Source: Hymenobacter sp. DG01 (GTDB lineage Bacteria > Bacteroidota > Bacteroidia > Cytophagales > Hymenobacteraceae). From it: a DNA stretch of 64,000 bases. The stretch is from positions 4,218,001 through 4,282,000 of the forward strand of contig NZ_CP040936.1 in assembly GCF_006352025.1 (NCBI RefSeq), read 5' to 3'. This document shows positions 1 through 64,000 of this stretch, piece after piece (position 1 is the stretch's first letter; the number at the start of each line of letters is the position of its first letter). The notes beneath the pieces were generated by a model, which was not told where the DNA came from, searched no databases, and worked only from the letters and a program-made list of their open reading frames with translations. Position numbers and translations under genes: made by a program.

Positions 1-803
1 TGCAGACCGGCGACTGGATTATCGGCAAGTTCAAAGAAGCTGGCCTGACGGTAAAGGAGCAGCCATTTGAGGCTATGGCGTTTGATGGGAAAATGCTGAA
101 ATCACGCAATATCATTGCCCAGTACATGCCGCAGGCGCCTCGCCGCATTGCCATCTTCACCCATTGGGATACCCGCCCCTTCGCCGATAAAGACAAGGAG
201 CACAAAAACCAACCCCTCGATGGAGCTTCTGATGGCGCCAGCGGGGTAGGCATTGCTCTGGAAATGGCTCGGATTCTCTCCCTGCAGAAGGATGCCGCCG
301 CCCCAGGCGTAGGGGTTGATTTTATCCTCTTTGACTCGGAGGACTACGGCTACGACGGCAGCACGCAAGGCGAGAAAAAGAACCTGCTGGGCCAGCAGGA
401 ATCGTGGTGCCTGGGCTCACAGTATTGGGCCAAAAACATGGTACCGGCTAACTATAAGCCCAATTATGGCATTCTGCTGGACATGGTAGGCGCCAAGAAT
501 GCCAAGTTTACCCGCGAGCAGCTTTCCCGCGAAAAAGCCCCCGACGTGGTAGAGAAAGTGTGGAACAACGCCGCCCAGCTCGGCTTCTCCGACTACTTCC
601 TGTTCACGGATGGCTACGGCCTCACCGACGACCACGTGTTCACGAACCAGGCCGGCGTACGCACGATTGACGTTATTGACTTCCTGCCTAACGGTGAGTT
701 TCAGCCCTACCACCACACCACCCAGGACAACATGAGCATCATTGATAAACGGACGCTCAAGGCCGTGGGCCAAACCCTCCTGACGACTATTTACGCCGAG
801 TAG
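1..803 (+). CDS. M28-family glutaminyl-peptide cyclotransferase-like enzyme, 5' truncated
   Basis: The frame is open from base 3, so the gene begins before the window; 266 residues are visible. Family knowledge: QC-type M28 zinc enzymes form N-terminal pyroglutamate or act as aminopeptidases, usually exported. Visible zinc-site pieces are FTHWDTRPFAD, LDGASDGASGVG, DSEDYG and the late YHHTTQDN. The WCLGSQYWA segment fits the QC subgroup better than general aminopeptidases. Roughly 60-70 N-terminal residues, including any signal peptide, must lie upstream. It converges on the GNAT gene and ends at a long inverted repeat. The true substrate cannot be deduced; a plain M28 aminopeptidase is the alternative. 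Confidence 0.88.
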   Translation, partial: QTGDWIIGKFKEAGLTVKEQPFEAMAFDGKMLKSRNIIAQYMPQAPRRIAIFTHWDTRPFADKDKEHKNQPLDGASDGASGVGIALEMARILSLQKDAAAPGVGVDFILFDSEDYGYDGSTQGEKKNLLGQQESWCLGSQYWAKNMVPANYKPNYGILLDMVGAKNAKFTREQLSREKAPDVVEKVWNNAAQLGFSDYFLFTDGYGLTDDHVFTNQAGVRTIDVIDFLPNGEFQPYHHTTQDNMSIIDKRTLKAVGQTLLTTIYAE

Positions 804-875
804 CCTACCCCTACCAGAACGCAAAAGCCCTGACAATGCATATTGTCAGGGCTTTTGCGTTCTGGTAGGGGTAGG
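804..875. terminator. 34-bp perfect inverted repeat, bidirectional terminator
   Basis: The arms 804-837 and 842-875 are perfectly complementary with a 4-base loop. The repeat starts one base after the M28 stop codon and ends just before the stop of the opposing GNAT gene. It contains an AAAAGCCC/GGGCTTTT core, the usual terminator style in this window. It probably stops both convergent transcripts. The outer part, CCTACCCC/GGGGTAGG, is also the over-represented octamer of this window. Confidence 0.85.
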
Positions 876-878
876 CAC

Positions 879-1403
879 TTAGTAGCTCAACAGCTTATAG
901 TAATACACAGTGGCAAGCTGTTCGCCTTTCTCATTATACACAAAGTTGGGAATGGCGCCTACTGGTACGTAGCCGAGGCCCTGGTACAGTTGCTCCGAGG
1001 GGGCGCCCTGTAAGGTGTCCAACACCAGCGTAGTGCGGTGGTGTTGCCGTGCTACGCGCTCCACCTCCTGCATAAGCTGGCGGCCAATGCCTTGGCGCTG
1101 GGCTTTGCTATGCACCAGTAACTTGGCTACCTCGGCGCGGTGTAGCCCATTAGCTTTCCGAACTAGGTGCAGTTGTACGGTGCCAACCAGCTCTCCATCC
1201 TGTACTGCCACAATCAGCAGTACGTTGCCCGACGGCAGCATCGCTTCAATCTCCTGCCAATACTCCCGGGCCTCAGCAGCAGCCAGGGGCAGCAGAAACC
1301 CTACCGAGGCGCCTGCATCAACGGCGTCCTGCAGCAGTTCGGTTAGGCCAGGGAGGTAGGGCGGAAACTCAGCGGCTGATAAAAGACGAAGGACGATAGA
1401 CAT
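879..1403 (-). CDS. GNAT family N-acetyltransferase
   Basis: A 174-residue protein with the GNAT fold signature. Acetyl-CoA-binding motif A is visible as VHSKAQRQGIGRQLMQEVER (about residues 92-111), preceded by strands carrying LIVAVQDGELVGTVQLHLV and followed by LDTLQGAPSEQLYQGLGY. The length fits a single cytoplasmic GNAT domain. The substrate cannot be read from sequence. The ATG at 1403 is the only sensible start. Its stop is 19 bases beyond the start side of the LD-carboxypeptidase stop, so the two minus-strand genes are close but each could be separately expressed. Confidence 0.9.
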   Translation of the reverse strand: MSIVLRLLSAAEFPPYLPGLTELLQDAVDAGASVGFLLPLAAAEAREYWQEIEAMLPSGNVLLIVAVQDGELVGTVQLHLVRKANGLHRAEVAKLLVHSKAQRQGIGRQLMQEVERVARQHHRTTLVLDTLQGAPSEQLYQGLGYVPVGAIPNFVYNEKGEQLATVYYYKLLSY

Positions 1404-1421
1404 ACCAGACAGGGGTAGGGA

Positions 1422-2327
1422 TTACAGATATTCCAGGCGGGCGCCGGCCTTATCAACCGACAAGCGAGCCTGCCGCCCCACGATTAGGGCCATGTTCTGG
1501 GGCTCGTGGCCGACGGGGAAGCCGTGCGCAATCGGGAAGCCGTACTTGCCGGCGTAGTGCTGAATAATTTCGTTGGGTGTCTGGCCGTAGGGCACGGCGT
1601 TGTCCTGGGGGTTGGTGAAATGCCCTACCAGCAGGCCCGTTAAGTTGCGCAGCTTGCCGGTGCGGTCCAGGTGCAGCATCATCCGGTCGATGGCGTAGAG
1701 GTATTCGTCGATGTCCTCCAGGAATAGGATGCGACCGTCGGTGGGGCAGTCGGAGGCGGTGCCAGTGAGGGTTTGTAGCAGGCTCAGGTTGCCGCCAATG
1801 AGCTCTCCGGTAGCGGTGCCAAGCTGGTTGAGCGGATGGGCTGGCAACGTGTAGCGAAGCGCTTCCCCAAACAATGTCTTCCGCAGGCTTTCTACTGATT
1901 CAGCTCCTTCTTCCTGATGAAACAGCAGCGGCATTACGCCGTGAATACTTTGGTGCCCGAGCTTCAGCAAATGGCAATGCAGAGTGGTAATGTCGGAGAA
2001 GCCGATAACCCATTTGGGGTCCTGCGCGAAGCGTGAAAAGTCGAGGCCATCGATGATGCGTGGGGTGCCATAGCCGCCGCGGGCGCACAGAATAGCCCGG
2101 ATGTTGGGGTTGTCGAGCTGCTGCTGAAAGTCTTTGCGGCGCACCTCATCGTCGCCGCCAAACTGGTGATGAGCCACGTTGGTGCTGGCTCCTAATACGA
2201 CTCGCAGCCCCCAGCTTTCCAGGGTGGCAACGGCCGCCGCCAGCTCCTCGTGCGAGGCTTTGCGGGCGGGGCAGACAATAGCAACCTGGTCGCCGGGGCG
2301 GAGGGGAGCGGGGGCAGTGGTAGGCAT
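1422..2327 (-). CDS. LD-carboxypeptidase, peptidase family S66
   Basis: A 301-residue protein starting MPTTAPAPLRPGDQVAIVCP. An upstream in-frame ATG at 2378 would add 17 residues unlike the family, so 2327 is preferred. S66 enzymes cleave the L,D bond of murein tetrapeptides during cytoplasmic peptidoglycan recycling. The serine nucleophile region is VIGFSDITTLH, the glycine-rich substrate region is CARGGYGTPRI, and GGNLSLLQTLTG and a late catalytic-His region PIAHGFPVGHEPQN match the family. No signal peptide is present, in keeping with the cytoplasmic LdcA type. Confidence 0.93.
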   Translation of the reverse strand: MPTTAPAPLRPGDQVAIVCPARKASHEELAAAVATLESWGLRVVLGASTNVAHHQFGGDDEVRRKDFQQQLDNPNIRAILCARGGYGTPRIIDGLDFSRFAQDPKWVIGFSDITTLHCHLLKLGHQSIHGVMPLLFHQEEGAESVESLRKTLFGEALRYTLPAHPLNQLGTATGELIGGNLSLLQTLTGTASDCPTDGRILFLEDIDEYLYAIDRMMLHLDRTGKLRNLTGLLVGHFTNPQDNAVPYGQTPNEIIQHYAGKYGFPIAHGFPVGHEPQNMALIVGRQARLSVDKAGARLEYL

Positions 2328-2418
2328 AAGGCAGGTAGGGAATTCAGACGCCACAAACCTAAATAAACCCAGCGCCAAAAACGCTACCTCAACGCAAGGG
2401 CGGGGGTAGGGCGGGTGG

Positions 2419-2426
2419 TATCTTTG
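2419..2426 (+). promoter_or_regulatory. -7 promoter element TATCTTTG
   Basis: An exact match to the Bacteroidota -7 consensus TAnnTTTG, 33 bases before the ATG of the secreted hydrolase at 2459. Transcription would start a few bases downstream, giving a leader of about 25 bases. No clear -33 TTG was found at the right distance. Confidence 0.6.
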
Positions 2427-2458
2427 TGGTGGCGGGCGTAGCTCGTGCCCTCTTATCT

Positions 2459-3664
2459 ATGAAGTATTGCCTTTTCCTGCTCCTTCTGAGCCTAAGCCTG
2501 TGGCCTGCCTACCTACAGGCCCAGGTAGCCCCCGATACCACCCGGGGCCGCTACCATCGGCCCGTGTTCCGGCAGGTAAACGTGCGGCGCAACGTGGAGT
2601 TCGGGCAGGCTACTACCTTGCTCGGCCTCTCGCAAACCTTGTACATGGATGTGTATGAGCCAGCCGGCGACACCGTGCGCCGCCGGCCGCTGGTGGTGCT
2701 GGCCCACGAAGGCGGCTTCCTGACCGGCACCCGCGACGATGCTGTCATGACGGCCCTCTGCAACCGGCTGGCGCGGCTGGGCTACGTGGCGGCTACCATT
2801 GATTATCGCCTGTACTTCTTTCCGTTTGATACCGTGGGTATTGGGCGTGCGGCCATTCGCGCCACGCAGGACATGCGGGCGGCGGTGCGGTTTTTCCGGC
2901 ACGATGCGGCCACGGCTAAGAAATTTCGGGTGCATCCGGGCTACGTGTTCGTAGGCGGCTCCTCTGCCGGAGGCTTCATGGCCCTGCAAACCGGCTACCT
3001 CAACAAAGCGGCTGAAGTGCCCGCCTACCTTGATCTGAAAGCCCTGGGTGGGCTGGAAGGCAGTGGCGGCCACCCCGGCTACAGCAGCAAGCCCCGCGGG
3101 GTTATTAACCTGTGTGGCGCTTTGGCCCGGGCCTCCTGGCTGGAAACCGGCGACGTGCCCCTCTGCAGCGTGCACGGCACCCGCGACGGGTTAGTGCCAT
3201 ACGGGCGGGGCAATGTAGGCTCGGCCCTACCCCCGCAGCTGGTCTATGGCAGCGGCGCCCTTCGTGTTCGGGCCAATGCCGTGGGCGTGCCCAATGTGCT
3301 GCGCCGACTGCGCGGGGCGGGCCATGTGCCGTACTCATTCGAGCCGACTTATATTGACTCCGCCTTCTTTGCTATGCGCGACTTCCTGCGGCCCTTGCTG
3401 GGGATAGGGGCTCCCGGCCCCCTGCTGGCCGCCGCCCTCAGCCCGCGCCGGGTGGCGCAGGTAACGGCCTTGCTGCTCCCTCGCCGCATTGGTTTACAAG
3501 GCTTGCCCACGCCCGCCGAAATAACCTGGCAGCCGGATCTGTTGAAAGCCGTACCCGATTCAACCCAGCGCCCCACTGAGCCAGCTCCCTCTTTACCGGC
3601 TGCTGATGCAGTCCCGGCGGTTTCAACTCCTGAGGGGGGTAGGAAACAGGAGCCTGAACGGTAG
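2459..3664 (+). CDS. Secreted alpha/beta hydrolase (carboxylesterase-like)
   Basis: A 401-residue protein. The ATG at 2459 gives a clean signal peptide (MKYCLFLLLLSLSLWP then AYLQAQ), whereas the longer frame from 2426 would start upstream of the promoter's transcript start. The fold is alpha/beta hydrolase: HEGGF as the oxyanion-type HGGG-like strand near residue 82, nucleophile elbow GGSSAGG near 165, an Asp in HGTRDGLVPYG near 239, and a His in RGAGHVPYSF near 286. The pattern resembles the BD-FAE/carboxylesterase group. The last 80 residues are a Pro/Ala-rich tail of unknown role. The substrate is unknown. Confidence 0.85.
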   Translation: MKYCLFLLLLSLSLWPAYLQAQVAPDTTRGRYHRPVFRQVNVRRNVEFGQATTLLGLSQTLYMDVYEPAGDTVRRRPLVVLAHEGGFLTGTRDDAVMTALCNRLARLGYVAATIDYRLYFFPFDTVGIGRAAIRATQDMRAAVRFFRHDAATAKKFRVHPGYVFVGGSSAGGFMALQTGYLNKAAEVPAYLDLKALGGLEGSGGHPGYSSKPRGVINLCGALARASWLETGDVPLCSVHGTRDGLVPYGRGNVGSALPPQLVYGSGALRVRANAVGVPNVLRRLRGAGHVPYSFEPTYIDSAFFAMRDFLRPLLGIGAPGPLLAAALSPRRVAQVTALLLPRRIGLQGLPTPAEITWQPDLLKAVPDSTQRPTEPAPSLPAADAVPAVSTPEGGRKQEPER

Positions 3665-3728
3665 GAATAGGGTAGGGGAAAGCAGAATTGTCCTTCCTCC
3701 TGCGTCAGAATCACAGCCCTATCATCCT

Positions 3729-3775
3729 GAAGCAAAAGCCCCGCCCAGGTGTGTCCAGGCGGGGCTTTTTGCTTC
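3729..3775. terminator. Bidirectional terminator hairpin
   Basis: Arms GCAAAAGCCCCGCC and GGCGGGGCTTTTTGC with a 12-base loop, flanked by GAA/TTC extensions. It lies between the convergent hydrolase (+) and homoserine dehydrogenase (-) genes and has A/T tracts on both sides, so it can end both, including the methionine operon transcript. Confidence 0.85.
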
Positions 3776-3787
3776 AATCATATCTGT

Positions 3788-5044
3788 TTAAGCCGAAACT
3801 TCCTCGGCCAGAGAGGCTACGCTGATGGGGCGCAGGCGGCCGGTACGGACGATGAAGGCGCCGTATTTGCGCAGGGTGTCACGGTGGCGGATGAGGTTCT
3901 CCAGGGCCACGTAGCCTACTACGTACTCGTCCTCGTCGGCTTCTTCGGAAATCTCGCTGAAATCCAGCAGGTCAATGAGGCGGTCTTCGTCGGTGCGAAG
4001 GTAGATTTCCACTTCCAGGTCGGAGGCATAGGTAGGCGGGTTCGCCGTTTTGGAATACTGGTACGTGAAGCCTTGCCGCAGCGCCGCCAAATCCGCCAGC
4101 ACAGCCGAGCCGGTGGGGTGCCCGCCAGCCCCGCGACCGCGCAAAAACTGCTCGCCGGCAAAATCGGCTTCAATTACTACTCCGTTAAACTCGTGGTCCA
4201 CGGCGTAGAGCGGCGACTCAGGGCCGACGAGCTGGGGCGTTACCAGCACCGTTACGCGGCCATCGGGGAGGCGCTGCAGGCCGGCTACTACCTTTATTTT
4301 CTGGCCCTGGCTGGCAGCAAAGGCAATATCAACGGCGCTGATTCCCTCGATACCCAGGTTAAGTACCTGCTCCGGCTGCAGAAATGCCCCGTAGGCGTGC
4401 GCGGCCAGCAACACGGCCTTGGAGCGCGGGTCGAAAGCACCCATGTCCAGGCTGGGGTCCGTTTCGGCAAAACCTCGCTCCTGAGCTTCGGCCAAGGCTG
4501 ATGCGTACTCCGAGCCTTCCTCGCCCATGCGCGTGAGCACGTAGTTGGAGGAACCATTGAGGATGCCCGTCAGGCGGCTGAGTGGCTCTGCGCTGAAATA
4601 GGCGTCCAGAGTCCGGATGATGGGAATGCTGCCGCACACAGCTGCCTCATATAATAAGGTGCCCTGACCTTCACGCTGCAGCTGCACCAGCTCTGGGAGG
4701 TGGCGGGCCAGCATGGCTTTGTTGGCCGTTACTACCCGGCGGCCCCGGCGCAAGGCTTCGGCCACCAGCCGGAACGCTGCGTCGGCATCGTCGATTACCT
4801 CTACCAGCACGTCCAGCGTTTCGTCGTTCAGTAGGGCGTCCGCATCGAACTCAAACCGCTCGGCTGGCAGCGGCCGAACCTTATGCGGCGTTTTCACCAC
4901 AATGCGGGCAATGTAGAAACCAGCGTCGGGCTGCTGATCCAGGATATCGTAGAGGCCCTGGCCTACACAGCCAAACCCAATCAGACCCACCCGCCAGGGC
5001 CGGGCAACAAAGGAAGCAGAAATAGGGGCAGTGTTAGTGGGCAT
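3788..5044 (-). CDS. hom: Homoserine dehydrogenase (monofunctional)
   Basis: A 418-residue enzyme reducing aspartate semialdehyde to homoserine for Met and Thr. The NAD(P)-binding motif is VGLIGFGCVGQGLYDIL at the N-terminus. The catalytic domain shows LYEAAVCGSIPIIRTLD, LNGSSNYVLTRM, AEAQERGFAETDPSLD and the RGRGAGGHPTGSAV loop. There is no aspartokinase domain. The ATG at 5044 overlaps the 3' end of metX by 11 bases, which points to translational coupling; the longer frame to 5095 would run far inside metX. It is the last gene of the riboswitch-controlled methionine operon, just before a strong terminator. Confidence 0.96.
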   Translation of the reverse strand: MPTNTAPISASFVARPWRVGLIGFGCVGQGLYDILDQQPDAGFYIARIVVKTPHKVRPLPAERFEFDADALLNDETLDVLVEVIDDADAAFRLVAEALRRGRRVVTANKAMLARHLPELVQLQREGQGTLLYEAAVCGSIPIIRTLDAYFSAEPLSRLTGILNGSSNYVLTRMGEEGSEYASALAEAQERGFAETDPSLDMGAFDPRSKAVLLAAHAYGAFLQPEQVLNLGIEGISAVDIAFAASQGQKIKVVAGLQRLPDGRVTVLVTPQLVGPESPLYAVDHEFNGVVIEADFAGEQFLRGRGAGGHPTGSAVLADLAALRQGFTYQYSKTANPPTYASDLEVEIYLRTDEDRLIDLLDFSEISEEADEDEYVVGYVALENLIRHRDTLRKYGAFIVRTGRLRPISVASLAEEVSA

Positions 5045-6074
5045 AGCTCTGAACGTAGAATCGGTCGAGGAAATGAGTAATCTGGGCAGTTTCAATAAGG
5101 AAGCCGTCGTGGCCGTAGTGCGAGTCCATTTCAGCGTACATGGCTCCCCGGATGTGGCGGGCTAGCAGTTGTTGCTCGGAGGTCGGGAACAACACATCGG
5201 AGGTAATACCAATAACCAGCGTGCGGGCCCGGATGCGGTCCAGAGCGGCTTTCACGCTTCCCCGGTCCCGGCCCACATGGTGGCTATCCATGGCCCTTGA
5301 CAGCGTGACGTAGCTGTAGGCATTGAAGCGATTTACCAGCTTATCGCCTTGGTAGCGCTGGTAAGAGCTGGCGAGGTAGTCCGTCAGCTTCGTGTCGTCG
5401 GTGTCCGTCTGGGTTTGGCCGTAGGCTTGGTAGCTGCGGTAGCTGAGCAGGGCCAGGGCCCGGGCTGCCCGCAGGCCCGCCGCACCACCTTCGGGCGTGG
5501 CGGTGGGGTAGGAGGGGTCGGCGAAGATGGCCAGCCGCTGGGCCTCGTTGAAGGCAATACCCCAGGCCGAGTGCCGGGCGTTGGTAGCCAATAGCACTAA
5601 GTTCTCGAACAATTCGGGCCGTTGCACTGCCCATTCCACGGCCTGCTGCCCCCCCAGAGAGCCCCCAATCAAGGTATGAATAGAGGTCAGGGCCAGGTGC
5701 TCGCGCAGAGCTTCGTGAGCCGCTACCATGTCGCGGATGGTGAGCAGCGGAAACTCGTGGTAGGCTACCTGTTCGGTCAGCGGGTCGGGGGTGAGCGGGC
5801 CGGTAGTGCCGTAGCAGGAGCCCAGCACATTGGCACACACAATAAACCAGTCGGCCGGATCGAAATGGCAGGCGGGGCCAACTAGGCCGGGCCACCAGCT
5901 TAGTACATCAGCATTAGCCGTAAGGGCATGGCACACCCACACCACATTGTCGCGGGCGGCATTGAGGCGGCCGTAGGTATGATAGGTAACTTCTACCCGG
6001 GGCAGCGTGGCCCCGCTTTCCAGTCGCAGAGGCCGGGGTAGGCGGAACAGGTGTGGTTCGTCGGGCTCAGGCAT
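5034..6074 (-). CDS. metX: Homoserine O-acetyltransferase
   Basis: This alpha/beta-hydrolase-fold enzyme transfers acetyl from acetyl-CoA to homoserine. The nucleophile elbow is GGSLGGQQAVEW, the charge-relay Asp is in TSDVLFPTSEQQ, and the His in DSHYGHDGFLIE. The early CHALTANAD and later GTTGPLTPDP regions match MetX rather than MetA. The start at 6074 (MPEPDEPHLFRL, 346 residues) begins where family members usually begin. An in-frame ATG at 6173 would add 33 residues rich in Pro/Thr and cannot be excluded. It supplies the substrate for the upstream sulfhydrylase and overlaps hom by 11 bases. Confidence 0.93.
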   Translation of the reverse strand: MPEPDEPHLFRLPRPLRLESGATLPRVEVTYHTYGRLNAARDNVVWVCHALTANADVLSWWPGLVGPACHFDPADWFIVCANVLGSCYGTTGPLTPDPLTEQVAYHEFPLLTIRDMVAAHEALREHLALTSIHTLIGGSLGGQQAVEWAVQRPELFENLVLLATNARHSAWGIAFNEAQRLAIFADPSYPTATPEGGAAGLRAARALALLSYRSYQAYGQTQTDTDDTKLTDYLASSYQRYQGDKLVNRFNAYSYVTLSRAMDSHHVGRDRGSVKAALDRIRARTLVIGITSDVLFPTSEQQLLARHIRGAMYAEMDSHYGHDGFLIETAQITHFLDRFYVQSYAH

Positions 6075-6381
6075 ACTAGGAGCAGCCGGCAGCTGAAGCG
6101 GCGCCAGGGAGCTTCTCACGGGAGCCGTAGGAGTATCAGTCGTCTTCACAGGAGAAAATCCTTGCCGCGTCATCCTGACGCATAGTGGTGGTAATGCGCG
6201 AAAACCTAGCCCGCGGGCGGAGCCGATTCTGCCCGGCTCCGCCCCGGCTAAGCGCGGGCGGCTGTCTGCTGAAGATTCCTCTCTCACAAAAAACTTCAGC
6301 GCCTACCCGCTTACCGCGGTGCTGGAAGAAGCTACCTGGCGGCTCTCTCACCTGCCGCCAGGAATCAACCCCTCTCAAGTG
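6075..6381 (-). other. metY-metX spacer with a GC-rich hairpin
   Basis: If metX starts at 6074, this spacer is 307 bases. It holds a perfect 11-bp stem (arms 6215-6225 and 6234-6244, core GGCGGAGCCG/CGGCTCCGCC) with an 8-base loop and no T-tract. The hairpin could stabilise the upstream part of a processed transcript or dampen read-through. No gene is seen. Part of the spacer (to 6173) could be coding if the longer metX start is used. Confidence 0.5.
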
Positions 6382-7979
<1,598 letters not shown>

Positions 7980-8144
7980 CTAGCAACAGCAACAACAGGC
8001 GCTACAGCAGCGCATTCGCATTCGCCGGTTTGCGGCAGTGGCTGGAGCAGCTACCGAAACGCAGAAAGCCCACGGCGAGGCGATACGCGACAAAGCGACC
8101 GGGGCGTTGGGGGTGAAGGGGGCGAAAGCGAAGGTGTTTTCCAT
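7980..8144 (-). CDS. Putative 54-residue leader peptide ending in a cysteine run
   Basis: Directly downstream of the SAM riboswitch, AGGAG (8149-8153) stands four bases before an ATG at 8144. The frame runs 54 codons to TAG at 7980. It starts MENTFAFAPFTPNAPV and ends MRMRCCSACCCCC-stop: seven of the last nine codons are Cys (TGC/TGT). No transmembrane segment or known domain is seen. I infer a translated control ORF for the metY-metX-hom operon that would sense Cys-tRNA supply by ribosome stalling. A chance ORF is possible, but the good Shine-Dalgarno sequence and its position argue for translation. Confidence 0.6.
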   Translation of the reverse strand: MENTFAFAPFTPNAPVALSRIASPWAFCVSVAAPATAANRRMRMRCCSACCCCC

Positions 8145-8153
8145 GGTACTCCT

Positions 8154-8270
8154 GAGTTATATGCCCCGCCAGCAAAAGCTTGGTCGGGCAGGAATTGGCA
8201 CCTTTCGCGCGGTCGAAGGTTGCCAGCGGGTCACGGAGCCTGTTCTCTCGCCGCTTCTGTATAAATCTTA
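8154..8270 (-). promoter_or_regulatory. SAM-I (S-box) class riboswitch
   Basis: Read on the minus strand, the region has the S-box pattern. P2 is AGCGG paired with CCGCT around a GAG...CTC inner helix. This runs straight into GCTGGCAACC, then a P3 hairpin (CCTTCG...CGAAAGG) and the hallmark GGTGCCAATTCC. P4 follows as TGCCCG...CGGGGCA, and a short P1 pairs TTTATA (near 8263) with TATAA (near 8159). The 3' side of P1 runs into the AGGAG that precedes the leader ORF. S-adenosylmethionine binding would be expected to shut down the methionine operon, here probably by hiding the ribosome site, since no T-tract terminator follows. Confidence 0.88.
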
Positions 8271-8315
8271 TGAAAACTATCCCGCCGCGAGCGGGAGAGT
8301 ACCGGGTTGGTATTG

Positions 8316-8347
8316 CAAAGGTATAGTGCTGTTTTTGATATATGCAA
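8316..8347 (-). promoter_or_regulatory. Promoter of the methionine operon
   Basis: On the minus strand TACCTTTG (8323-8316) exactly fits the Bacteroidota -7 consensus TAnnTTTG. A TTG (8347-8345) stands 21 bases upstream as the -33 element. The transcript would start near 8309 and pass at once into the SAM riboswitch. Confidence 0.75.
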
Positions 8348-8571
8348 TAGGTGGTTGAAAAATATTATTTCCGCTTGCTATTGTTACTGTGGAGTTTGAG
8401 GATAATTATTTTTTGTATTTAATAGGTTGATTTTCAATGGATAAATCCTGTGAAAAATCAGCAGGGTTTAAGCTTGAGCGAAGGGGTAGGTCCTTGCCCA
8501 TTGATGAAAATAATTGCCCTCGGTACTCAATCTGAGTACTCGGTGTTTGCAAAAAGGGACTGCTAAAAAGC
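8348..8571. other. AT-rich intergenic stretch without genes
   Basis: The segment between the methionine promoter and the LysM terminator is clearly richer in A/T than its surroundings (long T and A runs around 8365-8460). A 7-bp palindrome GTACTCA-ATC-TGAGTAC lies at 8523-8539. No ORF, RNA gene or repeat of known type is seen. It may hold upstream promoter or regulator-binding DNA. Confidence 0.4.
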
Positions 8572-8603
8572 AAAAAAGCCACTCATGGCAGAGTGGCTTT
8601 TTT
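8572..8603 (-). terminator. Terminator of the LysM gene
   Basis: A perfect 13-bp stem AAAAAAGCCACTC/GAGTGGCTTTTTT with a 6-base loop, 28 bases after the LysM stop. It gives a T-run on the minus-strand transcript and would also block read-through toward the methionine promoter region. Confidence 0.85.
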
Positions 8604-8630
8604 AGGATATTTCGAAGCTGAGGTTAAGGT

Positions 8631-8933
8631 TTATAGCTTGGGCAGCGTCAGCACCTGGCCTACTTCGATGTGGTCGGGGTTAGAGCCGATGATGCTTTTG
8701 TTGGCATCATAAATCTGATGCCATTTGGCAGCATCGCCGTAATGATGCTTAGCGATTTTGGAAAGCGAGTCGCCGCTCACTACCGTGTAGGTTTCGCCTT
8801 GGGCAGCAACCGGAGCAGCGGCGGGCTGGTTGGCGTTGCCAAAGAAATCGGTAGCGCCGCCGGCAGCGGGTTTAGCAGCGGGTTGAACAGGCTTTTTTTC
8901 GCCGTCGTTAGAGAGAAAATCAAACAGTCCCAT
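8631..8933 (-). CDS. Small LysM-domain protein (YgaU/Kbp-like)
   Basis: A 100-residue protein. The ATG at 8933 gives MGLFDFLSNDGEKK; the longer frame to 8966 adds an unlikely tail. Residues 48-100 form one LysM domain (YTVVSGDSLSKIAKHHYGDA ... IYDANKSIIGSNPDHIEVGQ ... LTLPKL), which binds peptidoglycan-type glycans. The first 45 residues are an Ala/Pro-rich linker. No signal peptide is visible, as in the E. coli YgaU/Kbp type that has a BON domain before the LysM; here the BON part is missing. The role is probably envelope-related but not certain. Confidence 0.85.
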   Translation of the reverse strand: MGLFDFLSNDGEKKPVQPAAKPAAGGATDFFGNANQPAAAPVAAQGETYTVVSGDSLSKIAKHHYGDAAKWHQIYDANKSIIGSNPDHIEVGQVLTLPKL

Positions 8934-9151
8934 GGTCGTAAAGTCAGGTAAGGGTGGAGAAATCAACCGACTACCAAGTGCATAAACGGGGTCGGTAGGG
9001 AGTATTACGCCAAGGCCCGCAATAAGTTATGGGCATGAAGCTCAAGCACGGACGGGCTGAACATCTTGCGCAACTGCCCCGTAAGAAGCGCAAAGTCAGG
9101 CGCTGCGTCTGATGGTATTTCTCCCTCTTATTTACTCTTTCCCCTACCCCC

Positions 9152-9568
9152 ATGAAAAATCAAGCTGCACCGTTGCGCTACCTCGCCAGCCTCCTTCTGT
9201 TTGTGACCCTGTTTGCCGCCTCCTGCGGCAGCAAAGAAGGCAAAGTGGAAGGTGTGAACATGCTGTATGGCACCGAAAGCAAAATCTGGAAAACCGATAA
9301 GGAGCTGGACTCCACGGGTGATAAAGTAAAGCAGACCGATGCCCAGGAAGATGAGCGCATTACCTTCTTCGCCAACAAGCAGTACAACATGACCTCGCCT
9401 GCTGGCTCCGTGAACGGCAAGTACGATTTCGACCAGGCCAACAAGAAAATCACGATGACCCCCGACGGCGCTTCCCAGAGCAACACCTTCGATGTGGTAA
9501 CCCTCACCGACGACAAGCTCACGCTCCGCAGCCCTCAGGGTGCTGAGCTGCGCCTGGAAAAAGAATAA
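9152..9568 (+). CDS. Lipoprotein of unknown function
   Basis: A 138-residue protein with a lipoprotein signal: a hydrophobic stretch then FAASC, so Cys about residue 25 would be lipidated. The mature part has a short lipocalin-like series of beta strands (ESKIWKTDKELDSTGDKV, ITFFANKQYNMTSPAGSVNG, NTFDVVTLTDDKLTLRS), typical of small Bacteroidota lipocalin-like lipoproteins that begin with a WK...D motif. The function cannot be given. It is followed at once by a strong terminator and is likely monocistronic. Confidence 0.75.
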   Translation: MKNQAAPLRYLASLLLFVTLFAASCGSKEGKVEGVNMLYGTESKIWKTDKELDSTGDKVKQTDAQEDERITFFANKQYNMTSPAGSVNGKYDFDQANKKITMTPDGASQSNTFDVVTLTDDKLTLRSPQGAELRLEKE

Positions 9569-9590
9569 TCTGGCTTAATGTCAGATTCTC

Positions 9591-9628
9591 AAAAAAGCCC
9601 TTTCACGTACGTGTGGAAGGGCTTTTTT
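9591..9628 (+). terminator. Terminator after the lipoprotein gene
   Basis: A 12-bp perfect stem AAAAAAGCCCTT/AAGGGCTTTTTT encloses a CACGTACGTG palindrome as the loop and ends in a T-run. It is 22 bases beyond the stop codon. Confidence 0.85.
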
Positions 9629-9731
9629 GGCTTCAGGCGTGGAGCCGCTCCGGTAAGCAGGAGGAGAAGCTACCCGCCGGCTGCTAGGCAGGCACAGCTG
9701 CCGCCCGGTCCGGCATTTCTGGTCCTGTGGA

Positions 9732-9761
9732 TTGCTTATCCTGTGACTGTACGTATTTTTG
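9732..9761 (+). promoter_or_regulatory. Promoter of the large T9SS protein gene
   Basis: TATTTTTG (9754-9761) fits TAnnTTTG, and a TTG (9732-9734) stands 19 bases upstream as the -33 element. The coding start at 9813 is about 50 bases downstream. Confidence 0.6.
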
Positions 9762-9812
9762 GTTGAGCCTGAGAGATATGGGCTCTATTGTTAGGATTCA
9801 TAGTTCGTGCAT

Positions 9813-12716
9813 ATGTTCATATTTCAGGCAGCCCGCCGAGTGGCTTTGCTTTGCCGTTTCCTCGTGTTTCTGCTGGTACCATTAGCCAGCCAGGGCCAAA
9901 CTACCAGCACCATTGTCGCTTTCGACTTTAACTCCGGCACCAGCTACGAAACCCTACTGCCGACTACGGCCCCAGGCATTGGGGCCGCCGCTTCCTCCAC
10001 CGAGGCCTTTGTTACCTTTACCGGTACCCCTGCCGGAACAAATGCCTTTAGTGCTGCTCCGGCCGGACTGGCGTTAGGTATGAATAACTCCAGCGGTACC
10101 AACAGCCGCTATTTCCAGTTCACGCTTGCCGGACCCAGTTTAAGCAACTATTCGTCCTACAAGCTATACTTTCAGTCACTGCATCCCTCTTCAGGTGCGC
10201 CTACCATCACGGTAGCTTATAGTACCGATGGGGGCACGAGCTTCACTACCGCCGCCTCGATTAACAACCCCGCAATAAGCACTTTTGCGGAACACGTAGT
10301 AGATCTGTCGGGCTTCACCGCTCTGAACAACAAGTCCTCCCTGATTCTGCGGCTGTTGGCCAGCGGAGCTACGGGCTCAGGGCCGTTGCGCATCGATAAT
10401 TTTCAGGTGCAGGCTACTTCCGCCCTGAACCCTACCCCCGTCCTGACGGCCGTAAGCCCGACCAGCATTGCCGCTGGCAGCAACGGCTTTACCCTCACCG
10501 TAACGGGCTCGGGGTTTATTGCGGGCAGCGTGGTGCGCTTCAATGGCGTTGATCGGCCTACCGTATTCGGGAGTGCTACCCAACTCACGGCTACTATTCC
10601 GGCTTCAGACGTGGTGCTGGCGGGAACCTACCCCATAACCGTAGCTAACCCCGCGCCGGGTGGTGGTGCCTCAGGCAGCATCAGTTTCGTGGTGACGCCC
10701 GTGGTGCGCTGGGATGGCGGCGCGGGAACCAGCAGTTGGTTTGACGCCCGCAACTGGGACACCGACGCCGTGCCGACGACTACCGACGATGTGCTGCTTG
10801 ACCACGCGGCTCTTCCCGGCCGTTATACGGTGGTGCTCGATGCGGGCGGGGCCGTAGCGCCGGCCCTTACGCCCACGGCTGAAGTTCGCTCCCTGACCAT
10901 CAATCCGGGCGCCGGGGACTCTATCCTAGCAGAAATTTCGGCGTTGAATACGGCCACCATCCCGCTGCGGCTGAACCGCACGGGCGCCACCGAAACCGCA
11001 TTGGCCGTGTATAACAAAGGCGTGCTGACAAACACGAGCGACAGGGGCGTGATTGACATTGCGGGCGACAACCCGAATTTCTTTCTCTACAACGGCGGAA
11101 CCTACCGGCACTACACTGAGCAAGCACACGCAGGGCTGGTCGAGAACCTGGCTACTGTGGCCGGAACCGAAGCCGGAACGTGGGAATTCCGGCGCAAAAC
11201 GGGGGGTAGCACCACGTTGTCCTTCTCGGGGCGCAGCTATCCGAACGTCGTATTCAGGAAGCTGAGCAGTATTACAAATGCCTCGTACGCCGCAAGTGGC
11301 AGCAGTCCAATAACCATACGAGGTAGCTTGATAGTGGGCCCAGGCGCCGTATTCACGGCTTCCGCCAGCAACGAGTTGCGGGTAGCCGGCGACATCGTGG
11401 TGCAGGGCTCCTTCCGGTTCCAGCCCCAAGTTGCCGGAACTACTACCGCGCGGCTGGTGCTCAACGGCACCCGGCCCCAGCGCGTGAGTGGGGCGGCCTG
11501 GGGTAGTCAGGTAACTGCGGCGTCGGCTAGCTTTCTTGGTAACGACGTGCCCCTGCAAATCAACAATACCAGCCCGGAGGGCGTCACGCTGGCTACCCCC
11601 GTCACAGTGAACAACGTGCTGCAGCTCACGGCGGGACAGCTCAATACGGATGCCGTTAACGTGCTGACCCTGCTTAACCAGCCCAGCGGCGGCTCTGATA
11701 ACAGCTTCGTGAATGGTCCCGTAGCCCGCCCGGCCAGTGGGGCCGCTACCCTTACGTTTCCGCTGGGCCGCCTCGACGCGCAGGGCCCCGCCTACCGCCC
11801 CCTCACGCTCAACATCAACAGCCTCAGCCGGGCTACTACCTTTACGGCTACCCAAACCGAGGGCGGCTTCGCCACGAAAGACCTGACCGGCGACCTGCGC
11901 CGCCTGAACGCTACTCGTTACTTCACGGTAACTCCCACGCCTGCGGTTACCGCCGCCGATGGTTTCAACGGCACCATCACGCTCAGCTTTGGCCCCGATG
12001 ACCTAGTTGCGGACCCTGGCGCCAGCACCCTGGTAGTAGCCAAAAACGATGGTAACGGTTGGGTGAACATCGGCCGGAGCGCCAGCACTGGTACCGCAAC
12101 CGGCCGGAGCTTCGTGGCCGGCACCCTCACGTCGGGCACGTTTACATCCTTCAGCCAGTTCACGCTGGCCAGCACCAGCGCGGCCGCTACCCCCAATCCG
12201 CTGCCCGTAACGCTGCTTCACTTCCGGGCCGAAAGTAAGTCCGAAGGCGTGCGCCTGAGTTGGGCCACCGCCACCGAGCTGAATAACGCCCGGTTTGAAA
12301 TTCAGCGCAGCCTCAATGGGCATGCGTTTACTACCGTAGCCACCCTGCCGGGCCAGGGTACCAGCGCCACTGCGCACGCCTACACCTGGCTGGACGCTAC
12401 CCCGCCCTCTGGCACCCTGTACTACCGCTTGCGGCAGGTAGATGCCGATGGCTTCAGCCAGCTTTCAGGGGTAGTGGTGGTGCAGGGCCCGGCAACGACT
12501 ACGCTCTTTCCCAATCCTGTTCAGGAGGAGCTTACCCTCCGGGCCGCGGCCGGGCTGCGCTACCAGGTCCTGACGCCGCTGGGGCAGGTGCTGCTAAGTG
12601 GCCAGACCACAGCCGGCACTACCCACCTGGATGTGCGGCAGTTGAAACCAGGCGTGTACTACCTGCGGCTGGAAGGCAGCGGGAAAACCGAAGGAACAAC
12701 CTTCTATAAGCAGTAG
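9813..12716 (+). CDS. Large secreted IPT/TIG protein with T9SS C-terminal sorting domain
   Basis: A 967-residue protein starting MFIFQAARRVALLCRFLVFL, a signal peptide cleaved near SQGQ. Residues about 30-205 look like a carbohydrate-binding or jelly-roll beta domain (VAFDFNSGTSYETLLP). Residues about 208-295 are an IPT/TIG repeat (LTAVSPTSIAAGSNGFTLTV ... TQLTATIPASD). The middle holds long beta-helix-like Thr/Gly-rich sequence. The last 75 residues are a type A T9SS sorting domain (LFPNPVQEELTL ... LKPGVYYLRLE). It is therefore inferred to be exported across the outer membrane and anchored or released. Its specific role, such as adhesin or matrix protein, is unknown. Confidence 0.85.
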   Translation: MFIFQAARRVALLCRFLVFLLVPLASQGQTTSTIVAFDFNSGTSYETLLPTTAPGIGAAASSTEAFVTFTGTPAGTNAFSAAPAGLALGMNNSSGTNSRYFQFTLAGPSLSNYSSYKLYFQSLHPSSGAPTITVAYSTDGGTSFTTAASINNPAISTFAEHVVDLSGFTALNNKSSLILRLLASGATGSGPLRIDNFQVQATSALNPTPVLTAVSPTSIAAGSNGFTLTVTGSGFIAGSVVRFNGVDRPTVFGSATQLTATIPASDVVLAGTYPITVANPAPGGGASGSISFVVTPVVRWDGGAGTSSWFDARNWDTDAVPTTTDDVLLDHAALPGRYTVVLDAGGAVAPALTPTAEVRSLTINPGAGDSILAEISALNTATIPLRLNRTGATETALAVYNKGVLTNTSDRGVIDIAGDNPNFFLYNGGTYRHYTEQAHAGLVENLATVAGTEAGTWEFRRKTGGSTTLSFSGRSYPNVVFRKLSSITNASYAASGSSPITIRGSLIVGPGAVFTASASNELRVAGDIVVQGSFRFQPQVAGTTTARLVLNGTRPQRVSGAAWGSQVTAASASFLGNDVPLQINNTSPEGVTLATPVTVNNVLQLTAGQLNTDAVNVLTLLNQPSGGSDNSFVNGPVARPASGAATLTFPLGRLDAQGPAYRPLTLNINSLSRATTFTATQTEGGFATKDLTGDLRRLNATRYFTVTPTPAVTAADGFNGTITLSFGPDDLVADPGASTLVVAKNDGNGWVNIGRSASTGTATGRSFVAGTLTSGTFTSFSQFTLASTSAAATPNPLPVTLLHFRAESKSEGVRLSWATATELNNARFEIQRSLNGHAFTTVATLPGQGTSATAHAYTWLDATPPSGTLYYRLRQVDADGFSQLSGVVVVQGPATTTLFPNPVQEELTLRAAAGLRYQVLTPLGQVLLSGQTTAGTTHLDVRQLKPGVYYLRLEGSGKTEGTTFYKQ

Positions 12717-12809
12717 CAGAAGCAAGCCTGCTGAACATAGAGCTGGCGCGATGTAAGCGGTAATCGGTAGCTTGGACCTGGTTTTACTCGCAGCCTTATT
12801 CCTGGTGAT

Positions 12810-15401
12810 ATGCCGTCTGGGTTATTTCGCGTAGCAGCTGGTTTGCTGCTGTTCCTTTGGCCGGTGGGCAGTTTGATGGCCCAAACCGCGCTTTCCGGGC
12901 TGAGGGTACACCCCATCCGCAGCATCACGGCCACGGATACCAGCTTTCAGGATCTGGAGTTTTTGCGGCAGGAAATAGGGCTGGCGCGAGTGGTGATGCT
13001 GGGTGAGCCTAGCCACGGGGAAGGCAACGTGTTTGAGGCCAAAGTGCGGCTGATGCGCTTTCTGCAGCAGCGCATGGGCTTTACCACGGTGGCGTTTGAA
13101 AGCGGCTTCTACGAGCTTAACAAAGCCCAGCGCCAGATAGAGGCCGGGGTGCCAGCGCGCGAAGCCATTGCCAATAGTGTGTTTCCGGTCTGGACCAGCA
13201 CCCAGGAGTTTCAGGCCGTGCTGCCGCTGCTGGGCAAAGGCCGCCTGCGCGTGGCTGGCTTCGATAGTCAGCTGAGTGGGGCTTACCAGGAAGAGTTGGT
13301 GGAGGAGCTGGAAGCGTTTCTGAAGCCCGAAAAAGGAGCCGACGGCATTGCCTACGACTACCTGGAGGAGTGCCTGAGCATTATGGGTGAAAGTTTCATC
13401 TTTCCGCCTACTCATCAGGTGCTGCTTTTCAATACTCAAATAGGAAAAGCGCGCCGCCTACTGGAAAAAGTAGCCGTCGGCCCCAGCCCACGGCGGCGGG
13501 AGCAGGCTGCTTTCTGGCTCCAGAACCTGCGCAGCCTGCAGGCTCTGGCTCACGACTACGCCACCAACGACTCCGGCGCTAAAGGCGAAGCGGAGTTCAA
13601 GGCTGCCGACAGCAACCCCCGCGACGCTCAAATGGCCGACAACCTGCTATGGTACCTGCGCCAGCACCCGCAGGAAAAAGTGATTTGCTGGGGCGCTCTG
13701 CCGCATCTGTCCAATAAGGTGGAGGTGCTGGCAGATGCTGAAATCAATACCTACCAACCCATGGGCCGAACTGTGAAAGCCGCTTTAGGCCCCGATGCGG
13801 TGTACGTGCTGGGCACGCTGGCTGGAGGCGGTACCCACGGCTTCCTCGGCATGGGTGGCTATAAAGCAGTGCCAGCTCCTGCGGCCGGTACCCTGGAAGC
13901 GGAGTTGCTGGCCCAAGGGCAGGAATACAGCTTCGTGAGCCTGAAACATGATGCCCCGAGCCGTGTGCTGACTACCTACGCGTTCGAATACACCCCTCAT
14001 ACCGGCCCCTGGAGCGAGGTAGTAGATGGCTTCTTGTTTCTGCAATCCGTGAACCCTCCGCACGGGGCTTCGCTCGAAACCAATAGCGTAGGGTCCGCCG
14101 CTGCTGCCGTGGCCGCTGCTCCTGAGCCAGCAGCACCGGTGCGTCGGCTGAGTCCTGCGGCAGGCGCGGGAAGCAGGCCTGCTGGCCCTGCCTTCGCCCT
14201 GGCCGGTACCGTACTTGACCGCAAAAGCGGGCGGCCGGTACCGTTTGCCTCAGTCGCCGTGGCTGCCCGTGGCGCCGGCACTATCGCCGATGCCCAGGGC
14301 CGCTTCCGGCTGGAAGTTTGGCGGGGCGAGGTAGTGCAGGTGAGCAGCATCGGCTATGACCCCGCCACGGTGCCTGCCGTGCCGGCTCCGATCCTGACGA
14401 TACCGCTGATGCCTGCCGCCTTTGTCCTGAGCAATGTACGCGTCAGTGCCCAGTCGCAGGACACCCGGCGCATTATGAAGCAGGTCATTAAGGCCCTCGA
14501 AAAAAACTATGAGCGGCAGGATTATCAGCAGCAGTCTTATAGCCGTCGGCAGGTTATCAGCTTCGACACACTGCGGCACGAGGTAGAATATGTAAGCCGG
14601 GAGATAGTGCCCGCCGGGTACCACCACTGGGCCGGCGGATTTCTGATGCTGGAAGACCGGCCTTTGAGCCAAGTGCAGCAGAAGCGGGTGGTAGCGCCCC
14701 CCCTGGAACCCAACGACTACCGGGTGTACGCCGAAGGGGGCCACGGCTTTGCAGGCGGCTTCGATCCGGTGCGTATTTCGCCCTTGTTCAAAGCTGGTAC
14801 CGTAGGCAAGTACACGCTGCGCCTGGATACCATAGCGCCAATCGGCGGCGAACCTTGTTACGTTATTGCCTTTGCCGCCAAGCGGGCCAGTCACCGCGCC
14901 ACCGGCATGTACCAGGCCAGCGGGTACTCCGGAAGGGCATACGTTCGGCAAACCGATTACGCCGTGGTGCGCTATGAGGCCCTTTGGCAGAGCGACACAG
15001 CTTATTACAATGCTGTGGCCCATAAATACTATGGGCGGGGCAATCAGATTGCCAACATCTACCGCCAGGTGTACACCGACCACCGCGCTGCCCACGTGGT
15101 AACGTACCAGCAAGCCGCCAACGGGAAGTACTATGCGGCCACCAGTGTAGCTCAGGCACTGAGCGTGGGGCGGGTTCTGAATGGTAAACCGTTTTACAGC
15201 CAGAAAACATGCGAGGTGTATTTCAGCCCGCCTACCCCCCTGGCTGCTACCAACCTGCCTGACCCGAGGAAGACCGGCGAAACGTGGGGTGGTGCATTTT
15301 GGCAGTTGCCGAAAGTGCCCTACCGCCCCGAGTTCTGGCAAACCTACCAGCGCCCGGCGCCTGCCGAACCAGCCCCGCAGCTGCAGGTTGCTAAGCCATA
15401 G
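12810..15401 (+). CDS. Secreted erythromycin-esterase-family protein fused to a CarboxypepD_reg-like domain
   Basis: An 863-residue protein with signal peptide (MPSGLFRVAAGLLLFLWPVG, cleavage after MAQ). Residues about 40-430 match the erythromycin esterase (EreA/EreB-like) family: VVMLGEPSHGEGNVFEAKV carries the typical GE-SHG site, with TVAFESGFYE and VICWGALPHLSN further on. An Ala/Pro linker leads to a CarboxypepD_reg-like beta domain at about 485-565 (GTVLDRKSGRPVPFASVAVA). About 290 further residues follow, of a type often seen after this domain in Bacteroidota. Macrolide hydrolysis is not implied; most family members have unknown substrates. It ends at a 20-bp terminator shared with the opposing gene. 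Confidence 0.85.
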   Translation: MPSGLFRVAAGLLLFLWPVGSLMAQTALSGLRVHPIRSITATDTSFQDLEFLRQEIGLARVVMLGEPSHGEGNVFEAKVRLMRFLQQRMGFTTVAFESGFYELNKAQRQIEAGVPAREAIANSVFPVWTSTQEFQAVLPLLGKGRLRVAGFDSQLSGAYQEELVEELEAFLKPEKGADGIAYDYLEECLSIMGESFIFPPTHQVLLFNTQIGKARRLLEKVAVGPSPRRREQAAFWLQNLRSLQALAHDYATNDSGAKGEAEFKAADSNPRDAQMADNLLWYLRQHPQEKVICWGALPHLSNKVEVLADAEINTYQPMGRTVKAALGPDAVYVLGTLAGGGTHGFLGMGGYKAVPAPAAGTLEAELLAQGQEYSFVSLKHDAPSRVLTTYAFEYTPHTGPWSEVVDGFLFLQSVNPPHGASLETNSVGSAAAAVAAAPEPAAPVRRLSPAAGAGSRPAGPAFALAGTVLDRKSGRPVPFASVAVAARGAGTIADAQGRFRLEVWRGEVVQVSSIGYDPATVPAVPAPILTIPLMPAAFVLSNVRVSAQSQDTRRIMKQVIKALEKNYERQDYQQQSYSRRQVISFDTLRHEVEYVSREIVPAGYHHWAGGFLMLEDRPLSQVQQKRVVAPPLEPNDYRVYAEGGHGFAGGFDPVRISPLFKAGTVGKYTLRLDTIAPIGGEPCYVIAFAAKRASHRATGMYQASGYSGRAYVRQTDYAVVRYEALWQSDTAYYNAVAHKYYGRGNQIANIYRQVYTDHRAAHVVTYQQAANGKYYAATSVAQALSVGRVLNGKPFYSQKTCEVYFSPPTPLAATNLPDPRKTGETWGGAFWQLPKVPYRPEFWQTYQRPAPAEPAPQLQVAKP

Positions 15402-15407
15402 CGAGCG

Positions 15408-15450
15408 AAATCAAAACGCCTTTCTGAGCATCAGAAAGGCGTTTTGATTT
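15408..15450. terminator. 20-bp perfect bidirectional terminator
   Basis: The arms 15408-15427 and 15431-15450 (AAATCAAAACGCCTTTCTGA and its complement) are perfect with a 3-base loop. It sits between the convergent esterase-fusion gene (+) and the YbhN-like gene (-). Confidence 0.88.
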
Positions 15451-15465
15451 AGGGATAGGTGCAGA

Positions 15466-16551
15466 TCAGGATTGCATGACCTCTTCTACCTTGCGCTTGC
15501 CGAAGATGCGGGCCACCCAGCGGGGTAGGAACACCGCGCCCAGCACTAGGTAGAGGTAGTAGGTTACGACACGGTAGAGCAACACCATGAAGTTGGTCAT
15601 GGTGGGCGTGCCGATGAATTTGCCGAAGAAGGTAGGGAAGGCGCCTTCCGCTATGCCCGCGCCGCCCGGCGTAATAGCAATCAGCAGAATGACCTTATAG
15701 GTAAGATTGCGCCCGAAAATCAGCCAGAACTCCGGCCAAGTCACGTCGATAAACGCCGCAATCAGGCACCCAATCACCAGGTAGCGGGCCGTCCAGACGA
15801 AGGCTGTGCTCAGGGAGGCCCGCAGCCAATAGGCCAGGCCGTTGCCTCGCAGCTCCGCTGAGGCCAGCACCATTTCGTTGCCCATTTTGTAGGCCTTGCC
15901 GCGGAAGCGCCGGATGCCGCGCACCGAAAACAGGCGCACCAGCAGCCGCTTCACGGCCTTCGGGTTGATGAAAATGGCATACATCATCAGCAGAGCATAC
16001 ACCGTCACGAACACGTAGCTCAGGATAAACCCTACCCTTAGCGTGGCCACCAACCCACCCTGCAAAGCCTCGTGGGGGTAGAGGGCGTCGCCGCCGATAA
16101 GCACTACCAGGGGCACGGCCAGCACGTAGTACAGGTTGTCGAGCATGGCTGTGGCCATAATATAGGCCACCGATTTACCCAGCGGAATGCCCTCCTTATG
16201 CAGCAGCACCGGCGCCACCGCCGTTCCGCCCACCGCCGAGGGTAGCACGCACGATGAGAATTCCCAGAGCATAATCACGTCCAGGGCAGCCCGCCAGCTT
16301 AACACCTTCTGGGTGAGGTAGCGGATGCGGTACACGTACCCGGCGTCGCGAGCCACCAGCACCACCAGCATCACTAGCAGCCATAGGGGCTTGGCATCGG
16401 CCAGTGGGGCCAGGTCGCCGGGCTGGTAGCTGCGCCAGAACATAAAGCCCACCACGCCCAACCCAATCAGCACCGGCAGAATAATCCGCGAGGGACGGAG
16501 CTTATCCAGCAGCTGCTGGTCTTCGGTCTGGGCTTCGGTGAGGTGAGACAT
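15466..16551 (-). CDS. YbhN/LPG-synthase-type flippase-like membrane protein
   Basis: A 361-residue integral membrane protein with about eight hydrophobic segments, starting after a hydrophilic 20-residue head (MSHLTEAQTEDQQLLDKLRP). The pattern LWEFSSCVLPSAVGGTAVAPVLLHKEGIPLGKS and the late ITPGGAGIAEGAFPTFFGKF match the UPF0104/YbhN family related to the flippase part of lysylphosphatidylglycerol synthase. No synthase domain is attached. A lipid or lipid-linked substrate is likely by family, but not identified. It is divergent from dxs, with its own -7 element 26 bases upstream. Confidence 0.88.
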   Translation of the reverse strand: MSHLTEAQTEDQQLLDKLRPSRIILPVLIGLGVVGFMFWRSYQPGDLAPLADAKPLWLLVMLVVLVARDAGYVYRIRYLTQKVLSWRAALDVIMLWEFSSCVLPSAVGGTAVAPVLLHKEGIPLGKSVAYIMATAMLDNLYYVLAVPLVVLIGGDALYPHEALQGGLVATLRVGFILSYVFVTVYALLMMYAIFINPKAVKRLLVRLFSVRGIRRFRGKAYKMGNEMVLASAELRGNGLAYWLRASLSTAFVWTARYLVIGCLIAAFIDVTWPEFWLIFGRNLTYKVILLIAITPGGAGIAEGAFPTFFGKFIGTPTMTNFMVLLYRVVTYYLYLVLGAVFLPRWVARIFGKRKVEEVMQS

Positions 16552-16576
16552 GTGGCGGAAAGGGTGGTCGGAACGC

Positions 16577-16584
16577 TAAAGGTA
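16577..16584 (-). promoter_or_regulatory. -7 element TACCTTTA of the YbhN-like gene
   Basis: On the minus strand TACCTTTA differs from TAnnTTTG only at the last base and lies 26 bases before the ATG at 16551. No convincing -33 element was found. Confidence 0.45.
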
Positions 16585-16751
16585 CGGATTCGGGTAGGGG
16601 AAGGGTAATGAGGTGGTGAGGTGACAGGCCAGACGTCTGCCGCCAGTACGCGCACAACCTGTCACCTGCCACCTCATCACCATTTACCTCATCACTTCCC
16701 CACCCCTGAATTTCGTAACTCGACAGTTCAACCGCCCGACTGGAAAACCCG

Positions 16752-16759
16752 TAACTTTG
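16752..16759 (+). promoter_or_regulatory. -7 element TAACTTTG of dxs
   Basis: An exact TAnnTTTG match 93 bases before the dxs ATG at 16852. It supports starting dxs at 16852, because the longer open frame (to 16621) begins upstream of this promoter. Confidence 0.6.
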
Positions 16760-16851
16760 TTCACTGTCCGCACGGGTCACCCGAAACAAGCTTAACCTTT
16801 TGCCCTGGGTCCCTGTTGCCTTGCTACTTATCCTCTTTTTCTACCCCGCAC

Positions 16852-18795
16852 ATGATTGTTGAACCTGGTGCCCTGCTGGCGGAAATTAATTCCCCCGACG
16901 ACCTGAAGAAGCTCAGCCCGGACCAGTTGGTTCAGGTGAGTCAGGAGTTGCGGCAGTTTATCATTGATTCCGTATCGATTTACGGCGGACACTTCGGGGC
17001 TTCCTTGGGGGTAGTAGAGCTGACGGTAGCCCTGCACTACGTCTTCAACACGCCCCACGACCAGCTGGTGTGGGACGTGGGGCACCAGGCCTACGGCCAC
17101 AAAATCCTCACCGGCCGCCGCGACCGGTTCCCGACCAACCGCCGCTATAAAGGCATGTCGGGCTTTCCGAAGCGCAGCGAAAGTGAGTACGACGCTTTCG
17201 GGGTAGGCCACAGCTCCACCAGCATTGGGGCCGCCCTGGGTATGGCCGTGGCCTCGGACTACAAAAAGGAGTTCGACCGCCAGCACATTGCCGTGATTGG
17301 CGACGGAGCCATGACGGCCGGTATGGCCTTCGAGGCCCTCAACCACGCTGGCGTCGAGAAGTCTAACCTGCTGGTTATCCTCAACGACAACTGCATGAGC
17401 ATCGACCCTAACGTGGGCGCGCTCAAGGAATACCTCACCGATATTACCACCTCCCGCACCTACAACAAGGTGCGCGACGAACTGTGGAATGTGCTGGGCA
17501 AGCTCAGCAAGTTCGGCCCCAACCCCCAGCAGATTGCCCGCAAGGTGGAGTCGGCCATGAAGGCTACCCTGCTCAAGCAAAGCAACCTGTTCGAGGCCCT
17601 GAACTTCCGCTATTTCGGCCCCGTGGACGGCCACGATGTGCAGCATCTGGCCACCATTCTCAACGACCTGAAGAGCATTCCCGGCCCGAAAATCCTGCAC
17701 TGCGTAACGGTGAAGGGCAAAGGCTATGCCCTGGCCGAAAAGGATCAGACCCTGTGGCATGCCCCCGGCCTGTTTGATAAGGTGACGGGCGAAATCCACA
17801 AGAAAGCCTACGAGAAGCCCCAGCCGCCCAAGTACCAGGATGTATTCGGAGAAACCATCGTGGAGCTGGCTGAGCAGAACGACAAAATCATGGGCGTGAC
17901 GCCGGCTATGCCTTCGGGCTGCTCGCTCAACATCATGATGAAGCAAATGCCCACCCGCGCCTTCGACGTGGGCATTGCCGAGCAGCACGCCGTAACCTTC
18001 TCGGCGGGCCTGGCCACGCAAGGGCTGGTGCCGTTCTGCAACATTTACTCCTCGTTCATGCAGCGCGCCTACGACCAGGTAGTGCACGACGTGGCCCTGC
18101 AGAACCTGCACGTAGTATTCTGCCTAGACCGCGCCGGTTTCGCCGGCGCCGACGGCCCTACCCACCACGGCTGCTACGACCTGGCCTACATGCGCTGCAT
18201 CCCGAACATGGTGGTTTCGGCGCCCATGAACGAGGAAGAGCTGCGCAACCTTATGTACACGGCCACGCTGCCCGAAAACGCCGGTCCGTTCAGCATCCGC
18301 TACCCCCGCGGCGAAGGCGTCATGCCCGAGTGGCGCAAGCCCCTGAAGAAGCTCACCATTGGCACGGGCCGGGTGGTGCGCGAAGGTGAAGGCGTGGCAG
18401 TACTAAGCATCGGGCACATCGGCAACTACGCCGTGAAGGCTACCGACAAGTTGCTCGCCGAAGGCCTCAACCCCGGTCACTACGACATGCGCTTCTGCAA
18501 GCCCCTGGACGAGGAAATGCTGCACCGCATTGCCCGCCAGTACAAGGCCATTGTAACTGTAGAAGATGGTTGCCTGCAGGGTGGCTTTGGTGCCGCCGTG
18601 CTGGAGTTCCTCGCCGACCACGGTTACGCCCTACCTGTGCGCCGCCTTGGCATCCCGGACCGCATCGTGGAGCACGGCACCCAGGACGAACTCTACAAAG
18701 AATGCGGCTTCGACGCCGACGGTATTGCCGCCGCCCTCCGCGAAATGGCCGGCAAAGTAGCCGCCCAAGCCCCGGTAGAAACGGTACTGCTGTAA
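16852..18795 (+). CDS. dxs: 1-deoxy-D-xylulose-5-phosphate synthase
   Basis: A 647-residue thiamine-diphosphate enzyme that condenses pyruvate and glyceraldehyde 3-phosphate at the head of the MEP isoprenoid pathway. The TPP motif is GDGAMTAGMAFEALNHAG ... LNDNCMSID. The N-terminal histidine loop is IYGGHFGASLGVVELTVALH, with VWDVGHQAYGHKILTGRR next. The transketolase pyrimidine part has DVGIAEQHAVTFSAGLA and DRAGFAGADGPTHHG, and the C-terminus ends in the usual transketolase C domain (VTVEDGCLQGGFGAAVLEFL). Length is normal for Dxs. It stands alone with its own promoter and terminator. Confidence 0.97.
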   Translation: MIVEPGALLAEINSPDDLKKLSPDQLVQVSQELRQFIIDSVSIYGGHFGASLGVVELTVALHYVFNTPHDQLVWDVGHQAYGHKILTGRRDRFPTNRRYKGMSGFPKRSESEYDAFGVGHSSTSIGAALGMAVASDYKKEFDRQHIAVIGDGAMTAGMAFEALNHAGVEKSNLLVILNDNCMSIDPNVGALKEYLTDITTSRTYNKVRDELWNVLGKLSKFGPNPQQIARKVESAMKATLLKQSNLFEALNFRYFGPVDGHDVQHLATILNDLKSIPGPKILHCVTVKGKGYALAEKDQTLWHAPGLFDKVTGEIHKKAYEKPQPPKYQDVFGETIVELAEQNDKIMGVTPAMPSGCSLNIMMKQMPTRAFDVGIAEQHAVTFSAGLATQGLVPFCNIYSSFMQRAYDQVVHDVALQNLHVVFCLDRAGFAGADGPTHHGCYDLAYMRCIPNMVVSAPMNEEELRNLMYTATLPENAGPFSIRYPRGEGVMPEWRKPLKKLTIGTGRVVREGEGVAVLSIGHIGNYAVKATDKLLAEGLNPGHYDMRFCKPLDEEMLHRIARQYKAIVTVEDGCLQGGFGAAVLEFLADHGYALPVRRLGIPDRIVEHGTQDELYKECGFDADGIAAALREMAGKVAAQAPVETVLL

Positions 18796-18814
18796 GCTGG
18801 AGCTGATGGTATAG

Positions 18815-18849
18815 AAAAGCCCCGCTGGATGATTTCGGCGGGGCTTTTT
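18815..18849 (+). terminator. Terminator of dxs
   Basis: An 11-bp stem AAAAGCCCCGC/GCGGGGCTTTT with a T-run, 20 bases after the dxs stop codon. Confidence 0.85.
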
Positions 18850-19002
18850 ACTTTCTTGGTGGTAAGGCAATACCTACAACTGATGCGGGTTGAACGCACC
18901 CACAGCCGAAGTAGCCACCGCTGCTTCGGCTTTGCGCTTCTGGGGAAATATGGGAACGAAAAAATATTTATTCGTGTAGGTACATCAATTGAAAAATGTC
19001 TC

Positions 19003-19010
19003 TACATTTG
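19003..19010 (+). promoter_or_regulatory. -7 element TACATTTG of the YceI gene
   Basis: An exact TAnnTTTG match in an A/T-rich patch, 66 bases before the preferred ATG at 19076. It makes the upstream in-frame ATG at 18989 unusable, because that codon precedes the transcript start. Confidence 0.6.
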
Positions 19011-19075
19011 TTCCGGATTCAGCGGGGCAGGTGCTCCCGAGTCTTTCAGTGTCACTAACCGCAACGCCTACCACC

Positions 19076-19624
19076 ATGGCTACTACCACTTGGGCAATTG
19101 ACCCTACCCACTCCGAAGTACAGTTCAAAATCAAGCACCTCGTTATTTCGACTGTTACCGGCTCGTTCAAGAAGTTTGAAGGCCAGGCCGTGACCGAGAA
19201 CGACAGCTTCGAGAATGCTCAAATCACGTTTGCGCTGGACGTAAACAGCATCGATACCAACCAGGAGCAGCGCGACGAGCACCTGCGCAACAACGACTTC
19301 TTCGACGCCGCTACCTACCCCCAAATCACCTTCACCTCCACCTCGCTGACGGCCAAAGGCGACAACGAGTACAAGCTGACGGGCAACATGACCATCAAGG
19401 ACGTAACCAAGCCCGTAACCCTCGACGTGGAGTTTGGCGGCGTGGCCACCGACTTCTACGGCAACGAAAAGGCCGGCTTTGAAATCAGCGGCAAAATCAA
19501 CCGCAAAGAGTTTGGTCTGACGTTCCACGCCGTAACCGAAGCCGGCTCCATCGTCCTCGGCGACGACGTGAAGCTCTCGGCTAGCGTGCAGCTGGTAAAG
19601 CAGAAAGAAGAAGTAGCTGCCTAA
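19076..19624 (+). CDS. YceI family protein
   Basis: A 182-residue lipocalin-like protein. It starts MATTTWAIDPTHSEVQFKIK, the family's N-terminal DPxHSxVxFxxxHL motif, and continues with ISTVTGSFKKFEG, NSIDTNQEQRDEHLRNNDFF and IKDVTKPVTLDVEF. YceI proteins bind long isoprenoid or amide-type lipids in a beta barrel. No signal peptide is present with this start, so it is predicted to be cytoplasmic, as for many Bacteroidota homologues. It sits next to dxs, but a terminator separates the two. Confidence 0.94.
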   Translation: MATTTWAIDPTHSEVQFKIKHLVISTVTGSFKKFEGQAVTENDSFENAQITFALDVNSIDTNQEQRDEHLRNNDFFDAATYPQITFTSTSLTAKGDNEYKLTGNMTIKDVTKPVTLDVEFGGVATDFYGNEKAGFEISGKINRKEFGLTFHAVTEAGSIVLGDDVKLSASVQLVKQKEEVAA

Positions 19625-19647
19625 GCGGCACCTGCCACACACCTATT

Positions 19648-19705
19648 GCCTTCATAGCAAAAGCGCCGGCTGCCCCAGGGCGGCCGGCGCTTTTGCTATG
19701 AAGGC
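19648..19705 (+). terminator. 23-bp perfect hairpin after the YceI gene
   Basis: The arms 19648-19670 and 19683-19705 pair without mismatch (core AGCAAAAGCGCCGGC) around a 12-base loop. It lies 24 bases after the stop codon. Confidence 0.85.
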
Positions 19706-19864
19706 GGGGGTAGGGGCTGGGGTTGCAACTCCAATAGCCTGTTGCGACTGCAGCCCGATACGGTGCACAGCGGCAGCAATAACCCATTGGGCGCCGTATA
19801 ACAGGCTTTTTGTTGCGTTGTTGCGGCGGTTAATGCCGTATACTTGAGTCAGAAACCCCTTGCT

Positions 19865-20629
19865 ATGCCTTCTTCCCAGCCTACCATCCTGTTCCTGCAC
19901 GGCTTCGCCGAAAACCGGGAAATCTGGACTGAGTTTACCCGCGAGTTTCCGGAAGGCTACCGCCTGCTGACCCTGGATCTGCCCGGCCACGGCACCAACG
20001 TGCACCACATCCTGGACTACAGCATGGAAGCCCAGGCCGACTATGTGGCCGAGCAGTTACGCGAAGAAACTATTGACCGAGTTTTAGTGGTGGGCCACAG
20101 CATGGGTGGGTACGTGGCTCTGGCGCTGGCCGAGCGCTACCCCCACTTAGTGGCCGGACTGGTACTGTTCCATTCTACTGCCCTCCCGGATACTGACGAG
20201 AAGAAGGCTAACCGCGACAAAAACCAGGACTTCGTGCACCGCCATGGGGTAGGGAAGTTTATGGATTCCTTTATCCGGCCCTTGTTCGCGCCCGCCAACC
20301 GCGACACTCTGCGAGAACAGCGCGAGCAGCTGGAAGCCATTGGCCGCGCCACGCCCGAAGCCACCGTGCTGGGTGGTCTGGAGGCCATGAAAAACCGCCC
20401 CGACCGCACCAGCGTGCTCCGGGAGGCAACCTTCCCCGTGTTATTTATTGCCGGCAAAGACGACGTAGCCGTGCCCACTGAAAGCCTGCTACCCCAACTG
20501 GCCCTGCCCACCCAAAGCCACGCCCTGCTGCTGAGCAACGTTGGGCACCTGGGCTACCTGGAGGCCCCTGAGCTGACGCGCCGGGCGTTGCTAAACTTTG
20601 CGGGGGTAGTGTTTGCGTCCGGGCAATAA
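19865..20629 (+). CDS. Alpha/beta hydrolase (copy 1 of 2)
   Basis: A 254-residue cytoplasmic alpha/beta hydrolase. The ATG at 19865 (MPSSQPTILFLHGFAENREI) is preferred over a TTG seven codons upstream. The oxyanion strand is FLHGFAENREIW, nucleophile elbow GHSMGGYVALA (Ser about residue 82), acid FIAGKDDVAVP and His SNVGHLGYLE. It closely resembles the hydrolase at 21692-22450, including LVLFHSTALPDTDEKKANRD and FVHRHGVGKFMDSFI. Family members are esterases or lactonases of unknown substrate. Confidence 0.9.
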   Translation: MPSSQPTILFLHGFAENREIWTEFTREFPEGYRLLTLDLPGHGTNVHHILDYSMEAQADYVAEQLREETIDRVLVVGHSMGGYVALALAERYPHLVAGLVLFHSTALPDTDEKKANRDKNQDFVHRHGVGKFMDSFIRPLFAPANRDTLREQREQLEAIGRATPEATVLGGLEAMKNRPDRTSVLREATFPVLFIAGKDDVAVPTESLLPQLALPTQSHALLLSNVGHLGYLEAPELTRRALLNFAGVVFASGQ

Positions 20630-20693
20630 CCGGGGGTAGGCGCGCCGGCACAACAGTAAGGGCGCTTGTTCCAGTGCTTTGAATACGAAGTGG

Positions 20694-21482
20694 TTATAGT
20701 GTCCTGAACGTCAGAGGGAATATCTGGCACACACGGACGGGTTGGCCGTTGTACTGAACCGGCTGGCAGGGTAGCGCGGCTTCTACGGCGCGCTTAGCTT
20801 CGTCATCCAGCGCTTTAGATACGGAACGGATTACCTCCACCCGCTCCGGCCGGCCCTGCTCCGATACTTCCACGTAAAGCAGCACTACTCCCTGTACCCT
20901 GTTATGGATAGCGCTGGGTGGGTAGCGCAGCGCCCGCGCTACCATTTCCATGGCCCGGGGCTGCAGGGCCGGCAGCTCTCCGGTATTGACCAGAGGAACC
21001 GACTCCGGAGTACCGCCGAAAACCACCGGCACCCGCTGCACCGAAAAATCGGGTTTCCCTTTGTTTACGGCGGGTGTCCAGGCGGGCATGGCGGCAATAA
21101 GCTCGGCGGCGGCGATTAGCAGCTCGGCCGGGGCAGCAGGTAGCACGGGCTGCTGGTGCAGGCGGCGCTGGTCCTGAACGGGTAGGGGCTGCACGGGCGT
21201 AACGTGGGTTACCTGGCCGGTAGGAGCTACCACAAACTCTACGTACACTCGCGTGGGCTTCTCGGTGGGTTGGTAGCCCGCCGGATAAGGTGCCGAAGCA
21301 AGATAGGTCCGAAGCGCGGCCAGGCCCCCCGGAAAGCGGGCAACGCTGTTGGCGGAGGCTGCGGGCAGCACCTCGGCCTGCGGCACAGCTGCCAGGGACG
21401 GGTGAGGAGGCTGGGCCTGAGCCAGGCTGAGAAAGGGCAGAGCCAACAGGCAAACACTGCCGGGTATAGCGCGTAGCTGCAT
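20694..21482 (-). CDS. Periplasmic protein with TonB C-terminal domain
   Basis: A 262-residue protein. The ATG at 21482 gives a signal peptide (MQLRAIPGSVCLLALPFLSL, then AQAQ); the longer frame to 21566 gives no sensible N-terminus. The last 90 residues form a TonB-C domain (NRVQGVVLLYVEVSEQGRPE ... VCQIFPLTFRTL). The first half (RFPGGLAALRTYLASAPYPA, VYVEFVVAPTGQVTHVTPV) looks like a diverged second copy. Unlike true TonB there is no membrane anchor with a Pro-rich spacer, and no exbB/exbD lies nearby. It is similar in kind to the protein at 22595-23722. Confidence 0.8.
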   Translation of the reverse strand: MQLRAIPGSVCLLALPFLSLAQAQPPHPSLAAVPQAEVLPAASANSVARFPGGLAALRTYLASAPYPAGYQPTEKPTRVYVEFVVAPTGQVTHVTPVQPLPVQDQRRLHQQPVLPAAPAELLIAAAELIAAMPAWTPAVNKGKPDFSVQRVPVVFGGTPESVPLVNTGELPALQPRAMEMVARALRYPPSAIHNRVQGVVLLYVEVSEQGRPERVEVIRSVSKALDDEAKRAVEAALPCQPVQYNGQPVRVCQIFPLTFRTL

Positions 21483-21691
21483 AAAAATGAGGTTATAGTG
21501 TGGGTAACGTAGCCATAAAAGCCCCAGAACATCAATAGCGGGGCGGGCGGCGGGCAAAGTAAGCAAAAAGCCTTGGCTGCGGTGGCTACTGCCGGGCGGT
21601 ATTGCGGGCTGCCGGAGGGGTAGCGGGGCTGATATGCCGATGAGGCCCCGCCCTGCACCCTGGGCCCAGCCAGTCCGTAAGAGGCAAGTGT

Positions 21692-22450
21692 ATGCCCCAT
21701 GCCAGCCCTACCCTCGTTTTTCTGCACGGCTTTCTGGAAAGCAATGAAATCTGGGATGATTTCCTGCAGGACTTTCCGGCCGAATTTCAGACCCTGCGGC
21801 CCAACTTGCCCGGCTATGGGCCAGACCCGGCCCCCAGCCCCAACTACTCGCTGGAAGCTGCCGCCGACTACGTGCAGACCCAACTGCAGGCTGCCGGCGT
21901 ACACCAGGCTTTGCTGGTGGGCCACAGCATGGGCGGCTACGTAGCGCTGGCCTTCGCCGAGAAATTTCCGGCCCAGGTCGCCGGCCTTTGCCTGTTTCAT
22001 TCGTCCGCCCTGCCCGATTCGGAGGAAGACCGGGAGCGGCGCCAGCGCAACCGCGAGTTTCTGGAGCAGCATGGGGTAGCGGCCTTCACCGAGGAGTTTC
22101 TGAAACCACAATTTTCCGCTGCTCACCGCGAGTCCATGGAACACCATGTAGAAATGCTGCAACGCATAGGGGCCGCCGTGCCGCTGGCAACGGCGTTGGG
22201 CAGTATGGATGCTATGGCCCACCGTCCCGACCGGCGTCAGGTGTTGGAAAAAGCTACTTATCCCGTTCTTTTTATTGCGGGCAAGGACGACAAAGCGGTA
22301 CCCTTAGCGAAAACTCACGAGGAAAGCCTGCTGCCTGATTACTCTACCGTGCTCTGGTTGGCTAACGTAGGGCACCTAGGGTTTCTGGAACGCCCCGCCG
22401 ATACGCGCAAGGCTATTGAAGGCTTTGCGGAGCTGGTTTTCGGTAAATAG
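21692..22450 (+). CDS. Alpha/beta hydrolase (copy 2 of 2)
   Basis: A 252-residue paralogue of the gene at 19865-20629. It shows FLHGFLESNEIWDDFLQDFP, LRPNLPGYGPDPAP, elbow GHSMGGYVALAFAEKFPAQV, LCLFHSSALPDSEEDRERRQ, FIAGKDDKAVPLAKTHEESL and VGHLGFLERP. The conserved order of these blocks shows that one gene arose from the other by duplication. Both have kept a complete Ser-Asp-His set. The TonB-C gene between them is on the opposite strand. Confidence 0.9.
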   Translation: MPHASPTLVFLHGFLESNEIWDDFLQDFPAEFQTLRPNLPGYGPDPAPSPNYSLEAAADYVQTQLQAAGVHQALLVGHSMGGYVALAFAEKFPAQVAGLCLFHSSALPDSEEDRERRQRNREFLEQHGVAAFTEEFLKPQFSAAHRESMEHHVEMLQRIGAAVPLATALGSMDAMAHRPDRRQVLEKATYPVLFIAGKDDKAVPLAKTHEESLLPDYSTVLWLANVGHLGFLERPADTRKAIEGFAELVFGK

Positions 22451-22487
22451 GGAATGTGCTCAGCTCTTCCAAAAACTGCTTATAAAA

Positions 22488-22524
22488 CAACAACGTCGAG
22501 GCTTATATAGCCTCGGCGTTGTTG
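22488..22524. terminator. Hairpin between convergent genes
   Basis: A 15-bp stem CAACAACGTCGAGGC/GCCTCGGCGTTGTTG with one G-U-type pair and a 7-base loop, between the hydrolase (+) and the TonB-C protein (-). T-tracts are weak, so termination is likely rather than certain. Confidence 0.65.
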
Positions 22525-22594
22525 CCCTGGGGAGTTTAGGATAACTGAATCTGCTCTTCATTTGAAGCACAGGAAGATGCTAGAGCTGGGAGAC

Positions 22595-23722
22595 TTATTT
22601 AATGGCAAACGTCACCGGAACGACGAAAAACATGCTGGCTGGTTTGCCGTTCTGGCGGCCTGGGGTGAAATCGGCGAAGCCCTTTACCACGCGCAACGCC
22701 TCCTCATCGAGGACCGGGTCCACGGAGCGAATGACCGTTGGCTGCGTAACTTTCCCCTGTTCATCTACAACGAAGTACACGAGTACTTCCCCTTGAATTT
22801 GGTTACGCAGGGCCGAAGCGGGGTACCTGATACGATAAGACGAAGCGCTGATCAGGTCTTCCTTCAGCGGGACCGGCATCTCATCCAGGTACGGGTAAAT
22901 AGGCTGGGCCAGAAGCTGTGCTAAAAGATTAGCAGAGTCTTCTTGATAGCTAACAGGCAGCGTAATCGTGCTGGCGGTTGGCTGCCCTTTGGCAACGGCT
23001 GGCTCCCAAGCCGGCATCTGGCTCAGATATTCTTGTGCAGCCGAGTGCAAGGCCGCCACATCTGCAGGCAGCTTTTTGCCTTTGCCCGAAGGGACAATAG
23101 ATGTGGCCTTGGTTACGTGACCATCTGCGTCAAGGTCAACTGTCACAAATACTTTTCCTACAAGCTTGCTAGAACGAGCAGACTCGGGGTAAGGAGCCTT
23201 GCGCAAGTAAGAATACAAGGCTTCTGGGCCGCCCGGAAATCGGGCATGCCTCTTTTCAGGTAGGGCTGGGGCTTTTCCAAGTCGCTCAGCCAGAATCTCC
23301 TCCACATTTAAGGGCAGCCGAAAGGTGATAGGCACGGCATAAGACACTGCCACGGGGCGACCTACCTGCCTACCTGGCTCCCAGGCCGGAAGGTTGTTGA
23401 TGGCCTTAACTGCCTCCGCGTCGAGAAGCGGATGCAGGCTTTTTACTACCGTGGCTCCTTCTACCTTACCTGAAGCGGCTACAATAAACTTCACGAATAC
23501 TCGCCCCTGCAAGCGTTGCTGTAACGCTTCCGTAGGGTAAATAATAGACTGGCCAATTGCCTGATACAGGGCGGTTTGTCCGCCAGGGAATACAGGCATC
23601 TGCTCCACATAGGTGTACACTGTGCCATTGGCCGGAGCCTGCTCAGGCGCTTGCGCCTGAGCAGTACCACATGCCGCTAGTATAAGGCCGCTGACAATCA
23701 GCCGCCGAAATTCAGAAAGCAT
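22595..23722 (-). CDS. Protein with three tandem TonB-C-like domains
   Basis: A 375-residue protein that starts MLSEFRRLIVSGLILAACGT: either a signal peptide ending AQAQ or a lipoprotein signal with lipobox LAAC. Three related blocks follow at about 40-135 (VFPGGQTALYQAIGQSIIYP, GRVFVKFIVAASGKV), 155-260 (RFPGGPEALYSYLRKAPYPE, GKVFVTVDLDADGHV) and 275-375 (EVLVYFVVDEQGKV ... FFVVPVTFAIK). Each resembles a TonB C-terminal domain. A repeat architecture of this kind lacks the inner-membrane anchor of TonB, so energy transduction is doubtful; binding to outer-membrane or envelope proteins is an inference. Confidence 0.8.
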   Translation of the reverse strand: MLSEFRRLIVSGLILAACGTAQAQAPEQAPANGTVYTYVEQMPVFPGGQTALYQAIGQSIIYPTEALQQRLQGRVFVKFIVAASGKVEGATVVKSLHPLLDAEAVKAINNLPAWEPGRQVGRPVAVSYAVPITFRLPLNVEEILAERLGKAPALPEKRHARFPGGPEALYSYLRKAPYPESARSSKLVGKVFVTVDLDADGHVTKATSIVPSGKGKKLPADVAALHSAAQEYLSQMPAWEPAVAKGQPTASTITLPVSYQEDSANLLAQLLAQPIYPYLDEMPVPLKEDLISASSYRIRYPASALRNQIQGEVLVYFVVDEQGKVTQPTVIRSVDPVLDEEALRVVKGFADFTPGRQNGKPASMFFVVPVTFAIK

Positions 23723-23758
23723 ATAATCGACTATAATAGCTAGGATAAAGTGTGCTGG

Positions 23759-24757
23759 CTAGGCCTGCAGCAGGCCCATCTGCAGCATTTTTTCGGCAAT
23801 CTGGACGGCGTTGGTAGCGGCGCCTTTGCGCAGGTTGTCGGCCACTACCCACATATTGAGGGTGCGGGGCTGGGTTTCGTCGCGGCGGAGGCGACCTACG
23901 AGCACGGCGTCACGGCCATGGGCGTCTTTGGGCATGGGGTACACGTTGTTCTTCACGTCGTCCACCACTTCCACGCCTTCCGTTTCGCGCAGGATGCGGA
24001 GCACGTCTTCCAACTCGAATTCCTGCTCAAACTCCACGTTCACGGCTTCGGAGTGGCCGCCTACTACCGGAATCCGCACGGTGGTAGCCGTCACCCGGAT
24101 GCTGTCGTCGCCGAGGATTTTCTTGGTTTCCTTCACCATCTTCATCTCCTCCTTGGTGTAGCCGTTGTCCTCGAACACGTCGATGTGGGGCAGCACGTTC
24201 AGGTCGATAGGGTGGGGGTAAGCTTGGCTCGTTACTTCCTGGCCGGAGCGCTCCTGCATGAGCTGGTCCACGGCTTTTTTGCCGGTGCCCGTCACGCTCT
24301 GGTAGGTGCTCACCACAATGCGCTGCACCTTGTAGGTTTCGTGCAGCTTGTTGAGGGCCACCACCATTTGAATGGTAGAGCAGTTGGGGTTGGCAATGAT
24401 TTTATCGTCGGGGGTAATTTCCTTGGCGTTGATTTCGGGTACCACCAGCTTTTTAGTGGGGTCCATGCGCCAGGCCGAGGAGTTGTCGATAACCACGGTG
24501 CCGACTTCAGCGAAGCGCGGGGCCTGCTCTTTGGAAATGGAGCCGCCGGCCGAGAAGATGGCCACGGCCGGGCGGGCCGCAATGGCGTCGTCCATGCTCA
24601 CCACCTTGTATTTCTTGCCCTGGAATTCGATTTCCTGACCTACCGAGCGTTCGGAGGCCACGGGCAGGAGTTCAGTGACCGGGAAGTTGCGCTCGGCCAG
24701 TACTTTCAGCATTTCGCCCCCGACCAGGCCGGTGGCGCCTACTACGGCTACTTTCAT
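23759..24757 (-). CDS. asd: Aspartate-semialdehyde dehydrogenase
   Basis: A 332-residue NADPH enzyme reducing aspartyl phosphate to aspartate semialdehyde, the substrate of hom at 3788-5044. The N-terminus MKVAVVGATGLVGGEMLKVL is the nucleotide-binding loop. The catalytic Cys is in NPNCSTIQMVVAL and the catalytic His in VVGGHSEAVNVEFE. STYQSVTGTGKKAVDQL is typical. It is monocistronic here; no aspartokinase gene lies beside it. Confidence 0.97.
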   Translation of the reverse strand: MKVAVVGATGLVGGEMLKVLAERNFPVTELLPVASERSVGQEIEFQGKKYKVVSMDDAIAARPAVAIFSAGGSISKEQAPRFAEVGTVVIDNSSAWRMDPTKKLVVPEINAKEITPDDKIIANPNCSTIQMVVALNKLHETYKVQRIVVSTYQSVTGTGKKAVDQLMQERSGQEVTSQAYPHPIDLNVLPHIDVFEDNGYTKEEMKMVKETKKILGDDSIRVTATTVRIPVVGGHSEAVNVEFEQEFELEDVLRILRETEGVEVVDDVKNNVYPMPKDAHGRDAVLVGRLRRDETQPRTLNMWVVADNLRKGAATNAVQIAEKMLQMGLLQA

Positions 24758-24781
24758 GGGGTTTTGGTGTTTACGAGGGCG

Positions 24782-24789
24782 TAAAGGTA
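24782..24789 (-). promoter_or_regulatory. -7 element TACCTTTA of asd
   Basis: On the minus strand TACCTTTA, one base off TAnnTTTG, lies 25 bases before the asd ATG, the same spacing as for the YbhN-like gene. No -33 element is clear. Confidence 0.45.
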
Positions 24790-24908
24790 CATCACGATTT
24801 GTGGTTATATTTCACCCAGTGAAAGAAGGAAGGTAGCCCTGGCTTCGGCTGATTATCAGGTTGGTCGCCTTCGCTCACAGTGTATTTTATCCTACCCCCT
24901 GATTTCGC

Positions 24909-27521
24909 GTGAAACTATTGCTACTGCTGGCCCTGTGCCTGGGCGCCACCACAGCTACGGCCCAGCTGACCGATTCCTTTGCCGACGGCAACTTCACCCA
25001 GAATCCCGCTTGGACCGGCGAGGTGGCCGCTTTTCAGGTTAACCCGGCCCAGCAGCTGCAAACCAACGGCCCCTCCGTAACGGGGTCCGAAGTGCAGCTG
25101 GTTACGCCATGCGCCGCCACCACGGGCACTACCTGGGAGTTCTGGGCCAACCTGAAGCTGGCTACCAGCGGCGGCAACTACGCCGATGTGTGGCTGATGG
25201 CCGATGCTCCCGACCTGAAAGCGGCCGGTACCAAAGGCTACTTCGTGCGGCTGGGCGGTACCCCCGATGAGGTGGCCCTGTTCCGGAAAGATGCCACCGG
25301 CAGCCCGGTTTATGTGATTAACGGGCAAGATGCTACCCTTAACTCCGCCACCAATAACCTGGTGCGGGTGCGCGTGACGCGCAGCACCTCCAACGTCTGG
25401 ACCCTGGAGCGCGACCTGACCGGCGGCACCTCCTACACTCCCGAAGGCACGGCCACCGATGCTACCTATCAGCGCAGTGCCTACTTCGGGGTGTATGCTA
25501 CCTACTCTTCAGCCAATAACCGCGGGTTTTACTTCGATGATTTCCGGGTGACGGATAGCACGGCGCCCCTGCTCTTGCGGGCCGCCGCGCCCGGCGCCCG
25601 CCAGCTCACCCTGACCTTCAACGAGGCGGTAGCCGCTAGCCAGTCGGCCGGCAATTACCGGCTGGCAGGCAGCGGCGGCCCGGCCGTAACTGCTGCCCTC
25701 CGGGATGCCACCGACCCTACGCTGGTGCACCTGACCCTGGCCGCCGACCTATCACTGGGCAGCGTAACGGTAGAGGCCCGTAACGTGGCCGATGTGTTCG
25801 GAAGCGTGGCGGCGGGCCCACTCACGGCGACTTTTCAGAACAACGGCTTTGCGGTAGCACCGGCGCTGAACCAACTGCTCATCACCGAAATTCTGGCCGA
25901 TGAAACGCCCAGTGTAGGGCTGCCGGCTTCTGAGTTCGTGGAGATTCACAATCCTTCAGCCACCGCCGTACTGGATTTGGCCGGGGTTCGGCTCCTGAAG
26001 CAGGGTAGCACCGGCAACCCGGCCGTGTTTCCGGCCGGCGCGGTACTGCTGCCAGGCGAGTACGCGGTGGTGTGCGGGAGCACCCGCACAGCGCAATTCG
26101 CGGGCTACGGTAAAGTATTCGGGCTAACTAACTTCCCCAGCCTGACCAACAGCGGCGACCAGCTGGTGCTACGGGGAAAAGACGGCCGTACCCTGTTTGA
26201 AGTCAGCTACTCCGATGCCTGGTACCGCGACGCCCGCAAGAAGGAAGGCGGCTGGACCCTGGAAATAATAGACCCCGCCAACCCCTGCGGCGGCCCCGAA
26301 AACTGGCAGGCCAGCCAGGATGCCAGCGGCGGTACGCCCGGCCGCACCAACTCCGTGCGCGCCACCAACCCCGACCGCACCGCGCCCACTTTGCTCCGGA
26401 CTCTGGCCCTTACCCCAACCACAGTGCGGCTGTATTTCGGGGAAAAGCTGGACAGCGCTGCGGCGGCCGTTCCGGCCCTCTACACCCTCACGCCTGCTAC
26501 TGCCATTACCCGCGTAGTGCCTGTTGGCCCCAATTTCCGGTTGGTGGATTTGACCCTAGCAACTCCCCTGACGGCTAACCAGCCCGTGACGGTAATCGTG
26601 CAGCGCTTCCTCGATTGTGTAGGCAACGCCAGCGGCCCGGCTACCTCGGCCACGTTTGCTTTGCCCGCCTCGGTAGCCGCCGGCGACGTGGTTATCAACG
26701 AAATTCTATTCAACCCGCGCTCTGGTGGGGTTGATTTTGTGGAGGTGCTGAACCGCTCCGGCAAGTACCTAGATGTGCAGGGCTGGCAGGTGGGTAGTGA
26801 GCGGGCCGGCGGCACCCTGGATGCGGAACCCGTGAGCGGCTCCCCGGTATTGCTGCCACCCGGCGGCTTATTGGCCTTTACCACCAGCCTGCCGGTGCTG
26901 CAAAGCCAGTACCCCGCCAGCATCAATCCGGCCAATGTGCTGCAGGTGCCTGCCCTGCCCACCCTGCCCGATGATGCCGGGGTAGCAGTACTGCTCGATG
27001 CCCAGGCCCGGCCCCTGGACCGTGTGGCCTACTCCGAAAAACAACACCTCAAGCTTCTTGACGACGTGAATGGCGTGTCGCTGGAGCGGATTCGGGCTAC
27101 GGGGCCGAGTGAGGCCGGCAATTTTCACTCGGCAGCCGGCAGCGCGGGCTACGCTACACCCGGCCGCCCGAACTCCCAGCAGCAGGCGGACCCTACTGGC
27201 TCAGATGTATTGACCTTGGCGCCCGAGCTGTTCACCCCCGATGACGACGGCCAGCAGGATTTCACTACCCTCAGCTATCAGTTAGATGCTCCGGGCTACG
27301 TGGGCTCCGTGAAGATTTATGACGCCCAAGGCCGCTTGGCCCGCCAACTGGTGCGCAACGAAACCCTGAACACGAAAGGCTTCTGGCAGTGGGACGGCCT
27401 CACCGACCGGGGCCAGAAAGCCGCCGTGGGCTACTACGTGCTGCTCATTGAGCTGTTCAAGCCCAGTGGCGGACAGAAGCAGCAATATCGGAAAACGGTG
27501 GTGGTAGGAGCCCGTTTCTGA
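24909..27521 (+). CDS. Secreted lamin-tail-domain protein with gliding/T9SS-type C-terminus
   Basis: An 870-residue protein. The start is GTG at 24909, giving a signal peptide MKLLLLLALCLGATTATAQ. Residues about 20-215 are a jelly-roll-like domain (DSFADGNFTQNPAWTGEVAA). Two lamin-tail domains follow at about 320-460 (NQLLITEILADETP ... EFVEIHNPS) and 590-750 (GDVVINEILFNPRSGGVDFV), separated by Ig-like repeats (LTLTFNEAVAASQSAGNYRL). The last 100 residues (LFTPDDDGQQDFTTLSYQLD ... GFWQWDGLTDRGQKAAVGYY) are the FlgD-Ig-like C-terminal region common in T9SS clients. It is probably extracellular and may be nuclease-associated or matrix-related; no catalytic motif is seen. Confidence 0.85.
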   Translation: MKLLLLLALCLGATTATAQLTDSFADGNFTQNPAWTGEVAAFQVNPAQQLQTNGPSVTGSEVQLVTPCAATTGTTWEFWANLKLATSGGNYADVWLMADAPDLKAAGTKGYFVRLGGTPDEVALFRKDATGSPVYVINGQDATLNSATNNLVRVRVTRSTSNVWTLERDLTGGTSYTPEGTATDATYQRSAYFGVYATYSSANNRGFYFDDFRVTDSTAPLLLRAAAPGARQLTLTFNEAVAASQSAGNYRLAGSGGPAVTAALRDATDPTLVHLTLAADLSLGSVTVEARNVADVFGSVAAGPLTATFQNNGFAVAPALNQLLITEILADETPSVGLPASEFVEIHNPSATAVLDLAGVRLLKQGSTGNPAVFPAGAVLLPGEYAVVCGSTRTAQFAGYGKVFGLTNFPSLTNSGDQLVLRGKDGRTLFEVSYSDAWYRDARKKEGGWTLEIIDPANPCGGPENWQASQDASGGTPGRTNSVRATNPDRTAPTLLRTLALTPTTVRLYFGEKLDSAAAAVPALYTLTPATAITRVVPVGPNFRLVDLTLATPLTANQPVTVIVQRFLDCVGNASGPATSATFALPASVAAGDVVINEILFNPRSGGVDFVEVLNRSGKYLDVQGWQVGSERAGGTLDAEPVSGSPVLLPPGGLLAFTTSLPVLQSQYPASINPANVLQVPALPTLPDDAGVAVLLDAQARPLDRVAYSEKQHLKLLDDVNGVSLERIRATGPSEAGNFHSAAGSAGYATPGRPNSQQQADPTGSDVLTLAPELFTPDDDGQQDFTTLSYQLDAPGYVGSVKIYDAQGRLARQLVRNETLNTKGFWQWDGLTDRGQKAAVGYYVLLIELFKPSGGQKQQYRKTVVVGARF

Positions 27522-27689
27522 CCAAGAAAGCTCCCGGTTTACGGTTGAGTCGTCAGCACCGAATCAAGCTCAACCTTGCGCGGGAATCTAAATAAAAACT
27601 GCAAAAAAATCTATACTCGACAATATCCTTTCGAAAAACAGGGCGTAAGAAGAGGCAGTCAAGGACTTCAACCTCAAACTGTCTACCCC

Positions 27690-28097
27690 ATGAAAGTTAT
27701 ATCACCCCGCATGCACGGCATGCTCGACTACGGCACCATCGCCATTTTTGCTCTGGCTCCCACGCTGTTCAACTTCGATGGCCCCTATGCCACGGCTTGC
27801 TACGTGCTGGCCGCCGGCTACCTGCTGATTACCCTGATGACCGACTTCCCGATGGGCGTCATGCGGATGATTCCCTTCCCCATGCACGGCGGTCTGGAAC
27901 TGGTGAGTGGCCTGGCCCTGCTGGCAGCCCCTTTCATCTTTGGCTTCAACGATGACAACACCGTAGCCCGTAATTTCTTCATGATTATGGGTGTGGTATT
28001 TCTGGGTTCCTGGATGCTGACCGACTGGCGCGCCAATACCCACACAGCGAATGATATGAACGCCCGTGGCCATAAAAACATGGCTCCCCAGCACTAA
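27690..28097 (+). CDS. Small integral membrane protein (paralogue 1)
   Basis: A 135-residue protein with four hydrophobic segments, starting MKVISPRMHGMLDYGTIAIF at the ATG at 27690. Key features shared with the gene at 28255-28629 are an N-terminal SPxxHGxxD motif, YVLAAGYLLITLMTDFPMGV, a central PMHGGLELVSGLALLAAPFI and a final FLGSWMLTDW. The repeated HG...D pattern in the first and third segments suggests an internal two-helix duplication. It resembles the four-helix SPW-repeat style of proteins, but I do not recognise the family with certainty and give no function. Confidence 0.8.
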   Translation: MKVISPRMHGMLDYGTIAIFALAPTLFNFDGPYATACYVLAAGYLLITLMTDFPMGVMRMIPFPMHGGLELVSGLALLAAPFIFGFNDDNTVARNFFMIMGVVFLGSWMLTDWRANTHTANDMNARGHKNMAPQH

Positions 28098-28124
28098 GCT
28101 GCGGTAGCTAGTATTGATTAAGTG

Positions 28125-28159
28125 AAAGAGCCTGATGACGCTATGTTATCAGGCTCTTT
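28125..28159 (+). terminator. Terminator between the two small membrane protein genes
   Basis: A 12-bp perfect stem AAAGAGCCTGAT/ATCAGGCTCTTT with an 11-base loop and a T-run. It shows that the paralogues are separate transcription units. Confidence 0.8.
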
Positions 28160-28254
28160 TGCTTGAGCGGTAGCGTGTTATAAGCAAGCTTGGCTATACC
28201 CTTGCTGCTTCGCCGCCGTACGAGTTTTATCCTTCCACCCCAACTTCTGACTTT

Positions 28255-28629
28255 ATGAAAATCCTGTCACCAACTGCGCACGGCTTCATCGATGTAGCCT
28301 TTATCACGGTGCTGGCCATGGCCCCCATCATGTTCGACCTGGAACCGGCCGTAGATACTGCCTGCTTCGTGCTGGCTGGGGGCTACCTGCTCATTACTCT
28401 GCTCACCGATTTCAAGCTGGGCATCTTCCGCGTAATTCTGTTTCCGGTGCACGGCTGGCTGGATTTGCTGACGGGTATTGCCCTGCTGGCCGCACCGTTT
28501 CTGTTTCATTTTGAAAATGGCAGCGCCGAGCGAAATCTGTCGTGGCTGCTGGGGGTAGTATCGATAGTGACTTGGTTTATCACCGACTGGAAAGGCCAGA
28601 CTCGCAGCATGATGACCGACCGGGGCTAA
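28255..28629 (+). CDS. Small integral membrane protein (paralogue 2)
   Basis: A 124-residue paralogue of the preceding gene: MKILSPTAHGFIDVAFITVL, FVLAGGYLLITLLTDFKLGI, FPVHGWLDLLTGIALLAAPF and TWFITDWKGQ. Four hydrophobic segments and no signal peptide are seen. The His-Gly pairs and the Asp after TDF/TDW are kept in both copies. Function unknown. It ends at its own terminator, shared with the opposing outer-membrane gene. Confidence 0.8.
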   Translation: MKILSPTAHGFIDVAFITVLAMAPIMFDLEPAVDTACFVLAGGYLLITLLTDFKLGIFRVILFPVHGWLDLLTGIALLAAPFLFHFENGSAERNLSWLLGVVSIVTWFITDWKGQTRSMMTDRG

Positions 28630-28660
28630 CCCACCAGAAAATACCGGCCGCCAGCCAACC

Positions 28661-28701
28661 AAAAGGCCCGGCAATCCAGACCAAGGAGTGCCGGGCCTTT
28701 T
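28661..28701. terminator. Bidirectional terminator
   Basis: A 13-bp stem AAAAGGCCCGGCA/TGCCGGGCCTTTT with a 15-base loop, between convergent genes, with A/T tracts on both sides. Confidence 0.82.
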
Positions 28702-28721
28702 GCTATAGCATGCTTTGCTAC

Positions 28722-29582
28722 CTACCGCCGAAACGTGAACCCCACAAAAAACTCCCGGTCCATTTCTTTGCTTAGGGCCAAGTGGGTGCCGAAATCTACC
28801 TGCAGGTTTTCGTTGAGGGTGAAGATGGGAGCAAGGTTGAGGGAGGAGCGCCAGCCTTTCCGCTGGGCATCCCACTGCGTTACGCCCTCTGCCAGAAAGC
28901 TGAATACGTCCGTGAATTCGTGGTCGAGGGCAATGGAAGGCATCACGCGGGCATAATGCTTGCCCTGTTCCCGGTCGTAATTCAGGTCGCCCTGCACCTG
29001 CAAATCGAGGTTGAATCGGTCGGGTAGCTCGATATTCACGGGCACAATCAGGCCGCCTTCTACGGCGCCGCTGCCGGTTTTGCTGCCCGTAGGCAGGCGA
29101 GTGTAGGCTACCACGGCCATGGCAATGGGGCCTTCCTGGTCGTCGCCGAGGAAGTTGTGCTTGAGCCGCACGGCCACGTCGCCGAAGCTAGCCTGGCGCT
29201 GCCAGTCGGTTTCGCCGGCTTCGCGTTCCTTCTCTACCTTGTAAAGCGGCATTTCCACCTGCACATCAGTACGGCGACTCAGGCCCATTTTCAGGGTAGT
29301 GTAAGCCACCTTCAACTCCCGGCCGCGTGAGGTGCCTTCCCGCTCATTCACCACGCGGAGGGCGTCGGTTTCCGTCTGGAAGTGTCCGGCATCCACTGTA
29401 AATGGGCTTTCCGTCACGCCGGGGCGGTCGGGCCGCAGGGGCCGCAGCTGGTTGCGCGGCACCGGCTTGAACAGGTTGAAGTGGGCCGAGTCGTAGGGAC
29501 AAGTCTTGGGCTTGTCCTGGGCCTGGGCCAGGCCGGCCGAAGCCAGTAGGCCCAGCAGTGCGAGGTAACGGGAGATGAACAT
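28722..29582 (-). CDS. Outer-membrane transporter-like protein (MetA-pathway phenol degradation family)
   Basis: A 286-residue protein with signal peptide (MFISRYLALLGLLASAGLAQ) and amphipathic beta strands throughout. The RPDRPGVTESPFTVDAGHFQ segment followed by ALDHEFTDVFSFLAEGV and a C-terminal FVGFTFRR (terminal aromatic/Arg strand) match the beta-barrel family named after phenol-degradation MetA; most members are annotated only as transporters. It follows the TonB-dependent receptor gene on the same strand after 112 bases and could be co-expressed. The substrate is unknown; a link to metals is inferred only from the neighbours. Confidence 0.75.
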   Translation of the reverse strand: MFISRYLALLGLLASAGLAQAQDKPKTCPYDSAHFNLFKPVPRNQLRPLRPDRPGVTESPFTVDAGHFQTETDALRVVNEREGTSRGRELKVAYTTLKMGLSRRTDVQVEMPLYKVEKEREAGETDWQRQASFGDVAVRLKHNFLGDDQEGPIAMAVVAYTRLPTGSKTGSGAVEGGLIVPVNIELPDRFNLDLQVQGDLNYDREQGKHYARVMPSIALDHEFTDVFSFLAEGVTQWDAQRKGWRSSLNLAPIFTLNENLQVDFGTHLALSKEMDREFFVGFTFRR

Positions 29583-29694
29583 GAAATGAGGGGAGAAAAG
29601 AGTACGGTGCCCCTCATACGCAGTCCGCCCCCAATTGGTGCCCGCCCTACCCCCTGGGTAAAACCAAACGTCTGCTGTTCAAAGGGAAACTTGC

Positions 29695-31965
29695 TTACAA
29701 CGTATACCGCACCCCCAAAAACAGCCGCCGGCCCTGAATAGGGGCGTAGTTGTAGCTGGTATCGAAGGTGTAGCCTTGCGGATTATCGACCCCCACGTTT
29801 TTGTCGAAGGGGTCGAAGGGACGCAACAAGGCGTGGCGGGGCAGGAAGTTGAAAAGGTTCTTCATGCCCCCGTACAGCTCCAGTCCTTCGCGCAGCTTGC
29901 GCGTAGCCTGCAGATTCTGTAAAGCGTACCAGGGCGAGCGGCCGGGCCGAAAGTCATTCGGGAAGACAGGCAGCGCCATGGGGCTGCTCACCTGACCCGT
30001 ATAATCCAGGGCGAGGCCCAGCTTTTCCCAGGTGTAGCTGACAGCCCAAGTACCCGAGAAAGGTGGCGAATGGAACTGCGCTACCCGGCGCCGCGGACCG
30101 CCTTCCAGGGGCTTTTCCCGCCGAAATACGTCCAGCAAGGTCACGCCCAACATCACCTTTAGGGGGCGGGACAGGGCCAGATCCGTGTTCAGCGTTACGC
30201 CCCGGCTGATGGCGTACCCATCGAGGTTGCGGTAGATAATCTGGTTGGGGTTGGTGTCGTAGTCGGGGCTGATTTTGTTGGTGAAGTAGGTGTAGAACAC
30301 GCTGCCATCGAGGGTGAGGGTAGCGCCGCCGGGCAGCTGCAGAAAGCGGTTGTAGTTCACGTTCACGTTCCAGCTGCGCTCGGGCTCCAGAGCTTCGGGC
30401 ACCACTACCTGCCGGGCGCCGGTAAGGGCCGCGTGGTCCTCGGTGAACAGATTTACTACCCGGTAGCCGTTGCCCAACCCCACACGCCACACCTGGCTGC
30501 CATCGGGCCGCCCCCACTTGTAGTTCAGGCGCGGACTCAGGATGCTGCCGTGGCGGGAGTTGTAATCGTAGCGCAGGCCCATGAGCAGGGTCGCGTCGGG
30601 CGTGAGGCGCCACTCGTCCTGCACGAACAAGCCGGGCAGCTGCACCAGGTCGGGGGCGTTGCGGCGGGTATCGTTAGGGCCAACTGAGGCGGTAGCAGGC
30701 GTATTGTCGTCGTACCAGGTGAGGCGGTAGGTAGCGCCCGTGAGCAGGTTGTGCCGGATGCTCAGCTCCTTGGCCCAGGTCAGCTGCCCGAAGCCGACCC
30801 GTTGCACCGCTTTATAGAGGGTAGTGCCGTAAGCCGAGTTCTGGTTGTGCTGGTTGAAGGTGCCGCTGAGCAGGAGCTTCTGCTCCCGCACCGGCAGCTG
30901 GTACTGGCCCAGTAGTTCATACCGGCTTGTGTACACGCTTTCCCCATAAATGCTGTCCAGACCGCGGTGCTCGGGGCTCCAGTTCAGCTGGCCCCCAAAC
31001 CGGTCTTCGTAATAATAGCGCCCGGCTAAGCTAGCTACTTGCTGCTCGGGCCGGGCCCAGGTCCACTTGTTGAACACCGATACTCGCTGCTGGGTAGGCA
31101 CGTCGGTAAAGCCGTCGTTGTTTACGTCGCGGCGCTGGTTGTAGTGGTAGAGGTTGGTGCTGAGTAGGGTAGAGGCCGCCCCGATTTTGCGCGCTACCCC
31201 AAGATCGAGGTTCACGTCGCGGTGGGAGGTAGCAAACACATCGGCCGAGAAGCGCGGGGCCTTCGCCGGGTTTTTGGTGATGACGTTGATGAGCCCCCCC
31301 ACGGCCTCGGAGCCGTAGAGCGTGGATGCAGGTCCTTTCACTACCTCCACCCGCTCAATGAGGCTGCTCGGAATGCCGCTCAGGCCGTACACCGTGCTCA
31401 GGGAGCTCACCAGCGGCATGCCATCAATCAGCACCATGGTGTACGGTCCTTCCAGCCCGTTGATGTGGATGTCGCCGGTACCGCACACGTTGCAGTTCAG
31501 CTGAGGCCGCACCCCGTTGATCATCGTCAGGTTCTCGAACAGGCACACCGCCGGATTTTTCCGAAACAGTTTGGGCGAGTACAGCTCCACCGCCACCGGC
31601 GACTCACTTTTTATCACCTCGTTTAGCGTCCCGCTCACCACCACGTCGCCGAGGGCGTTGGGGCCGGGGTTCAGGCTGAGGTGGAGGGTAGTAGTTTGGC
31701 CGGCCGTTACGGTTATGTTTCGCTCGGTGGGTAGCAACCCCACGGCGCTACCCACCAGCCGGTAGCTGCCCGCCGGCACGCCCGTCACCACGTAGCTACC
31801 GTGCTCGTCGGCAGTGGTACCCAGGGTAGTACCCTTCAGCCCGATGCTGGCAAACGGCACTTCTTTCCCTTCTGAGCGCACAACACCCCGCACGGTTCCG
31901 GTAGGTTGAGCTACAGCGGCTACACCGCTCATCATCAAGGCCAACCAAAGTAAGAGCTGTTTCAT
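29695..31965 (-). CDS. TonB-dependent outer-membrane receptor with CxxC plug, probably metal-related
   Basis: A 756-residue receptor. Signal peptide 1-19; CarboxypepD_reg-like domain about 22-100 (GTVRGVVRSEGKEVPFASIG); plug domain about 118-228 (VLIDGMPLVSSLSTVYGLSG, VEVVKGPASTLYGSEAVGGL); then a beta barrel ending in an aromatic-led strand (LFLGVRYTL). The plug has Cys at about 141, 158 and 161, the last two in NCNVCGTGDIHING, a feature of receptors near metal transporters. A perfect DtxR/MntR-like palindrome lies 23 bases before the ATG, and the NRAMP gene upstream has a similar one. Fe or Mn complex uptake is inferred. Confidence 0.88.
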   Translation of the reverse strand: MKQLLLWLALMMSGVAAVAQPTGTVRGVVRSEGKEVPFASIGLKGTTLGTTADEHGSYVVTGVPAGSYRLVGSAVGLLPTERNITVTAGQTTTLHLSLNPGPNALGDVVVSGTLNEVIKSESPVAVELYSPKLFRKNPAVCLFENLTMINGVRPQLNCNVCGTGDIHINGLEGPYTMVLIDGMPLVSSLSTVYGLSGIPSSLIERVEVVKGPASTLYGSEAVGGLINVITKNPAKAPRFSADVFATSHRDVNLDLGVARKIGAASTLLSTNLYHYNQRRDVNNDGFTDVPTQQRVSVFNKWTWARPEQQVASLAGRYYYEDRFGGQLNWSPEHRGLDSIYGESVYTSRYELLGQYQLPVREQKLLLSGTFNQHNQNSAYGTTLYKAVQRVGFGQLTWAKELSIRHNLLTGATYRLTWYDDNTPATASVGPNDTRRNAPDLVQLPGLFVQDEWRLTPDATLLMGLRYDYNSRHGSILSPRLNYKWGRPDGSQVWRVGLGNGYRVVNLFTEDHAALTGARQVVVPEALEPERSWNVNVNYNRFLQLPGGATLTLDGSVFYTYFTNKISPDYDTNPNQIIYRNLDGYAISRGVTLNTDLALSRPLKVMLGVTLLDVFRREKPLEGGPRRRVAQFHSPPFSGTWAVSYTWEKLGLALDYTGQVSSPMALPVFPNDFRPGRSPWYALQNLQATRKLREGLELYGGMKNLFNFLPRHALLRPFDPFDKNVGVDNPQGYTFDTSYNYAPIQGRRLFLGVRYTL

Positions 31966-31987
31966 TTTAGCGGGGTATGGTGATAAT

Positions 31988-32005
31988 ATTTAGATGAGTC
32001 TAAAT
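31988..32005. promoter_or_regulatory. DtxR/MntR-like operator of the TonB-dependent receptor
   Basis: ATTTAGATGAGTCTAAAT is a perfect palindrome (7-bp arms, 4-base spacer) 23 bases upstream of the receptor start. Its TTTAGA....xCTAAA layout matches the site between the NRAMP and CDF genes (33547-33562) and resembles the DtxR/IdeR core TTAGGTTAGCCTAA. No regulator gene lies in the window. Confidence 0.6.
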
Positions 32006-32052
32006 CTGTCGAGCTTAAAAAAGCGCGGCAATGCGCGCTGGGGTTCTTTAGT

Positions 32053-32102
32053 GGCCTCACCCCTAGCCCCTCTCCGGAAAAGGAGAGGGGCTAGGGGTGA
32101 GG
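32053..32102. repeat. 22-bp palindromic repeat
   Basis: The arms 32053-32074 and 32081-32102 are perfect (core CACCCCTAGCCCCTCTCC) with loop GGAAAA. It sits seven bases after the NRAMP stop codon but lacks a T-tract, so it looks like an interspersed REP-type element rather than a standard terminator. The related C/G-rich pattern CCCCCAGCCCCTCC recurs at 39270-39283. Confidence 0.6.
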
Positions 32103-32108
32103 CGTACC

Positions 32109-33485
32109 CTACCCGAAGAATGTCTCCCAGAGCAGGTACACGTTCAGCAGAATGATGACGCCGGATACCAGCCAAGCCAGTAACTGCACCCAGGACTTGT
32201 TGGCGAATACGCCCATTTTAGCCTTACTGCCGGTAAACATCACCAGCGGTACTACCGCGAAGCTGAGTTGAAATGACAGAATTACCTGGCTCAGGACCAG
32301 CAGCTCGCCGGTGCCTTTTTCTCCGTAGAGCAGGGTCACGATAAGGGCCGGCACCACGGCAATGGCGCGGGTAATCAGGCGGCGCAGCCAGGGCTTGAGG
32401 CGCAGGTTCAGGAAGCCCTCCATTACAATCTGCCCGGCCAGGGTGCCCGTGAGGGTAGAGTTCTGGCCCGAAGCCAGCAAGGCCACGGCAAACACAATGG
32501 ACGCCGCCCCGGCCCCCAGCACCGGAGCCAGCAGCTCATAGGCCTGGTTGATATCAGCTACCTCGTGGTGGCCGTTTTTGTGAAAGGCGGCCGCGGCCGT
32601 AATCAGAATGGCGGCATTCACGAAGAAGGCTAGAAACAGGGCCACCGTGCTGTCGATGGTGGCAAACTTGATGGCCATGCGCTTGCCCTGCTCCGTCTGC
32701 TCAATGGCGCGGGTTTGTACAATGCTGGAGTGCAGATACAGGTTATGAGGCATGACGGTGGCGCCCAGAATACCGATGGCCACATACAGCATGCCCGGTG
32801 TGGTGACTACCTCCGGTCGGGGTACCAACCCGCTCAGAATCCCGAAATAATCGGGGTTCGATACGATGATTTCGTACAGAAAGCAGCCGAAAATCAGCAC
32901 AATCAGGCCAGCCACGATGCTTTCCAGCACCCGGAACCCCTTGTTCTGAAAAAAGAGCACCACCATCACGTCCAGAATGGTCAGCACTACCCCCCAGGGC
33001 AGGGGCAACCCAAATAGCAGGTTCAGGGCAATGGCCGAGCCGATAACCTCGGCCAGGTCGCAGGCGGCAATGGCTACCTCGCACAAAAACCAGAGCACCA
33101 TGCTTACCGGCTTCGAAAAATGGTCGCGGCAGGCCTGGGCCAGGTCGCGCCCCGTTACAATGCCCAGCTTGGCCGCGAGGTGCTGGAGCAGCATGGCAAA
33201 CAAATTGGAAATCAGAATGACGGAAAGCAACGTATAGCCAAAGCGGGAGCCACCGGCAATGTCGGTGGCCCAGTTGCCGGGGTCCATGTAGCCCACGGCC
33301 ACCATCAGCCCAGGGCCCCAGAAGGCCATGAGCTTTCGCCAGAACGAGGCATCGTGGGCGGGCACCCGGATGGTGGCAAACACCTCCTGCAGCGAGGGGG
33401 CCGTGCGGGCACGGCGCCAGCCCGCTTCGGGTGGCGTTTGAGGAGTAACTTCCGTATCGGGGGTAGAGGGTAACACTGAAGGCAT
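32109..33485 (-). CDS. mntH: NRAMP-family Mn2+/Fe2+ transporter
   Basis: A 458-residue importer with 11 hydrophobic segments after a 50-residue N-terminal tail. The metal-binding TM1 motif is present as [20 protein letters not shown] (the DPGN core), and the TM6 [15 protein letters not shown] motif carries the second site's M and [20 protein letters not shown] is TM3. The combination is typical of proton-coupled Mn/Fe NRAMP proteins. It has its own -7 element overlapped by a DtxR/MntR-like palindrome, so repression by metal excess is a clear prediction. It is divergent from the CDF exporter. Confidence 0.95.
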
Positions 33486-33536
33486 ATCGGCAGGCAGAAG
33501 GTCCGGCTAGTAACCGGAGGCACTGGAAGTCACAAA

Positions 33537-33544
33537 GAAAGGTA
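33537..33544 (-). promoter_or_regulatory. -7 element TACCTTTC of mntH
   Basis: On the minus strand TACCTTTC (33544-33537), close to TAnnTTTG, abuts the palindromic operator at 33543-33566, so a bound repressor would cover the promoter. It is 51 bases before the mntH ATG. Confidence 0.45.
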
Positions 33545-33566
33545 AATTTAGAGTAGCCTAAATTTA
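33543..33566. promoter_or_regulatory. DtxR/MntR-like operator between mntH and the CDF gene
   Basis: TAAATTTAG and CTAAATTTA form a perfect 9-bp inverted repeat around AGTAGC. The inner TTTAGAGTAGCCTAAA shares layout with the operator before the TonB-dependent receptor and looks like the DtxR/IdeR core. It overlaps the mntH promoter and is about 165 bases from the divergent exporter start, so it could serve both. Confidence 0.65.
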
Positions 33567-33730
33567 TTTTTAAGACAGTCTATCTACTGCTTTTGTTTGA
33601 AAAAGTTGCCGCCGCTGTCACATCCGAGGATTTTGCCGGAATTTTGCGCCCCTTTTCCGTGTCTTTGCTTGCCCGACCCCGGAACCTGAAGTAGCCGCCC
33701 CGCGCTATACTACTCCCCTCATTGCTCCTC

Positions 33731-34756
33731 ATGGCCTCTCGACTGCTTGCCCGCTCCATGTTTTCGTTGCCGCTGAAAACGCGCTTCGCCCTGCTTTCCC
33801 TGGTTGTAAGCGTGGTGTTGGTAGCCGTGAAGTTCTACGCCTGGCTGCTGACCCGCTCCCAGGCCGTACTGACCGATGCGCTGGAGTCCATTATCAACGT
33901 GGTAGCCAGCGGTTTTGCGCTGTACAGCATCTACCTGGCCAGCTTGCCCAAGGACGAAAACCACCCTTACGGACACGGTAAAGTGGAGTATCTGTCGGTG
34001 GGCTTCGAAGGTGGGCTGATCTGGATGGCGGGCGTGTACATCTTCTATACCGCGCTGCAGTCTTTGCTGCACCCACACGCCATAGCCCGCCCCGACTGGG
34101 GCATGGGCCTGCTGGCCTTTACGGCCCTGGTCAACCTGGGCACCGGGTTTCTGCTGGTACAGGCGGGCCGCAAGCACCATTCGCCTACCCTGGTCGGCGA
34201 CGGGCAACACCTGTATTTAGATGCCGTGAGCACTCTAGTTTCGTGCGCGGCCCTGCTGCTGGTGGTGTTCACCGGCAATGTAGTCTATGACTCGGCCGCC
34301 GCCCTGATTCTGGGCGTGTTCATCGTGGTGAATGGGTACCGCATGGTGCGCCGCTCCGTTTCGGGGCTGATGGATGAGGTGGACGTAGCCACCGTGCAGC
34401 ACGTAGTGGCTGAGCTGCAGGAGCACCGGGAGCCGGCCTGGATTGATGTGCACAACTTGCGCGTGGTACGCTACGGGGCCAATCTGCACATCGACTGCCA
34501 CATCACCATGCCCTACTATTTCAGTCTGGAGCAAACCCATGCTGAGGTGCACCGCATTGAGGTGCTGGTGGATCAGGAGTTTGAGGTGCAGGTAGAAATG
34601 TTCGTGCACGCCGACCCCTGCAACTTCGCTGCCTGCTCCCACTGCCGGATGCCCGAGTGCCCCGTACGCCAGCATCCCTTCAGTCAGGAAATCCCCTGGA
34701 CCCTAGCCAACGTCGTGAAAAACGAACGGCACCAGCTGGCAGAAGTGGTGGAGTGA
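33731..34756 (+). CDS. Cation diffusion facilitator (CDF) metal exporter
   Basis: A 341-residue protein. The ATG at 33731 is preferred to a TTG three codons upstream. It has six hydrophobic segments, the inter-helix ENHPYGHGKVEYLSVGFEGG loop, and a C-terminal cytoplasmic domain (VRYGANLHIDCHITMPYYFS). TM2 reads QAVLTDALESIINVVASG and TM5 DGQHLYLDAVSTL, so the metal site has Asp/Glu and His/Asp and is not a plain ZitB-type HD-HD set. The tail holds a Cys cluster (DPCNFAACSHCRMPECPVRQ) as in many Bacteroidota CDFs. Its position opposite mntH suggests Mn2+ or Fe2+ export. Confidence 0.9.
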   Translation: MASRLLARSMFSLPLKTRFALLSLVVSVVLVAVKFYAWLLTRSQAVLTDALESIINVVASGFALYSIYLASLPKDENHPYGHGKVEYLSVGFEGGLIWMAGVYIFYTALQSLLHPHAIARPDWGMGLLAFTALVNLGTGFLLVQAGRKHHSPTLVGDGQHLYLDAVSTLVSCAALLLVVFTGNVVYDSAAALILGVFIVVNGYRMVRRSVSGLMDEVDVATVQHVVAELQEHREPAWIDVHNLRVVRYGANLHIDCHITMPYYFSLEQTHAEVHRIEVLVDQEFEVQVEMFVHADPCNFAACSHCRMPECPVRQHPFSQEIPWTLANVVKNERHQLAEVVE

Positions 34757-34777
34757 AGAGGTGAATGGAAAAAAAAG

Positions 34778-34883
34778 ACTGTCATCCTGAGCGCAGCGAA
34801 GGACCTTATCACGCAAGAACGACCATCGTAACAACGACTCGTTTTACCGTGGTAAGGTCCTTCGCTGCGCTCAAGATGACAGT
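34778..34883. repeat. Long imperfect inverted repeat (REP/MITE-like)
   Basis: The arms 34778-34813 and 34848-34883 are complementary at 34 of 36 bases (core GAGCGCAGCGAAGGACCTTA) around a 34-base loop. It lies after the CDF gene, where convergent genes meet. The TGTCATCCTGAGCGCAGCG arm is a word I know as common between genes in this group, which is recollection, not a search. No ORF is inside. Confidence 0.7.
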
Positions 34884-34892
34884 TGCTACCAC

Positions 34893-34938
34893 AACGTCAG
34901 CACGCGAGATTCCTCGGCTGCACTCGGAATGACGTGCT
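34893..34938. repeat. Second short palindromic repeat beside the first
   Basis: An imperfect hairpin: AACGTCAGCACG and CGTGCTG flank GAGATTCCTCGGCTGCACTC, with ATTCC/GGAAT pairing inside. It follows directly on the preceding repeat and is of the same interspersed type. No coding potential. Confidence 0.5.
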
Positions 34939-34976
34939 GTTTGTCACCTTTCACCATTCACCTCATCACCTCAAAA

Positions 34977-36365
34977 CTATTCTACTACCAATCGTTGCGT
35001 CCCCAGGTCTGATTTCACGGAGTAGAAGCCGGGTTGCAGGCCTTGGAGGGGTAGGGAAAGGCTGGACTGGCCGGCCGCGAATTGCGCGGTGCGTACCGTC
35101 CGGCCCAGGGCATCGTGGACCTGTACGGGGCTGGTCGCGCTGGCGGGGGTAGGGCGCTGCAGGGTTACGGCGTGGCGGGCGGGGTTAGGCCAGAGGTTGA
35201 GCTGACTGGTGCGGCGGGCCGTGGTGGAGGTCGGCACGAAGGCCCGATTTTCCAGCACCAGAATCTGGTCGTCGGAAGCGCCAGGGGTAGCGCGGCCGTC
35301 GCGGTTGCTGGTGCTCACGTACACCCGGCCCTGCGGCGAAACGCAGATGGCCCGGAGCCGCCCGAACGAGGTAAGTGTAAACACGCCCTCACCGGCCGTG
35401 GTACCCGCCGCGTTCAGCGGAATCTGGGTGAGCTTGTTGCCGCGCAGGGTAGCCGCCAGCAAACTGTTGCGCCAGCCCGGAATGGCGGGGTGGTCGTAGT
35501 AAGTGATGCCAGCTACCCCTACGGTGGGAGCCCAGGTGAAAATGGGCTGCCGCACGTTGTTGGCCGTGCAGAACGACTGCTCGGCAGCAAGGTTGCAAAG
35601 GCCTTCCACGGTAGGCCAGCCGTAGTTCTGGTTAGCCTCGATGATGTTTACTTCATCCTCGGCGTTTTCGCCGTGCTCCGAGCTGTAGAGGCGGCCGTTG
35701 CTGGCGCGCACCAGCCCCTGTGGGTTGCGGTGCCCAAAGCTGTAGCTGGCGTTACCAGCCATGGGGTTGTCGGCCGGAATGGTGCCATCAAGGTTCAGGC
35801 GCAGGATTTTGCCGTTGAGGGAAGCCCGGTCCTGGGCCGACGGACGATTCTGGGCGTCGCCGGTGGTCATGAGCAGGGTGCGGTCGGGGAGGATGAGCAG
35901 ACGGGAGCCGCTGTGGGTACTCACGGCCGGAATATCGCCCAGCAACACCTGGGGGCTACCCAGCGCGCCGTTGGCGTAGGTCAGGCGCACCAGCTTTTCC
36001 TTGTAACCATTGTCGTTGTAGTTATACACCACATACACGTAGGGCGAGGTAGCAAAATCGGGGTGGAGCACCATGCCCAGCAGGCCGCCTTCGGAGGAAG
36101 TAGCCACATCGGGCAGGGTAGTAAGCACTGTTACCTGGCCGGAGGTGGGGTCAACGCGACTGATACGGCCGCCGCGCTCCGTCATCCAGATAAAGTTATC
36201 GGGGCCCCATACCAGCTCCCACGGAACCTGCAGGCCCGTAGCCAGGGCCGAAACCGTAACCGTGGTAGCACCCACCGGAAAGGTTGTCAGGGTAGGAGCG
36301 GTTTGGCCAAGCGCCTGGGCGCTGCATAAAAAACTGCCAATAAGAAGCGTGTTCAGGTATTTCAT
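34977..36365 (-). CDS. PQQ-dependent sugar dehydrogenase family protein with T9SS C-terminal domain
   Basis: A 462-residue protein. The ATG at 36365 gives a signal peptide (MKYLNTLLIGSFLCSAQALG); the longer frame to 36506 is not sensible. The soluble glucose/sorbosone dehydrogenase beta propeller shows VPWELVWGPDNFIWMTERGG, GGLLGMVLHPDF, THSGSRLLILPD, SYSFGHRNPQGL and YSSEHGENAEDEVN. The last 75 residues (LNLWPNPARHAVTL ... LQGLQPGFYSVKSDLGTQ) are a type A T9SS sorting domain. So it is a secreted sugar or aldose oxidising enzyme whose PQQ would have to come from elsewhere; no pqq genes are in view. Confidence 0.9.
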   Translation of the reverse strand: MKYLNTLLIGSFLCSAQALGQTAPTLTTFPVGATTVTVSALATGLQVPWELVWGPDNFIWMTERGGRISRVDPTSGQVTVLTTLPDVATSSEGGLLGMVLHPDFATSPYVYVVYNYNDNGYKEKLVRLTYANGALGSPQVLLGDIPAVSTHSGSRLLILPDRTLLMTTGDAQNRPSAQDRASLNGKILRLNLDGTIPADNPMAGNASYSFGHRNPQGLVRASNGRLYSSEHGENAEDEVNIIEANQNYGWPTVEGLCNLAAEQSFCTANNVRQPIFTWAPTVGVAGITYYDHPAIPGWRNSLLAATLRGNKLTQIPLNAAGTTAGEGVFTLTSFGRLRAICVSPQGRVYVSTSNRDGRATPGASDDQILVLENRAFVPTSTTARRTSQLNLWPNPARHAVTLQRPTPASATSPVQVHDALGRTVRTAQFAAGQSSLSLPLQGLQPGFYSVKSDLGTQRLVVE

Positions 36366-36489
36366 AGCCAGATAGTTAAGTGAAAGATGAAGTATAGGGC
36401 TAACGTAATGCCTCAGCTTTTGGATGAGGATCAGCCGTAGTTTTACCGGAACCCCCGTTCTTCCAGCATTCATCTGCTTCTCCTTGGTC

Positions 36490-36924
36490 ATGTATACCGT
36501 CAGCACCGATCCTCACCGCCTGGATATTCCCCTGATTCACCGCTACCTGGCCGAGGGCTCGTACTGGGCTACCAACATCCCGCTGGAAACCGTAGAGCGG
36601 GCCATTGCCAACTCCCTCTGCTTTGGCGTGTATGGCCCCGATGGCGAGCAGGTGGCCTTCGCCCGCGTCATTACCGACCGGGCCACCTTCGCCTGGCTCT
36701 GCGACGTGTTTGTGCTACCCGAGTTTCAGGGGCAGGGCATCAGTAAGCAGCTGATGCGGGAAGTCTGGAGCCACCCCGATATTCGGGATGTGCGTCGCCA
36801 AATGCTGGCTACCTTAGATGCGCACGGCCTCTACGAGCAGTTCGGCTTCCGCCCAATAGCTAACCCTGAGCGGTACATGGAGGTAAAACGGAGCAACCCC
36901 TACGGCGTCCCAACCGGCAACTAG
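36490..36924 (+). CDS. GNAT family N-acetyltransferase
   Basis: A 144-residue protein starting MYTVSTDPHRLDIPLIHRYL. Motif A reads VFVLPEFQGQGISKQLMREV, and the later LATLDAHGLYEQFGFRPIAN is the usual GNAT C-terminal block with substrate-loop residues. RYLAEGSYWATNIPLETVER places it in the small YjgM/PA-type group with an SYWA-like motif. The ATG at 36490 is preferred over one at 36424 that would add a non-homologous tail. The substrate is unknown. It is 64 bases upstream of the HD phosphohydrolase gene and may share a transcript. Confidence 0.9.
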   Translation: MYTVSTDPHRLDIPLIHRYLAEGSYWATNIPLETVERAIANSLCFGVYGPDGEQVAFARVITDRATFAWLCDVFVLPEFQGQGISKQLMREVWSHPDIRDVRRQMLATLDAHGLYEQFGFRPIANPERYMEVKRSNPYGVPTGN

Positions 36925-36988
36925 CGTTTCAGCTTAATTTTCTATTTCTGCTACACCGCCCTGATTTTACCCGATTCGATTATTGGCT

Positions 36989-37639
36989 ATGAATACGACT
37001 CTGCTTGCCCGTTGGAACCGACTTACTACCCCGCTACTGTCGGACGAAGCGCGGCAAAAAGCTACCTATCAGCAACTCTCTGAAGCCTATGGTGCCTCTG
37101 ACCGCCATTACCACGGCTTGGCTCACATTCGGACCCTGCTGGATGCTGTTATCCAGCACCCTACCCTCATTCAGGACCGGGAAGTGGTAGAGCTAGCCAT
37201 CTGGTTTCATGATGCCGTGTACAGCACCCTGCGCGACGACAACGAAGCCCGCAGCGCCGCTCTGGCCCTGGAGTTTCTGCGGCATACCACTCTCTCGCCG
37301 GAGCGCCGCCAGCGCGTGGCCTACCTCATTGAGCGCACCAAAGACCACACCCAGCCCCAGCCCGCCGCCGACCCGGACCTGCACTTTTTCCTGGATGCGG
37401 ACCTGCAAATTCTGGGCGCTTCGGAGGCCGATTATTGGCAGTACGCCCGCCAGGTGCGCCAAGAGTACCGCCTCGTGCCCGACTTTATGTACCGCCGCGG
37501 CCGCCGCAAGGTGCTGGAGAAGCTGCTCAACGTTCCGGTCCTTTATCAAACTCCCGCCTTCCGGGAGCGGCTGGATGCTCTGGCCCGCCGCAACCTACGG
37601 GCCGAGCTGAAGGTGTGGGAAAGCGGGGGAGAAGTGTGA
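36989..37639 (+). CDS. HD-domain phosphohydrolase-like protein
   Basis: A 216-residue protein starting MNTTLLARWNRLTTPLLSDE (a TTG two codons upstream is less likely). The HD core shows YHGLAHIRTLLDAV, then AIWFHDAVYSTLRDDNEARS with the His-Asp pair, and DLHFFLDADLQILGASEADY with the closing Asp. This fits the predicted metal-dependent HD superfamily (COG4339). The VRQEYRLVPDFMYRRGRRKV segment is also characteristic. The physiological substrate is not known. Confidence 0.9.
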   Translation: MNTTLLARWNRLTTPLLSDEARQKATYQQLSEAYGASDRHYHGLAHIRTLLDAVIQHPTLIQDREVVELAIWFHDAVYSTLRDDNEARSAALALEFLRHTTLSPERRQRVAYLIERTKDHTQPQPAADPDLHFFLDADLQILGASEADYWQYARQVRQEYRLVPDFMYRRGRRKVLEKLLNVPVLYQTPAFRERLDALARRNLRAELKVWESGGEV

Positions 37640-37713
37640 GGTAATAAGAGTGGAGTCAGAGTATAGCCGACGGATTAAGATTGGCCATGACACGGCACTC
37701 CGGCCTGTTCACG

Positions 37714-39060
37714 TCAATCAAATTTCACCCAGTCAATTTCAACGGGCATGGTGGTTTTGGCTGATACCACCAGCGTGTGCGTGCCGGGCTTAAAGGCAGA
37801 TAGAGGGGCTTTCACCTCCTGCCAGCGGCTTCCCTTCGGTACAGCAACCTGAGCTAGCATGGGGCCAGAGGCTCCATCAACCCTGATCTGCACGGTGGCT
37901 CCGGCCGCGGCTGTTACGCGCATGGTCACCGTCTGGAGGGGCTTTGTGCCAAAGGCTACCCCATTGTACCGCACCCAACCCTGGCTGCCATTGAATACCG
38001 TCTTCCAGCCCTGAAACGTGTTGGCCGTATCTAGGAAGGCAATGGAAGCACCGCCGGGGCTGAGCTGGCTGTAACGGTCCAGCTGAATTTTCTGCCGGGC
38101 ATCCGTCAGGCCTACACCGCGCAGGGTCGGGACTACTTTTCGGATGGCGCCATCTGGCTCGAAGAACAGGCTGTCGAGCCGCACGGAACGGTTTTTATCG
38201 AAAGCGGGCGACAGATCATTGTGGTGGTAGAACAGGTACCACTGATTTTTGAACGGAAGAATAGAGTGGTGATTGGTCCAGCAGCCCGTCGGCGACTCGT
38301 CCATAATCACGCCCTGCACTTTAAACGGCCCCAGGGGGGTAGGGCTGGTGGCGTATTCGAGGCGCTCGGTTTTGTTGGCTACGTGGGGGTAGGTCAAGTA
38401 ATAAGTGCCCTGGCGCTCAAACACGTACGGTCCCTCCTTCAGGCCCTGCGTGGGCAGCTCGCCCAGCACTTGGGGCTCGGAGGCCAGCTCCAGCATATTT
38501 TCCTTGAGCTTGGCCCCGTAAATATGCCCCTCCGACCAGTAGAGGTAGGCCTGCCCATCCTTGTCGATTATCACGTTGGGGTCGATGCCGCGCACGCCTT
38601 TGATGGGCAGTGGCTGCGGCACGAAGGGGCCCGTAGGGCTGTCGGACACAGCTACGCCAATGGTGAAGCCCTTCACGTTGGTCGTGTCCTTGGGGGTAGA
38701 AGGGAAGTAGAAGTAGTACTTGCCGTTGCGGAACACGCAGTCCGGAGCCCACATGCTGTAGCTGTTGGGCTTCACCCAGGGCACCTTATTCTGGGTTATA
38801 ATAACGCCGTGGTCAGTCCAGTCGGTGAGGTTGGCCGAGGAGAAAACGTGGTAGTCTTCCATGACAAACCAACCGGCGCGCCCGCGCCCCGGAGCAGCCG
38901 GAATATCGTGCGAGGGGTACACGTACACCTTATCCCCGAATACGCGCGCCGTGGGGTCAGCCGTAAACTGGTTGGTGATAAACGGGTTTTGCGCCAGGGC
39001 ACTACCCCCAACCAGGCAGGCAAGTACACTCAGAAAATGCGGTAGTTTACGAAGCAGCAT
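37714..39060 (-). CDS. Secreted glycoside hydrolase family 43 with C-terminal carbohydrate-binding domain
   Basis: A 448-residue protein. The ATG at 39060 gives a signal peptide (MLLRKLPHFLSVLACLVGG, then SALAQ). The five-bladed propeller has catalytic base Asp in TADPTARVFG, pKa modulator Asp in VRGIDPNVIIDKDG and acid Glu in GLKEGPYVFERQG. A beta-sandwich of CBM6 type follows from about 325 (SIAFLDTANTFQGWKTVFNG ... ALSAFKPG style ending VEIDWVKFD). It is a probable beta-xylosidase or arabinofuranosidase. It is the last of five minus-strand hydrolases, but is set off from the others by a 271-base gap with an inverted repeat. Confidence 0.9.
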   Translation of the reverse strand: MLLRKLPHFLSVLACLVGGSALAQNPFITNQFTADPTARVFGDKVYVYPSHDIPAAPGRGRAGWFVMEDYHVFSSANLTDWTDHGVIITQNKVPWVKPNSYSMWAPDCVFRNGKYYFYFPSTPKDTTNVKGFTIGVAVSDSPTGPFVPQPLPIKGVRGIDPNVIIDKDGQAYLYWSEGHIYGAKLKENMLELASEPQVLGELPTQGLKEGPYVFERQGTYYLTYPHVANKTERLEYATSPTPLGPFKVQGVIMDESPTGCWTNHHSILPFKNQWYLFYHHNDLSPAFDKNRSVRLDSLFFEPDGAIRKVVPTLRGVGLTDARQKIQLDRYSQLSPGGASIAFLDTANTFQGWKTVFNGSQGWVRYNGVAFGTKPLQTVTMRVTAAAGATVQIRVDGASGPMLAQVAVPKGSRWQEVKAPLSAFKPGTHTLVVSAKTTMPVEIDWVKFD

Positions 39061-39177
39061 GAGTTTATTTTCGGTGGTGGAGGTAATCAAGTAGGAGGGA
39101 TGCAACTGGATCAAAAGAGGCCTTACCCATCGTAGTGTGCTGAGCTTCTCAAAGCAGTAATACACTAAGCTTAGAAA

Positions 39178-39307
39178 CTAGCTCCCCTCCTCAGATGAGG
39201 AGGGGTTGGGGGTGGCTGATGTGGTAGGAAGGACTTCTAGAACTAGCCTACTGTTCAACGATTGGTCAACCACCCCCAGCCCCTCCTCATCTGAGGAGGG
39301 GAGCTAG
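39178..39307. repeat. 38-bp inverted repeat flanking a 54-base spacer
   Basis: The arms 39178-39215 and 39270-39307 are complementary at 37 of 38 positions, and each arm is itself a hairpin (CCCCTCCTCA-GA-TGAGGAGGGG). It lies between two GH43 genes on the same strand. It is too short to hold a transposase and resembles a REP/MITE-like element. It may also act as a processing or attenuating structure in the hydrolase transcript. Confidence 0.7.
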
Positions 39308-39331
39308 ACTCTAGCCCTAGTCTGCCGCTTG

Positions 39332-40924
39332 CTAAGGTTTCTCTCCTGTTATCGGATTCGCAATCCGGAAGTAGTCGAAATCGGCGTAGCCGCCGGCCTT
39401 CTTGGTAGCGTAGTTGAAGAGCCCGAACCGGTAGCCCATAAAGTGCGGCAGGGTGTAGGCCATTTTCAGCGGCTGCCCGATGGGGTGCCACGCCTTGCCG
39501 TCGAGGCTGTAATAGAAAGTAGCCACGTCCTTACGCTCCCGAAAGTCGCACTCCGCTTTGAAGTGAATGACCGACTGCGACAGGGGTAGGCGCTGCAATT
39601 CCACGGGCTTTTCCGATTCCGCGCTTATCATCACAATGAACTTCGCGCCGTTGCGGGCTTCAACTCCCACTAGGCCGTACCTTTTTTGCAGCAAGGCTAG
39701 ACCAGCAAAATCCCCCTCCTGCAGGTGAGTTACGTCGAGGGCGGTGGTGCCGGCGCAGGTGGGCCCGATGGTGCGCTGGGTTAGGGTGTTGCGGGCCAGC
39801 AGAAAGGTGGTATCAGTGCGGTCGGTTTTCAGACGCAGGTAGCCGGCGCGGTCCGTCACCGACCAGAGCGAGTTTTCGGGGTTGTGGTTCCACTGCCACA
39901 CCAGGGGTAGGGCAGGCTCACCCTTGCGCCGCTCGAACTCATCCGAGGCGACGATACCCGGAATCAGGCCTTTGCTGGGGGGTAGGGGTAGCGTGGTGGG
40001 TACCTTACCCGCCGTGCCCGGCACGGGCCAGCCTTCGGCCCAAGTCACGGGCACCAGGTAGGGGATGCGGCCCACGGCTCCGTAGTCGCGGAACAGGTAG
40101 GAAAACCAGCGCCCGTCGGGCGTGTCAATGAGGCCACCTTGCGCTACACCCAGATCTTGCAGCGCCACCCGGCCTTCGTAGGGACCCATCAGCTTATCGG
40201 CCCGGTGCACTACTACCGTGCGCATGCCGTCCTTGGGCCACACAATGTTGAAGAGGTAATACTTGCCTTTGATTTTGAAGAGCTGCGAGCCTTCCGCCTG
40301 CAAATTAATATTCGGGCCGGCCGGGGCACTGGCGTTTTCAATCAGTACCTGCTCGGTAGCGCCGGGCTTCACGGCGGAGGCATCGGCCGTTAGTTCCAGT
40401 AGCCGCAGCTTACCCGCCCCGTACACCAGATACACGCGGCCGTCGTCATCGAAAAACAAGGAATGGTCGTGGTAGCTGGGCCTGAATGACGCGACCTTCC
40501 AGGGACCTTTCTCAATGTTTCGGGTGGAATACACGTAGGTCTTGCCGGTAGTTTGGGCGAACGTTGTGACGTAGTACGTGCCGTTGTGAAACCGCAGGCT
40601 GCTGGCCCAGGAACCCCGACCGTAAGTGCTTTTGCCGTTCCGGAGCGCCAGCTCATCCAGGCTGCCTAGCGTGTCGGACGCGTAGCTGACCAGCTGCCAG
40701 TTCACCAGGTCCGTGGACTTCATAATGGGCACGCCCGGACTCATGTGCATGGTCGTGCTGCTCATGTAGTAGGTCTTGCCCACCCGAATCATCGACAGGT
40801 CCGGCACATCGGCGAAGACGATGGGGTTCTGGGCCTGCTTTTCCTGCGCAGCCAAAGGCAACATAGCCCCCGCCGCCAGGAATATGCCGAGGAGTAAAGC
40901 ACTTCGCTTAAAGTAGTAGGGCAT
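39332..40924 (-). CDS. Secreted glycoside hydrolase family 43 with C-terminal beta-sandwich
   Basis: A 530-residue protein. The ATG at 40924 (MPYYFKRSALLLGIFLAAGA) is chosen over GTG four codons upstream. The GH43 domain has base Asp in VFADVPDLSMIRVG, second Asp in SYHDHSLFFDDDGRVYLVYG and acid Glu in LQAEGSQLFKIKG. A concanavalin-like C2 domain begins near 330 (ASDEFERRKGEPALPLVWQW). This XynB-type two-domain layout points to beta-xylosidase or arabinofuranosidase action on xylo-oligosaccharides. It lies 25 bases from the GH8 gene upstream, so they are probably co-transcribed. Confidence 0.9.
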   Translation of the reverse strand: MPYYFKRSALLLGIFLAAGAMLPLAAQEKQAQNPIVFADVPDLSMIRVGKTYYMSSTTMHMSPGVPIMKSTDLVNWQLVSYASDTLGSLDELALRNGKSTYGRGSWASSLRFHNGTYYVTTFAQTTGKTYVYSTRNIEKGPWKVASFRPSYHDHSLFFDDDGRVYLVYGAGKLRLLELTADASAVKPGATEQVLIENASAPAGPNINLQAEGSQLFKIKGKYYLFNIVWPKDGMRTVVVHRADKLMGPYEGRVALQDLGVAQGGLIDTPDGRWFSYLFRDYGAVGRIPYLVPVTWAEGWPVPGTAGKVPTTLPLPPSKGLIPGIVASDEFERRKGEPALPLVWQWNHNPENSLWSVTDRAGYLRLKTDRTDTTFLLARNTLTQRTIGPTCAGTTALDVTHLQEGDFAGLALLQKRYGLVGVEARNGAKFIVMISAESEKPVELQRLPLSQSVIHFKAECDFRERKDVATFYYSLDGKAWHPIGQPLKMAYTLPHFMGYRFGLFNYATKKAGGYADFDYFRIANPITGEKP

Positions 40925-40949
40925 GAGAAGAAGCACCGGAACCGGTAGA

Positions 40950-42254
40950 TTAACGCTGCTGAGGATGAATGGCCTGGTATTTTCCGCTCAGGTGGAGCAG
41001 GCTGAACAGGTACAGAATGCCGTCGTAGTAGGGGTCGAAGTAGCCATCGGCGTAGGGCTCCATCTTGGCGTTCCAGAGAGCGTGCACAAAGTCGAGGTCC
41101 TTGGTGTTGCCCCGGATCAGGGAGGCCGAGGCGCTGGTAGCTACCAGCCCCAGGGAGTGGCGCAGCTTCTTGACGTTGCCGGCGGGTAGGATAAAGTCGG
41201 GCCGGGAGCCATCCACGTTGAACTGATCCTCGAAGGTGGTCAGCCCCTTGCCGCGCAGGAAGCCCTGAAAGCGCTGGGCGTACTGCTCCTGCCAAGCTTT
41301 GTCCTTGCCAAACCACACGTAGTCCATGGCAATATTCATGGGCACCCGCCAAGAGTCGTAGCGGAAGGCAGGCGGCGCCCACTTGGTTTCCCGGGGCTGC
41401 CCGCTAAACTCGGTATAGTCGTAGTTGAGGCCGGTAGGGGCACGGCAGGCGCGGTGCAGAAACGCCCGCGAGGTATCGGCGCAGGCCCGGTAAAACGCCT
41501 CGTGCCCGTCCTTGGCGTACTCGGCCCACACCTCCATAAAGGCCGGAACGTGGTAGGACGGATCGGTCCAGTTGTACATGTCGCCGACGGGCACAAACGT
41601 TATCTGCTTGTGCTGGGTGTTAATCAGGTTGTACACGTCGCCGGTGCCATCTTTCTTCCACATGGCATCCAGAATGCGGCGGGCCTCCTGGTAGTAATTG
41701 ATGCCGGTGGTGTTTCCCCAGCGGTTGGAGGCAAACAGCAGGCTGGTAATAAAGTACAGCTCCCCATCAGAGGCCGGCCCTTCCGAGTTACGCTTCAGTG
41801 TAGTGGGGTCGATGCTCCAGGCAAAATAGCCTTCCAAGGGGCCGCTTTGGTGCTGTAAGTACTTTTTCGACCAGCGCCACAAACGGTCAAACTCGCCTTT
41901 CTTGTTCAGCTGCACGGCTATCATCATGCCGTACGAGAGACCTTCGGTGCGGGCATCGTGGTTTTTCAGGTCCGATACGTAGGCCATCGAATCGCCTACC
42001 TCGAAGTACACCTTGTTGGGGCCCTTGAAAAGCGCCTGATAAGTTTGGGCTATCTTCTGGTCGATGTCGGCCTGACTGTAACCCGCCTCCCGAAATAAGT
42101 TGGGGTACTTGCGGGTGTAAAAAGCCCCCTTCTGGCTGGCCGAAGCCTGTTTGGGCGCGCGTTGGGCAGCCGCGCTACCCAGGCCCGCGTACAGCAGGCC
42201 CAGCAGCAACAGGCTAACCCGGCTAAGGTGAGGGAAAGTGAAGCGTGTTTTCAT
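40950..42254 (-). CDS. Secreted GH8 reducing-end xylose-releasing exo-oligoxylanase-like enzyme
   Basis: A 434-residue protein. The ATG at 42254 gives signal peptide MKTRFTFPHLSRVSLLLLGL ... SAAAQ. GH8 features are YFEVGDSMAYVSDLKNHDAR (general acid Glu and following Asp), TEGLSYGMMIAVQL, the EGPASDGELYFITSLLFAS signature and RYDSWRVPMNIAMDY. The EGxxYGM plus xylanase neighbours favour a Rex-type exo-oligoxylanase over an endoglucanase. It is tightly packed between the GH97 and GH43 genes, giving a four-gene operon for xylan side-chain and backbone removal. Confidence 0.92.
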   Translation of the reverse strand: MKTRFTFPHLSRVSLLLLGLLYAGLGSAAAQRAPKQASASQKGAFYTRKYPNLFREAGYSQADIDQKIAQTYQALFKGPNKVYFEVGDSMAYVSDLKNHDARTEGLSYGMMIAVQLNKKGEFDRLWRWSKKYLQHQSGPLEGYFAWSIDPTTLKRNSEGPASDGELYFITSLLFASNRWGNTTGINYYQEARRILDAMWKKDGTGDVYNLINTQHKQITFVPVGDMYNWTDPSYHVPAFMEVWAEYAKDGHEAFYRACADTSRAFLHRACRAPTGLNYDYTEFSGQPRETKWAPPAFRYDSWRVPMNIAMDYVWFGKDKAWQEQYAQRFQGFLRGKGLTTFEDQFNVDGSRPDFILPAGNVKKLRHSLGLVATSASASLIRGNTKDLDFVHALWNAKMEPYADGYFDPYYDGILYLFSLLHLSGKYQAIHPQQR

Positions 42255-42340
42255 AGAGTCAGGGCACCCGGGCCTCCGTGCGGCGCTTCGCACAGGTTGC
42301 CCGCTGGGTGAGGGGTAGGAGGAAAATGCTAGCCAATGGC

Positions 42341-44266
42341 TTAAGGCTGCACCACGAAGCCGCCCTGCGCGGGTAGCGTCACGCTGATAGTATTGCCTGC
42401 CGCCCGCGTGCTGAAGCTACGGTTGGTGTTTCCGTCGGTGATGAGTGTGCCGCTTTGAAGACCCAGCTTGCTGAGGTTAACCTGAATGGTTTTGGGTGCG
42501 TCGGTGGCGTTGATGCCGGCCACGTACCAGGCGCCGCCGGGTGCCTGCCGGGCCAATACCACGTACTCGCCAGGGAAACCGTCGAGCAGCTTCACATCGG
42601 CCCAACGCGGCGGCAGCTTCTTCACGAAGTCCTGCACATAGGTCGGCTGCGCGGCCATGCCCTCAGGCACCTCGGCGTAATGCTGTATGCCCGATTGAAA
42701 CAACACCGACAAGGCCAGCTCGAAGGCGTTGCTGGTGCGGCGCTCTTTGCCCCGTATCTCCGAAAACGCCATGGGCGTGAAGTCCATCGGGCCCACGGCG
42801 TTGCGGGTGAAGGGCAGCGTGGCGCAGTGAGTGGCCTCCTGGTCGGTGTTGCGCTGGTCGAAGGTCAGGAACTCAAAGCCCTTCACGGCTTCCATGGTCA
42901 TCAGGTTGGGGTAGGTGCGGTTCCAGCCCCGGGGTAGGGTAGCGCCGTGAAAGTTCACGAGCAGGCCCGCCTGCGCGGCATCCACGAGCAAATCCTGGTA
43001 GTAGTTCATGAACGACTGCCCATCGCCCCCGAAGAAGTCGATTTTCACTCCGGCCACGCCCATCTGCTTGATGCGGGCAAACTCCTGGCGGCGGCTTTCG
43101 GGCTCAAACAGCACGTTGGTGGGCGTTTGCGGAGCCTCGTTCCAGCGGCCGTTCGAGTTGTACCACACCAGCAGGCCCACGTTTTGCGAGCGGGCGTACC
43201 GGGCCAGCTCCTGGGTTTTGTCGTAGCCGATTTGCTTGTCCCAGAGCGCATCGACCAGGCAGTAGCGCCAGCCCATGCCCGCGGCGTAGTCGATGAAGCG
43301 GCGCTGCACGTCGTAGGTGGTGTTTTGGTCGCCCATCAGCACCCACGACCACGACGATTTGCCGGGCGCCTCGGTGAGCACCGGCGTGGTGGCGGGTGCG
43401 CTCAGGTCCGTCGTCAGCGTCGATTCAACGATGGGCGCCAGCGAGTTGCCGACCACCACTACGCGCCAGGGTGTGCTCCACGGCAGGCGGCTTTCGGGCA
43501 GTAGGGCCGCGTCGGGCGTGGTTTTTTCGGGGGGCTGCGGAAAGGCAATGCCGTACTCCGCATCCGGCGACTCGTGGGCTAGGTGGGTGCCCGCGTAATT
43601 GCGGCCCATACCGGCCTCGGTCAGCAGCACCCAGTGCCCATTGGTTTGAAACAAGGCCGGGAATGACCAGCCCTGCCCGATGGTAGAGGGCGTGCCGGCT
43701 GCTATACCACGCTGGTAATTCTCCTCGTACGAGGGCTGGGTGTTGGCAAACCCGGTTTGGGCTTTGGCATGGGGGTGCAGCCAGCCCTTGGCCCCGGCCG
43801 GCAGGTGAAACGTAGTGCTTTCGGCCGTGATGCGCTGCACCTCCTGGCTTGGTCCTTCCAGTACGTACTGAAATGCTACCCCATCATTCGACACCTGAAA
43901 CACCACACTAAGCTCCGGCGCTCCGGCTGCCCCCGTAAAGTGCAGCACGCGCCGGTTGGCCTGGTAGCGGCAGTTTTCGCGCTTGTCAGTGGTCAGCTGG
44001 TAGCTGTCGGTTACGGTGGTTTGCTTGTCGGCTTTCTTGAATTTGAGTCCCTGGGTGAGGTCGGCGCTAGCCAGGCGCAGGCCCAGGTGGGAGGGCCGCA
44101 GCAGCTCGGTCTGGCGGTAGCGCACGGTGTAGGTGGGCTGCCCCTGAGCGGTTACAGCTACCGTCACCTGCACGTCCCCATTGGGGCTTTTGATACGGAT
44201 GGGCTTAGCGGCCTGGGCTGCGGCGAGGGGCAGTACCAGCAAGCAAAGCAGTGGAAAGAAGCGCAT
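42341..44266 (-). CDS. Secreted glycoside hydrolase family 97 alpha-glycosidase
   Basis: A 641-residue protein with signal peptide MRFFPLLCLLVLPLAAAQAA. The N-terminal beta-sandwich (IRIKSPNGDVQVTVAVTAQG ... SDGVAF-like NDGVAFQYVLEGPSQEV) leads into a TIM barrel (MGWRYCLVDALWDKQIGYDK, VGLLVWYNSNGRWNE, MGVAGVKIDFFGGDGQSFMN) and a C-terminal sandwich. The Asp in GVKIDFFGGDGQ fits the nucleophile of the retaining (alpha-galactosidase-like) GH97 branch, not the inverting SusB branch. It would remove alpha-linked galactose or glucuronic-type side groups; the exact sugar is inferred. Confidence 0.9.
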   Translation of the reverse strand: MRFFPLLCLLVLPLAAAQAAKPIRIKSPNGDVQVTVAVTAQGQPTYTVRYRQTELLRPSHLGLRLASADLTQGLKFKKADKQTTVTDSYQLTTDKRENCRYQANRRVLHFTGAAGAPELSVVFQVSNDGVAFQYVLEGPSQEVQRITAESTTFHLPAGAKGWLHPHAKAQTGFANTQPSYEENYQRGIAAGTPSTIGQGWSFPALFQTNGHWVLLTEAGMGRNYAGTHLAHESPDAEYGIAFPQPPEKTTPDAALLPESRLPWSTPWRVVVVGNSLAPIVESTLTTDLSAPATTPVLTEAPGKSSWSWVLMGDQNTTYDVQRRFIDYAAGMGWRYCLVDALWDKQIGYDKTQELARYARSQNVGLLVWYNSNGRWNEAPQTPTNVLFEPESRRQEFARIKQMGVAGVKIDFFGGDGQSFMNYYQDLLVDAAQAGLLVNFHGATLPRGWNRTYPNLMTMEAVKGFEFLTFDQRNTDQEATHCATLPFTRNAVGPMDFTPMAFSEIRGKERRTSNAFELALSVLFQSGIQHYAEVPEGMAAQPTYVQDFVKKLPPRWADVKLLDGFPGEYVVLARQAPGGAWYVAGINATDAPKTIQVNLSKLGLQSGTLITDGNTNRSFSTRAAGNTISVTLPAQGGFVVQP

Positions 44267-44299
44267 AGAAAAAGAAGGTAGGAGCTGGCAAACCGCGGA

Positions 44300-45985
44300 T
44301 TATTTCTTGTACATGGGGTCGTGCCCTTCGTACTTCAGCCACTTGAAGGAGGCCGTATTGGTAGTGGGCTGCCCGGCCGAGGTGCCGTACATGCCATATA
44401 GGCAGCCAATGAAGCCGCCCGCTACCTGCGTGCTCAGGAAGCGCGCATCCACCTTGTCTTTCAGCAGCGTGTAGTTATTCCCGTCCTCCGAAAAGCGGAA
44501 GCTGTAGGTGTCGCCATCGGCATTGATGCGCAGTTGCACCTTGCCGGCTGCTGCTTTCAGGGGCGCTTTGGCCAGCAGTTCGGTGTTCTTCGCGTCGGCG
44601 GTGCTCTTGAGCAGCTGCACCACGGGCTTGCCACCTTCTACCGATTTGCAGAGGTAGTAGAAGTGCTTCTCATCCTGGAACACCACCAGGCCCGCCGTTT
44701 CATTTTCGGCCTTGGCGGCAAACGTCAGCTCGGTTTCGGCGCTGCCGTACATGTGCTGCTGCCGCTTGCCGATGAATGCCGGGTTGCCGAGCTCGGCTAT
44801 GGTTTCGGGTTTCAGCTTCAGCGTAAGGCCTTTGGCTTTACTCAAGGAGAAATTGGTGCTGTCCACGGTGCGCATGAACAGCAACGCAGGGTCGAGTTGC
44901 TTCTCGAAGGTGAGCGTGTAGCTGAAGTTGCCGCTTTGGGGCCGGGCATCTTTTTGCTTGACTTCCGGGAACTTGGCGGGGTAGGAGTACTGCACGCCGT
45001 TCGGGCCCGGCACCGTAACCGGCCACTCGTCTTTCCACTCCACGGGCACGATAAACGTTTCGCGGCCGGTATTATAGAAATTGCCCTCGTAAGGCCGCAC
45101 AGCCAGGAAAATGGCGTAGGTCTTGCCATCGGGCCCTTCCACAAACTGCGCGTGGCCTGCCGAGGTAATGGGGTCTTTGCGGTCTTTGGGCAGCTCACGC
45201 TGCGAGAGGATGGGGTTTTTCTCGTAGGGTACAAACGGCCCCAGCGCCGACTTGCTGCGGAACACTACCTCGGTGTGGTTCACCGAGGTGCCGCCCTCAG
45301 CTGCATAGAGGTAGTACCAGTCGCCGCGCTTCATAATGTGCGGCCCTTCAATCCAGACGGGCTTTTTGCTCAAGTCCACGCCACCGTTCACCAGCATTTT
45401 GGCCTCGCCCACGGTTTGCAGCTTCACGGGGTCCAGCTCAATCATCTTGATGGAGCGGTGGCCGTCGTAGAGTGGCTTGTTATCGGGTGGGTCGCTGTTG
45501 TAGATGACGTAGGCTTTGCTACCCTCGAAGAACAGGGAAGGATCAATGCCCTTTACCTCCGGCAGGAAAATAGGGTCGCTCCAGGGGCCAGCGGGGTTTT
45601 TGGCCGTCACCACGAAGTTGCCTTTGTGGTCAATCAGCGTGCAGGTGACGTAAAATGTGCCGTTGTGGTGTTCAATAGCCGGGGCAAACAGACCGCGCGT
45701 CATCCGGTCGCCCAGGAAGTTCATCTGGGAAGGCCGGCTAATTACATTGCCGATCTGCTTCCAGTTTTTGAGGTCTTTGCTGTGAAAAACCGGAATGCCG
45801 GGGAAATAGGAGAAAGTAGAGTTAACCAGGTAATAATCAGAACCTACCTTGATGACGCTGGGGTCAGGGTAGAAGCCTGTCATGATAGGATTAGTCAACT
45901 CAATCGATTGTGCGGAAAGCACGAAGCTGCGAAGCAGCAAGGCCATCAGGAAAACAAAAGATGTCTTCGTTCGTGGTAGTCGCAT
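44300..45985 (-). CDS. Secreted GH43 beta-xylosidase/arabinofuranosidase (XynB-type), first gene of the hydrolase run
   Basis: A 561-residue protein with signal peptide (MRLPRTKTSFVFLMALLLRS ... LSAQ). GH43 catalytic pieces are TGFYPDPSVIKVGSDYYLV (base Asp), VKGIDPSLFFEGSKAYVIYN (second Asp) and VWIEGPHIMKRGDWYYLYAA (acid Glu). The C2 concanavalin-like domain from about 345 contains FMRTVDSTNFSLSKAKGLTL and ends with GGFIGCLYGMYGTSAG. This layout is the standard beta-xylosidase of xylan operons. It is 33 bases upstream of GH97. Confidence 0.94.
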   Translation of the reverse strand: MRLPRTKTSFVFLMALLLRSFVLSAQSIELTNPIMTGFYPDPSVIKVGSDYYLVNSTFSYFPGIPVFHSKDLKNWKQIGNVISRPSQMNFLGDRMTRGLFAPAIEHHNGTFYVTCTLIDHKGNFVVTAKNPAGPWSDPIFLPEVKGIDPSLFFEGSKAYVIYNSDPPDNKPLYDGHRSIKMIELDPVKLQTVGEAKMLVNGGVDLSKKPVWIEGPHIMKRGDWYYLYAAEGGTSVNHTEVVFRSKSALGPFVPYEKNPILSQRELPKDRKDPITSAGHAQFVEGPDGKTYAIFLAVRPYEGNFYNTGRETFIVPVEWKDEWPVTVPGPNGVQYSYPAKFPEVKQKDARPQSGNFSYTLTFEKQLDPALLFMRTVDSTNFSLSKAKGLTLKLKPETIAELGNPAFIGKRQQHMYGSAETELTFAAKAENETAGLVVFQDEKHFYYLCKSVEGGKPVVQLLKSTADAKNTELLAKAPLKAAAGKVQLRINADGDTYSFRFSEDGNNYTLLKDKVDARFLSTQVAGGFIGCLYGMYGTSAGQPTTNTASFKWLKYEGHDPMYKK

Positions 45986-46209
45986 GCGGAGGAAGGAAGG
46001 TGAATGTTCTGCAATGTTTAAGCAAGTTGCCCGGCAATGACAAGGATTTATTTGAAAGGCCGCATAAGAGGGGCTCCAGCTTGGGGCCCGACAGCTCGTC
46101 AGTATTATTCCTGCTGCTTCCTGTTAAACTGCGCAACGCCGAAGCATAAGAAGCACCCTCTAGCTGCTGCCGCGTGAGTTGCGACCGGACATTTCCTACC
46201 CTTATGTTT

Positions 46210-46818
46210 ATGGCGAAGCCTTTCGTGTTGCTGCTAGGTGTGGCTTTGGGGCTGCTGAGCGGTTCGGCGCGGGGGCAGGCTCCCACACCCCTGCACGCAT
46301 TCCTGCAGCAGAATTTCGACAGCACCGTTGTCTTCCAGAGCTGCTCTGGTTCGATCAATTCGCCCGACTACCTGATTCTGGCTAAGTACCAGGGGCGGCT
46401 GGAGTTTTTTACTTACCGCAGCCCGTACCGTCAGGCCCTGGGGCACTACTTCCCCGGCCGGCTGCAGCAGAAATTCGCGGAGGAAGAACGCCGATTCCGG
46501 GCGACTCTGCCGGATACTAACCGGTATCTGCTGCCCCAGCTGGTGGGCAGCGCCACCCTTGGCGGCAGCTGGCGCCTCCTGAATCCGCCCGGCTTATGGG
46601 AGTTGCGAGGGGATCAACAGCTTCCCAAAGCCGCCTCCAGGTGCGTGATAGAAGATGGGGAAGAGAATACCTTCTATTTGATTACCAGGAAATCAATCCG
46701 GGTTGCGCGCTTTTACGCGCCTGAATTTTATGAGCAGTGCGCCGGAACCGACCCGGACCGGCAACGGGCCATCAGGGCCAGAGATGCGCTGCGTGCCTTG
46801 CTTCAGGAACCCCGGTAG
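46210..46818 (+). CDS. Small secreted protein of unknown function
   Basis: A 202-residue protein. The ATG at 46210 is chosen because the 5' leader and signal peptide then align base for base with those of the S9 peptidase gene at 46947 (MAKPFVLLLGVALGLLSGSA here). The mature part has no recognised domain. It contains FQSCSGSINSPDYLILAKYQGRLEFFTYRS (see 46330-46415), a Tyr/Arg-rich beta pattern, Cys pairs at about residues 42 and 177, and a C-terminal Arg-rich helix. A secreted, disulfide-containing protein is all that can be said. Confidence 0.7.
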   Translation: MAKPFVLLLGVALGLLSGSARGQAPTPLHAFLQQNFDSTVVFQSCSGSINSPDYLILAKYQGRLEFFTYRSPYRQALGHYFPGRLQQKFAEEERRFRATLPDTNRYLLPQLVGSATLGGSWRLLNPPGLWELRGDQQLPKAASRCVIEDGEENTFYLITRKSIRVARFYAPEFYEQCAGTDPDRQRAIRARDALRALLQEPR

Positions 46819-46946
46819 CAGCCAAGCGGGTGGTAAGCGGGAGCGTGCCTTTCTGCCGCAACGTAATGCAACGCCGGCCCGCTGGCTATGTCCATTGCAA
46901 GCCGTGGCGTAAGTTGCGGCTCGACACACTTCCTACCCCTGCTTTC

Positions 46947-49400
46947 ATGTTGAAGTCTTCCGTATTGCCGCTGGGTGCGGTGCTGATGTTGCTGGCCGGC
47001 TCGGCCAAAGCCCAGCAGCTGGGCCCGCTCACCGTTGAGAAGATTATGCGCGACCCGGCCCAGTGGCTGGGCAGCTCCCCTAATAATATTGCCTGGGCCG
47101 AGGATGGCAAAACCATCTACTTCACCTGGAACCCCGAAAAAGCCCGCCGCGACTCTCTCTACCGCCTTTCGCCTACCGGGGGCGCCCCGCGCAAAGTGAG
47201 CCTGCGGGAGCAGCAAAGCCTGCCCACCCAGGCCGGCGAGTACGACCAGCGCTACACCCGTAAGGTGTACGAGAAGGACGGCGACATCTACCTGCTCGAC
47301 CTGAAAACCCAGCGCGTGCGCCGCGTAACCAACACCGCCGAGCGCGAAACCGATGCCCAGTTTGCCCTCCAGGGCCGCGCCATCAGCTACACCCGCGCCG
47401 GCAACCTGTTCACCTGGGACCCTACCACCGGCGAAACCACCCAGCGCACCGATTTCCGCCGCGGCAACAAGCCGGCCTCGGGCGAGCCAACCGATAAATC
47501 GGAGAAGTTTCTGAAGGCCCAGCAGCTGGCTTTGTTTGAGGTGCTGCGCGGCAAGGATCAGGACGCCAAGGCCCGGCAGCAGCTGCAGAAAGCATTGTCC
47601 AAATTGCGCCCTAAGGCCATTTGGCTGGGCCAGCAAACCGTGCGCAACCTGCGCCTCTCACCCAATGGCCGCTACGTAACCTACACCCTGGTGCAGGAGC
47701 CCGCCGCGGAGAAAGTAGCCTTGGTGCCCAACTTCGTGACGGCCTCCGGCTTCACCGAGGACATCAGCACCCGCACCAAGGTAGGCGCCGCCCAAACCGC
47801 CTACCAGCTGGGCCTCTACGATGTGGGTCGGGATACTACCTTCGTGCTGGGCTATAAGGAGTTGAAAGGCCTCGATGAGCAGCCGGCCTACCGCAAGGAG
47901 TACCCGCTGCAGGCCAAAGCGCCTACCCCCCCCGACGCGGCCAAAGCCTCCGACGCGAAAAAAGAAAAGCCCGCCACTGAGGTGCGCCGCGTGATTCCGT
48001 TTGGTCCGTTCTGGTCTGATAACGGGCAGCATGCCTTCCTCGTCATCCGCAGCACCGATAACAAGGACCGATGGATTGTGGCCCTCGACCCGGCCACCCA
48101 GAAAATCAGCCTCCTGGACCGCCAGCATGACGACGCCTGGATTAACGGCCCTGGCATTGGCTACGATGAAGGCAATGTGGGCTGGATGCCCGACAACCGC
48201 CGTATCTGGTTCCAGAGCGAAGAAACTGGTTTCAGTCACCTCTACACCGCCGATATTACTTCGGGCCAGAAAAAGGCCCTGACCAATGGCCGCTGGGAAG
48301 TGCAGAAAGCCCAGCTCAGTCGCGACCGGAAAACCTGGTACCTCACGGCCAACAAAACCCACCCCGGCGAGCAGCACTTTTACCGCATGCCCCTGGAAGG
48401 CGGTGCCATGACCCAGATTACGACCCTGCCCGGCGCCAGTGAAGTCACCCTTTCCCCCGACGAGAAGACCCTCGCCGTGCGCTACAGCACCTCCAATAAG
48501 CCCTGGGAGCTGTTTGTGATGGATAACAAGCCCGGCGCCAAAATGCGCCAGCTCACCCACAGCACTACCCCCGAGTTTGAGAGCTACCCCTGGCGCGCCC
48601 CCGAAGTCATCAGCTACAAGGCCCGCGACGGAGCCGAGGTGTACGCCCGCCTCTACCGCCCGGCCAATGCCGTGGCTCAGGGCCCGGCCGTGATTTTCGT
48701 GCACGGGGCCGGCTACCTCCAGAACGCTCATAAGTGGTGGAGCCAGTACTTCCGGGAGTACATGTTTCATAACCTGCTGGCTGACAAGGGATACACTGTA
48801 CTCGACATCGACTACCGGGGCTCCGCTGGCTACGGCCGCGACGTGCGCACGGGCATCTACCGCTACATGGGCGGCAAGGACCTCACCGACCAGGTGGACG
48901 GGGCCAAACTCCTGACCGAGAAGTACGGCGTCAGCCCCCAGCGCATTGGTATTTACGGTGGCTCCTATGGCGGCTTCATCACCCTGATGGCCATGTTCAC
49001 CCAGCCCGACGTGTTCCAGGCCGGAGCCGCCCTACGCTCGGTTACCGACTGGGCCCACTACAACCACGGCTACACCGACAACATCCTCAACGAGCCCTAC
49101 AACGACAGCCTGGCCTACGCCCGATCCTCGCCCATTAACTACGCCGCCGGCCTGAAAGGCCACCTGCTCATGTGCCACGGCATGGTCGATACCAACGTGC
49201 ACTTCCAGGACATTGTGCGCCTCTCGCAGCGCCTCATCGAGCTGAAAAAGGACAACTGGGAGCTGGCCGTGTACCCGGTGGAGGACCACGGCTTCGTGGA
49301 GCCCTCCTCCTGGACCGACGAGTACAAGCGCATTCTGAAGCTGTTCGAAGCCACCCTGAACCCTGCCGCGCCGGCCGCGCGCACAACGGGCGGGCAGTAG
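46947..49400 (+). CDS. S9 family prolyl-oligopeptidase-type serine peptidase (DPP IV-like)
   Basis: An 817-residue secreted protein. The ATG at 46947 yields signal peptide MLKSSVLPLGAVLMLLAGSA ... KAQ; the longer frame to 46737 runs inside the previous gene. The N-terminal part is the beta-propeller (DGKTIYFTWNPEKARRDSLY ... SHLYTADITSGQKKALTNG). The C-terminal hydrolase domain begins near 600 and carries the nucleophile in GIYGGSYGGFITLMAMF, the Asp in CHGMVDTNVHFQD and His in VYPVEDHGFVEPSSW. It probably cleaves peptides in the periplasm. Its stop is three bases before the next gene's start, implying coupling. Confidence 0.94.
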   Translation: MLKSSVLPLGAVLMLLAGSAKAQQLGPLTVEKIMRDPAQWLGSSPNNIAWAEDGKTIYFTWNPEKARRDSLYRLSPTGGAPRKVSLREQQSLPTQAGEYDQRYTRKVYEKDGDIYLLDLKTQRVRRVTNTAERETDAQFALQGRAISYTRAGNLFTWDPTTGETTQRTDFRRGNKPASGEPTDKSEKFLKAQQLALFEVLRGKDQDAKARQQLQKALSKLRPKAIWLGQQTVRNLRLSPNGRYVTYTLVQEPAAEKVALVPNFVTASGFTEDISTRTKVGAAQTAYQLGLYDVGRDTTFVLGYKELKGLDEQPAYRKEYPLQAKAPTPPDAAKASDAKKEKPATEVRRVIPFGPFWSDNGQHAFLVIRSTDNKDRWIVALDPATQKISLLDRQHDDAWINGPGIGYDEGNVGWMPDNRRIWFQSEETGFSHLYTADITSGQKKALTNGRWEVQKAQLSRDRKTWYLTANKTHPGEQHFYRMPLEGGAMTQITTLPGASEVTLSPDEKTLAVRYSTSNKPWELFVMDNKPGAKMRQLTHSTTPEFESYPWRAPEVISYKARDGAEVYARLYRPANAVAQGPAVIFVHGAGYLQNAHKWWSQYFREYMFHNLLADKGYTVLDIDYRGSAGYGRDVRTGIYRYMGGKDLTDQVDGAKLLTEKYGVSPQRIGIYGGSYGGFITLMAMFTQPDVFQAGAALRSVTDWAHYNHGYTDNILNEPYNDSLAYARSSPINYAAGLKGHLLMCHGMVDTNVHFQDIVRLSQRLIELKKDNWELAVYPVEDHGFVEPSSWTDEYKRILKLFEATLNPAAPAARTTGGQ

Positions 49401-49403
49401 CCG

Positions 49404-50669
49404 ATGGCCAGCCGATTTTCCGGGCTGCTCCGGCAGGCAGTAGGGTGTACCTTGCTGATGCTGCTGGCAACCGTCTCGTTTCTGTTTTCGCCTCCGCCCC
49501 GTACCGAAGCTGAATACTGCGGCACCTACCTGCACCTGACCTCATGGGCTGGCTTCACGGCCAACTGCGACGGGTTTGTGTACATGGAAGACGCCCGGCA
49601 CCCCCAGCACCTTCTGGAGCCGAAGGAAGTCCGCCAGTCGCGCCCCTTGTTTATTCTGCTGGGTACGGCCGTGGGCTACCCCTGCACATGGTTGGTAAAA
49701 GGGCTTACGGCCAGTGGCCTGCTACCCCCGCAGGTACTGGCCCACCTGCCGGCCAAGTATCAGCCCCTGCTGGGGTTTTACATCGGCTATGTGCTGCTCA
49801 ACTACTTGGTGCTGCTGGGCAGTATGCTGCTCTTCATCCGGCTATACCATCAGCTAAGGCCAGGGCGTAATGAGTCTGTAATGTTGGGTACCCTGCTCGT
49901 GTTTTTCGTTTCGAATCAGGTAACCAAAGCCTTTTTCTGGACGGTGCACCAGCAGATGTTTACGTTTCTGGTGCCGCTGTTTTGCGTGTACCTGCTCCTG
50001 GAGCCCACCCGGCCTGCCCTGCGCACTCCCGCCCAAATAGCAGGCTGGGCTTTTTTGACGGGAGCTCTGGCGCTGGTGTACGGCAGCTTTGTGCTGGTGC
50101 TGCCCTGCCTGCTCTACAGCCTGTGGCGGCAAAACCGACCCATGCGCCTGCCTTACCTCCTGGGGCTGGGGGTAGGCGCCGGACTGCTGTTCATGCTCCC
50201 AACCCTGGCCTGGATTGGCCTGCTGCGCCTGCGGGGCGTTACATACTATAATCACGAGGCCCAAGCCTACCACCAGCTGGTCTGGCTGCTGGAGGTGTTT
50301 CGGCTGCCCGCCGCCGGTTTTGCGGCCTTGGTGCGGCAGAATGCCGGCCGCTACTTCGCCACGTTGCCCGCCGTGGGAGTGTTTATCGGGCTGGTACTGG
50401 GGCTGCTAGGGCTGCGGAGCTACTTCCAGTGGCCGGTTAAGCGGCCGGCGCTAGGAGTGCTAGCCGGGCTCCTGGGGCTGTTTGTGGGGTTTTTCGCGGT
50501 GCTGGGTTACTACCAGGAGCGCCTTACGTTTATTTTGGTGTCGCTGCTGCTGTGCCTGCTGGTAGCCCTGCTGCCGCCCCGGTTACCCCGGTGGTCGGGG
50601 TGGGTAGCGGTGGGTGGAGCCCTGGGGTGGCACTTATGGCAGGTGGTATCCTACGGTCCGTTTTCCTGA
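49404..50669 (+). CDS. Polytopic membrane protein of unknown function
   Basis: A 421-residue integral membrane protein with about ten hydrophobic segments. The first extracytoplasmic loop (AEYCGTYLHLTSWAGFTANCDGFVYMEDARHP, starting at 49513) is acidic and holds two Cys. The general pattern, long hydrophobic helices with an early soluble loop, resembles GT-C-type or polymer-handling membrane proteins, but no diagnostic motif is seen and I do not recognise the family. It lies three bases after the S9 peptidase stop, so translation is probably coupled, and the two may act together at the envelope. Confidence 0.65.
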   Translation: MASRFSGLLRQAVGCTLLMLLATVSFLFSPPPRTEAEYCGTYLHLTSWAGFTANCDGFVYMEDARHPQHLLEPKEVRQSRPLFILLGTAVGYPCTWLVKGLTASGLLPPQVLAHLPAKYQPLLGFYIGYVLLNYLVLLGSMLLFIRLYHQLRPGRNESVMLGTLLVFFVSNQVTKAFFWTVHQQMFTFLVPLFCVYLLLEPTRPALRTPAQIAGWAFLTGALALVYGSFVLVLPCLLYSLWRQNRPMRLPYLLGLGVGAGLLFMLPTLAWIGLLRLRGVTYYNHEAQAYHQLVWLLEVFRLPAAGFAALVRQNAGRYFATLPAVGVFIGLVLGLLGLRSYFQWPVKRPALGVLAGLLGLFVGFFAVLGYYQERLTFILVSLLLCLLVALLPPRLPRWSGWVAVGGALGWHLWQVVSYGPFS

Positions 50670-51009
50670 TGGCAGGTAAGGGTAAACTGCTTTGGTTCAC
50701 TGGCATGCGACTGGCCTGTAGTGCGCGAAAAAGCAAATCCGGGTACTTGGTACAGTAGGTTTCAGGTTGCTGCTTCGGGTAGGTAGCGGCCCGGGGGTAG
50801 CAGTTAGGGGCGTTATATCGAAAGACACATTCACGGCCAAGCACCCCGGCTGTATTCGATAGTATCTGGTAGAGGAGGCACTTAGCGGGAATTGATAATT
50901 CAGCCGCTCACCCATCTATAAAACTTGTAGCTTTGCAGCCCCATCCGACAGTTCCGGCTGGCTGGGGCAGGGGCTGCCGGCCCCTCGCGTACTTCTACCT
51001 TACAAGCTG
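50670..51009. other. Intergenic region upstream of metK
   Basis: This 340-base stretch carries no convincing gene. Near its end is a -7 element (50928-50935). I looked for a SAM-type riboswitch here and saw no GGCAACC/GGTGCCAATTCC pair. The region includes A/T-rich patches near 50,880-50,930 that would suit a promoter. Confidence 0.5.
50928..50935 (+). promoter_or_regulatory. -7 element TAGCTTTG of metK
   Basis: An exact TAnnTTTG match 74 bases before the metK ATG. The -33 side is not clear: the nearest TTG is too far upstream. Confidence 0.6.
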
Positions 51010-52272
51010 ATGCCCTACCTGTTCACCTCCGAATCCGTTTCGGAGGGCCACCCCGATAAAGTAGCCGACCAGATTTCCGACGCCATTCTCGACGAATACC
51101 TGCGTCAGGACCCCACGGCCAAAGTGGCCTGCGAAACCTTGGTTACCACCGATTTTGCCCTGGTGGCCGGTGAAATAAAATCGACGGCCCACGTAGAGGC
51201 CGAACCCATCATCCGGGAGGTTATTCGTGGCATCGGCTACAACAAGCCCGAGTACCTGTTTAATGCCGACACCTGCCAGGTGATGAATCGCCTGCACGAG
51301 CAGTCGGCCGACATTAACCAGGGCGTGGAGCGTGCCAAGCCTGAGGAGCAGGGCGCCGGCGACCAGGGCATGATGTTCGGGTACGCCACCCGCGAAACCG
51401 AAAACTACATGCCCCTGGCCCTCGACCTCTCGCACCGCCTGTTGCGCGAGCTGTCGGCCATCCGCAAGGCCGGCCAGGAAATGACCTACCTGCGCCCCGA
51501 CGCCAAAAGCCAGGTAACCATCCGCTACAACGACGACAACACGCCGGAGGCCATCGAAACCATCGTGGTCAGTACCCAGCACGACGAGTTCAGCGAGGAT
51601 GAGCAGGCGATGCTTCACCAGATTGAACAGGATATCAAGAACATTCTGATTCCGCGCGTGAAGGCGCAATTGGGCGAAGAAGTGCAGGCTCTGTTCACTT
51701 CCGACATCAAGTACCACATCAACCCCACCGGCAAGTTCGTAATTGGGGGGCCCCACGGCGACTCCGGCCTGACCGGCCGCAAAATCATTGTGGATACGTA
51801 CGGCGGCAAAGGGGCGCACGGCGGTGGCGCCTTCTCCGGCAAAGACTCCTCGAAAGTGGACCGTTCGGCGGCCTACGCGGCTCGTCATATCGCCAAAAAC
51901 CTGGTGGCGGCCGGCGTCGCCGATCAGGTGCTGGTGCAGGTAGCCTACGCCATTGGGGTAGCCGAGCCGGTGGGCGTATTCGTGACCACCTACGGCACCA
52001 CCAAGGCCACCGGCTCCTTCGGCCACCAGCTCACCGACGGCGAAATTGCCGAGAAGGTGCAGCGCCTCTTCGATCTGCGCCCTTATGCCATTGTGCAGCG
52101 CCTGGGCCTGCAGAACCCCATCTTTGCCGAGTCGGCCGCCTACGGGCACATGGGCCGTCAACCCGGCACTAAGCAGGTGCAGCTGGCTGATGGCACCACC
52201 AAAACCGTCGAAACCTTCACCTGGGAAAAGCTCGACTACGTAGATAAAATCAAGGCCGAGTTCAGCCTGTAG
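51010..52272 (+). CDS. metK: S-adenosylmethionine synthetase
   Basis: A 420-residue enzyme making SAM, the ligand of the riboswitch at 8154-8270, from methionine and ATP. The N-terminus is FTSESVSEGHPDKVADQISD, followed by the flexible-loop AGDQGMMFGYATRETENYMP, the P-loop-like GGPHGDSGLTGRKIIVDTYG and GAHGGGAFSGKDSSKVDRSA. FGHQLTDGEIAEK and the C-terminal AAYGHMGRQ are conserved. Length is near normal for Bacteroidota. It has its own promoter and a 22-bp terminator; no riboswitch was seen in front of it. Confidence 0.98.
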   Translation: MPYLFTSESVSEGHPDKVADQISDAILDEYLRQDPTAKVACETLVTTDFALVAGEIKSTAHVEAEPIIREVIRGIGYNKPEYLFNADTCQVMNRLHEQSADINQGVERAKPEEQGAGDQGMMFGYATRETENYMPLALDLSHRLLRELSAIRKAGQEMTYLRPDAKSQVTIRYNDDNTPEAIETIVVSTQHDEFSEDEQAMLHQIEQDIKNILIPRVKAQLGEEVQALFTSDIKYHINPTGKFVIGGPHGDSGLTGRKIIVDTYGGKGAHGGGAFSGKDSSKVDRSAAYAARHIAKNLVAAGVADQVLVQVAYAIGVAEPVGVFVTTYGTTKATGSFGHQLTDGEIAEKVQRLFDLRPYAIVQRLGLQNPIFAESAAYGHMGRQPGTKQVQLADGTTKTVETFTWEKLDYVDKIKAEFSL

Positions 52273-52288
52273 CGGCTGCGCTTCACTT

Positions 52289-52337
52289 AAAAAGCAACAG
52301 CCCCTGGCTCATACGGAGCCAGGGGCTGTTGCTTTTT
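52289..52337. terminator. 22-bp perfect bidirectional terminator
   Basis: The arms 52289-52310 and 52316-52337 pair without mismatch (core AGCAACAGCCCCTGGCTC) around a 5-base loop, with A and T runs on both ends. It lies between metK (+) and hpf (-), which converge. Confidence 0.88.
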
Positions 52338-52360
52338 GCTTATGCTATATCTGTCATGTA

Positions 52361-52660
52361 TCAGTGGCTGAGCAGCTTCTCCTTGTATTTCGTGATTTGG
52401 CGCTTCAGGTTTTCGGCGGCGGCATCGGCAGCGGCTTCGAAGGTACCGGCATCTTCCTGCGAGAAGAGGGTAGTGCCGGGTACGTGCAGCTTTACTTCTA
52501 CCGTTTTATTATTGATTCCATCTTTGTTATTCAGGCGAAGAATAACTTCACCCTCTGTCACGCGGTCATAGAAGGTTTCGAGCTTATCGAGGCGCTTCTG
52601 GATGAAGTCAAGCAGTTTTTGGTCGGCGTCGAAATGCACCGATTGCATCTGTAATTTCAT
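52361..52660 (-). CDS. hpf: Ribosome hibernation promoting factor (short HPF/RaiA)
   Basis: A 99-residue protein starting MKLQMQSVHFDADQKLLDFI. The beta-alpha-beta-beta-beta-alpha pattern and LNNKDGINNKTVEVKLHVPG followed by SQEDAGTFEAAADAAAENLK are the short HPF/RaiA type, without the long form's C-terminal dimerisation domain. Such proteins bind the small subunit in stationary phase. It follows xerC with a 36-base gap on the same strand, the order also known from other Bacteroidota (rpsU, xerC, hpf). Confidence 0.93.
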   Translation of the reverse strand: MKLQMQSVHFDADQKLLDFIQKRLDKLETFYDRVTEGEVILRLNNKDGINNKTVEVKLHVPGTTLFSQEDAGTFEAAADAAAENLKRQITKYKEKLLSH

Positions 52661-52696
52661 CGGTTGGGGGGTTAAGGAGTACGAAAAGAAACAAAA

Positions 52697-53584
52697 TCAG
52701 GCCTTGGGGTGGGCCTTCTCAAATACGGATTTCAGCTTGTCAATGCTCAGGTGCGTGTACACCTGGGTAGCCGCCAGACTAGCGTGCCCGAGCAGCTCCT
52801 TAATGGCGTTCAAATCAGCCCCTTTGCCCAGCAAGTGGGTAGCAAAGGAATGACGAAGCACGTGCGGATGCTGCTGACCCGAAGCCGTGGTTATCTGGCT
52901 TAAATAGTGCTTCACGGTCCGGTACACAAACTTTTCATAGAGCGGCTCTCCTTTATCCGTAACGAGGAGGACCGGCCGGGCGTTGCTCTCCGGGCCAAAT
53001 TCCCGTTGCTTGGTTTCTATATAACGGCTGAGCACGAGCAGCAGAGTAGGGTTCAGGGGCACTACGCGCTGCTTGTTGCCCTTGCCCGTTACGCGCACCG
53101 TTTTGCCCGGCAGGCTCAGCTCATCCGTCCGAATGCCAATCAGCTCCGAGAGCCGGATGCCGGTGCCGTACAGCAGCTCCAGCACCAGCTGGTCGCGCGC
53201 GCCGGCAAACGTATCCGGAAACTCGAAGGAGTTAAGCAGGCCGTTCAACGAGTCCTCCGCCACGAAATCGGGGAGCTTCTTGGCAGCTTTGGGCGCCGTG
53301 ATGCGCAGCATAGGGTTTTTCTGGATAACCCCTGTCCGTAGCAGATACTTGTAGTAGGAGCGGAGGGTAGCAATTTTGCGGTTGACGGTGCGCGGGTCCT
53401 GTTGCTTCTGCATCAGGGCCACCACCCACGAGCGGATCAGCGTATGGTCGGCCTGGGTAGGGTCGGTTAGCTCGTAGGTAGCCAGCAGAAACTCCGCGAA
53501 CTGCCGCAGGTCCGTCTGGTACGAAAGCAGGGTGTGCGGGCTGTAGCGTCGCTCGAAGCGCAGGTAGTCAAAAAATAATTCCAT
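52697..53584 (-). CDS. xerC: Site-specific tyrosine recombinase XerC-like
   Basis: A 295-residue recombinase. The N-terminal SAM-like domain reads FDYLRFERRYSPHTLLSYQT. The catalytic residues are all visible: Arg144 (YGTGIRLSELIG), Lys168 (RVTGKGNKQRVVP), His241 and Arg244 (HPHVLRHSFATHLLG), His267 (ELLGHASLAATQ) and nucleophile Tyr276 (TQVYTHLS). Its place next to rpsU and hpf marks it as the housekeeping chromosome-dimer-resolution recombinase rather than an integrase of a mobile element. No dif-like site was identified. Confidence 0.93.
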   Translation of the reverse strand: MELFFDYLRFERRYSPHTLLSYQTDLRQFAEFLLATYELTDPTQADHTLIRSWVVALMQKQQDPRTVNRKIATLRSYYKYLLRTGVIQKNPMLRITAPKAAKKLPDFVAEDSLNGLLNSFEFPDTFAGARDQLVLELLYGTGIRLSELIGIRTDELSLPGKTVRVTGKGNKQRVVPLNPTLLLVLSRYIETKQREFGPESNARPVLLVTDKGEPLYEKFVYRTVKHYLSQITTASGQQHPHVLRHSFATHLLGKGADLNAIKELLGHASLAATQVYTHLSIDKLKSVFEKAHPKA

Positions 53585-53659
53585 ACAAAGGCGCTGGCCA
53601 TCTAGGGCCGGACAACCAATGTATGGAATTCAGGAGAAGAAAACGAACCCGCCCGGACG

Positions 53660-53709
53660 CGAAAAAGCCGGCTGACTTGCTTCGGAAAGCAAATCAGCCG
53701 GCTTTTTCG
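53660..53709 (-). terminator. Hairpin between rpsU and xerC
   Basis: A 16-bp stem CGAAAAAGCCGGCTGA/TCAGCCGGCTTTTTCG with an inner TTGCTT/AAGCAA helix; on the minus strand the transcript carries T-runs after it. It lies 25 bases after the rpsU stop. It should end, or partly end, the rpsU transcript before xerC. Confidence 0.75.
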
Positions 53710-53733
53710 TCCTGGCTTCGGCAGGGCTACAGC

Positions 53734-53934
53734 TTACGCGTTGTTAGCGTCGGGGCCGTAGGTAGCCAGCTTGTAGATGGCCTTCTGCTTCTGCTTGCGG
53801 TTGGTGATGGAAGGCTTCTGGAAGAAAGTGCGACGACGCAGCTCTTTCAGAACGCCCGTGCGCTCAAATTTCTTCTTGAAGCGCTTCAGCGCACGGTCAA
53901 CCGACTCGTTTTCTTTGATTTGGACGATGATCAT
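53734..53934 (-). CDS. rpsU: Small ribosomal subunit protein bS21
   Basis: A 66-residue protein starting [20 protein letters not shown], with basic [20 protein letters not shown] and [10 protein letters not shown]. The ATG at 53934 is used rather than the start at 53976, which adds 14 residues unlike any bS21. The length of about 65 residues is normal for Bacteroidota. It is the first of the rpsU-xerC-hpf group, with a strong hairpin directly downstream. Confidence 0.96.
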
Positions 53935-54101
53935 ATCTTCAGTGAACTTAGAAACCCGAACTTGGAGGGGCCGCAAAGATAAGAAAGTCTGAACCGCAGA
54001 TGCAAATGATTTAAGGATTAACTGTGATTCAACGACCTAATCAACAGGTAGAATCTGATTCAAAGCTTTCCTTTAATCATTCGCGGCTGCGGTTCAGGTG
54101 G

Positions 54102-55241
54102 TTATTTAAGCAAGGCGCGGGCAATTACCAGCTTCTGGATTTCCGAGGTGCCCTCACCAATGGTGCACAGCTTGGCGTCGCGGTAATACTTTTCGGCGGG
54201 GTAGTCTTTAGTATAGCCGTAGCCCCCGAAAATCTGCACGCCCTCGTTAGCTACCCGCACCGACACCTCCGAGGCATACAGCTTGGCCATGGCCGACTCC
54301 AGGTTTACGTTCAGGCCGCGGTCCTTCATATCGGCAGCCCGGTAGGTAAGCAGCGAAGCCGCTTCAATTTCGGTAGCCATATCAGCCAGCTTGAAGCTGA
54401 TGCCCTGGAAGTTGCTGATGGGCTGGTTGAACTGCTGACGCTCTTTAGAATACTGCAGGGCAGCCTCGTAAGCGCCCTGGGCAATACCCAGGCTCAGAGC
54501 CGCGATGCTGATACGGCCACCGTCGAGCACCTTCAGAGCTTGCACGAAACCGTCGCCTACCTGCCCGATTACGTTTTCCTTGGGTACGCGGCAATCCGTG
54601 AAAATCAACTCAGTGGTTTCTGAGGCGCGCATGCCCAGCTTGTCTTCCTTGCGGCCCGCCTCAAAACCGGGGGTCCCTCGCTCAATGATAAAAGCCGTCA
54701 TGCCCCGCGAGTCGCCTACCTCACCTGTACGGGCAATAACCACGGCCACGTTGCCGCTCTTGCCGTGGGTAATAAAGTTCTTGGCCCCGTTCAGCACGTA
54801 GTCGTCGCCGTCCAGCACAGCCGTGGTACGCATGTTGCCGGCGTCGGAGCCGGTGTTGGGCTCCGTCAGGCCCCAGGCCCCAATCCACTCACCGGAAGCC
54901 AGCTTGGGTAGGTACTTGTGCTTCTGCTCTTCGGAGGCGTGCTGCAGAATATGGCCGGTGCAAAGCGAGTTGTGGGCGGCCATGCTCAGGCCAATGCTGC
55001 CATCAATTTTGGCCAGCTCGGCAATGGCCGTTACGTACTCCACGTAGCCAAAGCCGGCTCCGCCGTATTCCTGCGGAACCAGTACCCCCATTAGGCCCAG
55101 CTCGCCGAGCTTATGAAATACTTCAATGGGGAATTCCTGCGTTTCATCCCAGCGCATCATGTGGGGCTTGATGTATTGGGCGCCGAAGTCGCGCACCATC
55201 TGGGCAATCATTGTCTGGTTTTCAGTAGTGACCAGTTCCAT
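54102..55241 (-). CDS. Acyl-CoA dehydrogenase
   Basis: A 379-residue flavoprotein that oxidises acyl-CoA at the alpha-beta position. The ATG at 55241 gives [20 protein letters not shown]; the upstream in-frame start to 55358 adds a non-homologous tail. Conserved blocks are [58 protein letters not shown], and the late [20 protein letters not shown] with [15 protein letters not shown]. The position after [12 protein letters not shown] places the base Glu as in short/medium-chain dehydrogenases. Electrons go to ETF. It stands alone, with no other beta-oxidation gene next to it. Confidence 0.95.
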
Positions 55242-55500
55242 GGTAGTGGGGGGTGGGGTGGTGGAGTTTAGTGGGAACCAAGCAAGCCGGTTGCGAGTAA
55301 CAGCAACCAAAATGGCCCGGTTTTGGGTCCGCGAAAGTAGGATTTTACTGGCGTACAAGCCAGTGCAGGATTAGGGCCTCCACAACGGAATTTTGAAAGG
55401 GGGCACTAATTCGGTTTCTTTGATGGTTTTTTAGGGGAAAACTGCCCATGCGAAGGTAGCCCTAGTTATTCTGATCCTCCATCTGGTTTTTCCAGTCTGC

Positions 55501-56445
55501 ATGAATCAAGCTTCTCCGCGTTCTTTGTTGCGTCTCTGGCTGTTAGGCCTGCCTCTGCTCCTGCTTACCTTTTCGTGCACCACTTCCCGGGTCCGGCAGC
55601 AGAACATCCTGTTTCGCACCGATGGAGCCGGGCGCCTGGATACGGCCCGGCTGCGGGACGTGGTAAATCGGGCAGAGCGCAACTACATCATTCAGCCCAA
55701 TGACTACCTGGATGTGCGGGTGTACACCAACAAGGGTGAGCGAATTTTGGACCCTAACGGGGAATTGTTCTTCGGCTCTCCCGGCGGAACCAATACTGGT
55801 GGCGGAGGATTTTCCCGGCAGGGTACCAGCGGCGGCATTCAGCGTGGTGGCGGGCAGCAACAACAGCAGCAGCGCGGCAATGGTCAGCAGGGTGGTATCT
55901 CCGAGTTTCTGGTGCAGCATGATGGTATCGTGAAGCTGCCGATGATTGACTACGTCAAGATTTCGGGGTTAACGCTGCTGCAGGCCGATAGTTTGTTGCA
56001 GGTGAGGTACACGGAATTTTACAAGGATGTGTTTGTAACCACCCGGGTCACCAACAACCGCATCATCGTGCTGGGAGCCACGGCCGGTGGGGCGCGCGTG
56101 GTGCAGATGTTCGACGACAATATGAACTTGCTGGAAGTGCTAGCTCAGGTAGGCGGTATATCCGGCGGCTTTGTGGGGCCTTCCGGCGGTGGAGGTGGGT
56201 CTGGCCGGGCGGATAACATCAGACTGATTCGGGGAGACCTTAAGAATCCTCAGGTGCAGATCATCGACCTGACTACCATTGACGGTATGCGGCGGGCTAA
56301 CCTGCAGGTAGAGCCCAATGATATTATTTACGTGGAGCCTATTCGGAGACCTTTCTACGAGGCCTTGGCTGATGCAAATCCTCTCTTCTCATTTCTGGGC
56401 GGACTCTCGGGTATTGCTACTCTCATCATTGCCATTTCACGATAA
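55501..56445 (+). CDS. Polysaccharide export outer-membrane lipoprotein (Wza-like)
   Basis: A 314-residue protein. The signal ends in a lipobox (LLLTFSC, Cys about residue 26). The polysaccharide export domain follows with YIIQPNDYLDVRVYTNKGER, then a Gly/Gln-rich insert (about residues 95-135, including a QQQQQQ run). PMIDYVKISGLTLLQADSLL, and a SLBB-type VIVLG-like RIIVLGATAGGARVVQMFDD, lead to IIYVEPIRR and a membrane-like end. It starts an operon with the tyrosine autokinase, PHP phosphatase and epimerase and should form the outer-membrane channel of that export system. Confidence 0.92.
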   Translation: MNQASPRSLLRLWLLGLPLLLLTFSCTTSRVRQQNILFRTDGAGRLDTARLRDVVNRAERNYIIQPNDYLDVRVYTNKGERILDPNGELFFGSPGGTNTGGGGFSRQGTSGGIQRGGGQQQQQQRGNGQQGGISEFLVQHDGIVKLPMIDYVKISGLTLLQADSLLQVRYTEFYKDVFVTTRVTNNRIIVLGATAGGARVVQMFDDNMNLLEVLAQVGGISGGFVGPSGGGGGSGRADNIRLIRGDLKNPQVQIIDLTTIDGMRRANLQVEPNDIIYVEPIRRPFYEALADANPLFSFLGGLSGIATLIIAISR

Positions 56446-56464
56446 GTACAAGCCTGCAGCATTT

Positions 56465-56485
56465 CTTTTAGGCGTTGCCTAAAAG
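56465..56485 (+). terminator. Small hairpin between the Wza-like and autokinase genes
   Basis: A 9-bp perfect stem CTTTTAGGC/GCCTAAAAG with a 3-base loop, 19 bases after the Wza-like stop and 23 bases before the autokinase ATG. No T-run follows, so it is more likely an RNA stabiliser or attenuator than a full terminator. Confidence 0.5.
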
Positions 56486-56508
56486 ATCGTCTCACTACTC
56501 ATTATTAC

Positions 56509-58968
56509 ATGGCGGCAAAAGAAGAGGCTGAACTGGAAGAACTAATTCGTAATGCGGGCGGTGGCGAGGCCGAACAAGCCGACGAAGGCGAAGGCCTTGA
56601 TTTAACCACCCTGCTCATGGTGGTGCGCAAGAGTATCCCCTGGATGCTCCTGCTTATCCTGCTGGGTCTCACCGCATCGTGGTTGTTTCTGCGCTATACG
56701 CCCCCTCTCTACAAATCCAGTTCATCCATCAAGATTGATGAGAAAACCGAGGCCGGGGTACTGGGCCTGGAAGGCATTGGGGGCGCCGTGGAAAAGCAGC
56801 AGAGCATCAACAAGCTTTCTGGTGAGGTAGAACTTATTAAGTCCGATATCATTTACCGGCGGTTGAAGGATTCCCTGAACCTGTCGGTGAGCTACTACGC
56901 CCAGGGCACGGTGCTGGAAAACGAACTGTATCGGAGCTCTCCGTTCCGGGTGGAATACACGGCTTCTTCGCAGGCGGTGTATAACGTGAAAATTGGAGTG
57001 CGGCTGTTACCGGCCAACCGGGTGCGTATTCAGTATGAGTACCAGAATCAGGAAGAAAGCGGAGAGTATGCCTTTGGGCAAACCATTCAGGCCCTGGGCT
57101 TCACGTTCCGGATTTATCCCACGAATCTGTACTCGACTGACAAGCTGGAGGCTGACTACCAGTTCGTTATTCATGATGAGGGCAGCCTGAATGCCTACCT
57201 GAGTCAGAATCTGCTAGTGGAAATTGGGAATGCCGACGCCAATGTGATTGGTATCTCCTTCACGGACCACAATCCGCTGAAAGCCCGGGATATCGTCAAC
57301 AAGGTTGACTCAGCATATCTGGTTGAAAAGCTGGCCCGGAAACAGGAGCAAGCCGCCCGGGCTACCCGCTACATCAACGAGCAGCTAGGCGAGAATCGTA
57401 AGGATCTGCAGAGCGCGGAGGAAAACATGCAGGCCTTCGTGAAGCGCAATGGCACGTATGATGTGAAGGGTGAAGTAGGGCTGATTACAACTGCGTTGGA
57501 GGAGCAGGAGCAGGAGCGGGAAAAGCTGCAAACCCAGGTTGACATGCTGGATGAACTTGGCCGACTACTAAACCAGAAGCGCCTGACCGAGCGCGAGGAC
57601 GGGGATATCTTCCAGACCATTCCGGCGCTAACCGAAGTCAAGGATCCGCAGCTGGCCCAGCGCATTACCGAGCTGAGCGACTTGCAGCTGGATCTGAAGC
57701 GGGCGGAACTTTCTTATCAGCCAGGGGCTACCACGGCGCTGCAGCTAAAGGAGTTGCAGATAACCAATACCAAAAAGGTTATCCGGGAGCTGCTGCAGCG
57801 AAACCAGCAGCTGGTGCGACGGCAGCTTGCCAAAATGGACGGTAAGCGGGCAGAGCTGGAAGCTCGTCTCCGGGCGCTACCCGAAAAGCAAACCGAGCTG
57901 GCCCGTCTGCAGCGCCCATTGGAGTTATACGAAAAGTATAACCTGAGCATGATGGACAAGAAGATAGAGTTTGGTATTTCGATGGCAGGTACCACTGCCG
58001 ATTTCCAGATTCTCTCGCCGGCGACGTTGCCTGCTACCCCCATTTCGCCCGTGAAGCTGATGGTGTATGCCATCGGGCTGGCTGCGGGTATTCTTCTGGG
58101 CCTGGGCCTAATAGCCGTGCGCTACCTGATGCACAATACTGTCACGAACGTGCGGGAGCTGGAACGCAATACATCCGCCTCGGTGCTGGGTATTATTCCC
58201 ACGTATGACAAGGAAAAGATGGCCGTCTCGAAACTGGTTGTGGATAAGAATCCTAAATCGGCATTATCGGAAGCTATTCGCTCTATACGGACCAACCTGG
58301 AATTCATTTCCTCCTCCAAGAAAAAGCGCCTGATTTCCATTACCTCCACTATCAGTGGGGAGGGTAAAACCTTCGTGACGGTAAACCTGGCTGGCATCAT
58401 TGCCGCCTCTGACCAGCGGGTGATTATCCTGGACCTGGACATGCGCAAGCCCAAAGTAAACTTAGCCTTTAACGCCGAGAACGTGAAGGGCGTGAGCACC
58501 GTCCTGATTGAGAAGCACAGCTGGCAGGAGTGCGTACAGCACACGTCCATTCCTACGCTGGACTTTATTTCGGCCGGTCCTACCCCCCCCAACCCCTCGG
58601 AGCTGATCTTGAGCCCACGCTTTGATGAGCTGATTCAGGCCTTGCATGAGCACTACGATGTAGTGATGATTGACACCCCGCCGGTAGGCTTGGTAACGGA
58701 TGGCATCCTGATTATGCGCAAGGCCGATGTCCCGATTTATATTGTCCGCAGCAACTACTCGAAAAAGGCCTTCCTGAAAAATATCAACAAGCTGATCCGA
58801 GTGAACGGCTTTACCAAGCTCAGCACCATTCTGAATGATGCGAAGGGCAGTGGGGGATATGGCTATGGCTATGGTTACGGCTACGGCTACGGCTACGGAC
58901 AGGGGTATTACGAGGAGCCTACGGCCAATCGGGGGTTGCTGAGCCGTTTCCGGAAGCGGGCATCTTAA
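56509..58968 (+). CDS. Polysaccharide co-polymerase with tyrosine autokinase domain (Wzc-like)
   Basis: An 819-residue inner-membrane protein: TM1 about 44-64, a periplasmic domain with coiled coil (about 260-480; TRYINEQLGENRKDLQSAEE), TM2 about 505-527, then a bacterial tyrosine-kinase domain. Walker A is STISGEGKTFVTVNLAGIIA, Walker A' VIILDLDMRKPKVN, Walker B DVVMIDTPPVGLV. The C-terminus is a Tyr-rich autophosphorylation tail with alternating Gly and Tyr (GGYGYGYGYGYGYGYGYG) before YYEEPTANRGLL. It controls chain length and export with the Wza-like and PHP proteins. The tail's DNA is an in-frame six-base repeat. Confidence 0.95.
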   Translation: MAAKEEAELEELIRNAGGGEAEQADEGEGLDLTTLLMVVRKSIPWMLLLILLGLTASWLFLRYTPPLYKSSSSIKIDEKTEAGVLGLEGIGGAVEKQQSINKLSGEVELIKSDIIYRRLKDSLNLSVSYYAQGTVLENELYRSSPFRVEYTASSQAVYNVKIGVRLLPANRVRIQYEYQNQEESGEYAFGQTIQALGFTFRIYPTNLYSTDKLEADYQFVIHDEGSLNAYLSQNLLVEIGNADANVIGISFTDHNPLKARDIVNKVDSAYLVEKLARKQEQAARATRYINEQLGENRKDLQSAEENMQAFVKRNGTYDVKGEVGLITTALEEQEQEREKLQTQVDMLDELGRLLNQKRLTEREDGDIFQTIPALTEVKDPQLAQRITELSDLQLDLKRAELSYQPGATTALQLKELQITNTKKVIRELLQRNQQLVRRQLAKMDGKRAELEARLRALPEKQTELARLQRPLELYEKYNLSMMDKKIEFGISMAGTTADFQILSPATLPATPISPVKLMVYAIGLAAGILLGLGLIAVRYLMHNTVTNVRELERNTSASVLGIIPTYDKEKMAVSKLVVDKNPKSALSEAIRSIRTNLEFISSSKKKRLISITSTISGEGKTFVTVNLAGIIAASDQRVIILDLDMRKPKVNLAFNAENVKGVSTVLIEKHSWQECVQHTSIPTLDFISAGPTPPNPSELILSPRFDELIQALHEHYDVVMIDTPPVGLVTDGILIMRKADVPIYIVRSNYSKKAFLKNINKLIRVNGFTKLSTILNDAKGSGGYGYGYGYGYGYGYGQGYYEEPTANRGLLSRFRKRAS

Positions 58969-58986
58969 TACCGTATTCCTCGGGGC

Positions 58987-59751
58987 ATGTCCTTTCTGCA
59001 GAAGTTATTTGGCTCGGCCGCTAAAGAACCCGCGGCTTTTGCTACGCTGGCCGGGCTGGGCACCGATATGCACTCTCATGTGCTGCCTGGCCTCGACGAT
59101 GGTGCCGAAACCCTGGAACAGTCCCTGGAGCTGTTGCGCCAACTGCAGGAGCTAGGCTACCGCAAGCTGGTCATGACGCCCCACATCATGGGCGACTTCT
59201 ACCGCAATACTCCCGATGGGATTCGGGGCGCCCTCGGGGCGCTCCGAACTGCCGCGGCCCAGGCCGGTATTACAGGTCTGGAGCTGGATTGTGCCGCCGA
59301 ATATTACCTGGATGAATGGCTGGGACGCAAACTGGAGCAGAAGGAGCCCCTCCTGACCTTCGGGGGCGAGCGGCGTTACGTCCTGTTTGAAACCTCCTAC
59401 ATCAACGAGCCTTTCAACTTCGCTGAAACAGTGTTTAATATGCAGGCGGCTGGCTACCAACCGGTGCTGGCCCACCCCGAGCGGTACACCTACCTCTACG
59501 GCCGTTTTGAAGAGCTGATCCGGATTAGGGAAAACGGCGTGCTGCTGCAAGTAAACTTGAACTCCCTGGTAGGCTACTACTCGGCCGGCGCCAAGCGGGT
59601 AGCCGAGAAGCTGATTGACGCCGGCATGGTGGATATGGTAGGCTCGGACGCACACAATGGAAAACACCTGGAAAGCATCCGCAGCAAGGTACTGCGCAGC
59701 GACTACCTGCCCCGGCTGCTGAGCCTGCCGCTGCTCAACGCTTCCTTGTAG
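58987..59751 (+). CDS. PHP-domain tyrosine-protein phosphatase (CpsB/Wzb-type)
   Basis: A 254-residue Mn-dependent phosphatase of the CpsB family. Metal ligands are in GTDMHSHVLPGLDDGAETLE, RKLVMTPHIMGDFYRNTPDG, EYYLDEWLG and VLAHPERYTYLYGRFEEL, ending with VDMVGSDAHNGKHLESIRSK. It should dephosphorylate the Tyr tail of the autokinase, whose gene ends 18 bases upstream. Low-molecular-weight Wzb-type phosphatases are the functional analogue in other phyla. Length is typical. Confidence 0.94.
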   Translation: MSFLQKLFGSAAKEPAAFATLAGLGTDMHSHVLPGLDDGAETLEQSLELLRQLQELGYRKLVMTPHIMGDFYRNTPDGIRGALGALRTAAAQAGITGLELDCAAEYYLDEWLGRKLEQKEPLLTFGGERRYVLFETSYINEPFNFAETVFNMQAAGYQPVLAHPERYTYLYGRFEELIRIRENGVLLQVNLNSLVGYYSAGAKRVAEKLIDAGMVDMVGSDAHNGKHLESIRSKVLRSDYLPRLLSLPLLNASL

Positions 59752-59792
59752 CCTTTTTATCCCTTTCTCCCCACCCTCTGTACCTCGCATTC

Positions 59793-60800
59793 ATGATTTT
59801 TGTCACCGGTGGCAGCGGCCTGGTTGGAAGCTTTCTGATTTCGGCGCTGCTGGAGCGAGGCCTGCCGGTACGGGCACTTTACCGGAAACAGCCCCCGACC
59901 TTCACGGGTGCTGAGCGGGTAGAGTGGATGGAAGGAGATATCCGGGATGCCCTGGGTCTGCGCACCGCGCTGGAAGGCGTAACCCATGTGTTCCATTGCG
60001 CCGGGCTGGTGTCCTACGCCCCCCAGGACGAGGAGGCGCTGCTGCACATCAACGTAGAGGGGGCTGCTAACCTGGTAGATGCCTGCCTGGAGCGGCCCGG
60101 CATTCGGTTGGGCTTTGTGTCGTCGGTGGCGGCGCTGGGTGGGGGCGCAACGCCGGAGCATCCGGAAACAACCGGCCCCCTGGTGCTGGATGAAAATAGT
60201 AAATGGGACCTGGGTGCTGAGCACAACGCCTATGCTACCTCCAAATACCTCGGAGAGTTGGAAGTGTGGCGCGGGGTATCAGAAGGATTGCGTGCCGTAA
60301 TGGTTAACCCGTCGGTTATTCTGGGGCCGGCCGACTGGGACCGGACGAGTACCCGCCTGTTTCGGTATGCTCATAATGAGCATCGGTTCTATACCCCCGG
60401 CAGCATTAACCTGGTGGACGTGCGCGACGTGGTGGATGCCCTGCTGCGCCTCACGCTGGACACCGACTACAGCGGGGAACGGTACGTGCTGAACGGCGGC
60501 TCCTTACCCCTGCGCGAGTTCTTAACCCAAGCGGCCTCCTGCTTCGGTAAGCGTCCGCCTTCCGTGGCCGTACCCGAGTGGGCCGCTGAAATCATCTGGC
60601 GTCTGGAACACGTGCGGTCCTTGCTGACGGGAGCCCGCCCCCTCATCACCAAGGATACCGCCCGTGCCGGCCGCCGGCCTACCGAGTACCGCACCCGCAA
60701 GATTGAACAGGCGCTGAACATGCGGTTTCGGCCCCTGTCGGAAACCATTGCCTGGTGCTGCGCGGGGCTGCGCGAGACGAATAACGGAATTCTAGCGTAG
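59793..60800 (+). CDS. NAD-dependent epimerase/dehydratase family protein
   Basis: A 335-residue short-chain-type epimerase with the Rossmann start MIFVTGGSGLVGSFLISALL. DIRDALGLRTALEGVTHVFH and FVSSVAALGGGA precede the YxxxK equivalent NAYATSKYLGELEVW, and VNPSVILGPADWDRTSTRLF and NLVDVRDVVDALLRLTLDTD follow. The pattern is that of dihydroflavonol-4-reductase-like family members rather than a nucleotide-sugar enzyme with a known substrate. It is 41 bases after the PHP phosphatase and could act in the sugar-precursor part of the export operon; this is inference. Confidence 0.9.
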   Translation: MIFVTGGSGLVGSFLISALLERGLPVRALYRKQPPTFTGAERVEWMEGDIRDALGLRTALEGVTHVFHCAGLVSYAPQDEEALLHINVEGAANLVDACLERPGIRLGFVSSVAALGGGATPEHPETTGPLVLDENSKWDLGAEHNAYATSKYLGELEVWRGVSEGLRAVMVNPSVILGPADWDRTSTRLFRYAHNEHRFYTPGSINLVDVRDVVDALLRLTLDTDYSGERYVLNGGSLPLREFLTQAASCFGKRPPSVAVPEWAAEIIWRLEHVRSLLTGARPLITKDTARAGRRPTEYRTRKIEQALNMRFRPLSETIAWCCAGLRETNNGILA

Positions 60801-61013
60801 CGTAGTAATCGTTTCAATAGCGCATCCGACGTTATTGAACGACTGCTCCGCTCCGCGGGAATTCTGTTGCTCCCAACCAGATAACTCCTCAAGAACCCAT
60901 CGGGCTCCGGTGCGGTTATTGTATATTCAGGGCATAAGGTTTTCCTGAGAAAAAGAGCCTTATTGGCCCCACAAAGTCTGCCGTTTTGGCGGCTGCGTGT
61001 CGATTGAAGCAGT

Positions 61014-62417
61014 ATGAGAATGAACGAGAACTTTGAGGACCGGGACGAAGTGCTGGCTACTGTGCGTCGGTTTGAGCACATGGTAGCTCAGAACGAGCCC
61101 GTGTTTTTTGACCTGGCCGATTTTGAAAACATCATCGACCACTATACCACTAACACCCAATACGATAAAGCCTTGCAGGCCTGCGAGGCGGCCATTGCGC
61201 TCTACCCTTTCAGCACCGAACTACTCATTGACCGCTCGCAGGTACTGGCCATGAAGGGCGAATACGCCGCGGCCAGCACCCAGATTGAGGACGTAGCCCA
61301 ACTCGACCCCGATAACCCCGACGTAGCCGTGACGCGCGGCATCATTGCCACCCAGAAGGGGGAGTTTGCCGAGGCCGTGGCCTTTTTCCACCAGGCGGCT
61401 GAGCGTGCCGAGGACCGCGACGACATCTTCTTCAACCTGGGCCTGGCTTACCAGAGCTGGCAGAAGTTCAAGAGTGCCGCCAAGTTCTACAAGCAAAGCC
61501 TGCGCCTGAACCCCGACAACGACGTGGCCGTGCAGGAACTGCTGTACTGCCTGGAGGTGAGCGAGCGGCTGGAGAAAAACCTGGAGTTCTTCCGGCGCTT
61601 CACCGACGAAGACCCGTACTCGGCGGTGGCGTGGTACAACCTGGGGCAGGCCTACTACCGGGCCGGCAAGCTCGATGATGCCATCAGTGCTTTCGAGTAC
61701 GCTATCCTGATTGACGGTAAGTTTCACGAGGCGCACGGCTTCCTGGCCAGCGTGTACGTGAGCCAAGAGCGCTACCGGGCGGCCATCAGTGAGTTTGAGC
61801 TGAGTTACCCCGAAGGCCAGCCTACCCCCGAGGCGCTCTGCAACATTGGCGAGTGCCACGAGAAACTGGCTGAATGGGACCTGGCCCGCCGTTTCTACCA
61901 ACGCTCCATCGACTTGGATCCGGAAATGGACGAGGCCTGGTTCGGCATCGGCATTGTGATGAACGTGCAGGAAAAGTACTTCGAGGCCATTCACTTCTTC
62001 CGGAAGGCGGTGAGCCTTTACGAGGAAAGCGTAGAGTATTGGATGGCCCTGGCGGCGGCAGAATACCAGATTGGCAACATCGTATCGGCCATTGAGGCTT
62101 ATGAGAAAGCCGTGGAGGTAGCCCCCGACAATAAGGACGCCTGGCTGAACTGGAGCATCATCCTGTACGAGCAAGGCAACTTCGATGGGGCCATTGACCT
62201 GATGCGCAATGCCGTGGAAATTCAGCCTCTGGAGGCCGAGTTGCACTACCGCCTGTGCGCCTACCTGCTGGCCGGCGGCCGCTACCGCGAAGCCTACCAG
62301 TGCCTGGAAAACGCCCTGGTGCTCGACTTCGACAAGCACCGCCTGCTGTTCGATTACTTCCCGGAGCTGGAGTCGCAGAAGGCGCTGGCCCGGCTGATTG
62401 ACCAGTACCGGAAGTAA
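61014..62417 (+). CDS. TPR-repeat protein
   Basis: A 467-residue protein made mainly of tetratricopeptide repeats: YDKALQACEAAIALYPFSTE, GEFAEAVAFFHQAAERAEDR, FFNLGLAYQSWQKFKSAAKF, WYNLGQAYYRAGKLDDAISA, AWFGIGIVMNVQEKYFEAIH and WLNWSIILYEQGNFDGAIDL. About ten repeats run from residue 45 to the end after an N-terminal FEDRDEVLATVRRFEHMVAQ helix. No signal peptide or TM segment is visible, so it is likely a cytoplasmic scaffold. No partner can be named. Confidence 0.88.
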   Translation: MRMNENFEDRDEVLATVRRFEHMVAQNEPVFFDLADFENIIDHYTTNTQYDKALQACEAAIALYPFSTELLIDRSQVLAMKGEYAAASTQIEDVAQLDPDNPDVAVTRGIIATQKGEFAEAVAFFHQAAERAEDRDDIFFNLGLAYQSWQKFKSAAKFYKQSLRLNPDNDVAVQELLYCLEVSERLEKNLEFFRRFTDEDPYSAVAWYNLGQAYYRAGKLDDAISAFEYAILIDGKFHEAHGFLASVYVSQERYRAAISEFELSYPEGQPTPEALCNIGECHEKLAEWDLARRFYQRSIDLDPEMDEAWFGIGIVMNVQEKYFEAIHFFRKAVSLYEESVEYWMALAAAEYQIGNIVSAIEAYEKAVEVAPDNKDAWLNWSIILYEQGNFDGAIDLMRNAVEIQPLEAELHYRLCAYLLAGGRYREAYQCLENALVLDFDKHRLLFDYFPELESQKALARLIDQYRK

Positions 62418-62436
62418 AGAAGACAGTACCAGAAAC

Positions 62437-62474
62437 AAGGGCCTTACCTGCCGGATCGGGGGTAGGGCCCTTTT
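62437..62474 (+). terminator. Terminator after the TPR gene
   Basis: A stem AAGGGCC...GGCCCTT, extended by ACC/GGT, with a T-run, 20 bases after the stop codon. Confidence 0.7.
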
Positions 62475-62503
62475 GCTTTTTAACTGGTTACAGAATTCGG
62501 GCG

Positions 62504-62511
62504 TACTTTTG
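62504..62511 (+). promoter_or_regulatory. -7 element TACTTTTG
   Basis: An exact TAnnTTTG match 77 bases before the ATG of the phosphosulfolactate-synthase-like gene. It starts upstream of the longer frame's Met at 62544, so both starts remain transcribable, but 62589 is preferred by homology of the first residues. Confidence 0.55.
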
Positions 62512-62588
62512 GGCCTAGCGGCGGCGCTATATAGTCGGCGCATTTGGTTCTTCGTCCCCCGGACTTTCCGTCTTTAAGACCCTACAGC

Positions 62589-63422
62589 ATGAATTACACG
62601 CTTAACCAACTCCCCGAACGCACCCAGAAACCGCGCGAGCAAGGCTTTACCATGGTCATGGATAAAGGCCTGAGCGTGCGCGAGGTAGAAGACTTTCTGG
62701 AGGTAGGGGCTACCTACACGGACATTGTAAAGCTGGGCTGGGCTACGTCCTACGTGAACCCCAACCTCAAGCGCAAGCTGGCGGTGTACAAGGAGGCCGG
62801 CATTCCGGTGTACTTCGGCGGAACGCTGTTTGAGGCCTTCATCATCCGCAATCAGTTCGACGATTACCGCCGCCTGCTGGATACGTTCGGGATGGAGTAC
62901 GCCGAGGTATCGGACGGGTCCATCGACCTGAACCACGACAAGAAGCTGGAGTTTATCCGCACCCTGAGCCAGGACGTGAAGGTGCTCTCGGAGGTAGGAT
63001 CCAAGGACGCGGAGAAAATCATTCCGCCCTACAAGTGGATTTCGCAGATGAAAACGGAGCTGGAAGCTGGCGCCGTGAAAGTAATCGGCGAAGCGCGGGA
63101 GGCCGGCAACGTAGGCTTGTTCCGGAGCACCGGCGAGGTGCGCTCGGGCCTGGTAGAAGAAATTCTGACCCAGATTCCCTTCGAAAAAATCATTTGGGAA
63201 GCACCCCAGAAGGCCCAGCAGGTGTGGTTTATTAAGCTGCTGGGGGCCAACGTGAACCTGGGCAACATCGCGCCCAACGAAATCATCAGCCTCGAAACGA
63301 TTCGGCTGGGCCTGCGCGGCGACACGTTCACCGACTTCCTGGACATGGACAACGTGGACGAGATGTTCAAGCCCGAGCCCAAGGTAGCCGGCAAGCCCGG
63401 TACCTCCATGCCCCGCGGCTAA
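62589..63422 (+). CDS. Phosphosulfolactate synthase-like protein (ComA family)
   Basis: A 277-residue protein starting MNYTLNQLPERTQKPREQGF. Blocks GFTMVMDKGLSVREVEDFLE, YTDIVKLGWATSY, VYFGGTLFEAFIIRNQFDDY, FGMEYAEVSDGSIDLNHDKK, VLSEVGSKDAEKIIPPYKWI and GAVKVIGEAREAGNVGLF form the ComA/phosphosulfolactate synthase TIM barrel. The family adds sulfite to phosphoenolpyruvate, making a sulfolactate precursor. In a bacterium without coenzyme M the product may feed sulfolactate or sulfonolipid metabolism, an inference. It is a single-gene unit between a promoter and a terminator. Confidence 0.92.
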   Translation: MNYTLNQLPERTQKPREQGFTMVMDKGLSVREVEDFLEVGATYTDIVKLGWATSYVNPNLKRKLAVYKEAGIPVYFGGTLFEAFIIRNQFDDYRRLLDTFGMEYAEVSDGSIDLNHDKKLEFIRTLSQDVKVLSEVGSKDAEKIIPPYKWISQMKTELEAGAVKVIGEAREAGNVGLFRSTGEVRSGLVEEILTQIPFEKIIWEAPQKAQQVWFIKLLGANVNLGNIAPNEIISLETIRLGLRGDTFTDFLDMDNVDEMFKPEPKVAGKPGTSMPRG

Positions 63423-63459
63423 CCGCTTGCAGAAACCACCGTTTTGCGGTACACTTACG

Positions 63460-63491
63460 AAGGCTGCGTCAACTGTTGGCGCAGCCTTTTT
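63460..63491 (+). terminator. Terminator after the phosphosulfolactate-synthase-like gene
   Basis: A 9-bp stem AAGGCTGCG/CGCAGCCTT with an 11-base loop, followed by a T-run, 38 bases after the stop. It ends three bases before the next ATG. Confidence 0.75.
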
Positions 63492-63493
63492 CT

Positions 63494-64000
63494 ATGCCTA
63501 TGCTTCACTTTCTACGACGCGCCGGTTACCAAACCCTTCTGGGACTAGCTCTGCTGCTGCCCGGCCTAGCCTGTGCGCAGGCACCGGCCGCCCCTGCGGA
63601 TACCACCACTTACAACCCCGCCAATACCCTGCTGTGGCGGGTTTCCGGGCCCGGCGTTACGGGCGCTTCTTACGTGTTCGGGACCATGCACGCCCTCTGC
63701 CCCGACGACGCGGCCATGCCGGCTGAAATGGCCACCGCCTTCCAGGAAAGCCAGCAGCTGGTACTGGAGCTAGATATGGACGCGCCCGATTTCAACAAGC
63801 AGATGCGCCGGGCCGTGCAGCTGCCCTGGCCCAACAGCCTGCGCCGCGTGCGCAAGCAGAGCGACTACCGGGTGGTGCGCAAGTTTTTCAAGTTCCGCCT
63901 GCACCAGCCCATTCTGCCGTTTATCCTGATGAAGCCCGCCTTTGTGGAGTCGTACGTGTACAGCACCCTGCTGCCGTGCACGCCGGTAAGCTACGAGGAA
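63494..64000 (+). CDS. TraB/GumN family protein, 3' truncated by the window end
   Basis: The ATG at 63494 opens a frame that runs to base 64000 without a stop; 169 residues are visible. It starts MPMLHFLRRAGYQTLLGLAL, a signal peptide cleaved near CAQAPA. The NTLLWRVSGPGVTGASYVFG with FGTMHALCP is the TraB/GumN N-terminal GTxH site, and QLVLELDMDAPDF is its next block. The family has a putative metalloprotease-like or haem-stress-related fold with unclear chemistry. A second frame over the same bases (63427-63726) is a shadow. Confidence 0.88.
   Translation, partial: MPMLHFLRRAGYQTLLGLALLLPGLACAQAPAAPADTTTYNPANTLLWRVSGPGVTGASYVFGTMHALCPDDAAMPAEMATAFQESQQLVLELDMDAPDFNKQMRRAVQLPWPNSLRRVRKQSDYRVVRKFFKFRLHQPILPFILMKPAFVESYVYSTLLPCTPVSYEE

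Follow-up and report, generated by a model that had tools for sequence, protein, structure and literature searches.

Polycysteine leader ORFs of mycobacteria were reportedly the subject of a study by Canestrari in 2020, whose title is said to call them leaderless. According to the accessible part of PMC1262725, actinobacterial and mycobacterial leader ORFs of this type have cysteine codons by the stop codon, precede sulfur-assimilation genes and show no conserved terminator, and Rho was proposed to act in the Cys leaders that lack terminators. In direct translational SAM-I platforms, as far as the available text goes, the initiation region lies in or beside the ligand-stabilised helix, next to or within the 3′ side of P1, and the start codon lies within 15 nt (PMC2258182). 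The M. tuberculosis Mbox-uORF and the B12 riboswitch-uORF are described, in the portions available, as leaders in which a riboswitch controls translation of a uORF and can thereby affect the operon (PMC12810186, PMC11260477). SAM and tRNA charge are combined as signals in the SAM-I/T-box(Met) tandems, with both in one leader (PMC9481103), and in a Xanthomonas SAM-I switch that binds uncharged initiator tRNA (PMC7270179), and conserved Cys codons occur in the leader ORF uORFC-8-2 before cysS of Rhodobacterales (PMC8632094; all three as partially accessible). Leader peptides of Bacteroidota are mentioned in general terms in the accessible text of PMC9723704 and PMC7366714. On the reading proposed below, the locus described here would resemble each of these leader systems.

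In the window (the whole 64,000-nt stretch analysed), the S-box that a preliminary description had placed on the minus strand was confirmed as a SAM-I aptamer (Table 1). It was the sole Rfam match at the gathering threshold, the RF00162 model aligned over its whole length, and the T-box family gave no match in the window at that threshold. The 54-codon frame, its ATG, the seven Cys in its last nine codons, the AGGAG ahead of the ATG (8153-8149, minus strand) and metY downstream were also all present as first described. The leader ORF translates as MENTFAFAPFTPNAPVALSRIASPWAFCVSVAAPATAANRRMRMRCCSACCCCC, with the C-terminal tail RMRMRCCSACCCCC, and Pfam gave no match for the peptide. Downstream, after a gap of 209 nt, the gene order was metY, the metX-like gene and hom. 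The window MetY belongs to the TIGR01326 subfamily (O-acetylhomoserine aminocarboxypropyltransferase/cysteine synthase), so a cysteine signal would be chemically sensible at this operon. TTG and TAnnTTTG, which we take to be the promoter form of Bacteroidota, were recurrent among the aligned leaders listed.

Table 1. Coordinates of the features of the leader and of the operon that follows it (positions of the window).
Feature	Position	Strand	Basis or remark
Predicted Bacteroidota-type promoter	8316..8347	minus	TTG 8347-8345 and TACCTTTG (-7 box) 8323-8316
P0 5′ arm, GGTACTC	8297..8303	minus	complement of the 7 nt that precede the ORF start
Small predicted hairpin CCCGC/GCGGG between P0 arm and aptamer	8281..8295	minus	paired in the 108-leader consensus; CG-to-UA changes
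SAM-I riboswitch aptamer (RF00162)	8154..8267	minus	68.9 bits, E 5.3e-14; gathering score 44.4
P0 3′ arm, GAGTACC, abutting the ATG	8145..8151	minus	GAGTRCC in genus leaders, conserved
Leader ORF, 54 codons and TAG (7982-7980)	7980..8144	minus	ATG at 8144, 9 nt 3′ of the end of P1
RMRMR codons, CGA-rich, ahead of the Cys run	8010..8024	minus	recurrent throughout the genus
Terminal Cys run, CCSACCCCC	7983..8009	minus	sequence; 7 Cys in the last 9 codons
Hairpin including the stop codon	7960..7988	minus	predicted fold; stem sequences change in relatives
C/T tract without G, candidate Rho entry	7943..7959	minus	alignments; follows the stop hairpin
metY, O-acetylhomoserine/O-acetylserine sulfhydrylase	6382..7770	minus	TIGR01326, 682 bits (cut-off 495)
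metX-like homoserine O-acetyltransferase, start uncertain	5034..6287	minus	PRK00175, 332 bits (cut-off 331); TIGR01392, 358 (below cut-off 500)
hom, homoserine dehydrogenase, start uncertain	3788..5095	minus	PRK06349, 305 bits (cut-off 205)

The window contains 776 six-frame ORFs of 20 aa or more, and the leader ORF was the only one among them with at least seven Cys in its last nine residues; the runner-up had five. Four TGY codons followed by TAA or TAG occurred at four sites in the whole 5.04-Mb genome, and the metY site was the only one located in a leader. The other three sites overlapped long open frames (194-716 codons), and one TGY ×4 site (L391) was the Leu run of a lipoprotein-like signal in another frame. 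The looser TGY ×3 pattern gave an unsorted set of 212 sites in the whole genome vs. 91 in the reversed control.

Of 120 genomes of the genus (Hymenobacter-like), 113 had a metY ortholog (E below 1e-150), and the leaders of all 113 were read, with the riboswitch core sought by sequence pattern and, in a few, also by Rfam. Core and ORF were present in 113/113 leaders. The core was located directly 5′ of metY in 94/110 leaders (the remaining three of the 113 were read separately); in 16/113 another gene stood between leader and metY, and core and ORF stayed at the operon front. Two of the inserted-gene leaders (set L152-L167) were confirmed by Rfam (L152, 64.1 bits; L167, 73.1 bits). The intervening gene at L100, the sole one tested, was of the AhpC/TSA family. 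A conserved short ORF with Cys codons by its stop, as in leader-peptide attenuators, was found in 109/113 leaders, scored when at least three of the last 16 residues were Cys; the other four leaders (G002, G056, G017 and G055) had the ORF with two Cys codons near its end. Thus, the comparison of orthologous leaders proposed in the preliminary description favored the ORF and its Cys tail. The ORF peptide of the Hymenobacter nitidus leader (L310) was identical to that of genome G047.

Conservation of the Shine-Dalgarno sequence, which had also been anticipated, was rejected: AGGAG preceded the ATG in 11/94 leaders, and the rest had GGAG, GAG or less. Bacteroidota ribosomes mostly do without Shine-Dalgarno pairing. 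Instead, GAGTRCC was conserved before the ATG, as explained by its predicted pairing with GGTACTC upstream of the aptamer, which in the genus leaders occupied a fixed position just behind the promoter-like TAnnTTTG. In the RNAalifold consensus of 108 leaders, the P0 arms paired at a probability of 0.98-1.0, and the AUG region paired with the 5′ end at 0.73-0.81. P0 was paired in 706/724 gap-free cells, above a shuffle mean of 693 and maximum of 700 (counts leaving out G090, a partial contig); relatedness alone can also place sequences above shuffles when no structure exists. One position switched from C-G to G-C in five leaders; covariation support was thin because most P0 columns hardly vary. 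P0 is, as predicted from these alignments, a conserved complementarity with little covariation. P1 and P0 were not formed in the single-sequence MFE of the window leader, in which the aptamer was misfolded, and that fold was used for no claim. In the GTG-start class (28 leaders), P1 was extended to about 10 invariant bp, and an upstream hairpin shared part of the 5′ strand of the extended P1. Both forms (P0 and the extended P1) put the ORF initiation region in or beside the ligand-stabilised helix, and SAM should therefore close the ORF. Two GTG-class SAM leaders were located about 16 kb apart and face to face (G000:C1:1751308-1768273; cysH and permease), and similar facing pairs were observed in G026, G044, G050 and G111.

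The reading that we favor, and that we consider likely, is a two-stage sulfur sensor, in which SAM would gate initiation of the ORF and a stall at the Cys tail would raise operon expression. It builds on the layout, the conservation, the coding character, the spacing, the P0 complementarity and the restriction to sulfur-assimilation-type leaders, all read from the sequences. In the first stage, the translational platform of the SAM-I aptamer would act on the leader ORF rather than on metY: with SAM bound, P1 and P0 (GGTACTC/GAGTRCC) would close over the initiation region and the AUG and leave the ORF untranslated, and at low SAM the initiation region would open and ribosomes would start the ORF. 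In the second stage, the ribosome would read the ORF to its terminal Met/Cys codons and, when short of charged tRNA-Cys (and perhaps of charged tRNA-Met), would stall just before the stop codon, where it would cover the stop-codon hairpin, adjoin the C-rich tract and favor expression of metY-metX-hom. The operon would be ON if SAM is low and Cys-tRNA poorly charged. Occlusion by SAM, stalling and the last step are what we infer, as is the sign of the output, because cysH, sulfite-reductase-like and metZ leaders share the layout and because of the mycobacterial precedent. Since the accessible part of PMC1262725 proposed Rho for Cys leaders without terminators, stall-dependent relief of the operon was adopted, and both a Rho block, as in tnaC, and hairpin exchange are kept as candidate final steps. 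Riboswitch and Cys ORF would probably act in series, the riboswitch controlling ORF initiation; the integration of two signals, as first described, is thus still the best reading, with independent action of the two parts less probable.

The position of the ORF start was compared among 102 further SAM leaders of the genus and the order, outside the set of 113 (L193 was dropped, as no core was found). They comprised 20 class-A leaders sampled by aptamer length and others taken for their best riboswitch score, and the ORF played no part in the choice; gene classes were assigned by sequence motif, and examples were checked with NCBIfam or Pfam. An ORF started at +7 to +14 after P1 in 42/42 sulfur-assimilation-type leaders (metY 17, ATP-grasp 9, cysH 8, amino-acid permease 6, sulfite/nitrite reductase 1, metZ-like 1) vs. 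2/31 metH or metB/C leaders (metH 22, metB/C-type 9). Control windows further down averaged 0 to 0.11 by gene class. With the window start at +9, these positions would match the 15-nt range of translational SAM-I platforms. At least three tail Cys were found in 32/42 sulfur-assimilation-type leaders and in 0/31 metH or metB/C leaders. Outside both groups were 26 leaders with unclassified genes and three metX leaders; the ORF was at +7 to +14 in 8/26 and 2/3, respectively, and at least three tail Cys occurred in 5/26 and 0/3. The genes downstream included those of the cognate pathway, namely metY (OAH/OAS sulfhydrylase family), cysH (PAPS_reduct), a sulfite/nitrite reductase and a metZ-like gene.

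This difference in spacing between gene classes, together with the pairing of P0 with the nucleotides before the AUG in the genus, argues against the SAM riboswitch and the Cys leader being independent on one mRNA, the riboswitch with another platform and the ORF as a separate attenuator. The two parts are separable, because four loci (L318, L337, L343 and L345) carry them apart, with a SAM aptamer that has a metH-like flank and a separate Cys-run ORF 271-383 nt downstream; as an account of the leader described here, we consider independence rather unlikely.

The window genome had six SAM riboswitches, of which five (metY, cysH, permease, ATP-grasp and SusC-like receptor) had an ORF with Cys near its end and one, at metH, had no ORF. 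In the receptor leader of this genome the Cys codons were scattered (CC, C, C), and the receptor assignment is a likeness to L222, which is itself below the curated family cut-off. SusC/RagA-like receptor genes were observed behind a SAM leader whose ORF contains Cys at L222 and, by likeness, L036, which suggests import of a sulfur compound. A RimK-like ATP-grasp gene was also observed under SAM and Cys-ORF leaders (L001, L023, L223 and others); its product is possibly a thiol or peptide ligase.

Both elements recurred in all 20 metY leaders read in four other genera of the family: the riboswitch was recognised by pattern in 13 and by Rfam in 7 (71.9-82.8 bits), and every ORF finished in a cluster of 3 to 6 Cys inside a nine-residue stretch. 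Cys-run ORFs at the same site before metY were found in several families of the order and class and in one family (f23) of another order. A named survey covered 80 metY loci; Rfam was run on 42 of these, 40 of them first, and 30 of those 40 had a SAM riboswitch. Among these 30, 13 had a Cys-tail ORF 7-14 nt after P1 and 12 were without a Cys tail; at L327, one more Cys-tail ORF followed a seeming P1 that the model had placed too early, and the last four were L318, L337, L343 and L345, with the ORF 271-383 nt downstream. Names with Cys-run ORFs included Mucilaginibacter, Sphingobacterium, Haliscomenobacter, Lewinella, Saprospiraceae, Pontibacter, Hymenobacter, Bernardetia, Chitinophagaceae and a Flavobacteriaceae, several of the named relatives being MAGs. 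None of the 27 loci examined from outside the class, 20 of which came from a single family, showed the layout of SAM riboswitch and Cys ORF. A Bacteroidota-wide composite may extend this reading, with initiation of a leader peptide that has a charge-sensing Met/Cys tail as the only output of the SAM riboswitch, and with metY, cysH, sulfite-reductase-like, permease, ATP-grasp and TonB-receptor-like operons answering to low SAM and low charged Cys-tRNA together; we regard the case for and against this wider claim as evenly balanced.

Cys-rich ORFs before metY without a SAM riboswitch were seen only at two single loci (L326 and L353) among 20 scanned. The L353 leader ORF had many Thr, Cys and Met codons (TTTCCTCMTTCMCCC) and ended about 122 nt upstream of metY; no SAM riboswitch was found there, and Thr_leader scored weakly (25.7 bits; gathering 55). 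At L374 (a Balneolaceae MAG), a 24-codon Cys/Met-rich ORF (MCKPVCCKCMCMMM) started 410 nt upstream of metY and preceded, rather than followed, the SAM aptamer (2269-2398).

The Cys part was not universal, because some leaders keep riboswitch and ORF at the same spacing without a Cys tail. Fewer than three tail Cys were found in 10/42 sulfur-assimilation-type leaders with the ORF in place. Loss of the ORF or its Cys tail beside a kept riboswitch, which the preliminary description had named as counter-evidence, occurred, for the tail, in 8/17 metY leaders sampled outside the family. Those leaders with ORF spacing kept and fewer than three tail Cys are what one would expect if the ORF were translated only to keep Rho off, as the gate of the riboswitch, with SAM alone sensed and the Cys tail secondary; control of a uORF by the M. 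tuberculosis Mbox together with Rho-dependent termination is described in the available part of PMC12810186. We consider this explanation unlikely, as the persistence of Cys runs in several lineages, beside bodies that diverge strongly, would then have to be explained separately.

Between the Cys run and metY, all three bases of the stop codon were paired in 60/109 leaders, and the stop hairpin was weak in energy terms (mean z −1.3 over the 109; window z −0.5). In L318 and L345 the stop codon was in the loop of TATGCC/GGCATA, and in L343 it was just behind such a hairpin. The mean excess of C over G in the leader was at the 87th percentile of its strand, and the maximum was at the 97th. As judged by composition, a Rho site is a weak candidate, the C-richness being moderate. 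An intrinsic terminator before metY was rejected: the scan for a hairpin and T-rich stretch was positive in 61/109 leaders with no common place or sequence, it gave nothing in the window's own leader, and good terminators were confined to individual leaders or clades. In some clades the Cys run was complementary to a segment about 105-170 nt downstream (such pairs were GCCCGTGTTG with CARCACGGGC and TGTGCTGTTG with CAACAGCACG), and in those clades a Cys run of this kind would, from its sequence, be part of a classical attenuator. As a general feature this pairing was rejected, since 20/109 leaders, mostly of few related clades, exceeded all 40 shuffles, and it was not found in the clade of the window, where 6/40 shuffles reached the window score.

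We return to the sensor with two stages, which assigns the Cys codons a role of their own. In the 109 leaders the ORF was 40-63 codons long, and the other two frames were interrupted in 63 and 51 leaders. Bodies diverged and differed in length across the genus leaders, and the Cys tail persisted. Across 30 independent close pairs, pN/pS came to 0.64 for the body, against 0.29 for the last 12 codons. Cys made up 44% of the last 14 codons vs. 1.2% of the body, and Met 12.8% vs. 0.9%; the 109 leaders were selected by at least three Cys in the last 16 residues, and these codon statistics describe that set. Both Cys codons were in use (TGT 392, TGC 323), in agreement with the third-position variation that had been proposed. 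CGA represented 161/257 tail Arg codons vs. 3/79 Arg codons in metY/metX/hom. This rare Arg codon dominated the RMRM motif, an observation for which slow decoding or an RNA constraint are possible causes. Outside the genus, Met occurred in 23/27 listed tails.

The recurrence of RMRM with its rare CGA in the genus, including 3/4 of the leaders with only two Cys near the end, could point to a peptide that is itself active, either by nascent-chain arrest (RMRM and Cys) or as a free thiol- or metal-binding micropeptide. The tails outside the genus shared Cys and often Met and no other common residue pattern, which, with the pN/pS of 0.64 in the body and the lack of a Pfam match, makes an active peptide very unlikely. 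Chance, or an RNA-level TGT/TGC repeat that mimics Cys codons and could serve as the pairing element of the clades with a complementary downstream segment, is extremely improbable given an ORF with the same start and differing body lengths in all genus leaders, the mixed Cys codons, the lower pN/pS of the tail and the differing Cys-run sequences of distant lineages.

If the two-stage reading is true, two sulfur sinks would be balanced in one leader, and the output of the riboswitch would be permission for another, ribosome-based amino-acid sensor. It predicts a family of leader ORFs in Bacteroidota, and the layout would be a direct test case for riboswitch control of initiation in this group. 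In the openly licensed literature, as partially accessible, we found polycysteine leaders without a riboswitch and riboswitch-uORFs without an amino-acid run, and the combination of a riboswitch with a Cys-run ORF was not found. The polycysteine leaders, as far as they are described in the accessible part of PMC1262725, have no riboswitch controlling the ORF, whereas here the ORF starts beside the P1 of a SAM-I aptamer, in Bacteroidota. The Rhodobacterales uORFC-8-2 differs in having two Cys codons and an intrinsic terminator, and no riboswitch is described in the available portion of that source (PMC8632094). The Mbox and B12 leaders respond to other ligands, and their uORF is not described, in the available text, with a one-codon run or tRNA-charge sensing (PMC12810186, PMC11260477). 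In the SAM-I/T-box(Met) tandems and the Xanthomonas switch, according to what is accessible of both sources, the RNA reads the tRNA directly (PMC9481103, PMC7270179), whereas here a translating ribosome would do so, and the amino acid would be cysteine. Finally, unlike in the translational SAM-I platforms, as covered by the accessible part of PMC2258182, the first start codon after the aptamer here opens a leader peptide, and the enzyme gene lies about 200 nt further on.
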